This document shows positions 1-34,899 of a stretch of DNA of 34,899 nucleotides, in pieces. How positions within the stretch are numbered: position 1 is the stretch's first letter; each line of letters starts with the position of its first letter. Made by a program: the position numbers and the translations under genes. The stretch spans positions 1-34,899 of the forward strand of contig JADGCN010000022.1 in assembly GCA_015228975.1 (NCBI GenBank). Direction: 5' to 3'. Under the pieces are notes generated by a model. That model did no database searches, was not told where the DNA came from, and was given only the letters and a program-made list of their open reading frames with translations. This stretch comes from Magnetococcales bacterium. GTDB taxonomy: Bacteria > Pseudomonadota > Magnetococcia > Magnetococcales > UBA8363.

Positions 1-24
1 TGCCGCTTAAGTATTTGATTTATT

Positions 25-99
25 TGGTGGGCGGCACAGGGATTGAACCTGTGACCCCTGCCGTGTGAAGGCAGTGCTCTCCCGCTGAGCTAGCCGCCC
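25..99 (-). tRNA. tRNA-Val (CAC)
   Basis: Read on the minus strand, this is a complete cloverleaf: a 7-bp acceptor stem (GGGCGGC pairing with GCCGCCC), a D-arm with AGCTCAG, an anticodon stem CTGCC/GGCAG around loop TTCACAC (anticodon CAC, reading GTG), a T-arm with GGTTCAATCC, and an encoded CCA end. It is transcribed away from the uracil-DNA glycosylase gene. Confidence 0.95.
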
Positions 100-238
100 G
101 GGAGCGATGACGATCAGACTGACTTGCCCCTGGTGTCTCACTAGGCTTATACATTTGCGAGCGAGCCGTGTCAACGAACTACAAGGCCATTGATTGTTGT
201 TTCCAACGCTTCTTCGCCGCCTAAGCTCAAGGGAACCC

Positions 239-1075
239 GTGAACCTGATCGATGTAACCGCCACCTTGGAATATTGGCAGGTTGCTGGCATTGATGTTCT
301 GACCAGTGACCGCTTACGTTTTCCACCCCCACCCGGTACGTTGGCCGCCCTGACCGGAAAGGCCTTGTTCGTCACAACACCAGCGGATGCCGTTGTCCCA
401 TCGCCCCGTTTTGTATCCACAACGGGGCGCACGGAGGGCACTCACCCCGCAGGGCCCCCTCCCCCCCTTGAAGAAGTTGCGTCCCCCACAGCACTGACCA
501 CCCCTCCCCTACCCACGGAATTACGCCGGGAAAAATTGCAGGCCATGGCGCACGCTTTGATGCCATGCAGTCGCTGCCAATTGTCACGCCTGCGCACCAA
601 CATGGTCTTTGGTGTCGGCCATGTGGAAGCCCCGGTGGTATTTGTCGGCGAGGGACCAGGGGCCGAAGAGGATAGCCGCGGTGAACCTTTTGTGGGCGAT
701 GCGGGAAAATTGCTCGATAAGATGCTTGCCGCAATCGCCTTGCAACGACAGGATGTCTATATCGCCAATGTGGTGAAATGCCGTCCCCCGGGGAACAGGA
801 ATCCCTTACCGGACGAAATCCATCACTGCTCACCCTTCCTGTTTGAACAATTGGAAATCATTCGACCCCGCGTTATTTTCGCCCTGGGAAAGTTTGCCAT
901 TCAATGCCTGACGGGTCACACCGGCCCCATCGGAGCGATTCGTGGCAAAATGCCACGTTGGCGCGGGATTCCCGTCATACCCAGCTATCACCCGGCTTTT
1001 TACCTCCGAAGCCCTGCCAGAAAGAAAGAGGCTTGGGAAGATTTAATCCGTCTCAAGAAGGTTTTGGCATCATGA
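239..1075 (+). CDS. Uracil-DNA glycosylase, family 4 (Fe-S type)
   Basis: Removes uracil from DNA in the first step of base-excision repair. With the GTG start at 239 the protein has 278 residues. Four cysteines (about residues 110, 113, 181 and 197) are spaced as the 4Fe-4S ligands of family 4. Motif GEGPGAEED (about 137-145) is the catalytic loop, and SYHPAFYLR (about 249-257) is the DNA-intercalating HPxxLR-type motif. Residues 25-90 form a low-complexity, proline-rich linker usual for proteobacterial members. The frame is open from a TTG at 194, directly after an in-frame TGA, but only the GTG at 239 has a good ribosome site (AGGGA, 5 bases upstream), so I prefer it. It could be cotranscribed with the lipoprotein gene downstream. 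Function is confident; the start is less certain. Confidence 0.9.
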
Positions 1076-1192
1076 ATGATCTCCGAACCCCTGGTTGCGC
1101 GTGACATCCCTGGATTTCAAACTGTTTCACGGTCATTATGCGGGTTTGCCGCAGTTCTGATTCCTGACTTTTTTCAAGCGTGGTCGCCCCTT

Positions 1193-1693
1193 ATGAGATA
1201 CCGTTTATTCATCCTGACCCTTTTATTCCCAACCCTTTTCCTGTGGGCCTGTGGCTATCGTTTCGTCGGCGATGTCACGCAGCCAGGGCAGCAATGGGCC
1301 AATACGACGATCACCATGGAGGGGGCGGGAACCGATGCCAACCCGGTTCTGGCACAACAAATCAAAGATCGTCTGCGCACGCTGCTCTCCCCTTCGGGTC
1401 AAAGCCCCGATGCCCCCAAAAGATCCCTGCGGATCCAACTGGATCCAACATACCGCGTCAGCATCCTGGAAACCTCTTCGGGACGCTCCGACCAGTTTGA
1501 ATTGACCATCAAGGTGCATCCCGTCCTTCTCGAAGGCGGAAATACCCGTCGTCTCCCAACACTGACCGGCACCTCCCGATATTATGAACCCAAGTCAGGT
1601 GCTTCCACCGATGCCGTTCGGATCAAGGCGGAAAAAGAGGCGCTGGACCAAGTCATTGATTCCTTGGCAACACTCCTGGCAACCTACCCTTGA
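1193..1693 (+). CDS. lptE: LptE-like LPS-assembly lipoprotein
   Basis: 166 residues. The N-terminus (MRYRLFILTLLF...LWAC) is a lipoprotein signal with lipobox LWAC, so Cys20 would be lipidated. The body starts CGYRF, as is typical of LptE, and ends with a helix rich in Ala, Lys and Glu (about 137-163) like the conserved C-terminal helix of the family. LptE sits as a plug in the outer-membrane LptD barrel that places lipopolysaccharide on the cell surface. The frame is open from 1076, but the signal peptide fixes the start at 1193. lptE usually lies next to leuS and holA; here it follows the uracil-DNA glycosylase gene, so the assignment rests on the protein alone. Any small outer-membrane lipoprotein of similar layout remains an alternative. 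Confidence 0.65.
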   Translation: MRYRLFILTLLFPTLFLWACGYRFVGDVTQPGQQWANTTITMEGAGTDANPVLAQQIKDRLRTLLSPSGQSPDAPKRSLRIQLDPTYRVSILETSSGRSDQFELTIKVHPVLLEGGNTRRLPTLTGTSRYYEPKSGASTDAVRIKAEKEALDQVIDSLATLLATYP

Positions 1694-1739
1694 AACAAGG
1701 CCGGTTGGGGGTGGGGAGCGTTTTTTTTTCTTTTTTTTT
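1683..1739 (+). terminator. Possible terminator with long T-tracts after lptE
   Basis: Two nine-base T runs (1721-1729 and 1731-1739) follow the end of the lptE-like gene. A weak stem, CCTACCC (1683-1689) with GGGTGGG (1708-1714, one G-U pair), lies upstream with a long loop. The hairpin overlaps the stop codon and is weak, so this is a tentative call based mainly on the T-tracts. Confidence 0.35.
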
Positions 1740-1817
1740 AAAAGATGGGGTTGCCAATCAGACAGAATCCTTTTACTGTAGGCAACCGAACGACGGTAAG
1801 AACACGTTTGCGATCAC

Positions 1818-1893
1818 GTCCCGTTCGTCTAGTGGACTAGGACATCGGCCTTTCACGCCGGTAACAGGGGTTCGATTCCCCTACGGGACGCCA
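1818..1893 (+). tRNA. tRNA-Glu (TTC)
   Basis: Complete tRNA with acceptor stem GTCCCGT/ACGGGAC, anticodon stem around loop CTTTCAC (anticodon TTC), T-arm GGTTCGATTCC and encoded CCA. It lies between the lptE-like gene and the nfu gene, on the same strand. Confidence 0.95.
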
Positions 1894-1947
1894 CTTCATC
1901 GCGTGCAGCCGTCATAACACTGTGACAAGAGTGAGCTTAAAGCTGCC

Positions 1948-2172
1948 ATGCACGAGCGCGTCAAAAAAGTTTTGGAGGAAGTCAGGCCCTATCTGCAACG
2001 CGATGGTGGCGATGTCGAGTTGGTCAACGTCACGCCAGGAAATGTGGTCCAGGTTCGTTTGCGTGGTGCTTGCGGTAGCTGTCCGGGTGCAACCATGACC
2101 CTCAAAGGGGGGATTGAGCGCGTCCTCAAAGAAAGGATCCCGGAAGTTGTTTCGGTGGAGAACGTCCCCTGA
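1948..2172 (+). CDS. Small Nfu/NifU C-terminal-domain Fe-S scaffold protein
   Basis: 74 residues, essentially a single NifU C-terminal (Nfu) domain. The CGSCPGA motif places Cys42 and Cys45 in the CxxC that binds an Fe-S cluster between two subunits. The protein would carry or deliver 4Fe-4S clusters to apo-enzymes in the cytoplasm. It lacks the A-type domain found in enterobacterial NfuA (about 190 residues), so it belongs to the short stand-alone class. The domain begins at the first residues and the start ATG has only a weak ribosome site. Its TGA stop (2170-2172) overlaps the proposed CTG start of ampD, which suggests translational coupling. Confidence 0.88.
2157..2160 (+). promoter_or_regulatory. 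Ribosome binding site for ampD CTG start
   Basis: GGAG eight bases upstream of CTG at 2169, an ideal spacing, lying inside the last codons of nfu. It is the main support for starting ampD at a CTG codon. Confidence 0.55.
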
Positions 2173-2738
2173 CGGTTCCAGTATTCCGCTATCACCCCTC
2201 TCCCCACTGTAACGCCCGGCCCGTTGCGGTCACCATCGACTTGGTGGTGGTGCATGCGATCAGCCTGCCACCCGGTGCGTTCGGCGGCCCCCATATCGAT
2301 GCGTTGTTTTTGGGAGTGCTGGATATCCCAGTGCATCCTTTTTTTCAAGAAATTGCCTCTCTGAAAGTCTCAGCGCACTTTGTGATTGATCGATGTGGGA
2401 CCGTGACGCAATATGTCCCTGTCGCCCAACGGGCGTGGCATGCCGGCATCAGTGTCTGGGAGGGACGTGATAACGTGAACGATTTTTCCATTGGCATCGA
2501 ACTGGAAGGGGATGATAAAACCCCCTTCACCCCAGTGCAATACACCAACCTGGCCTCTCTCGTTCAAACCCTGCGGACCCGATATCCCCTGCTCGGGGAA
2601 CAGAGGATCGTTGGCCACGAACACATCGCCCCGGGCCGCAAGTGGGATCCAGGCCCTTTATTTGATTGGTCCCTGTTGCGATCATTGCTCGGGCGTACCC
2701 AACCCGCTCCCCCCTGGCCCTTGAGATGGGAGAATTGA
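2169..2738 (+). CDS. ampD: 1,6-anhydro-N-acetylmuramyl-L-alanine amidase AmpD
   Basis: Zinc amidase that removes the stem peptide from anhydro-muropeptides in the cytoplasm during murein recycling. The protein shows [12 protein letters not shown] (first zinc His), [25 protein letters not shown] (the structural Glu) and [15 protein letters not shown] (second zinc His, catalytic Lys and zinc Asp). The first usual start codon is TTG at 2241, but the codons before it already encode an AmpD-like N-terminus (SPHCNARP..., compare SPHYDCRP in E. coli AmpD). Back to the in-frame stop at 2115 the only near-start codon is CTG at 2169. It overlaps the nfu stop as CTGA and has GGAG eight bases upstream, giving 189 residues (E. 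coli 183). mpl follows after 6 bases, so the two recycling enzymes are probably cotranscribed. Confidence 0.9.
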
Positions 2739-2744
2739 AGATCC

Positions 2745-4166
2745 ATGCCCCGTTTGCCCCATTTACATATTATCGGAATTTGTGGAACAGCCATGGCAGG
2801 GCTTGCCGCCCTGGCCCTGGAAAAAGGGTGGCAGGTTACTGGCTCGGACAGCGGCATCTATCCCCCCATGAGCCATTTTTTGCGCAGCCTGCCCATCGAT
2901 TTGAAGGAAACATTCAGCGCCGATAATCTTGAGCCAAAACCCGACTTGGTTCTGGTAGGCAATGCCATCTCGCGTGGCAATCCCGAATTGGAAGCGGTAC
3001 TCGACAGGAATCTTCCCTATCGTTCCGGCGGGCAATGGTTATTTGAGAATGTTTTGGAAGGGCTGCATCCGGTAGTCGTCACCGGAACCCATGGCAAAAC
3101 AACAACAACCAGTATGATTGCCCGCTTGATGCATGAAGCGGGCTGGAAACCAGGATTCTTTATCGGCGGCATCCCTGGAGATTTTGGTGTGGGAGCGCGC
3201 TTTCCCCGAAGTCCGTGGGTCGTGGTTGAAGGGGACGAATACGATACCGCTTTTTTTGATAAGCGGCCCAAGTTTTTGCATTATCACCCTAAAACTCTGA
3301 TATTGCATAACCTTGAATTTGATCATGGGGATATTTATCCCGATTTGGAAGCGATCCGCGTGCAATTTCGGCGGTTGTTGCGTCTGGTTCCCGCCAACGG
3401 GCAAGTCATGGCCAATTGGGACGATGCGGAAGTGCGTGACTTGACCCAAGGCTCCCGAACCCCGGTGGTGTCCTATGGCCTGGAGCGGGATGATTGCGCC
3501 TATTCCGCCCGTTTGCACCGCCCCGATGGTCAACATTGGAGCCTGTGGCACAATCAGAAAGAAGTTTTGCAAATCCATTGGCAACTGTTGGGACGGCACA
3601 ACGTCCTTAATGGTTTGGCAGCCGCGGCAACCTGTTTGCACCATCAGATGGATCCACAATGGATCAAACAGGGATTGGAACGTTTCCAGGGGGTGGCGAG
3701 ACGTTTGCAGGAACGCTTCGTCGTCAACGATATCCACGTCTACGACGATTTCGCGCACCACCCCACCGCCATGGCCACCACCATTGACGGCTTGAAGTGC
3801 AAAGTGGGATCCGCCACCCGGGTTTGGGTGGTGATTGAACCGCGTTCCAATACCATGCGATCCCGGGCACATCAGGATCGTTTGCCCGCCGCCCTGAGCC
3901 AGGCTGATCGGGTGCTGTTGACCCGACCGGCAGCCCGAGGTTTGCTTCCCAACCAACTGCTGGATGTCGATCTCGTCGTCGATCGCCTCAATGCCCGCCA
4001 GACCGGTTCGGAACCCATAGCCAAGGTGGTCGCCAATGGCATCGAAGCACAGGAATATTTAACGCAACATCTGCAAAAGGGTGACCACGTAATCATCATG
4101 AGCAATGGTGGTTTTGATGGTATTCACGAACGCTTGTGCGCCAGCCTGAATCAAATTCACGCCTGA
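2745..4166 (+). CDS. mpl: UDP-MurNAc:L-Ala-gamma-D-Glu-meso-DAP ligase Mpl
   Basis: ATP-dependent ligase that re-attaches recycled tripeptide to UDP-N-acetylmuramate. At 473 residues it has the usual Mpl length. The N-terminal Rossmann part has HIIGICGTAMAGLA (8-21), the ATP loop is GTHGKTT (114-120), the middle domain has EGDEYDTAFFDKRPKF, and the C-terminal ligase domain has YDDFAHHPTA and EPRSNTMR. The GDEYDTAFFDKR stretch separates Mpl from MurC. It directly follows ampD, and the two encode successive steps: AmpD releases peptide and Mpl reuses it. Start ATG is at the expected place before the Rossmann motif. Confidence 0.95.
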   Translation: MPRLPHLHIIGICGTAMAGLAALALEKGWQVTGSDSGIYPPMSHFLRSLPIDLKETFSADNLEPKPDLVLVGNAISRGNPELEAVLDRNLPYRSGGQWLFENVLEGLHPVVVTGTHGKTTTTSMIARLMHEAGWKPGFFIGGIPGDFGVGARFPRSPWVVVEGDEYDTAFFDKRPKFLHYHPKTLILHNLEFDHGDIYPDLEAIRVQFRRLLRLVPANGQVMANWDDAEVRDLTQGSRTPVVSYGLERDDCAYSARLHRPDGQHWSLWHNQKEVLQIHWQLLGRHNVLNGLAAAATCLHHQMDPQWIKQGLERFQGVARRLQERFVVNDIHVYDDFAHHPTAMATTIDGLKCKVGSATRVWVVIEPRSNTMRSRAHQDRLPAALSQADRVLLTRPAARGLLPNQLLDVDLVVDRLNARQTGSEPIAKVVANGIEAQEYLTQHLQKGDHVIIMSNGGFDGIHERLCASLNQIHA

Positions 4167-4181
4167 CCCCGGGGGTAACGA

Positions 4182-4745
4182 ATGGATCGCAGCCAAAGCC
4201 TTGAGGGTAAGTTATTGATTGCCATGCCCAGCCTGAACGATCCCAACTTTGAGCGGTCGGTTCTGTTCATTTGCTCACACAATGAGGATGGGGCGTTGGG
4301 ATTGGTCATCAACCAAGCCCACCCGGCCAGCATGCAGGAAGTGTTGGATCAACTCGGACTGGATTGGGGCCATCGTGAACCCGCTGTCGTCTACCAGGGT
4401 GGACCCGTTGCCGTTGATCGGGGGTTTGTGCTTTACGAAGGCCTGTTGGATGTCCCGGGCTATCTCAAGGTGGCTGAAAATTTGTACCTGGGGACCAACC
4501 CCGATACCTTGCGACACTTGGTCGAGGGCAGTTCCACGGGGCGCTTCTTGTTCGCCCTGGGCTATTCGGGATGGGCCAGCGGACAGTTGGAAATGGAACT
4601 TAAAGAAAATGCCTGGCTGGTGTCAGGGCTGAACCGCCATATTTTGTTTGATACCCCTATCACCACCCGTTGGGAATCGGCTTTGAAGGGCATTGGTGTC
4701 GATCCGGTCAAACTGGTGGATTGGGGCAGTCACATGACCAACTGA
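4182..4745 (+). CDS. YqgE/AlgH family protein (UPF0301)
   Basis: 187 residues, the usual length of the family. Conserved stretches are MPSLNDPNFERSV near the N-terminus, DGALGLVINQ, the VYQGGPV segment, and LGYSGWASGQLEMELKENAW in the C-terminal half. The family is widespread in proteobacteria; its member AlgH has been linked to alginate regulation in Pseudomonas, but the biochemical role is not established. No signal peptide or membrane segment is visible, so it should be cytoplasmic. It follows mpl by 15 bases with a GGGGGTAA ribosome site and probably shares its transcript. Confidence 0.9.
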   Translation: MDRSQSLEGKLLIAMPSLNDPNFERSVLFICSHNEDGALGLVINQAHPASMQEVLDQLGLDWGHREPAVVYQGGPVAVDRGFVLYEGLLDVPGYLKVAENLYLGTNPDTLRHLVEGSSTGRFLFALGYSGWASGQLEMELKENAWLVSGLNRHILFDTPITTRWESALKGIGVDPVKLVDWGSHMTN

Positions 4746-4772
4746 GCCATTGCCTCCTTCGTTGTCGCCAAC

Positions 4773-5798
4773 ATGCCGCGAAAAAATCCCGCCAAACGTT
4801 TAACCAACCGGCAGCAGATCCGCATAGCGGAAATGCGTCAGGAACGACAACAGAAAAAGGCTGATAACAATCTGGTGGTTTTCGAACGTTTGGCTCAAAC
4901 GGAACTTTTGCCACCTGAAGTGGGACGGGTGGTCGCCCATTTCGGCTTCAATGTGGAAATTGAAGATGCCAATGGTGTCCGATTTCGCTGCGCAGTCCGT
5001 GAAACGGCGGGAATGGAACCTGTGTGTGGCGATCTCGTCAGTTTGAGTCGCACCGCCAAAACACCATGGCAAGGCGTTATCTGGTCAATCCTGGAACGTA
5101 AAAATGCATTGCCCCGCCCACTCCTCGGGGGTGGCATCCAAACAACTGCGGCCAATATCGATTACTTGTTGGTGACCCTGTCCGCCGACAAACCCAATCT
5201 GGGCTTGTTGGATCGTTATCTGGTTGCCGCAGAAGCCAACGCCCTGGAACCCGTCATCGTCCTCAACAAAATGGATCTGGTGGCACCGCAAGCGACTCCC
5301 CTGGAAAGCTTTCAACCCTATCTGTCCATGGGGTATCGTCTCTATCCGATCTCTGCGGTCACCAGCGCGGGCATGCCGGAATTGGAACTGCTCCTGCGCG
5401 GAAAAATCAGTGTTTTGGCCGGTCATTCGGGCGTCGGGAAATCATCGATTATCGCCCGCTGGGTGAACGATGAAGACAAACCCGTCATTGGGGAATCCCA
5501 TGAACCAACGGGACAAGGGCGTCATACGACCACAGTGGCCCGATTGCATCACCTGCCCGGAGGGGGGAGCCTCATCGATTCTCCGGGCGTACGGGAGTTC
5601 GGCTTGGTCAATGTAACCAGGGGGTCGTTGGCCCACTTTTTCCGTGATATGGCAACCCATGCCGGGCCATGCCGTTTCGCCGATTGCAGCCATCGTCATG
5701 AACCGGGTTGCTGCGTTAAAGCAGCCGTTTCCTCGGGTAACGTCACGCAAAGACGTTACGACAGCATGGTGCGCATTTTTGATTCGTTACCACCCTGA
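4773..5798 (+). CDS. rsgA: Ribosome small subunit biogenesis GTPase RsgA
   Basis: Late 30S assembly GTPase. In 341 residues it shows the full RsgA layout: a basic N-terminal extension (1-30), an OB-fold (about 45-110), a circularly permuted GTPase domain with G4 NKMD (165-168) preceding the P-loop GHSGVGKS (217-224), the G2 threonines (252-254) and G3 DSPG (269-272), and a C-terminal zinc site with Cys300, Cys305, His307 and Cys313. This gene ends the plus-strand housekeeping group; the intergenic MITE begins 21 bases after its stop. No strong ribosome site is visible before the ATG. Confidence 0.95.
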   Translation: MPRKNPAKRLTNRQQIRIAEMRQERQQKKADNNLVVFERLAQTELLPPEVGRVVAHFGFNVEIEDANGVRFRCAVRETAGMEPVCGDLVSLSRTAKTPWQGVIWSILERKNALPRPLLGGGIQTTAANIDYLLVTLSADKPNLGLLDRYLVAAEANALEPVIVLNKMDLVAPQATPLESFQPYLSMGYRLYPISAVTSAGMPELELLLRGKISVLAGHSGVGKSSIIARWVNDEDKPVIGESHEPTGQGRHTTTVARLHHLPGGGSLIDSPGVREFGLVNVTRGSLAHFFRDMATHAGPCRFADCSHRHEPGCCVKAAVSSGNVTQRRYDSMVRIFDSLPP

Positions 5799-5810
5799 TC
5801 GAAAGAATGT

Positions 5811-5819
5811 GTGATTCGC
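5811..5819. repeat. Left copy of 9-bp target-site duplication
   Basis: GTGATTCGC directly abuts the left end of the MITE-like element and recurs exactly at its right end (5989-5997). This is the signature of transposition. Confidence 0.85.
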
Positions 5820-5988
5820 GGCCTTGATCATCGTTTCGGCCAAAGCGCATGGAAGATGCTTCGGCTCCGTCTGGATTCCCGCTTTCGCGGGAATGACAAA
5901 CGACTGCAATCTCAGGAGATTTTTTCGTCATTCCCGCGAAAGCGGGAATCCAGAATGAGTCGGCACGGACGAAATGATGATCAAGGCC
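5820..5988. mobile_element. MITE-like element, copy 1 (169 bp)
   Basis: The termini are inverted repeats: the left end GGCCTTGATCATCGTTTCG matches the reverse complement of the right end with one difference over 19 bases. Inside are two palindromes, 5875-5894 and 5930-5949, each fitting ATTCCC-N8-GGGAAT, and together they form a large inverted repeat able to fold into a long hairpin. The element has no coding capacity. It is bounded by a perfect 9-bp direct repeat, so it probably moved as a non-autonomous unit using a transposase encoded elsewhere. It differs from copy 2 at only two positions, suggesting recent activity or gene conversion. The palindromes resemble the neisserial dRS3 consensus. 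Confidence 0.88.
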
Positions 5989-5997
5989 GTGATTCGC
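5989..5997. repeat. Right copy of 9-bp target-site duplication
   Basis: GTGATTCGC, identical to the left copy at 5811-5819, immediately after the GGCC end of the element. Confidence 0.85.
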
Positions 5998-6043
5998 TAT
6001 TGACAACGTTTGGTAACTTTGTTAATCACTGAAGCCGCAGCAA

Positions 6044-6121
6044 GCGCCCGTAGCTCAGCCTGGATAGAGCAACTGGCTACGAACCAGTAGGCCGGAGGTT
6101 CGAATCCTTCCGGGCGCGCCA
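6044..6121 (+). tRNA. tRNA-Arg (ACG)
   Basis: Complete tRNA with acceptor GCGCCCG/CGGGCGC, anticodon stem ACTGG/CCAGT around loop CTACGAA (anticodon ACG, expected to be edited to ICG), T-arm GGTTCGAATCC and encoded CCA. It lies between two near-identical MITE copies, within the only region of the window with accessory character. Confidence 0.95.
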
Positions 6122-6133
6122 ATTTAACTAAAC

Positions 6134-6157
6134 AACCACCGGCTAAAGCCGGTGGTT
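6134..6157. repeat. Perfect hairpin downstream of tRNA-Arg
   Basis: A 10-bp perfect stem (AACCACCGGC with GCCGGTGGTT) closes a TAAA loop 12 bases after the tRNA. No T-run follows, so it is not a standard terminator. It could be a processing hairpin or the remnant of a hairpin-ended insertion element. Confidence 0.6.
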
Positions 6158-6187
6158 TGAACCTTCCGCATGGATAATCAAACATTT

Positions 6188-6217
6188 ACGGCCACTCACA
6201 AGGTGGCCGTTTTTGTT
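6188..6217 (+). terminator. Rho-independent terminator of tRNA-Arg
   Basis: Stem ACGGCCAC (6188-6195) with GTGGCCGT (6203-6210), loop of 7 bases, followed by TTTTGTTT. It is placed to end the tRNA-Arg transcript. Confidence 0.8.
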
Positions 6218-6296
6218 TGGGGTTACGCGGGGGTTACAAGCTGTCTTGCCCCCGGTTGTTTGGAAACGGTCAGTTTCGAATAATGACCCAAGCAAC

Positions 6297-6465
6297 GGCC
6301 TTGATCATCGTTTCGGCCAAAGCGCATGGAAGATGCTTCGGCTCCGTCTGGATTCCCGCTTTCGCGGGAATGACAAACGACTGCAATCTCAGGAGATTCT
6401 TTCGTCATTCCCGCGAAAGCGGGAATCCAGAATGAGTCGGCACGGACGAAACGATGATCAAGGCC
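6297..6465. mobile_element. MITE-like element, copy 2 (169 bp)
   Basis: Same length and orientation as copy 1, with two substitutions in 169 bases. Here the GGCCTTGATCATCGTTTCG terminal repeats are perfect over 19 bases. It holds the same pair of ATTCCC-N8-GGGAAT palindromes. Its flanks show no target duplication (CCAAGCAAC on the left, CAATCGATG on the right), so one flank has changed, by recombination between copies, by deletion, or by a later rearrangement. The element ends 45 bases from the stop of the minus-strand response regulator, so its palindromes could also act as the 3' end of that transcript. The stretch 6122-6510 holds only the two hairpins and this element. Confidence 0.85.
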
Positions 6466-6510
6466 CAATCGATGATCTCAGCGCTTACTGTTCATGCCCA
6501 GAGCAATCAT

Positions 6511-7401
6511 TTAATACTTGCCTTTAACGATGACTGTATTGCCGTTACCTTGATATTCAAGCGAATCGAAACTCATCATGCGTGACATGGCTATGCCGCG
6601 ACCGTGTGGATCAAACGCGCGTTTTGGGTCTAAGTTCATATATTTCTGCCAGTTGAAGCCGGCACCCTGATCCTGAATGGTCAGCACGAGATTGGTTTTC
6701 TCTCGCGTCAAAGTCACAGTCACTGTTCGTTCGCGGTATTCAGGGAGTGTCAGACGCCGCTCGACCTCTTCATCCCATTGCCCGTCGATGACTAATTGAG
6801 TTTTCTCTTTGTAACTAATATCTATATTGCCATGCTCCACAGCATTGATTAGCAGTTCCTTTAGCCCAATGACAATGCGTTCAGGATCGGAGAATCCTCG
6901 TGCCAAACCGCAAGCAAGTTCATGCGCATCGGTCAGCGTTCGGTAACGAAAGACTCCGGACTCAATAAAAAGCAATGCCTTGCCAGCTTGTTGAACAGCG
7001 ACTTGGGCCTCGACCAATTGGTGCTGGCTGGTAATGGCTGCCTCTACCACGGTTAGCAACAGCTTGGGTTGAAGCGGCTTTGTTAGATAATAAAGAACGC
7101 CTGCTGCCAGCCCTTCTTCTATCCCATTAATATCATTAATGGATGTTTCCATGATGATTGGTATTTTGCATAGATCGGGACTATTCTTGATTTGCCGCAA
7201 CAGCGTCATGCCGTCCATCTCTGGCAACAAACGATCAAGCAGGATGGCATCGAAATTGGTCCCATGACGTGTGAGTTCCCGCCAGGCGGATTCAGCATCA
7301 GCGTACCGAATGATCTCAATATGACTGCCAGCAAAAGTGTGTTTTATGAAACCAGCGATGATATTATCATCCTCCACCAAGAGAATTCTGGATACGTTCA
7401 T
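6511..7401 (-). CDS. Response regulator with C-terminal RsbW-type ATPase domain
   Basis: 296 residues. Residues 4-120 are a receiver domain: acidic pair Asp11/Asp12, phospho-acceptor Asp56 in ILLDRLLPEMDG, and Lys108 in LTKPL. After a short helical linker (120-140), residues 150-296 are a GHKL ATP-binding domain with N-box KELLINAVEHGN, G1 DQGAGF (244-249) and G2 HGRGIAM. There is no His phospho-acceptor domain, so it is not a sensor kinase; the ATPase resembles the anti-sigma/serine kinases of the RsbW class. It may act by phosphorylating or sequestering a partner when the receiver is phosphorylated. Its start overlaps the stop of the HD-GYP regulator by 4 bases (ATGA), so they are translated together. 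No partner anti-anti-sigma factor is present here. Confidence 0.88.
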   Translation of the reverse strand: MNVSRILLVEDDNIIAGFIKHTFAGSHIEIIRYADAESAWRELTRHGTNFDAILLDRLLPEMDGMTLLRQIKNSPDLCKIPIIMETSINDINGIEEGLAAGVLYYLTKPLQPKLLLTVVEAAITSQHQLVEAQVAVQQAGKALLFIESGVFRYRTLTDAHELACGLARGFSDPERIVIGLKELLINAVEHGNIDISYKEKTQLVIDGQWDEEVERRLTLPEYRERTVTVTLTREKTNLVLTIQDQGAGFNWQKYMNLDPKRAFDPHGRGIAMSRMMSFDSLEYQGNGNTVIVKGKY

Positions 7402-8399
7402 AGCAATCTATCCAGATTGAAATCATGGTCAACCCAGCGTTTTTGGATTTCAAGAATATCGGGCAAGATATTCGTAAAGCATTCAATCATGCGCGGATCG
7501 AGATGCGTGCCGGCACTGCTTGCCAGTGTTTCCATGACGCGATCAAGGGGCCAAGCTTCCTTGTAAGGGCGCTCCATACTGAGGGCGTCGAAGACATCGG
7601 CTACCGCAATGATACGCGCCATTTCGGGAATTGCTGCGCCAACCAGTCCCTGCGGGTAGCCACCCCCATCCCATTTCTCATGGTGAGAGAGAGCGATGGT
7701 AGCTGCCATCTGCAAGAGAGGAGACATGCTCAAGGACAGGATGTCGTGGCCAATAGACGTGTGGGTCTTCATCACGTTCCATTCCGCAGCGTTAAGCTTG
7801 GCGGGTTTGCGTAAAATAATGTCAGGAATACCAAGCTTGCCAATATCATGCATCGGCGCAGCCAGTTCGAGCTGTTGGCAGGCCTCGATATTCCAACCGC
7901 AGGCAGAGGCCAATGCACTGCTATACGCAGCCATGCGCCAGATGTGGACACCTGTATCTGTATCCTTAAATTTGCTCGCCTCGCCCAACATGTGGATGGC
8001 ATCGTTGTAGCTTCGCTCCAACTGTTTCGTATTAACCAATGAAAGGTGGGTACGCACCCGGGCTTTGACGATAGTTGGCGACATCGGCTTAATCATGTAA
8101 TCCACAGCACCAGCAGCAAAACCGGAACTTTCATGGCCGACTTCCGCCAGGCTGGTCACAAAGATCACCGGAATATTTTCGGTCTGCGGGTCAGCCTTGA
8201 GCCGACGGCAAACTGTGTATCCATCCATCTCTGGCATTATTACGTCGAGCAGGATCAGCGCGGGATGATGCTTGGCTGCTGACGTTAGTGCCTCAATGCC
8301 GTTGCGTGCGAAGACCAGCGTGTATTCCGGTGATAGAATCTGGCTTAGTGCTGCCAAATTGATGGGCTCATCATCGACGATCAGGATGGAAGAAGTCAT
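7398..8399 (-). CDS. Response regulator with HD-GYP cyclic-di-GMP phosphodiesterase domain
   Basis: 333 residues from the ATG at 8399, chosen because GGAG lies 9 bases upstream; an ATG 15 bases earlier has no ribosome site. The receiver domain (3-120) has Asp9/Asp10, phospho-acceptor Asp52 (LILLDVIMPEMDG), Thr82 and Lys104. The HD-GYP domain (about 125-320) has the metal-binding HDIGKLGIPD (184-193), HHE (239-241), GYP (247-249) and the DVFDALSMERPYK segment. All catalytic positions are present, so it probably hydrolyses cyclic-di-GMP under control of a sensor kinase. It is coupled to the REC/ATPase gene. The 3' remnant of a histidine kinase lies 45 bases upstream on the same strand and may have been its original sensor. 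Confidence 0.93.
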   Translation of the reverse strand: MTSSILIVDDEPINLAALSQILSPEYTLVFARNGIEALTSAAKHHPALILLDVIMPEMDGYTVCRRLKADPQTENIPVIFVTSLAEVGHESSGFAAGAVDYMIKPMSPTIVKARVRTHLSLVNTKQLERSYNDAIHMLGEASKFKDTDTGVHIWRMAAYSSALASACGWNIEACQQLELAAPMHDIGKLGIPDIILRKPAKLNAAEWNVMKTHTSIGHDILSLSMSPLLQMAATIALSHHEKWDGGGYPQGLVGAAIPEMARIIAVADVFDALSMERPYKEAWPLDRVMETLASSAGTHLDPRMIECFTNILPDILEIQKRWVDHDFNLDRLL

Positions 8400-8444
8400 T
8401 ACATTAAACTCCATAATACATTAAAATGATATATTAACTTCACG

Positions 8445-8609
8445 TCATGCTGGACATGGCATCGTCACCACCACAGATGTTTCGCCAAGCTGGTTAAAGT
8501 CCAGTTCAATTGTGCCGTTTTGGGCGGTTGCAGCCAGCCAAGCCGAATAAGTCCCCAATCCTTTGCTCCCTTTTTTCCGGTAAACGGCAATCGTTTTGAA
8601 TACGCAGTG
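8445..8609 (-). pseudogene. 3' remnant of a sensor histidine kinase
   Basis: A 54-codon frame on the minus strand, ending in TGA, encodes the end of a GHKL kinase domain: KKGSKGLGTYSAW is the G2 box (usually KKG-x-GLGTYSAR), followed by a Gly-Thr-Ile-Glu strand and VVVTMPCPA as the last strand. The frame is closed by a stop upstream (8610-8612), and the H-box, N-box and sensor parts are absent. The next 300 bases show no continuation. It lies immediately upstream of the HD-GYP regulator in the same direction, so a kinase-regulator operon has probably lost the body of its kinase. Confidence 0.75.
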
Positions 8610-8997
8610 TTATACTTGGAAATAATTAGCATTTAATCAGTATATACAAAATTATTCTAATAATCTATAAAAATAATTTATTTATTGGTGCTGGGCATGT
8701 CTGATAGGCTTGTAGGTGAAGGTTCTCCATCCCGCCAGATGGGGCGAAAGGATTAGTGCCACGCAGGTATGGTGGACCCCAAAAATGCGACAAATCGTTT
8801 ATTGAAAGCAAATGGCGTTTGATCCATTCCCGGTGAACCAGTACACTTTGACGAGTCCCTTCTTCAAACCAGAACCGATGCCCGGGTAACACGCAGGGTA
8901 ACTCGGGGAATTTGTTGAAAACCGGTTCAAAATGTGCGATCTTCGGGGTGGCGTGGGTCATTGGAATGGGTTTGGATACTATTGAGGAGCTTTTCTT
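8610..8997. other. AT-rich spacer with no recognised gene
   Basis: The first 80 bases are very AT-rich (about 8612-8690), unlike the surrounding DNA. The remainder has normal composition. An open frame runs on the minus strand from inside the next gene down to 8665, but I recognise no domain in it and it has no supported start, so I do not call it. GAGGAG just before 8998 is the ribosome site of the downstream gene. Confidence 0.6.
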
Positions 8998-9984
8998 ATG
9001 GTGCAGATTACGATGAAGAAGGGGATAGTGACCCTGATGATGGGTTTGATGCTCTCCTGGGGCACCACTGCCGCCGCCCGGGATGAGGAAAAGCCGTTCT
9101 CCGATGCCGAGGTGAACAAATGGATCACCGACTATCCCGAACTGCTGCAATGGAGCCGGAAAAATCAAAACATCACCAACCCGTCGAATCAACCCTGGAT
9201 TATCGCTGGCATGCGTCACAACAAAGGATTCATCGACCAGCTCACCGCCAAAGGGTGGACCGCGGACCGGTTTTTTTACACCCTCGATCATCTACAGCAA
9301 GGGCTTCGGATTCATAACGCCCGCAAAGACCAAATCCAGGCGCAGCAGCGCATGAAACAGAGCCGGCAGCAATTCCAAAACGCCGCCAGCGAAATGGCCC
9401 AAAGGGCCGCTGCCAGCCAAAAGGAAATGGAAGCCGCCAGCAAAGAACAACAGGCATGGGCCAGGAAACAACTGGAGGATCAGGAGCGGCGCATCCGCCA
9501 GGATCCCACCATGAATCCCTGGCAAAAACAGCAATCCCTGGAATTTTTGCGTCAACAACGCGCCTGGATTCAGCAATCCTCCGCACCCGCCACGGCACAA
9601 AACGGACAGCAACAATTCCAGCAGGCGCAAAGGCAATCCATCATCAACAATCCCTATATCCCCGAAGGGCAAAAACGTTGGATACTACAGCAGATGCAAT
9701 CCAACCCGGGCACCCAGCCCCAAGCCGTCATGAATCCTGAACAGGCCCGGGATGCCATGATCAAGCAACAAAAAATGTGGATCGCCCAACAAAAGGCCCA
9801 GTTGGCCAGCAACCCGTATATCCCCTACGAACAGCGCCAAATCATGGAGCGGCAAATGCAACAGTATGTCCGCAACATGGAAGAGGGGGCGCGCCAAAGT
9901 TACCGGATCCCCTCCATTCTCCCCGGCGGGGAAATGGAACTGGTCGGAAAGTACAGTGACAAACTGCAAAAAATATTCCAATAA
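8998..9984 (+). CDS. Secreted Gln-rich protein with repeated NPxxP motifs, function unknown
   Basis: 328 residues. The start ATG has GAGGAG 8 bases upstream; a second ATG five codons on would give a shorter signal peptide. Residues 1-27 are a Sec signal peptide with likely cleavage after TTAAA or AAA. Residues 33-105 form a compact domain (FSDAEVNKWI...GWTADRFFYTLDHLQQGL). Residues 110-170 are strongly charged and Gln/Ala-rich, probably a long helix or coiled coil. Then a degenerate unit appears three times: DPTMNPWQKQQSLEFLRQQ, NNPYIPEGQKRWILQQMQ and SNPYIPYEQRQIMERQMQ. The protein is predicted periplasmic. It stands alone between the signalling genes and odhA. I do not recognise the family and assign no function. 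Confidence 0.8.
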   Translation: MVQITMKKGIVTLMMGLMLSWGTTAAARDEEKPFSDAEVNKWITDYPELLQWSRKNQNITNPSNQPWIIAGMRHNKGFIDQLTAKGWTADRFFYTLDHLQQGLRIHNARKDQIQAQQRMKQSRQQFQNAASEMAQRAAASQKEMEAASKEQQAWARKQLEDQERRIRQDPTMNPWQKQQSLEFLRQQRAWIQQSSAPATAQNGQQQFQQAQRQSIINNPYIPEGQKRWILQQMQSNPGTQPQAVMNPEQARDAMIKQQKMWIAQQKAQLASNPYIPYEQRQIMERQMQQYVRNMEEGARQSYRIPSILPGGEMELVGKYSDKLQKIFQ

Positions 9985-10142
9985 TATTTCCTTCATGGAC
10001 GCCCTCCTGGTCTTGGCACTGCCGGGTTCCACAGGGGGCGACCTTCCTTAGAAGGGTCACAATCCACCCTTTGCTTGCCCAGGGCATGACCCGGACGCTA
10101 CTCGGCAACAAACCATGGGTCCATAGAGAGCTGGAGGTGAAC

Positions 10143-13058
10143 ATGCCCAATCCGCCCAATCCGGTTGACTCCTGCTTGAGTGGCGCCAATGCCCTCTATC
10201 TGGGTGAACTTTACGCCCGTTTCCTGGCGGATCAGGGATCCGTTGATCCCGCAAGCGCCCGGTTCCTGTCGCAATTCCTTGGCGACAGCCGCACGGATAT
10301 CCTTCAGGAATTGCAGGGTGCCGTCTGGGACCGGGAGCGCAGCACGCTCGTCAACCGCATTCGGGATGTCCAGGTTTCGGCACCCACCCCCGCAACCACC
10401 GCCTCATTCCCCTCCACACAAGGATCCCGCCAGGCCACCCTGGACTCCCTGCGCGCCCTGATGCTGATCCGCTCCTACCGGGTCCGGGGCCACCTGAACG
10501 CCTGCTTCGATCCCCTGGGACTGGCCGGCAAGGGGCAATTCCCCGAACTGGATCCCGCCACCTACGGCTTCCACGACAACGACATGGATCGCCCCATCTT
10601 CCTCGACAACGTCCTGGGGCTGGAGATGGCCTCCATGCGACAAATCCTGCATATCCTGCAACAATGCTACTGCAGTTCGGTCGGCGTCGAGTTCATGCAT
10701 ATCCAGGATGTCGAACAAAAAGCCTGGATCCAACAGCGTATCGAAAGCAATGGCAACCGCAGCACTTTTTCTGTCCCAGAAAAAAGTGCCATCCTGGAAC
10801 GATTGAGCCATGCGGAACAGTTCGAGCGTTTTTTGCAAAAAAAATACACGGGAACCAAGCGTTTCGGATTGGAAGGTGGGGAAACGTTGATCCCGGCCCT
10901 GGAGCAAATCCTGCAACAAGGGGCGATCCAGGGCGTCCGTGAAATCGTCCTGGGAATGGCGCATCGCGGACGATTGAATGTCCTGGCCAATGTGCTGCAA
11001 AAACCCTACAGGGTCATGTTCTTTGAATTCCAGGGGGGATCGGCCAACCCCGAGGATGTCCAGGGATCGGGCGATGTCCGTTACCACCTGGGTTCGTCCG
11101 CCGACCGCATTTTCGACGGCCACCCGGTCCATCTCACCCTGCAACCCAACCCATCCCACTTGGAACTCGTCAACCCGGTGGTCCTCGGCAAGGTGCGTTC
11201 CAAACAAAACATGGCGGGGGACAACGGACGCACGGAGGTCATGGCCATTCTGTTGCACGGCGATGCCGCCTTCTCCGGGCAGGGTTTGGTGGCGGAAAGC
11301 TTGGCATTGTCGGGGCTTGAAGGCTATTCGACCGGGGGAACGGTTCACATCATTATCAACAACCAGATCGGATTCACCACCAACCCCTCCGCATCCCGCT
11401 CCACCCCCTACCCTTCCGATGTCGCCAAGGTGATTCAGGCACCCATTTTCCACGTCAACGGCGACGATCCCGAAGCCGTTGTCCACGCGGTGCGCTTGGC
11501 AACCGAATTTCGTCAGGAATTCGGCTGGGACGCGGTCGTGGACATGTTTTGCTACCGTCGCCATGGGCACAACGAAAGCGACGAACCCATGTTCACCCAA
11601 CCCATCATGTACCGTACCATCGCCAAACATCCCTCAACGCCCGAGCTGTATGCCCGACAATTGGATCGCGAAGGTTTGGGTGGGTCCGAGATGTTGGCCC
11701 GCTTACGCAGCGACTTTGAAGCCCACCTGGAAGAGGAATTCACCAAGGCGCAGGATTACAAAGCCGATAAGGCCGATTGGCTGGAAGGGGAATGGAAAGG
11801 GTTGTCCCACCTGGGTTCCGAAGAGGAACATCATGATTACCAGACCGATGTTTCCCTGGATCTCCTCAAGGAAGTGGGGTGGGCGATTTCCAAGGTGCCC
11901 GAACCTTTCGCCGTCAATTCCAAGATTGTCCGGCAATTGCGCAGCAAACGCGACATGATCGATTCCGCTTCCGGGTTGGACTGGGCCACGGCCGAAGCCC
12001 TGGCTTTCGGCACACTCCTGGTGGAAGGGATTGGTATACGGCTCTCCGGCCAGGATTGCGGTCGGGGTACTTTTTCCCAGCGCCAGTCGGTATTGGTCGA
12101 TCAGGAAAACGAGGCCCGCTACTATCCCCTCAATCATATCCGACCGGATCAGGCCCTTTACAAAGTCTACGATTCACCCCTGGCCGAAGCCTCGGTACTG
12201 GGATACGAATACGGCTACGCCTCCCACGACCCTTTCACCCTGGTGATTTGGGAAGCCCAGTTCGGTGATTTCGCCAATGGCGCACAAATGATCATCGACC
12301 AATTCCTGAGTGCCGGGGAATCCAAATGGCTGCGCCTGAATGGTTTGACCATCCTCCTGCCGCACGGCTACGAAGGTCAGGGACCGGAACACTCCTCGGC
12401 GCGTCCCGAACGGTTTTTGCAATTGTGCGCGGAGGATAACCTCCAGATCTGCAATCTGACCACCCCGGCGAATTATTTCCATGCCCTGCGGCGGCAGATT
12501 CGCCGCAATTTTCGCAAGCCATTGATCATTTTCACCCCCAAATCCTTGTTGCGCCATCCGGGATGTGTTTCCAACCTGGCCGATTGCGCCACCGGCTCCT
12601 CTTTCAAACGCATCCTCCCCGAGGAGTTCCCTCTGGTGGACAACGAGCGGATACGGCGTGTGATCCTGTGTACCGGAAAAGTCTATTATGACCTTCTGGA
12701 AACGAGGAACGCCCAAGGCATCGATGATTGCGCCCTGATTCGCGTGGAACAGCTCTACCCATGGCCCCGGGATGCCCTGTTCCATCAATTGCAGCTCTAT
12801 CCCCGGGCCGAAGTCGTCTGGTGCCAGGAGGAACCCGCCAACATGGGGGCATGGTCCTTTGTCTTTCCCAGACTGATCCACCTGTTGCATGACCTGGAAC
12901 GCAAGGAACAACGCCCGGGCTATGCCGGTCGGGAAGCCTCGGCGTCACCCGCTACGGGCTTGCACAAAAAACATGTCGTGGAACAAAAACTATTGGTCGA
13001 GCAGGCGCTGCGTTGGAACTTTGGCGAACTGCCACTACCCTTTCGCCGTAAACCTTAG
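10143..13058 (+). CDS. sucA: 2-oxoglutarate dehydrogenase E1 component
   Basis: Thiamine-diphosphate E1 subunit that decarboxylates 2-oxoglutarate and passes the succinyl group to lipoyl-E2 in the TCA cycle. 971 residues. Start ATG at 10143 follows GGAGGTGA at ideal spacing; the frame is open 24 codons further upstream but without conservation. An early NALYLGELYARFLADQGSVD segment is the E2-binding N-terminal arm. Further on are the HRGRLNVLANVLQKP active-site motif, GDAAFSGQG, and the thiamine-diphosphate motif GDDPEAVVHAVRLA with YRRHGHNESDEP. The C-terminal half has LLPHGYEGQGPEHSSARPER. First gene of the odhA-odhB-lpdA operon. Confidence 0.97.
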   Translation: MPNPPNPVDSCLSGANALYLGELYARFLADQGSVDPASARFLSQFLGDSRTDILQELQGAVWDRERSTLVNRIRDVQVSAPTPATTASFPSTQGSRQATLDSLRALMLIRSYRVRGHLNACFDPLGLAGKGQFPELDPATYGFHDNDMDRPIFLDNVLGLEMASMRQILHILQQCYCSSVGVEFMHIQDVEQKAWIQQRIESNGNRSTFSVPEKSAILERLSHAEQFERFLQKKYTGTKRFGLEGGETLIPALEQILQQGAIQGVREIVLGMAHRGRLNVLANVLQKPYRVMFFEFQGGSANPEDVQGSGDVRYHLGSSADRIFDGHPVHLTLQPNPSHLELVNPVVLGKVRSKQNMAGDNGRTEVMAILLHGDAAFSGQGLVAESLALSGLEGYSTGGTVHIIINNQIGFTTNPSASRSTPYPSDVAKVIQAPIFHVNGDDPEAVVHAVRLATEFRQEFGWDAVVDMFCYRRHGHNESDEPMFTQPIMYRTIAKHPSTPELYARQLDREGLGGSEMLARLRSDFEAHLEEEFTKAQDYKADKADWLEGEWKGLSHLGSEEEHHDYQTDVSLDLLKEVGWAISKVPEPFAVNSKIVRQLRSKRDMIDSASGLDWATAEALAFGTLLVEGIGIRLSGQDCGRGTFSQRQSVLVDQENEARYYPLNHIRPDQALYKVYDSPLAEASVLGYEYGYASHDPFTLVIWEAQFGDFANGAQMIIDQFLSAGESKWLRLNGLTILLPHGYEGQGPEHSSARPERFLQLCAEDNLQICNLTTPANYFHALRRQIRRNFRKPLIIFTPKSLLRHPGCVSNLADCATGSSFKRILPEEFPLVDNERIRRVILCTGKVYYDLLETRNAQGIDDCALIRVEQLYPWPRDALFHQLQLYPRAEVVWCQEEPANMGAWSFVFPRLIHLLHDLERKEQRPGYAGREASASPATGLHKKHVVEQKLLVEQALRWNFGELPLPFRRKP

Positions 13059-13128
13059 AAAATAGCCGAAAGCGTAGGGTCATTCGGGTTGTTGACCCGC
13101 AACAGATGCACATGGGACAGGTGGTAAC

Positions 13129-14322
13129 ATGACGATCGAAATCAGAGTCCCCTCCCTGGGGGAATCCATTGTGGAAGCAACCGTGGTCAAATGGCACAAA
13201 GCCGAGGGCGATGCGGTGGTCGCCGGCGAGGTGTTGTGCGAATTGGAAACCGACAAGGTCACCATGGAAGTACCGGCCCCGGAATCGGGGATACTCAGCC
13301 AAATCGTCGCCCCGCTTGATACCGATATCGGTGTCGGTGCCGTGCTGGCCCGCATGGAAGCCGGAGCTGTTGCCGGGAAACCAGCAGCGGATCACGTCGC
13401 ACCTCCCCCTGAGCCGACATCACCGAAAATTCCCAAGTTGTCACCTGCTGTGCGCAAACAATTGGAAGAAAAAGGACTCAATGCTTCGCAAATTCCGGCC
13501 ACAGGTGCAGGCAATCGCCTAACCAAAGGGGATGTCAATCAATTTACGACAGCACCAAGCAAACACCAGGAATCACCACCGCAATCCAGCGCTGGGCAGT
13601 TTCCGCCAGCGGTACAGGGACCACGCGAACAACGGGTACGCATGTCGCGTCTCAGGCAACGCATCGCCCAACGCCTGAAGGAGGCGCAAAACACCGCCGC
13701 CATGCTCACCACGTTCAACGAAGTGGACATGACCGAGGTGATGAATTGGCGCCAGACCTATCGTGACAGCTTTGAAAAAAGACACGGGGTCCGCCTCGGC
13801 TTCATGTCGTTTTTTGTCAAGGCTTCGGTTGCAGCCTTGCAGGAATTCCCTGCGGTCAATGCAGAAATTCAAGGCGATGAATTGGTGTACCGCAATTATT
13901 ATGATTTGGGCATCGCCGTTGGCACCAGCCATGGCCTGGTGGTACCCATCCTGCGGGATGCCGATCTCCTGTCCATCCCCGCCATCGAACAACAGATTAC
14001 CGAATTTGGCCGCCGTGCCGAGGCGGGACGTTTAAGCCTGGAGGAATTGCAAGGGGGAACCTTCACCATTACCAATGGTGGGGTCTTTGGCTCCCTGCTC
14101 TCCACCCCCATACTCAACACCCCCCAGTCCGGTATCCTCGGGATGCATAAAATTCAGCAACGACCCGTTGTCATGCCCGATGGCGGCATCTGCGCCCGTC
14201 CCATGATGTATCTGGCATTAAGTTATGACCACCGGGTCGTCGATGGTCGCGAAGCGGTCTCTTTCCTGGTTCGCATCAAAGAGTACATCGAAAATCCCGG
14301 TCGCATCATGCTGGGTGCCTGA
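13129..14322 (+). CDS. sucB: Dihydrolipoyllysine-residue succinyltransferase, E2 of 2-oxoglutarate dehydrogenase
   Basis: 397 residues forming the core of the complex. An N-terminal lipoyl domain (1-76) carries Lys43 within [11 protein letters not shown], the lipoylation site. A linker leads to a peripheral-subunit binding domain (about 101-132, [20 protein letters not shown]). After a second flexible linker the catalytic domain (about 165-397) ends with [11 protein letters not shown], which holds the catalytic His and Asp. The single lipoyl domain and DHRVVDG motif fit the succinyl class rather than pyruvate dehydrogenase E2. AGGTGG precedes the ATG, 70 bases after odhA. Confidence 0.96.
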
Positions 14323-14345
14323 CTTTTCCCCTGGGGAGTCCAATC

Positions 14346-15755
14346 ATGTCGAAAGAATGCGATTTGCTTGTCATTGGTGCCGGTCCCGGCGGGTATGTCG
14401 CCGCCATTCGTGCGGCACAACTGGGACTCACAACCATCTGCGTCGATAAACGCCACCTTTTGGGCGGTACCTGCCTCAATGTCGGCTGCATCCCTTCCAA
14501 AGCCCTGCTCCATTCAACACACCTCCTGGCCATGGCGCAGCACGAACTCGCCCTGCACGGGGTCCAGGTCAGCGGCATCCAGGCGGATCTGGCAACCATG
14601 ATGGCCCACAAGGATCGGGTGGTCAGCCAGTTGACCGCCGGTATTGAATTTTTATTCAAAAAAAACAAAATTACCAAAATGCAGGGCACCGCCACCCTCA
14701 TCACCCCGGACACCGTCTCCATCAGAGATGAATCCGGGTCGGAACAAACCATTCAGGCCAAACATATCCTGATTGCCAGCGGTTCCCAGCCCGCGACCCT
14801 CCCGGGTTTCGTCTTTGATGGTGAACGGGTCATCAGCTCCACCGAAGCTCTTTTTTTAAAAGTAATCCCCGACAAATTGGCTATCATTGGCGCCGGTGTG
14901 ATCGGTTTGGAATTGGGATCCGTCTGGCGTCGGTTGGGCAGCGCCGTCACGGTGATCGAATTTACCGATACCGTCCTGCCCGGCATGGACGGTGAACTGC
15001 GTAAACAAGCGGCACGTATTTTGACTAAACAAGGATTGCAATTCAAGTTATCCACCCGTGCCCTGGGAGCTGAAATCCAAGGCAACGGTGTCGCAGTGAC
15101 CCTCGCCCCGGTTGCAGGGACAGCCCATCAAGAGGTCTTGCAGGTCGATAAGGTATTACTCGCCGTGGGGCGCGTCCCATGCACCGAATCCCTGGGCTTG
15201 GAATCTTTGGGCATTGCCCTGGATAGCAAAGGTTTCATCCCGGTGGATCACAATTATCGCACCAAGATCCCCAACATTCTGGCCATTGGTGATGTGATTG
15301 GTGGCCCCATGTTGGCACACAAGGCGGAAGAAGAAGGTGTGTGTGCCGTGGAACGTTTGCTAGGTCAGGGAGGACAGGTCCATTGGGATCGCATCCCCGG
15401 GGTGGTGTATACCCAGCCAGAAATAGCCGCGGTGGGGCGTACTGAGGAATCCCTCCAAAAACAAGGGGTGGCCTATCGCGTGGGCAAGTTTCCCTTTTCC
15501 GCCAACTCCCGGGCACGCGCTGTCGATCAAACCGAAGGTTTTGTTAAAATTCTCGCCGCAGCCGACACCGACATGATCCTGGGTGCCCACATCATCGGAC
15601 CCCAGGCGGGCGATTTGATCGCAGAGATCGTGTTGGCGATGGAAAGTGATCTATCAGCCGAAGATGTAGCCCGTACCTGCCACGCCCATCCGGCTTTCGG
15701 GGAAGCGATCAAAGAAGCCGCGCTGGCGGTTGATGGCCGGGCCATTCACGTCTGA
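14346..15755 (+). CDS. lpdA: Dihydrolipoyl dehydrogenase (E3)
   Basis: FAD flavoprotein that reoxidises the lipoyl groups of E2 and reduces NAD+. 469 residues. An N-terminal FAD motif VIGAGPGGYVAA is followed by the redox disulfide Cys43/Cys48 in GGTCLNVGCIPSKALL. The NAD motif is IIGAGVIGLELGSVW (near 178), the second FAD contact is LAIGDVIGGPMLAHKAEEEG, and CHAHPAFGEAIKEA near the C-terminus is the catalytic His-Glu pair. GGGAG stands 7 bases before the ATG. Third gene of the operon; it lies 23 bases after odhB and could also serve other 2-oxoacid dehydrogenases. Confidence 0.97.
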   Translation: MSKECDLLVIGAGPGGYVAAIRAAQLGLTTICVDKRHLLGGTCLNVGCIPSKALLHSTHLLAMAQHELALHGVQVSGIQADLATMMAHKDRVVSQLTAGIEFLFKKNKITKMQGTATLITPDTVSIRDESGSEQTIQAKHILIASGSQPATLPGFVFDGERVISSTEALFLKVIPDKLAIIGAGVIGLELGSVWRRLGSAVTVIEFTDTVLPGMDGELRKQAARILTKQGLQFKLSTRALGAEIQGNGVAVTLAPVAGTAHQEVLQVDKVLLAVGRVPCTESLGLESLGIALDSKGFIPVDHNYRTKIPNILAIGDVIGGPMLAHKAEEEGVCAVERLLGQGGQVHWDRIPGVVYTQPEIAAVGRTEESLQKQGVAYRVGKFPFSANSRARAVDQTEGFVKILAAADTDMILGAHIIGPQAGDLIAEIVLAMESDLSAEDVARTCHAHPAFGEAIKEAALAVDGRAIHV

Positions 15756-15774
15756 GGGGACCATTCACGTCCAG

Positions 15775-15790
15775 GGGGGGTATACCCCCT
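15775..15790 (+). terminator. Possible hairpin after lpdA
   Basis: A G-run, TATA loop and C-run (GGGGG-TATA-CCCCC) 20 bases after the lpdA stop could fold, but no T-run follows. It may be a weak 3' end of the odh transcript. Confidence 0.35.
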
Positions 15791-15835
15791 CTTCCATTGC
15801 AGTCCTGTTGCAAATAACCACGGCACCACAGTCTT

Positions 15836-15873
15836 TTAAAAACCAAGCACCATCCGCGGGACGGATGGTGCTT
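15836..15873 (-). terminator. Terminator of the ribosomal alpha operon
   Basis: Read on the minus strand after the rplQ stop: stem AAGCACCATCC paired with GGATGGTGCTT (11 bp, 12 with the inner pair), short GC-rich loop, then GGTTTTT. This is a classical intrinsic terminator placed between the convergent rplQ and lpdA genes. It may also stop the opposing odh transcript, though its U-run favours the minus strand. Confidence 0.9.
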
Positions 15874-15903
15874 GACTGAAGCGGTACTCTATGACGAAGC
15901 GTC

Positions 15904-16293
15904 TCAGGAGGCGGGTTGCGCCTGCTGTGGTGTGGCCGTCCGCTCTACCAACTCGATGAACGACATGGGGGCACAATCACCATAGCGCATACGGGTTTTG
16001 ATAATCCGGGTATAACCACCCTTGCGTTCACTGTTCCGAACAGCAATATCGGTAAACAGTTTATGCACCACTTCTTTGTCACGCAAAAAGCTGATTGCAC
16101 GGCGTCTGGAATGCAGATCCCCCTTTTTCCCGAGGGTCACCATGCGCTCTGCCAGGATACGCAGCTCCTTGGCCCTGGTCACGGTCGTCTCAATCCGCTC
16201 GTGCCGAAACAAACTGACAGCCATGTTGGTTAACATCGCCATCCTGTGACTGGTATCCCGACCCAGGTTGCGACCACTCTTTCGATGTCTCAT
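15904..16293 (-). CDS. rplQ: 50S ribosomal protein L17
   Basis: 129 residues. It begins [17 protein letters not shown], the highly conserved L17 start, with [16 protein letters not shown] following. L17 sits near the exit of the peptide tunnel on the large subunit. Last gene of the alpha operon, 15 bases after rpoA and followed by a terminator. The final residues ([10 protein letters not shown]) are a short disordered tail. Confidence 0.97.
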
Positions 16294-16308
16294 GGACCCG
16301 TTCCCCGA

Positions 16309-17331
16309 CTAAAAATTTTCTTCCTCAAACTGCTTGGCAAGCTCTTCAATGTTTTCCGGAGGCCAATTTTCAAGATGCATCCCCAAGCTGAGGTTCATCT
16401 CATCCAGGACCTCTTTGATTTCATTCAAGGACTTGCGTCCGAAGTTCGGTGTTTTCAGCATCTCGGCTTCTGATTTCTGCACCAAATCGCCGATATACAC
16501 AATATCATCATTTTTGAGGCAATTGGCCGAGCGCACGGACAATTCCAACTCATCTACTTTCCGGAACAGGTGTGGATTCCACCTGGGACTGGCATCGTCA
16601 TCGCTGGATTCGTGCATCGGCACATCGTCAAAGTTGATGAACAGACTCAACTGATCCTGAAGGATCTTCGCTGCCAGCGCCAAGGCGTCTTCCGGTGCCA
16701 CGACCCCATTGGTTTCAATGTCGATGATCAGCTTATCATGATCGGTCTGCTGCCCGACACGGGCATTTTCAACCTTGTAAGAAACTTTCTTCACCGGGTT
16801 GAAACTGCAGTCAATGGGAATTTCACCGATGGGAGAAGGGGTTTCATCTTCTCCTCCCTGAGCTGCGCGCACGTAGCCCTTGCCGGTCGTCACGGTCATG
16901 GTGACATCCAACTTGCCACTTTTGTTCAGAGTTGCGATATGATGTTCGGGATTTAAGATTTCAATATCTGGACCCGTTTCAATCATACCGGCGGTCACCG
17001 GGCCTTCTTTATCCGCGTACAAACGCACCCGTTTGGTGCCCGAACCACTGGCGCGAATCGCCAATTCCTTCAGGTTGAGAATAATCTCCGTAACATCCTC
17101 CATGACTCCCGGGATGCTAGAAAATTCGTGCAATACACCCTCGATACGGACTGTGGATACCGCTGCACCCTGAAGGGAAGACAACAACACACGCCGCAAG
17201 GCATTTCCGAGTGTGGTTCCAAAACCTCTTTCCAAAGGTTCTGCAACCAAAGTCGCCTTACGCTGCGAATCTCCCTCGCTGACCAGTTCTACCTTCCGAG
17301 GCTTTATTAATTCCGTCCAATTCCGATACAT
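16309..17331 (-). CDS. rpoA: DNA-directed RNA polymerase alpha subunit
   Basis: 340 residues. The N-terminal assembly domain (1-235) has [25 protein letters not shown], the dimer helix, and [25 protein letters not shown] flexible linker precedes the C-terminal domain (about 265-330) with [16 protein letters not shown] and [13 protein letters not shown], the UP-element and activator contact. It is about 11 residues longer than the E. coli protein, mainly in the linker. It lies between rpsD and rplQ, the usual alpha-operon place. Confidence 0.98.
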
Positions 17332-17351
17332 CCGTTGCCCCCAGCAGGTTA

Positions 17352-17978
17352 TTATTTGGAATACAGCTCAACGATAAGATTTTCATTGTACTCCGCAGGC
17401 AAGTCCGAACGGTCTGGATACGACAAAAACCTTCCTGACAATGCTGCAGTATCTACTTCAATCCACGGCACCGCCTGAGTTTTGTGTGATGTCTCGACTG
17501 CTCCCTTGATGCGAATGTGCGATTTGGCCTTGCCACGAACCTCAATCTTATCGCCTGGACGCACCAGATAGGAGGGTAGGTTGACGACCCTGTCGTTGAC
17601 CACAATCTGCTTGTGCGTAACCACCTGCCTGGCCTCGGAACGCGATGCGGAGAATCCCAAGCGATACACAACGCTGTCCAATCTACGTTCCAAAAGGACG
17701 AGCAGATTTTCCCCGGTGACTCCTTTCATGCGTTCCGCTTTCATGAAATAACTGCGAAACTGTGATTCGAGGAGACCATAGGAGCGTTTAATTTTCTGCT
17801 TTTCACGCAGGTGCATTCCGTAGTCGGACACTTTTCTACGCCTCTGCCCATGCATGCCCGGGGCGTAATTTCTCTTCTCGATGGCACACTTATCCGAGAA
17901 ACACTTTTCCCCTTTAAGGAAGAGCTTTGTGCTTTCGCGCCGGCACATACGGCACTTGGAACCGAAATATCGGGACAT
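17352..17978 (-). CDS. rpsD: 30S ribosomal protein S4, zinc-binding type
   Basis: 208 residues. Start ATG at 17978 ([12 protein letters not shown]...) has AGGA just upstream; the frame is open 8 codons further but the extra residues are not S4-like. Cys9, Cys12, Cys26 and Cys31 match the zinc site of the C+ form known from Thermus; the E. coli form has lost it. The S4 RNA-binding domain follows ([21 protein letters not shown]). S4 starts 30S assembly and in some bacteria represses its own operon. Its place between rpsK and rpoA is the gamma/beta-type order. Confidence 0.97.
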
Positions 17979-18017
17979 GTTTCTTCCTGTTCCCCTGCTC
18001 AAAACATTGAAATTAGA

Positions 18018-18410
18018 TCAAACACGACGGCGTTTGGGAGGTCTGCACCCATTATGCGGTATTGGCGTCACATCTTGTACCAACGAAATTGCGAAGCCAA
18101 TACTCGCCAACGCACGCAGCGCAGACTCACGTCCTGAACCCGGCCCTTTCAGGCGCACTTCCAGGTTTTTCATCCCATGTTCCTGGGCACGACGTCCCGC
18201 ATCTTCTGCAGCCATTTGCGCAGCGAAGGGTGTTGATTTGCGAGACCCTTTAAATCCCTGTGAACCAGCCGACCCCCAGGATATCACGTTACCCAGACTG
18301 TCAGTGATGGTGATAAGGGTATTGTTGAATGTTGACCGGATATAGGCAATGCCGGAGGCGATGTTTTTTTTCTCCTTTTTTTTGCCCTTGGTCTTCTGCC
18401 CTTTCGCCAT
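18018..18410 (-). CDS. rpsK: 30S ribosomal protein S11
   Basis: 130 residues from the ATG at 18410, preceded by AAGGAG; 22 extra upstream codons are open but not conserved. Conserved [19 protein letters not shown] and the C-terminal [15 protein letters not shown] are clear. S11 shapes the platform next to the E site. The Lys-rich N-terminus is encoded by two eight-base A runs (18364-18371 and 18376-18383 as T on the plus strand), a place where slippage could occur. Confidence 0.97.
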
Positions 18411-18515
18411 ATCATCTCCTTCTGAGTATAACCACGCCCTTGCCAGGCAATTCAGCACCCATCCAACACCACTCACACCAATGGAACGGACACCATGATA
18501 TATGCCAACGTCGGT

Positions 18516-18884
18516 TTAACGCGCCTTGCCAGCAATGGCCTTACGCGGACCTTTACGAGTCCTGGCATTGGTATGCGTCCTCTGTCCACGCACTGGCAAG
18601 CCACGCCTGTGCCGCAACCCCCTGTAGCAACCGAGGTCCATAAGCCGCTTGGTATTCATCGCGATTTGACGCCGCAGATCACCTTCCACCTGGTAACCTT
18701 CGTCAATAACGCTACGAATTTTGGCGACCTCGGTTTCTGAAAGATCTTTGGTCCGGGTTGCCGAATCAATGCCGGCTTTGGCTATAATTTCTTCCGCAGC
18801 ACGTCTGCCTATACCATAGATATAGGTTAACGCAACCACGAGCCGTTTATTGACGGGTATATTGACACCAGCGATACGAGCCAC
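18516..18884 (-). CDS. rpsM: 30S ribosomal protein S13
   Basis: 122 residues, GTG start with GGAGG upstream. [26 protein letters not shown] and the C-terminal [24 protein letters not shown] are typical. S13 forms contacts between the 30S head and the 50S subunit. First gene of the alpha operon here, 105 bases upstream of rpsK. No adk gene precedes it. Confidence 0.97.
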
Positions 18885-18929
18885 CTGTTAGCCTCCAAAT
18901 TTTTTTTCAAACAGTAATCAACTTAAATT

Positions 18930-19046
18930 TCATCCCTGGCGCTGCTTATGCTTTGGACTCTTGACGCAGATGATCCGCTGGACGCCCTTCCGCTTGATCA
19001 TTTTGCAATCTTTACAGATTTTCTTCACAGACGCTCTGACTTTCAT
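18930..19046 (-). CDS. rpmJ: 50S ribosomal protein L36, zinc-binding type
   Basis: 38 residues, starting [15 protein letters not shown]. Cys11, Cys14, Cys27 and His33 form the zinc ribbon of the C+ form. The ATG has GGAGG upstream (reading CCTGCCTCC on the plus strand). It lies between secY and rpsM, where spc operons usually carry it. Only one rpmJ is in the window. Confidence 0.95.
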
Positions 19047-19086
19047 CACCTGCCTCCACTTGCCATGTGCCCACTGACGAACGGGA

Positions 19087-20421
19087 TCAGCCCCTACGCC
19101 CTCTGATTTTTGCCTTCTTCATGAGCCCTTCATACTGGCGGCTGATAAGAAAGGACTGGATCTGTGCAGCCGTATCCATTGTCACACCCACCACAATCAA
19201 CATGGACGTTCCGCCAAAATAAAAAGGAACATTATAGCTGGAAATCAAAATCTCTGGCAACAAACACACCGCCGCCACATAAATTGCACCCACAAGTGTC
19301 AATCGTGTCAAAATACTATCCAGATACTCCGCCGTCTTGGCCCCTGGCCGAATCCCGGGCACGAACCCACCATACTTCCTCAGGTTGTCCGCAGTCTCTT
19401 CGGGATTGAAAACGATCGCCGTATAGAAAAAGGAGAAAAACACGATCGCCAAGGTATACACCACCATATAAGGCAACTGACCGGGCGAAAAGTAACCGGC
19501 AAACGCTTTAACCTGGTCCCACGGCGCAAAATTCGCCAACGTCACCGGGAACAAAATAATCGAACTGGCGAAGATGGGTGGTATGACACCTGCCGTATTA
19601 ATTTTCAAGGGCAAATGGGAACTCTCCCCGCCAACCATCCTCCGTCCACTCACCTGCCTGCGCGCATACTGAACCGTTATCCGCCGCTGCGCCCGTTCCA
19701 TAAAGATGATAAAGGCGGTCACACCAAATGCCATAATGAGCAAAAACAAAACAAAGAGCGGTTGCAGATCACCCGTCCGTGCCAGCTCCAAGGTTTTCAC
19801 CAAAGCAATGGGCAAGTTGGCAACGATCCCTGAAAAGATGATAAGGGAAATACCATTACCGATGCCCCGGGAAGTTATCTGTTCCCCCACCCACATAATG
19901 AAGGCCGTCCCCGATGTCAGTGTAATGACCGTCATCATCCTGAAGGACCACCCTGGTTCGATCACGACACTCATGCCGCCAGCTTGCATGGACTCCAAGC
20001 CATAGGCGATGCCAAATCCCTGAAATATGGAAAGGACGACCGTACCGTAGCGCGTATACTGATTGATTTTACGCCGCCCCGACTCCCCTTCCTTCTTGAT
20101 CGCCTCCAGCTTGGGGAATACCGATGTCATGAGCTGCAGGATGATCGACGAGGAGATATAGGGCATGATCCCCAGGGCGAAAACTGTCAAACGGGACAAA
20201 GCACCACCCGAAAACATGTTGAACATACCCAGCAATGTCCCCTGTTGCTGGGAAAAAAACACGGCCAGGGCATTGGGATCAATTCCCGGTGTCGGTACAT
20301 GCGCCCCTATTCGGTAGACTATGAGCATCCCCAATGTATAGAGGATTCGCTTACGCAATTCCGGGATCTGCCCAAGATTGGCAAGTCCGGCAAAAGGAGA
20401 CTGTGCTTCCGCAGTGGCCAT
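19087..20421 (-). CDS. secY: Protein translocase subunit SecY
   Basis: 444 residues forming the pore of the SecYEG channel in the inner membrane. About ten hydrophobic segments are visible. Signatures include [20 protein letters not shown] after the first periplasmic loop (plug region), YGLESMQAG, and the cytoplasmic loop near [12 protein letters not shown] that contacts SecA and ribosomes. The last residues ([10 protein letters not shown]) form the basic cytoplasmic tail. Cotranscribed with rplO 13 bases upstream; adk does not follow, unlike in many alphaproteobacteria. Confidence 0.98.
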
Positions 20422-20434
20422 TAAGGGTCGCTAC

Positions 20435-20893
20435 CTATCCGTTAACCACGTCAGTCAGATGCACCTTACCACCCGCCGCCTCAACTTTGGCCACAGCACT
20501 TTTGGATGCTTTCAGGACGTGAATTTGCAATGGCTTGGTCAACTCACCATCCGCCAACAGCTTCAGTCCATCGCCCATCTTTTTTCTGATCAAACCATGT
20601 TTGCGCATGTCTTCCAAACGCACCTCGGCATTGGCTTCAAAGACTTCCAGATCACCAACACTGACCGTGATGTATTCCTTGCGAAAGGGATTCTTAAATC
20701 CAGCTTTGGGCAACCGGCGTTGCAAAGGCATCTGACCGCCTTCAAAACCGACTTTATGATAACCGCCCGCCCTGGCCTTTTGACCCTTGACGCCACGTCC
20801 GGCCGTTTTGCCGGTACCACATCCGATACCGCGAGCAACCCGCTTGGCCTGCTTGCGATCCGCCTGTCTTGGTGGGAGTTCATTCAATTTCAT
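20435..20893 (-). CDS. rplO: 50S ribosomal protein L15
   Basis: 152 residues. MKLNELPPRQ... and the Gly/Arg-rich GCGTGKTAGRGVKGQKAR segment are the flexible N-terminal extension that threads into 23S rRNA; a globular part (70-150) follows. Ends 13 bases before secY. Confidence 0.97.
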   Translation of the reverse strand: MKLNELPPRQADRKQAKRVARGIGCGTGKTAGRGVKGQKARAGGYHKVGFEGGQMPLQRRLPKAGFKNPFRKEYITVSVGDLEVFEANAEVRLEDMRKHGLIRKKMGDGLKLLADGELTKPLQIHVLKASKSAVAKVEAAGGKVHLTDVVNG

Positions 20894-20906
20894 TGCTTAC
20901 GCACCT

Positions 20907-21089
20907 TTACCCTTCCAACACCTGAACCAAGTGGATCACTTTGTTAACCATGCCGCGCACTGACGGGTTATCCGGCAACTCTCTGACTTGGCGTATCTTC
21001 CTCAAGCCCAGTGCCTCCATGATCCTTCTGTGCTTCTCCGGCCTGCCGATGATCGACCTGATCTTTTGGACCTTGATGGTTCTGGACAT
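20907..21089 (-). CDS. rpmD: 50S ribosomal protein L30
   Basis: 60 residues from the ATG at 21089 (MSRTIKVQKIRSIIGRP), with GGAGAG upstream. The frame continues 35 codons further upstream into rpsE but those residues are not L30. The IGRPEKHRRIMEALGLRK segment is the family core. Lies between rpsE and rplO as in most spc operons. Confidence 0.95.
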   Translation of the reverse strand: MSRTIKVQKIRSIIGRPEKHRRIMEALGLRKIRQVRELPDNPSVRGMVNKVIHLVQVLEG

Positions 21090-21120
21090 AAATCGACCTC
21101 TCCTTAAACTTCTGTTTCTT

Positions 21121-21648
21121 TTACAAGGCTTCCAAGGCCAACCCACGTTTCGCCGCGACCATTGCCGGCGACTTGGTGGATTCGAGGGCGTCAAACGTCG
21201 CCTTAATCAGGTTGTGCGGATTGGATGTCCCCAACGATTTGGCCAGGACGTCCGTGACCCCTACCGCTTCAAAAATCGGCCGCATCGCTCCACCCGCAAT
21301 GATCCCGGTCCCTTGGGCCGCCGGTCGCAGCACCACGCGCCCGGAACCATACCGTCCCTGAATTTCATGGAACAGGGTGCGTCCATCCTTGATAGCCATT
21401 TTCTTCATGCTCTTGCGGGCCTGCTCGGTAGCCTTTCTGATGGACTCGGGAACCTCTTTGGCCTTACCCAAACCATAGCCAACTTTACCTTTGCCATCAC
21501 CCACCACAACGATCGCCGAAAAATTGAAACGGCTACCACCCTTCACCACCTTTGCAGTCCGCTTAATGGCGACAAGCTTTTCAATCAAGTCATCACTCTG
21601 CCAATTTTCAACTTTTTCCTCTGCTGAGGCCCGGCGGGGTTTCGACAT
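21121..21648 (-). CDS. rpsE: 30S ribosomal protein S5
   Basis: 175 residues from the ATG at 21648, with GGAG five bases upstream; a GTG two codons earlier would run into the ribosome site. The double-stranded RNA-binding part ([18 protein letters not shown]) and the C-terminal domain with [20 protein letters not shown] are clear. S5 is a decoding-fidelity protein at the mRNA entry site. Confidence 0.97.
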
Positions 21649-21723
21649 TTCCACTCCTAAATCACTCTAGAATCCTCTACTTTAAGAAATTCGGCCTGAC
21701 GCTAGCAACGCTTCATCCCTGCC

Positions 21724-22089
21724 TTAGAACTCCAGGCCGGCTTCCCGCGCCGCATCCGCAAGGGCCTTAACCCTTCCATGATAGAGATACCCACCGCGGT
21801 CAAATACAACGCGCTTGATGTTGGCCTGCACCGCCTTACCAGCCAATGCCCTGCCCACTGCCGCCGCTGCCTCCTTGTTAGCGCAGCTCCCGATACTCTC
21901 TCTGATTTCCTTTTCCAGAGTCGAGGCGGCAACCAGTGTCTCCCCCTTGGCATCATCGATAATCTGCGCATACATGTTTGAGCCACTGCGGAAAACCGAA
22001 AGTCTCAAACGATCTTTACGCACATGCGCGATGCGGTTGCGTATTCTCCGACCACGCTTCCATCTGGCTTGATGCCGTTCCTTTGCCAT
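21724..22089 (-). CDS. rplR: 50S ribosomal protein L18
   Basis: 121 residues from the ATG at 22089 ([15 protein letters not shown]); the long upstream extension of the open frame runs back into rplF and is not L18. [20 protein letters not shown] and the C-terminal [28 protein letters not shown] are characteristic. L18 binds 5S rRNA. Confidence 0.97.
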
Positions 22090-22111
22090 TACTGTGCCCT
22101 CTTCAAGTTGA

Positions 22112-22645
22112 TCACTTTTTCTTGCCTTCTTTGCGCAGCACGAACTCACCAACGTAGCGGATCCCCTTGCCCTTATACGGTTCCGGTGGCCTGAGTTCCC
22201 GCACTTCTGCGCAAATTTGTCCCAACTGCTGTTTATCGACACCAGTCAAAGTGATCAGTGTGTTCTTGTCAACCTTCGCCGTAATCCCTTCCGGCAAGGC
22301 TACTTCCACCGGGTGGGAATACCCCAGGCTGAACTGTAACATTTTGCCCGCCACCGCAGCGCGATATCCAACGCCCTGGATTTCCAGCACCTTGGTGAAC
22401 CCCTCCGAAACACCCTTGACCATATTGAACAACAACGACCGGGACAAGCCCCAAACCGCCGCTGCTTTCTTACTGGGTCCTTTCAGGTTCACCTGCAACT
22501 CTTCCCCTTCCCTGCGGATCTCCACCTCAGGGCCGAATCGATGCCGCAGTGTTCCCAGCTTACCCTTGACCTCGACATCCCGGTCAACAATCTGGACGTC
22601 AACACCTTTGGGCAGTGCAACGGGCTTCTTTCCTATTCTTGACAT
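22112..22645 (-). CDS. rplF: 50S ribosomal protein L6
   Basis: 177 residues. [17 protein letters not shown] is the standard start and [24 protein letters not shown] the C-terminal signature that contacts the sarcin-ricin loop. Two repeated alpha/beta domains. Lies between rpsH and rplR. Confidence 0.98.
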
Positions 22646-22668
22646 CTCGATGAAATCCTCTCGTTACA

Positions 22669-23064
22669 TCAAAATACGGTACAGAGTAGCTCACCACCGA
22701 CACCCTGCTTACCGGCGTCCTTGCTGGTCATGATGCCCTTGCTCGTCGAGACGATGGCAATCCCCAACCCTTGATAGATACGGGGCAGCTTGTCTTTTCT
22801 GACATAGTGACGCCGTCCAGGCCGAGACACCCGTTTAATTTCCTCAATGACGGGCCTGCCCATATGATACTTCAGTAGAATCCTGAACTGCCGGTCTCCG
22901 ATCTCCTCGGAATTCTCGACCCCGGCGATGTATCCCTCGGCTGTCAAAATTTCACTGATGCGCATTTTGATTCGCGACGCAGGAATGTCAACAAATTTTT
23001 TACCTGCCATTTGCGCGTTACGAATCCGCGTCAGCATGTCACTGACTGGGTCGGTCATTCCCAT
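22669..23064 (-). CDS. rpsH: 30S ribosomal protein S8
   Basis: 131 residues from the ATG at 23064 (MGMTDPVSDMLTRIRN), with GGAG 8 bases upstream; an earlier start three codons before lacks proper spacing. The C-terminal GLGIAIVSTSKGIMTSKDAGKQGVGGELLCTVF is typical. S8 binds the central domain of 16S rRNA and in E. coli represses the spc operon. Confidence 0.97.
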   Translation of the reverse strand: MGMTDPVSDMLTRIRNAQMAGKKFVDIPASRIKMRISEILTAEGYIAGVENSEEIGDRQFRILLKYHMGRPVIEEIKRVSRPGRRHYVRKDKLPRIYQGLGIAIVSTSKGIMTSKDAGKQGVGGELLCTVF

Positions 23065-23135
23065 TGATACCACTCCAATATTTTAATTATTACCCTGCAA
23101 TATGCCTTAAGATCCCGACTCAAGCCCAGAATGAG

Positions 23136-23321
23136 CTACCACGAAGCCTTGACGACACCCGGCACCTCTCCCCGTAAAGCCATGGACCGCAAACACAGCC
23201 TACAGAGTGAGAACTTGCGATAGTAACCCCGTGAACGTCCACATCGGGCACACCGGTTGTAAGCCCGGACTGCGAACTTGGGCTTACGTTTCCACTTTTC
23301 CACCATTGATTTCTTGGCCAT
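23136..23321 (-). CDS. rpsN: 30S ribosomal protein S14, short zinc-binding type
   Basis: 61 residues. Cys24, Cys27, Cys40 and Cys43 form two CxxC pairs of the short C+ form. Most proteobacteria have a 101-residue S14 without these cysteines, so the type is notable for this group. The sequence [27 protein letters not shown] is complete with no frameshift, so it is not a truncated long form. Located between rplE and rpsH. Confidence 0.97.
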
Positions 23322-23344
23322 AAGAGGTACGCTTCCTCAACCTG

Positions 23345-23884
23345 TCAATTGACAAAAGGCATATTAAAACCTCGAAGCAAGGCTTTGGCCTCTTCGTCGG
23401 TTTTGGCGGAGGTGACAATGATGACATCCATGCCACGCACAGCGTCAACTTTGTCATAGTCGATCTCGGGAAAGATGATCTGCTCCTTGACGCCCATGGC
23501 AAAGTTGCCCCTGCCATCAAACGATTTTCCTGAAACACCCCGGAAATCCCGAACCCTGGGCAATGCGGCGTTAATCAGACGATCCAAAAACTCGTACATC
23601 CGGTCCGCCCGCAAGGTGACCCGACAGCCAATGGGTTGTCCCTCGCGCAGCTTGAAGCCTGCTACAGAACGCTTGGCATGGGTGATCACCGGTTTCTGCC
23701 CGGCAATTGCCGTCATGTCACTGAGGGCACCATTCAGGGCATTCCTGTCAGCAATTGCCTCACCGACACCCATGTTGAGCACAATCTTCTCAAGCCGGGG
23801 CACCTGCATGGGATTCTTGTAGCCGAATTCCTTGATAAGACCGGCCACGACCGTCTTCCTATAATGTTCCTTCAATCTGGCCAT
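23345..23884 (-). CDS. rplE: 50S ribosomal protein L5
   Basis: 179 residues. [31 protein letters not shown] and the C-terminal [27 protein letters not shown] are typical. L5 binds 5S rRNA and contacts the P-site tRNA. Follows rplX in the spc operon. Confidence 0.98.
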
Positions 23885-23924
23885 GAGTTACTTTCCCGAC
23901 CGCCTTGTTCGCGTTGACAGCATC

Positions 23925-24251
23925 TTAAACGACAGCTTCACCCGATTTTTTGGAGATGCGAATCTTTTTCCCATCGTCCAACCGTTTCATGCCAATTTTC
24001 GTCCCCTTGCCTGCAACCGCATCGTAATACATCACATTGGATTTATGGATCGGGGCTTCCTTCTCGACAATTCCAGCAGCGTCATTTTTGTTTTGCTTGG
24101 TGTGTCTCTTGACCATATTGATTTTTTCAACCAACACGGCATCTTTTTTCGGCAACACCTGCAAAATCCGCCCGCGTTTACCCTTATCCTTACCGGAAAT
24201 GACCACCACCTGGTCACCCTTCTTAAGACGGGTCTTAAATTCCTTATTCAT
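23925..24251 (-). CDS. rplX: 50S ribosomal protein L24
   Basis: 108 residues from the ATG at 24251 (MNKEFKTRLKKGD), with AAGGTGA 6 bases before; a GTG three codons earlier overlaps this ribosome site. The KOW motif is GDQVVVISGKDKGKRGRILQVLPKK. L24 starts 50S assembly near the tunnel exit. Confidence 0.96.
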   Translation of the reverse strand: MNKEFKTRLKKGDQVVVISGKDKGKRGRILQVLPKKDAVLVEKINMVKRHTKQNKNDAAGIVEKEAPIHKSNVMYYDAVAGKGTKIGMKRLDDGKKIRISKKSGEAVV

Positions 24252-24293
24252 CCTGGTCACCTTGTCGTATTTCCGGTCGGGCCCAAGTGTTCT

Positions 24294-24662
24294 CTACAAT
24301 ACTTCTGGGGCCAAAGAGACAATTTTCATGTAATTCTTGCCACGCAACTCGCGCGTAACCGGTCCAAATATACGCGTACCGATGGGCTCACCCTGCTTAT
24401 TGATCAGGACCGCAGCGTTGCTGTCGAAACGAATGTAGCTTCCATCCTCACGGATAATCGCTTTTTTTGTTCGCACAACAACGGCTTGCGCCACCTCACC
24501 CTTTTGCACCTTGCCCCTGGGGATCGCGGACTTGATGGCCACGGTAATGACATCACCCACCCTGGCATAGCGTCTTTTGGATCCACCCAAGACTTTGATA
24601 CACTGGACTTTCTTGGCACCCGAGTTGTCGGCGACATCCAGCATTGTCTGCACCTGAATCAT
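24294..24662 (-). CDS. rplN: 50S ribosomal protein L14
   Basis: 122 residues, the exact family length. [31 protein letters not shown] and the C-terminal EVL ending are conserved. L14 forms intersubunit bridges. Its start overlaps the rpsQ stop by 4 bases (ATGA), so the S10 and spc gene groups are joined without a gap here. Confidence 0.98.
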
Positions 24663-24898
24663 GCCACGGCCTCCTCAATCACCAGCCAATGCTTGTCCTT
24701 GCTGATTGGCGGACACTCGCGGATCTTTACCACATCACCGATTGCACAGCGATTGTCCGGGTCATGCGCCTTGTATTTCTTGGAACGCCGTATAATCTTG
24801 CCATACAAGGGATGCCGCACGCGCCTCTCAACCAACACCACGACGGTCTTGTCCATCTTGTCACTGACAACTACACCTTGAAGAACCCGTGGTGGCAT
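24659..24898 (-). CDS. rpsQ: 30S ribosomal protein S17
   Basis: 79 residues. [46 protein letters not shown] is a standard S17 core. S17 binds the 5' domain of 16S rRNA. Starts 2 bases after the rpmC stop and overlaps rplN by 4 bases. Confidence 0.97.
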
Positions 24899-24900
24899 AC

Positions 24901-25107
24901 CTAACTCTCCTTCCCCGCAGACCGTCCTTTTTCGCCGACAATGGTCTTGATCCTTGCTATATCCCTGCGCACCTTCCTGATCAGGGAAGAATTATCCAAC
25001 TGCGACGTGGCATTGCGAAAGCGCAGCTTGAACGCCTCCTGATACAATCCTTTGAGCTTTTCCTTCAGCTCTTCCGCGCCCAGGTCGCGAATCTCCGACG
25101 CATCCAT
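24901..25107 (-). CDS. rpmC: 50S ribosomal protein L29
   Basis: 68 residues. [33 protein letters not shown] and the [11 protein letters not shown] helix are typical of this two-helix protein near the tunnel exit. Its ATG shares one base with the rplP stop (TGATG). Confidence 0.96.
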
Positions 25108-25526
25108 CAGCCAATTCTCCCACGAACGACGAACTTGGTTGGAACCGGTAGCTTAGCCGCTGCCCGCGACATGGCTTCCTTGGCAAGCGCCTCAGTGACA
25201 CCTTCCATCTCGTACAATATCCTGCCGGCCTTGATACGGGCTATCCAGAATTCTGGATTACCCTTACCTTTCCCTTGGCGCACTTCGGCAGGCTTTTTCG
25301 AGACCGGAATGTTGGGAAACATGCGGATCCAGATCCGACCGCCTCTTTTGATATGACGGGTCATCGCCCTACGGCCCGCTTCGATCTGCCGAGCCGTCAA
25401 ACGACCCGCAGTCATAGCTTTCAGCCCGTATTGCCCGAAATTCAACTCCGAACACTTATAGGACAGACCATGAACCCGCCCTTTATGAGCTTTGCGATAC
25501 TTGGTTTTTCGCGGCTGTAACAACAT
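25107..25526 (-). CDS. rplP: 50S ribosomal protein L16
   Basis: 139 residues. [24 protein letters not shown] at the start and [24 protein letters not shown] in the middle identify it. L16 positions A- and P-site tRNAs. The 83-base gap to rpsC upstream is one of the longer ones in the super-operon and shows no promoter. Confidence 0.98.
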
Positions 25527-25609
25527 GGAAAACTACCTTCTTCTGGTCTGGTCCCTTCAAGGATCCCAATCCTGCAACACCCAAGATGAGCCCTGATCTT
25601 TAAAACGCC

Positions 25610-26245
25610 CTATTTTTCCTTGTCGATCACTTCACCCTTGAACACCCAGACCTTCACTCCAATGATACCGTAGGTCGTCAGCGCAGAGGCGAAGCCATAA
25701 TCAATGTCGGCGCGCAGGGTATGCAATGGCACCCGGCCTTCGCGGTACCATTCCGTCCTGGCGATTTCACCACCACCCAGCCGCCCGGAACAATTGATCC
25801 GTATTCCCTGAGCGCCCAAACGCATCGCTGAAGTAACGGCCCGTTTCATCGCCCGGCGGAAGGCAACACGCCGAACCAACTGTTGCGCCACATTTTCCGC
25901 AATCAACTGGGCTTCCGCTTCGGGTTTGCGCACCTCAACGATGTTAATCTGCACATCGGTGTTGGCGATCTTGCGCAAATCGTCCTTCAGCTTCTCAATG
26001 TCGGTACCCTTCTTGCCAATGATGATACCCGGGCGCGCAGAATGTATATTGATCCGCGCCTTTTTCGCAGGCCGCTCAATGACAATCTTGGAGACACTCG
26101 CATGCTCAAGACGCTTCTTCAGCCACGTCCTGAGTTTGTCATCCTCCAGAAGCAGTGTGGCATACTCCTTGTCGGCATACCAACGATTGTCCCAGGTCTT
26201 CGTAATCCCCAGCCTGAATCCGGTAGGATGAACCTTTTGCCCCAT
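25610..26245 (-). CDS. rpsC: 30S ribosomal protein S3
   Basis: 211 residues from the ATG at 26245 ([13 protein letters not shown]), with GGAG 9 bases upstream; the open frame extends 6 codons more. The KH domain includes [14 protein letters not shown], and the C-terminal domain has [32 protein letters not shown]3 lines the mRNA entry channel. It is shorter than the E. coli protein (233), lacking the acidic tail. Confidence 0.97.
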
Positions 26246-26315
26246 TATAATTCTCTCCAGCAAATTCGGCCACCAGGGCCATTACACCATCTCCTGACCA
26301 CCTGATCGCACTACC

Positions 26316-26651
26316 CTATGCACGTTCCTGCACGGCGACCGTCAGATGAGATGTCCGTTTCAAAATTCGCGATGCACGCCCACGCGCCCGGGGCAAAAAC
26401 CGCTTTAACACCGGCCCCTGATCGACGAATACACGCGACACATACAACGTGTCCACGTCCAACCCGTGGTTGTTCTCCGCATTGGCGATGGCGGACTTTA
26501 ACGTTTCCTTAACCGCCTTGGCCACCCTTTTCCTGGAAAACTCAAGCACATTCAGCGCGACCTGCACATCTTTGCCACGTATCTGGTCGATGACAAGCTG
26601 GATCCGTGTCGGCGCAACCCTGAGGTTTCTTGTTTTGGCTATCGATTCCAT
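26316..26651 (-). CDS. rplV: 50S ribosomal protein L22
   Basis: 111 residues from the ATG at 26651 (MESIAKTRNLRVAPTR), GAGGAG at proper spacing; a GTG two codons earlier falls on the ribosome site. The tunnel-lining hairpin region (VFVDQGPVLKRFLPRARGRA) is intact with no known macrolide-resistance insertion visible. Confidence 0.97.
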   Translation of the reverse strand: MESIAKTRNLRVAPTRIQLVIDQIRGKDVQVALNVLEFSRKRVAKAVKETLKSAIANAENNHGLDVDTLYVSRVFVDQGPVLKRFLPRARGRASRILKRTSHLTVAVQERA

Positions 26652-26665
26652 TGCCACTCCTCAAA

Positions 26666-26941
26666 CTACCTACCGGCCTTCTTGTCGGCAGTGTGTCCAT
26701 GATACGTCCTCGTCGGACTGAACTCACCCAGTTTGTGCCCAACCATGTTTTCCGTCACCAGTACCGGCACAAATTTTCTGCCATTGTGGACACCAAACGT
26801 AAATCCCACGAAATCTGGAATAATCGTTGACCGGCGTGACCAAGTTTTTATCATCTCCTTGCGCCCCTCCGTACGAAGATGCACAACCTTCTTGAGAAGA
26901 TATTCGTCAAAAAAAGGACCCTTCTTGATTGACCGAGACAC
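26666..26941 (-). CDS. rpsS: 30S ribosomal protein S19
   Basis: 91 residues with a GTG start preceded by [25 protein letters not shown] and the C-terminal [21 protein letters not shown] are typical. S19 forms a complex with S13 in the 30S head. Confidence 0.97.
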
Positions 26942-27010
26942 CTGTCACCCCTTGTTCAATGATTCATGAATCCTTGCCCCCCAGAATCCACATGGTTCGT
27001 GGTCTGGAGA

Positions 27011-27835
27011 CTATTTACGCCGCCTCATGATCAGGCGGTCTGAATTCTTCCCTTTACCGCGTGTTTTCTTGCCCTTGGTCGGCACACCCCACGGGGTACA
27101 CGGGTGACGCCCACCCGATGTCCGACCTTCACCACCACCGTGCGGATGGTCCACTGGGTTCATCGCCACACCCCGTACATGGGGTCTGATGCCCAGCCAA
27201 CGCTTCCGGCCGGCCTTGCCTATCTTGATGTTACCGTGATCCGGGTTGGAAACCAAGCCCACAGTGGCCATGCAATCGAGCAACACCATCCGCATTTCCC
27301 CGGAGGGCAGCTTCAGTTGGGCATACTTGCCTTCCTTACCCATGAGCTGGATGGAATTACCGGCGGAGCGTGCAATTTGCCCACCCTTGCCGGGCTTCAT
27401 TTCCACATTGTGGACAATGGTCCCAATGGGCATCCCCCGCAACGGCATGGCATTCCCCGGCTTCACGTCAACCTGAGAGCCGGAGACCACAACATCGCCC
27501 GTCTTCAAACGTTGGGGGGCCAGGATATAACGCTTTTCACCATCTGCATAGTGCAAAAGCGCAATAAACGACGTCCTGTTGGGATCATACTCAATGCTGG
27601 CGACCTTGGCCGGCACCCCGGGCTTGTTTCTGCGAAAATCAATCTCACGGTAACGCCGCTTGTGACCACCACCCTGATAGCGGACAGTCAGCCGCCCCTG
27701 GGCATTGCGACCACCTTTGCTCCGCAATCCGAAGAGCAAAGTCGACTCGGGCTCCACTTTGGAAAGCTCCGAGTAGTCCACGGTTACCAGCCCACGCCTA
27801 CCGTTCGATGTTGGTTTGTAAGTCCTTAAAGCCAT
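27011..27835 (-). CDS. rplB: 50S ribosomal protein L2
   Basis: 274 residues. [15 protein letters not shown], the RNA-binding core, and the peptidyl-transferase-proximal [20 protein letters not shown] segment with the conserved His are present, followed by the [13 protein letters not shown] tail. L2 is needed for subunit joining and peptide-bond formation. Confidence 0.98.
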
Positions 27836-27873
27836 TACTTATACTCCGGCGCTTTCAAGCGGTTTCTCACGAC

Positions 27874-28173
27874 TCACTTCGTCTGGAAGAAATCAATGGT
27901 CTGACCTGCTTCCAACCGGACAACCGCCTTTTTCCAATCTTTGCGCCGTCCCATCGTCCTGCCAAACCGCTTAATCTTTCCTTTGACGTTGACAGTCTGC
28001 ACACCAATGACCTTGACGTCAAACATCTTCTCTACGGCAGCTTTGATTTGCGCCTTATTGGCGCTTCGCAGCACATCGAACACCACCTGATTACCCTCTT
28101 CCTGGCAGTGTGTCGCCTTTTCGGTGATCCTCGGTGCTTCCAGGATGGTGTACAGGGTATACGGATCGCTCAC
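27874..28173 (-). CDS. rplW: 50S ribosomal protein L23
   Basis: 99 residues, GTG start. The core ITEKATHCQEEGNQVVFDVLRSANKAQIKAAVEKMFDVKV is typical. L23 is the docking site for trigger factor and SRP at the tunnel exit. The start overlaps the rplD stop by 4 bases (GTGA), indicating coupled translation. Confidence 0.97.
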   Translation of the reverse strand: MSDPYTLYTILEAPRITEKATHCQEEGNQVVFDVLRSANKAQIKAAVEKMFDVKVIGVQTVNVKGKIKRFGRTMGRRKDWKKAVVRLEAGQTIDFFQTK

Positions 28174-28790
28174 GACAACCTCTCCTCCAGCTTTTTCACC
28201 GCGTCCTCGGTAAGTATGATCTTTTCGTGGGCGAGAAGGTCATAGGTATTGATACCTTCCAACCGCAACACCTTAACCCCTGGCAGATTGCGTGCCGACA
28301 ACTCCAGAGTACGATCTTCCTCGGCTACGACGATCAACGCCGATGTATCCGCACCCAATACCTGCAGCATCGCCTTGATCGCCTTGGTCTTGATGGCATC
28401 CAACCCCAGGCGGTCAACAATCACGATTTCATCTGCTGCGCGTTTGGCCGACAACGCCGTCATCAAGGCCAATCGACGCTCTTTTTTATCCATTTTATGG
28501 GCATAACTGCGAGGCAATGGCCCAAAAACGATACCACCGGTACGGAACTGAGGTGCCCTGATCGTCCCTTGCCGTGCGTTACCCGTCCCTTTCTGCCGAT
28601 AGGGCTTGCGACCACCGCCGCTAACCTGGGAACGTCCCTTGGTCGAGGCCGTACCCGACCGCCGCTTGGCCAATTGATAGTTGACCATGCGTGCGAGGAG
28701 GTCACCGCGAACCTCGCGACCAAAAAGGGCTTCTGACAGCTCTATGGTCCTCAGGTGGTTATTCTGTGCATCTTTGAGGGAAAATTCCAT
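28170..28790 (-). CDS. rplD: 50S ribosomal protein L4
   Basis: 206 residues from the ATG at 28790, GAGG five bases upstream; an 8-codon upstream extension is open but not conserved. RSGTASTKGRSQVSGGGRKPYRQKGTGNARQG is the extended loop reaching the exit tunnel. In E. coli L4 also represses the S10 operon; here the region before rpsJ is only 60 bases, so the long E. coli-type leader is absent. Confidence 0.97.
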   Translation of the reverse strand: MEFSLKDAQNNHLRTIELSEALFGREVRGDLLARMVNYQLAKRRSGTASTKGRSQVSGGGRKPYRQKGTGNARQGTIRAPQFRTGGIVFGPLPRSYAHKMDKKERRLALMTALSAKRAADEIVIVDRLGLDAIKTKAIKAMLQVLGADTSALIVVAEEDRTLELSARNLPGVKVLRLEGINTYDLLAHEKIILTEDAVKKLEERLS

Positions 28791-28816
28791 CGTAACCTCA
28801 GCGTTCACACTCAATG

Positions 28817-29452
28817 TCAGGTTTTCTTCGTGGCGCGTTTGATCAAAACCAACGATCCCTTGGAACCCGGGATGCTCCCCTTGATCACCAGAAGATGATT
28901 TTCAAGATCCACGGCCGCAACTTTCAGGTTTTGCATGGTGACCGTGCTGTCGCCCATATGTCCAGCCATTTTTTTGTTCTTGTACACCCGGCCCGGCGAC
29001 TGATTTTGACCGATGGAACCAGGGGAACGATGGATCCTGTGGGCACCGTGTGTTGCATTGCCACCCGCGAACCCCCAGCGTTTCATCACACCAGCAAATC
29101 CCTTGCCGATCCCCTTGCCTGTTATGTCCACATAACCGTCAACAGGGAACTGTTCCAATGTCAACACTTGGCCCACGGTGAATTCCCCCACCCCTTCGAC
29201 ACGAAACTCTCGCAAAACTTTCTTGACGGGCACATTGGCCTTGGCGAACACGCCGCGTACCGCTTTGCTCAACCGCGACGGCTTCACATCTTCAAAGCCG
29301 AGTTGCACTGCGTTATATCCGTCCTTCGCCATCTCTTTCACTGAAACGACTGGACACGGACCAGCCTTGACCAGGGTCACCGGCTGCGACAATCCCTCTT
29401 CCGTAAAAATACGGGTCATTCCAACCTTTCGGCCAATCAATCCGGGGGCCAT
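28817..29452 (-). CDS. rplC: 50S ribosomal protein L3
   Basis: 211 residues. LIGRKVGMTRIFTEEG is the start signature, and the central RWGFAGGNATHGAHRIHRSPGSIGQNQSPGRVYKNKKMAGHMG forms the finger to the peptidyl-transferase centre. The Gln in SIGQNQSPGRV is the usual methylated position of L3. AAGGA precedes the ATG. Confidence 0.98.
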   Translation of the reverse strand: MAPGLIGRKVGMTRIFTEEGLSQPVTLVKAGPCPVVSVKEMAKDGYNAVQLGFEDVKPSRLSKAVRGVFAKANVPVKKVLREFRVEGVGEFTVGQVLTLEQFPVDGYVDITGKGIGKGFAGVMKRWGFAGGNATHGAHRIHRSPGSIGQNQSPGRVYKNKKMAGHMGDSTVTMQNLKVAAVDLENHLLVIKGSIPGSKGSLVLIKRATKKT

Positions 29453-29524
29453 GGATCCGATCCTTTCCTCATCCTTCCCAAGTCACCATTCTCTTGGCCA
29501 AGCTGCCTGACAAAGCGCACTACC

Positions 29525-29833
29525 CTACAGCTTGATCTCCACATTAACGCCCGCCGCCAAATCAAGCTTCATCAGGGCATCCACTGTCTGCGGCGTTGGA
29601 TTAACAATATCAATCAAACGCTTATGAGTGCAAATCTCAAACTGCTCACGCGATTTTTTATCGACGTGCGGCGATCTGAGAACCGTATACCGATTAATCT
29701 TGGTTGGCAATGGGATCGGACCACGAATTTCCGCCCCGGTGCGCCGTGCCGTCTGCACAATCTCGCCTGTGGATTGATCCAGGATCCGATGGTCAAAAGC
29801 CTTCAGCCTGATACGTATCTTTTGGTTTTCCAT
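29525..29833 (-). CDS. rpsJ: 30S ribosomal protein S10
   Basis: 102 residues from the ATG at 29833 ([19 protein letters not shown]). The open frame has 17 more codons upstream without conservation. S10 (NusE) is also part of antitermination complexes. It follows tuf by 60 bases with no promoter or E. coli-type leader, so the S10 group is read from the str promoter. Confidence 0.97.
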
Positions 29834-29893
29834 CCTTGCACCTTCAACCAGTTCCCTGCCTTGATCCACCCGCAAAAGCGTCAAGTGCGTCTG

Positions 29894-31084
29894 CTATTGC
29901 AGAACCTCACTCACAACTCCCGCACCCACCGTCCGGCCACCTTCCCGGATGGCAAAACGCAAACCTTTCTCCATGGCAATCGGCGCAATCAATTCCACTG
30001 CCAGAGTCACATTATCACCGGGCATCACCATCTCGACGCCGTCCGGTAATTTTAAAATACCCGTCACATCCGTTGTGCGGAAATAGAACTGCGGTCGATA
30101 GTTGGAAAAAAACGGCGTATGGCGCCCGCCTTCTTCTTTGGTCAGAATGTAGCATTCTGCCTTGAACTTCGTATGCGGCGTGATGGAATTCGGCGCCGCC
30201 AATACTTGACCACGTTCCACATCTTCCCGTTTGGTACCCCTGAGCAGAACACCGACATTATCACCCGCTTGCCCCTGGTCCAACAGTTTGCGAAACATTT
30301 CCACACCGGTACAGGTCGTCGTCTGTGTATCCTTCAAGCCGACAATGGCCACGGTATCGCCGACATTCACCACACCCCGTTCGATGCGTCCGGTAACAAC
30401 GGTCCCACGACCGGAAATCGTGAAGACATCCTCAATGGGCATCAAAAACTTGCCGTCCAACGGCCTATCCGGCTGCGGTATGTAGGCATCAACCTCTTCC
30501 AGGAGTTTGACAATGGAGCCATGCCCCATTTCACCTTCGTCTTCCTCCAAAGCCTTCAATGCCGAACCCACCACAATCGGGATATCATCCCCGGGAAACT
30601 CATACTGACTCAAGAGTTCCCGAACCTCCAGTTCCACCAACTCCAGGAGTTCCGGATCATCCACCTGGTCCACCTTGTTCAGGTAGACGACCAACGCCGG
30701 AACACCAACCTGGCGTGCCAGGAGAATGTGTTCCCGGGTTTGCGGCATCGGACCATCCGCAGCGGAAACCACCAGTATGGCACCATCCATCTGTGCAGCG
30801 CCAGTGATCATGTTTTTTATATAGTCGGCATGACCGGGGCAATCGACATGCGCATAGTGCCGCGCCTCAGTCTCATACTCGACATGCGCCGTCGAAATCG
30901 TAATCCCCCGTTCCTTCTCCTCAGGGGCCGAGTCAATCTGATCATAGGCCATGAATTTGGCGCCACCCTTACGGGCCAATGTCTTGGTAATCGCAGCGGT
31001 CAGCGTCGTCTTACCATGATCCACGTGACCAATCGTGCCGATATTCACGTGCGGCTTGGTGCGCTCAAACTTTTCCTTGGCCAT
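29894..31084 (-). CDS. tuf: Elongation factor Tu
   Basis: 396 residues. GTPase motifs are GHVDHGKTT (18-26), DCPGHADY with the catalytic His region, and NKVDQVDD. C-terminal beta-barrel domains end [13 protein letters not shown]. It brings aminoacyl-tRNA to the ribosome. This is the copy inside the str operon, between fusA and rpsJ; whether a second tuf exists elsewhere cannot be seen. Confidence 0.99.
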
Positions 31085-31094
31085 CTCGCCCCCC

Positions 31095-33173
31095 TCAACC
31101 CTTCACCTTCGCGACGATTTCCCCCGCTATGGCTTCCGGTACCTGCTCATAGTGGTGAAATTCCATGGTAAATGTCGCCCGGCCCTGAGTCATGGAACGC
31201 AGACTGGTCGAATACCCGAACATGTTGGCCAACGGTACCATCGCTTGAACGGTCTGATTGCCACCAACACTTTCCATCCCTTGAATCTGCCCGCGACGAG
31301 AATTCAAATTACCGATCACATCGCCCATGTAATCTTCGGGAACCTCGACTTCAACAAACATGATCGGCTCAAGAATCACCGGGGAAGCCTTGCGGCATCC
31401 GTCCTTGAAGGCCATGGAACCCGCAACCTTGAAGGCCATTTCCGACGAGTCCACCTCATGATACGAACCATCAAACAAGGTGGCGCGAAAGTCCACCATG
31501 GGATAGCCCGCACGCACGCCACTCATCATGGCTTCCTGAATCCCCTTACCCACAGCCGGAATGTATTCCCGTGGCACCACACCACCTTTAATGGCATCCA
31601 CGAACTCAAAACCTTGACCAGGCTCCAAGGGATCCAGCTTGATCCACACATGACCAAATTGCCCGCGACCGCCTGACTGCCGTACAAAACGCCCTTCCTG
31701 CTCAACCGACTTGGTTATGGTTTCGCGATAGGCAACTTGCGGCTTGCCGACATTGGCTTCGACCTTGAACTCCCGCAACATGCGATCCACCAGGATTTCC
31801 AGATGCAATTCTCCCATGCCGGAAATGATCGTCTGGTTCGTTTCATGATCCACATGCACGTGGAAGGAGGGATCTTCCATGGCCAATCGTCCCAGGGCAA
31901 TACCCATTTTCTCCTGGTCCGCTTTGGTTTTTGGTTCGATGGCGATATCGATCACCGGTTCCGGGAACGTCATCTTTTCCAGGATCACAGGATCTTTGTC
32001 AGTACACAGGGTATCCCCGGTCGTCGTATACTTCAGGCCCACCGCCGCCGCGATATCACCGGTCCGAACCTCTTTGATATCCTCACGCTTGTTGGCGTGC
32101 ATCAACATCAAACGACCGATGCGCTCCTTCTTATCCTTGCCGGAATTATAGGTATAGGAGCCGGACTCCAGCACACCCGAGTATACACGGAAGAACGTCA
32201 ACGAGCCGACAAACGGGTCTGACATGATCTTGAAAGCCAGTGCCGAAAACGGCTCCGTGTCACTATGTTTCCGCGTTGTCTTTTCGTTCGTGGAAACCGC
32301 CTCACCCTCCACGGGGGGGGTATCCACCGGAGCGGGAAAATAGGCGACAACCGCATCCAGTAATGGCTGCACGCCCTTATTTTTAAAGGCCGAACCACAC
32401 AATACCGGCACAAAGGCACTCGCCAACACCCCTTTGCGGATGCAGGCACGAAAATCAGCCTCGGAAATCTCCTCACCTTCGAGGTATTTTTCCATCAAGG
32501 CATCGTCCATCTCCAACGCCCCCTCCAGGAGACGCTCGCGATAGCTGTCCACCTCATCCATCATCTCCGCAGGGGGGTCGGTGACCTCATATTTGGCACC
32601 CAGGGTATCTTCCTGGAAAATAAAGGCTTTCTTGGTTACCAAATCCACCATGCCGATAAACTTTTCTTCTTCCCCGATTGGGAGCTGCAAGGGCAATGGT
32701 TTGGCCTTCAGGCGATCTTCCATCATCTTCAGAACCCGCTTGAAATTGGCCCCGAGACGATCCATCTTGTTGACAAAGGCCAAACGCGGCACTTTGTAAC
32801 GGTCTGCCTGACGCCAGACGGTCTCCGATTGCGGTTGCACACCACCCACCGAGCAAAACACTGCCACGGCACCGTCCAGAACACGTAACGAACGTTCCAC
32901 TTCAATGGTAAAGTCCACATGCCCCGGTGTATCAATGATATTGATACGATGGTCTTGCCAAAAACAGGTTGTCGCTGCTGAAGTAATGGTGATACCCCGC
33001 TCCTGCTCCTGCTCCATCCAGTCCATGGTCGCAGTGCCATCATGGACTTCACCAAGCTTGTGCGACTTGCCGGTATAATAGAGAATCCGCTCGGTGACCG
33101 TGGTCTTACCCGCATCAATGTGCGCCATGATGCCGATATTGCGAACCCTGTTCAGTGGTATTTCACGTGCCAC
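31095..33173 (-). CDS. fusA: Elongation factor G
   Basis: 692 residues. I place the start at GTG 33173 (encoding [20 protein letters not shown]), with AGGGG 6 bases upstream. The open frame extends 29 codons more, but those residues overlap the end of the intergenic region and are not EF-G-like. GTPase motifs are [18 protein letters not shown] and NKMD. Domain IV has [14 protein letters not shown], and the C-terminal [21 protein letters not shown] is conserved. The translocase of protein synthesis; the length fits the standard form, not the EF-G2 type. Confidence 0.97.
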
Positions 33174-33253
33174 ATTCTTCCCCTGAATCTTTAACGGACT
33201 GCCGGTGAACCAGCGGATCCAATCGTCCCAACGCGTCCCATCAACCCAATTGA

Positions 33254-33802
<549 letters not shown>

Positions 33803-33810
33803 TCATCGGA

Positions 33811-34182
33811 CTATTTAGGTCTCTTCGACCCGTACTTGGACCGACCTTGTTTGCGATTTTGCACGCCCTGGGTGTCCAGGCTTCCGCGGATGATGTGATA
33901 CCTCACCCCGGGGAGATCCTTCACACGCCCACCGCGTACCAGCACCACCGAGTGTTCCTGAAGATTGTGACTCTCACCCGGGATATAGACTGTCACCTCA
34001 TGGCCATTGGTCAGACGCACACGAGCCACCTTGCGCAACGCCGAGTTGGGCTTTTTGGGAGTCGTCGTATACACGCGGGTACACACACCACGACGTTGGG
34101 GACATGCCCCCATGGCCGGAACGTTGGTCTTCTTTTTTACCGCCCTACGTCCGTGGCGGACCAATTGGTTAAAAGTTGGCAT
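33811..34182 (-). CDS. rpsL: 30S ribosomal protein S12
   Basis: 123 residues. [46 protein letters not shown] and [27 protein letters not shown] are the family signatures. The Lys residues in TPKKPNS and the conserved Lys in [12 protein letters not shown], which alter in streptomycin resistance, have the usual wild-type form. First gene of the str operon, about 60 bases downstream of a strong promoter. Confidence 0.98.
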
Positions 34183-34246
34183 TGATCACCTGTCTCCAAA
34201 GCCTGACTATGCGTCAATGGGCTTGCCTATAGCAGAAAAGCCCCTC

Positions 34247-34274
34247 AATATAGCCTAATTTCTCCGAGTGTCAA
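34247..34274 (-). promoter_or_regulatory. Sigma-70-type promoter of the str/S10/spc/alpha super-operon
   Basis: On the minus strand TTGACA (34274-34269) is followed by a 16-base spacer and TATATT (34252-34247). The -35 box is a perfect consensus and the -10 differs at one base. Transcription would start near 34240, leaving a 5' leader of about 55-60 bases before rpsL. It is the only strong promoter I can see for about 18 kb of the ribosomal genes. Confidence 0.8.
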
Positions 34275-34335
34275 GACGTTTTTTAAAGCTTTTTTCACAA
34301 ACTGCAAAAAAGATTCTACCCGACTCCACAAGCCA

Positions 34336-34899
<564 letters not shown>

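Follow-up and report, generated by a model that had tools for sequence, protein, structure and literature searches.

How did a 169-bp non-coding element come to lie between rsgA and a tRNA-Arg gene in a Magnetococcales genome, and which enzyme could have moved it there? The window studied here, i.e., the whole 34,899-bp stretch of contig JADGCN010000022.1, belongs to a Magnetococcales MAG that is 76% complete and fragmented into 234 contigs, with contig breaks frequently located at this repeat. A preliminary description had reported a 169-bp non-coding element framed by an exact 9-bp repeat downstream of rsgA and had ascribed it to a transposition event. The features of the locus are as follows.

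5811–5819, no strand: left copy of the target-site duplication, 9 bp, GTGATTCGC, found once at the empty site in contig C59 of genome G005
5820–5988, plus strand: MITE copy 1, 169 bp, non-autonomous
5820–5841, plus strand: left terminal inverted repeat, GGCCTTGATCATCGTTTCGGCC, common to DUF6399 elements
5871–5898, minus strand: CGTC-type REP (class as in PMC3733652), first unit of the head-to-head dimer, with tag TGTC and tail CCA
5926–5953, plus strand: CGTC-type REP (class as in PMC3733652), CGTCATTCCCGCGAAAGCGGGAATCCAG, second unit of this dimer
5967–5988, minus strand: right terminal inverted repeat, reading GGCCTTGATCATCATTTCGTCC on the minus strand
5989–5997, no strand: right copy of the target-site duplication, 9 bp, GTGATTCGC
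6297–6465, plus strand: element copy 2, with two differences from copy 1 and no target duplication (CCAAGCAAC / CAATCGATG)

Structure of the element and its empty site

The exact 9-bp frame was confirmed at 5811–5819 and 5989–5997, and the upstream gene was verified as rsgA by a TIGR00157 match above cut-off; the tRNA-Arg gene at 6044–6121 lies between copies 1 and 2. Twenty of the 22 outer bp match between the inverted repeats of copy 1, and the entire element, which contains no gene, forms a single long imperfect palindrome with a fold energy of -107 kcal/mol (z = -13). Copy 1 thus has the inverted ends, the exact 9-bp duplication, the absence of coding capacity and the empty site that characterize a MITE. 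When the window was scanned for inverted ends that match at 17 or more of 19 positions and are enclosed by a 9-bp direct repeat, one case was found, against none in 20 shuffled windows. Directly past the tRNA-Arg gene, at window positions 6134–6157, there is another palindrome, AACCACCGGCTAAAGCCGGTGGTT, and the stretch surrounding it is also found elsewhere in genome G000 and in G005.

The same locus was revealed without the element in contig C59 of the sister genome G005, which belongs to the same genus. The pieces of the G005 match end and resume at the left and right GTGATTCGC and overlap by exactly nine bases; when the window flanks are joined around one GTGATTCGC, the two sequences align without gaps from rsgA through tRNA-Arg, with a flank identity of about 96%. 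Since the empty site carries only one GTGATTCGC, the insertion is proven, and the 9-bp repeat arose as a target duplication; it is not an ancestral feature of this place, which the preliminary description had named as a possible refutation besides proposing to look for empty sites in close relatives. The transposition event that it had postulated is therefore borne out: the element inserted between rsgA and tRNA-Arg recently, after this lineage split from G005.

Additional copies and spread of the ends

The preliminary description did not include copy 2, which was found in this work 477 bp downstream of copy 1 and in the same orientation. It differs from copy 1 at positions 103 and 156 (2 of 169), and 21 of its 22 outer bp match between the inverted repeats. 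It may have arisen by recombination, or it may be an insertion that has lost a flank to deletion. Recombination between copies, as opposed to independent insertion, may account for some copies of this genome, although we consider it a less likely origin. It agrees with the lack of a duplication at copy 2, with the 99% identity and 477-bp distance between the two copies and with the absence of exact duplications from 35 of 81 paired elements (see below), but mutation or flanking deletion can equally remove duplications. This side question does not touch copy 1 or the copies with private duplications, to which recombination is inapplicable.

With up to two mismatches allowed, the 17-bp end was detected 33 times per strand in the MAG, while a reversed control gave no matches. 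The genome contains dozens of dispersed element copies sharing their boundaries, and most full copies have private 8-bp duplications (GATTTAAC, AAGGATTC, CCAGTTCC, CGTTTTGC, CGAACTCG, GTTGGGGA). Further copies thus end at the same base and have duplications of their own, of 8 bp and sometimes of 9 bp, so that this check proposed in the preliminary description, like that for an empty site, turned out in its favour.

The matches listed in an exact search with the 19-bp end came from Magnetococcales, Desulfobacteraceae and other Desulfobacterales, Chromatiaceae, Anaerolineales and a few others. In the retrieved loci from many genomes we distinguished 81 different short paired elements. Exact duplications of 8 bp were found in 38 of them, of 9 bp in seven and of six bp in one, and 35 had none; duplications of 4, 5 or 7 bp did not occur in this set. 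A weak symmetric bias is discernible in the target sites: their edges favour G/C and their centre A followed by T. Matches of the end sequence in an Ensifer plasmid and a viral contig proved to be isolated and single, not elements, and those in C61 and C74 were decayed ends (about 75 bp). The end sequence had no match in phages and was not found in the literature searched. On a Thiodictyon plasmid, a 125-bp element with the same ends and the duplication GACGAGTA (L271, 5001–5125) directly adjoins a gene annotated as a Phd/YefM antitoxin, at its 3' end.

The interior is a pair of CGTC-type REPs

The two interior units have a CGTC/TGTC tag, a stem led by complementary AT residues, a short loop and a CCA tail and form a head-to-head dimer, as do the CGTC REPs described earlier, a class that corresponds to dRS3 in Neisseria and for which no dedicated transposase was reported (PMC3733652). 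In contrast to those, the dimer is carried here as a passenger, enclosed by transposon ends and target duplications. In Halothiobacillus, CGTC-1 dimers are reported to sit inside 41-bp palindromes (PMC3733652).

In view of this composition, the repeat might instead be a REP/BIME-type unit: a REP-associated tyrosine (HUH) transposase or palindrome recombination would have dispersed it, and the 9-bp repeat would be incidental. Dimers of this type do occur free-standing in the same genome (C168, C201, C11, C155). However, the empty site in G005 shows that 169 bp and 9 bp were gained together, which already contradicts such an origin, and exact 8–9-bp duplications are found at the same outer ends in 45 of the 81 elements irrespective of the interior. 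The ends are common to the elements and the interiors are not: CGTC-like interiors are present in 33 elements of the set, and the others have other palindromes or none. HUH transposition is not known to yield such 8–9-bp target duplications. Together with the lack of a dedicated transposase for CGTC REPs, this makes a REP/BIME-type origin very improbable. In one element (L145, 6658–7401) the interior consists of CGTC-type REP units in an array expanded to 744 bp, and the ends and the 8-bp duplications GCAAATCG are kept.

Elements encoding DUF6399 proteins have the same ends

Candidates for the mobiliser were sought among ORFs located beside unpaired ends, without prior choice of a family. One of 41 proteins matched PF19936 (DUF6399); it is encoded next to an exact copy of the end on a Desulfobacteraceae contig. 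DUF6399 proved to be present in seven of 18 carrier genomes, often in multiple copies. A full-length element with the same termini, the existence of which had been suggested for checking, was thus found in other genomes, and it encodes a DUF6399 protein. The elements with duplications are listed below.

L294, Magnetococcales: 1882 bp, ends 22/22, duplication CCAATCTT, DUF6399 gene open
L292, Lamprocystis: 1918 bp, same ends, duplication GCGCATTG, DUF6399 gene open
L310, Thiodictyon plasmid: 1916 bp, same ends, duplication GTCCAACC, DUF6399 gene open
L305: 1793 bp, same ends, duplication GGAATTGC, DUF6399 gene apparently broken into frames
L302: 1918 bp, same ends, duplication AGCCGGTTG, DUF6399 gene apparently broken into frames
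L311, viral contig: distant DUF6399 relative, other ends GGCTACCCACTTAAAGCGGGAC (22/22), 8-bp duplication TTCATTTT
L352, Crinalium plasmid: distant DUF6399 relative, other ends GGCTACCAATCTAAGGCG (18/18), 8-bp duplication CGTTTTCT

In total, exact 8–9-bp duplications flank seven DUF6399 elements from Magnetococcales, Chromatiaceae, a cyanobacterial plasmid and a viral contig. As the last two elements of the list have different perfect ends, the association of DUF6399 with ends is independent of one end sequence. Three further loci (L293, L296 and L298) contain DUF6399 with the ends of the window element and no duplication, the ends being near-perfect in L296 (Desulfobacteraceae). No ends with duplications were found around the DUF6399 genes of Acaryochloris, Methylomonas and L291. 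The Crinalium element (L352, 1229–3733) is longer, 2505 bp, and has a second ORF on the opposite strand (149 aa, no Pfam match).

The location of these genes between shared ends with duplications suggests that DUF6399 is an unrecognised transposase. The proteins are about 530–600 residues long; DUF6399 is located C-terminally (E-values for PF19936 down to 1e-66), and a weak HTH match lies close to the N-terminus. They gave no match above cut-off to Pfam or NCBIfam transposase models and no meaningful match to PDB sequences. The motifs DET, SD, DxFH and VEGRNG are invariant in seven diverse sequences, which suggests that the invariant D, D and E might constitute a DDE catalytic set. A structure predicted from two sequences only has a mean pLDDT of 43. 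Pfam lists PF19936 as of unknown function, and no paper naming DUF6399 was found in the literature searched; a transposase role for this family is therefore new relative to both.

Named IS families as alternative mobilisers

Alternatively, the MITE might be moved by a named IS family with 8–9-bp duplications (IS1595, IS1, IS256, ISL3 or another), the DUF6399 gene being a passenger of some elements. The duplication length and the ends starting with GGC would also fit such families, DUF6399 was not found in the genus of the window, and the Crinalium element does contain a second ORF. We analyzed the genes of the four families in the carrier genomes, and none of them has these ends. For IS1595, a candidate suggested by the ends (GGCnnTG) and 8-bp duplications of the short elements, the PF12762 genes lacked matching ends and several copies have clear ends of their own. 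The ends were absent from all 18 loci with PF03400 genes (IS1), the PF00872 genes (IS256) had no matching ends, and the same was true for each ISL3 gene found. Moreover, the 1.8–1.9-kb elements contain no gene besides DUF6399, and distant DUF6399 genes likewise lie between perfect ends with 8-bp duplications. On the basis of the four families covered, we therefore regard a named IS family as an improbable source of the mobility.

The ISL3 family deserves a separate comparison. It makes 8-bp duplications, as do the DUF6399 elements, and the order of motifs is alike (DE, D, DxFH some 20 residues further on, then ExxN). Unlike ISL3, in which the distance from DxFH to E is about 135 residues, DUF6399 proteins have about 250; they gave no PF01610 match, and a profile comparison aligned the HTH region only, without significance.

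Distribution of DUF6399 and the presumed local source

With no more than one mismatch allowed in 18, the ends were found in 26 of 48 Magnetococcales genomes: in all seven DUF6399-positive genomes and in 19 of 41 DUF6399-negative ones (Fisher p = 0.009, relatedness ignored). The largest number of end copies, 210, was observed in G037, which has DUF6399 genes. No DUF6399 gene was found in the genome of the window or in seven other genomes of the genus, several of which are 95–99% complete; this genome-wide search is consistent with the statement in the preliminary description that the window lacks the mobilising transposase. Copy 1 is nevertheless younger than the split from G005. Either the local DUF6399 source was lost, or the plasmid or repeat contig that carries it escaped binning; repeats drop out of MAGs easily.

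Discussion

Our main reading, to which we assign a probability of about 0.85, is that the MITE inserted with a 9-bp duplication and was moved in trans by a predicted DUF6399 (PF19936) transposase whose local source is lost or unbinned. The element consists of two 22-bp ends around a passenger, the head-to-head pair of CGTC-type REPs. Binding of the ends would presumably be the task of the N-terminal helix-turn-helix region of the enzyme, and cutting and joining would fall to a DDE-type core, for which D178, D232 and E505 (L294 numbering) are the candidate residues; staggered cuts 9 bp apart would have led to the insertion between rsgA and tRNA-Arg. The ends alone are apparently sufficient for recognition, because MITEs and autonomous elements have only about 22 bp in common.

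The element resembles bacterial MITEs mobilised in trans by IS elements in being short and non-coding, with inverted ends, exact duplications, many copies and an empty site, and in the existence of an autonomous element with the same ends, here in other genomes and not in its own genus. It differs from them in that its partner is a DUF6399 element and not a member of a named IS family, in that the MITE shares nothing with this partner beyond the 22-bp ends, and in that the same ends are found in several phyla around unrelated interiors. The empty site, copy 2, the cross-phylum spread of the ends and the probable transposase family are new beyond the preliminary description.

More tentatively, DUF6399 might represent a previously unrecognised IS family, distributed at least in Magnetococcales, Chromatiaceae, Desulfobacterales and cyanobacteria, its MITEs being one dispersal vehicle for CGTC-type REPs; we put this forward as a possibility that is somewhat less likely to be right than wrong. 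Because only the 22-bp ends are common to them and the autonomous element, the MITEs would define a minimal substrate on which the enzyme could be assayed. The results offer a probable function, that of a transposase, for a protein family listed as unknown and tie it to small repeats abundant in several bacterial groups; the MITEs suggest a route of movement for REP pairs without a known transposase.

Follow-up and report, generated by a model that had tools for sequence, protein, structure and literature searches.

A predicted periplasmic helical repeat protein of Magnetococcales with three homologous hairpin units

In this study, the window was a stretch of 34,899 nucleotides from a contig of a Magnetococcales bacterium. 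It contains an open reading frame at 8998–9984 on the plus strand (ATG at 8998, stop at 9984), and the question was what its 328-aa product is and what it does. The first-pass annotation had described the product as an orphan Gln-rich protein with a clear signal peptide and three spaced copies of an NPYIPxxQR-type motif. From this pattern it had proposed that a helical hairpin or binding site recurs in a periplasmic protein, and it had recognised no family and no functional neighbours. A search for conserved neighbours was proposed as a check, and a match to a described domain was named as counter-evidence. The reading frame is a real gene, and its product is very probably a secreted periplasmic helical repeat protein. 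The features of the locus are given in Table 1.

Table 1. Features of the window and loci of the one-unit relatives
Feature	Position in window	Strand	Basis
Junction, start of the DNA common to the closest relative genome	8858	.	Sequence identity
Ribosome-binding site GAGGAG	8984–8989	+	Direct reading; 8 nt 5' of ATG 8998
Signal peptide, residues 1–27, without lipobox Cys	8998–9078	+	K7 K8, hydrophobic run, AxA; pattern common to the family
N-terminal helical domain, residues 30–106 (~77 residues)	9085–9315	+	A3 alignment, AF2 helices
Gln/Lys/Ala-rich stretch of the long helix, residues 107–168	9316–9501	+	AF2 helix 89–168; composition
Hairpin unit 1, residues 160–189, divergent in the window genome	9475–9564	+	Unit profiles, alignment
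Hairpin unit 2, residues 211–240, NNPYIPEGQK	9628–9717	+	Unit profiles, alignment
Hairpin unit 3, residues 265–294, SNPYIPYEQR	9790–9879	+	Unit profiles; pairs with the single unit of the one-unit family
Conserved C-terminal tail, residues 307–328, plus stop codon	9916–9984	+	Alignment; pairs with the tail of the one-unit family
sucA, 2-oxoglutarate dehydrogenase E1	10071–13058, likely start 10143	+	NCBIfam PRK09404 above cut-off
sucB (13129–14322) and dihydrolipoyl dehydrogenase (14346–15755)	13129–15755	+	NCBIfam above cut-off
Members of the ~190-aa periplasmic family: f40 loci L084–L103; singles elsewhere, L104/L113, L114, L115			

A simple signal-peptide rule (K/R, then a hydrophobic run, then [AVST]xA) was passed by 22 of the 26 full-length family members. 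The other four have no strict cleavage motif and keep the charged N-terminus and the hydrophobic run. The mature chain of the window protein contains no Cys and 18.6% Gln, and the Gln content is 24.5% across residues 106–297. The pI was 7.9–9.9 (basic) in 25/26 Magnetococcales members and 7.1 in the remaining one, and both Cys and His were absent among the invariant residues of the family. Ten residues of the N-terminal domain are invariant: P4, F5, E9, Y17, W38, L53, W58, R62, Y65, and G73, in the numbering of the N-domain alignment A3. The consensus of the C-terminal tail across the Magnetococcales family is LPxxExxLIxxNxxKLxxLF. The AlphaFold2 (AF2) model of the window protein, made with 26 sequences, was all-helical, with a pLDDT of 75.9 and a pTM of 0.44; at this pTM the local hairpins are credible, and the overall packing is unreliable. 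The N-terminal domain was predicted to consist of helices 36–56, 67–74, and 76–84 and the beginning of helix 89–168.

The hairpin units are about 30 residues long and have the architecture helix-[N-P-x-hydrophobic-P]-helix in three copies, with an approximate consensus of Q-x-x-I-R-x-N-P-Y-I-P-P-x-Q-K-Q-x-x-L-x-Q-L. The string NPYIP occurs exactly twice in the window protein, once in unit 2 and once in unit 3. The corresponding stretch of unit 1 is QDPTMNPWQKQ, whereas in most relatives this unit is near the consensus. Unit profiles were cut from A1, the alignment of the 26 full-length members, from which L027, a fragment of 135 residues lying at the end of a contig, was excluded. Comparison of the unit profiles by hhalign gave E values of 1.1e-18 for R1-R2, 3.5e-15 for R1-R3, and 6e-19 for R2-R3, and for each pair the score was matched by 0 of 100 column shuffles. 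The three hairpin units are homologous to one another. All 26 full sequences showed three aligned units in an unexpanded array, with two to five matches per member to a loose unit pattern.

In the AF2 model, the helix was broken at every NP-x-x-P stretch. The long helix stops at residue 168 in unit 1 and is followed by helix 174–193; unit 2 was modelled as helices 200–216 and 223–235, and unit 3 as helices 247–271 and 277–299, with the loop at NP-x-hydrophobic-P. A low-complexity artefact was rejected because dN/dS was well below 1 and because of the column-shuffle controls. The signal peptide noted in the first-pass annotation was borne out by the family-wide pattern. The repeated periplasmic hairpin was supported as well, since the units were predicted to be helix-loop-helix and their profiles are homologous; the suggested binding site stays conjectural. 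The three motif copies hold for units 2 and 3, and fail for the divergent unit 1 of the window genome.

The gene has a single copy in its own genome, and the description as an orphan was too strong: relatives are present in 26 other Magnetococcales genomes, remote ones occur in other Proteobacteria, and some neighbouring genes recur. All 20 relatives from a scan of named genome contigs belonged to Magnetococcales, and a protein search over 100 relative genomes matched 28, all of the same order. One of these matches (L028 in G013) was a partial copy with two stops and was excluded from the member count; tblastn and profile searches found no family reading frame in the stretch around it (L083). 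The A3 profile matched 27/48 Magnetococcales genomes at E<1e-27. Presence was patchy, with matches in 7/8 genomes of the window's genus, 14/18 of f7, 4/5 of f9, one of f13, and one of f14; other Magnetococcales families had no family members, and many genomes of the order are incomplete. The 21 order genomes with no A3 match included G018, a single contig of 4.7 Mb, probably Magnetococcus marinus. Beyond the order, A3 gave no match at E<0.01 among 350 genomes; six of the 350 had E values of 0.01–0.1 (best 0.0119), which were judged chance matches. The family is confined to Magnetococcales within the sampled genomes.

The dN/dS values (Nei-Gojobori) were 0.11–0.25 across six pairs. The value for the window gene and its closest relative was 0.22, and that of sucA in the same genome pair was 0.11. 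Purifying selection keeps the family gene intact. Searches of the window protein against Pfam, NCBIfam, and PHROGs gave nothing at E<0.09, in agreement with the initial failure to recognise a family, and no described domain was matched by the window protein in the profile searches. Across the 26 members, 16 Pfam families were matched at E 0.1 by any member. Among the literature titles seen on Magnetococcales periplasmic or hypothetical proteins and on LTxxQ, CpxP, Spy, ZraP, and CnrX, none was about the window protein. The family is new and uncharacterised, and Pfam and NCBIfam give it no name.

When the A1 profile was compared with 299 genomes of the phylum, a single non-Magnetococcales match fell below E 0.001: a 191-aa protein of G177 (E 6.6e-5). 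A search with this protein found relatives in 39/61 genomes of its own family (f40) and, with mostly weak matches at E≤0.01, in 10 of the 299 genomes sampled across the phylum. This ~190-aa periplasmic family (L084–L104, L114, L115) is unnamed and has no Pfam match of note. Twenty one-unit members were aligned (A2), excluding L100, a near-duplicate of L101, and the divergent L105. A1 and A2 matched by hhalign at E 7.5e-7 across unit 3 and the C-terminal tail, with a score of 52.1 against a shuffle maximum of 22.5. The loose unit pattern had one match in 14/20 members of A2 and none in 6/20.

The AF2 model of L084 (191 aa, pTM 0.70) had the same helix order as the window protein: a helix, a loop region with short helices, a helix ending in GF, a long helix, an NNP turn, a helix, and a C-terminal helix. 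The GF turn corresponds to GW in the window protein. Both families have a signal peptide, an N-terminal helical domain, a long helix, a hairpin with N-P-x-hydrophobic-x-x-x-Q-[KR], and a C-terminal helix. The one-unit family has one unit instead of three, and its members are acidic (pI 4.1–5.6), whereas the Magnetococcales family is basic; therefore, charge is not common to both families. When the N-domains of the two families were compared alone, the E values of 0.041 and 0.031 from two tests were not significant; in the second test, 6/150 shuffles scored as high. With three diverse members added, the result was marginal (E 0.011, 0/200 shuffles). Since the N-domains alone were at best marginally alike, common descent is concluded for the hairpin and tail, and for the whole protein it is considered likely.

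Spy and CpxP hold clients without ATP, and in these proteins an LTxxQ cap starts a helix; the turn of the hairpin units resembles such a cap. The LTXXQ family (PF07813) also takes in ZraP and CnrX, and its typical fold is a helical dimer shaped like a cradle. LTXXQ proteins and the window family are both exported and all-helical, with a helix start capped by hydrophobic-T/P-x-x-Q, and differ in length and unit number. The PF07813 HMM gave no match at E 0.1 in any of the 26 members, and at the helix start the units mostly read [IML]-[PH]-P-x-[QE]-[KR] in place of LTxxQ. A profile from an alignment of 30 LTXXQ segments matched A1 at E 0.13 over 15 columns, with 6/100 shuffles as high, and A2 at E 0.021 (z 4.0, 0/100 shuffles) over just 11 columns, so the likeness spans at most 15 columns. 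Pfam LTXXQ was weakly matched by 3/20 one-unit members (best E 0.0063), among 29 families. In NCBIfam, CpxP was matched by 1/20 (E 0.0018) and Spy by 2/20 (E 0.0093), among 14 weakly matched families. Because these tests were weak or negative, the family was not placed in LTXXQ, and working like Spy/CpxP was treated only as a lead.

Fold comparison of both models by Foldseek and VIA-align found no solved fold at E≤0.001. The best fold Z values were 8.4 (60 residues aligned) and 6.2 (65 residues aligned), which the tool deems common for helical proteins. In the Foldseek search with the window model (pTM 0.44), the CpxP chain 3itf_A was listed only at E 8.6. The best PDB sequence-profile matches, vimentin for A1 (E 0.022) and interleukin-2 for A2 (E 0.083), were judged helical chance matches. 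None of the 16 families that the 26 members matched at E 0.1 was DUF2059 (PF09832). The A2 profile matched a DUF2059 protein, L116, at E 3.4e-5 over profile positions 10–92. This likeness covers the signal peptide and N-terminal helices and lies apart from the Pfam DUF2059 domain (L116 residues 87–145), and the match may reflect the signal peptide.

Gene order was read in 27 loci including the window; L034 was too short upstream, leaving 26 testable loci. The neighbours were run against Pfam with one or two representatives each. A SIS-domain GmhA-like gene lay upstream in 14/26 testable loci from three lineages: on the same strand in 4/6 testable loci of f1 (the window's genus) and 4/4 loci of f9, and divergently oriented, beyond a gene for a universal stress protein, in 6/6 loci of g17. 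It was upstream in 0/8 loci of g7 and missing from the single f13 and the single f14 locus. sucA was directly downstream in 7/7 f1 loci. The neighbours differ from lineage to lineage. The claim of no functional neighbours applies only to the window genome, in which the upstream junction is broken; across the family, recurring genes contradict it. A ~105-aa protein (MRLALTNGN...) was also encoded upstream in 7/8 g7 loci (L035, L045, L047, L048, L053, L055, L056), and the one copy scanned (L045) had no Pfam match at E 0.001.

From the architecture and the weak Spy/CpxP likeness, the protein is tentatively read as an ATP-independent periplasmic chaperone or scaffold working like Spy/CpxP, a possible role held at well below even confidence. 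The exported, soluble, all-alpha protein would reside in the periplasm, where the N-terminal domain and the long Gln/Lys-rich helix would bear three tandem hairpins. Each would carry N-P-x-hydrophobic-P-x-x-Q-[KR] as its cap, and the molecule would end in a short closing helix at the C-terminus. The hairpins may make an extended helical surface, mostly basic (pI 7.1–9.9), that would hold client proteins or components of the envelope independently of ATP and so serve envelope maintenance. With a single ancestral hairpin triplicated, the surface available for binding would have been multiplied. The GmhA-like neighbours, and the RND-pump neighbours of one lineage, agree with an envelope role. Against the chaperone reading stand the LTXXQ and fold searches described above, the true LTXXQ proteins that Magnetococcales already own (above cut-off in 44/61 genomes searched), and the variable neighbours, with no gmhA-like gene upstream in one genus and suc genes in another. 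A broader version, rather improbable, is a new chaperone or adaptor class, in which a single hairpin with a helical cap like that of Spy/CpxP would have been tripled on an N-domain specific to the lineage, giving a holdase of the magnetotactic coccus envelope that grew out of a wider uncharacterised one-hairpin family.

CnrX-type sensors bind either an RND pump, on its periplasmic side, or the substrate of the pump, and the protein might likewise be an accessory or sensor of a transport system, which is unlikely. The order gmhA-like gene, family gene, HlyD adaptor, and AcrB-type RND pump in 4/4 f9 loci (L036, L037, L038, L041; Pfam scan of one of the four) favours such a role, together with the 7-bp gap to the adaptor gene in the one locus read (L036) and a convergent sensor histidine kinase downstream in several f7 loci. 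No pump gene adjoins the family gene in the seven f1 loci and none was seen in f7, f13, and f14, and the lack of invariant Cys and His also speaks against it. Self-assembly of the Gln-rich helices into periplasmic or extracellular oligomers or fibres (a spacer, matrix, or glue) would suit the Gln content, the long helix, and the repeated hairpins, but the unexpanded array of three aligned units in 26/26 full sequences, the conserved N-domain, and the absence of an anchor motif put this reading, too, on the unlikely side. GmhA is associated with LPS heptose, and the GmhA-like gene adjoining in three lineages could indicate an LPS or outer-membrane biogenesis factor coupled to heptose supply. 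Such a factor is quite unlikely: the link is missing in g7, f13, f14, and the window genome, and the GmhA-like neighbour scores 202 and 195.5 bits, under the NCBIfam equivalog cut-off of 209.45. Moreover, gmhA-like genes occur in 8/8 family-less genomes tested, and no family member turned up when the surroundings of four such genes (L158–L161) were searched with profiles; therefore, the link is not obligatory. A magnetosome-associated role, suggested by the occurrence of the three-unit form solely in an order of magnetotactic bacteria, is very improbable and was rejected as unsupported: magnetosome genes were not noticed beside the family gene, the family was not found in 21/48 order genomes, G018 included, and one-unit relatives occur in other Proteobacteria.

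If the chaperone reading is true, an undescribed family would join the few envelope chaperones that work independently of ATP, and it would be an example of chaperone growth through tripling a single hairpin. As the Magnetococcales-specific protein is tied to a proteobacterial family that has no name, a single functional test would help annotate both.

The broken upstream junction was traced by comparison with the closest relative genome, to which the window is 95.8% identical over 6.9 kb from 8858 on. The usual upstream gmhA-like gene is absent to the left of 8858 and sits on contig C176 (95% identical). The identity of C176 to the relative also breaks, at the 3' end of the gmhA-like gene (G000:C176 near 4316, L153). 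In the relative, the two matches share 13 bp (L051 reversed, 9806–9818), which suggests that 13 kb or more was inserted, or another rearrangement took place, between the gmhA-like gene and the window gene; a misassembly may also account for it. The end of C176 (1–61) repeats window positions 5820–5871 and 6288–6348 at 95–100% identity.
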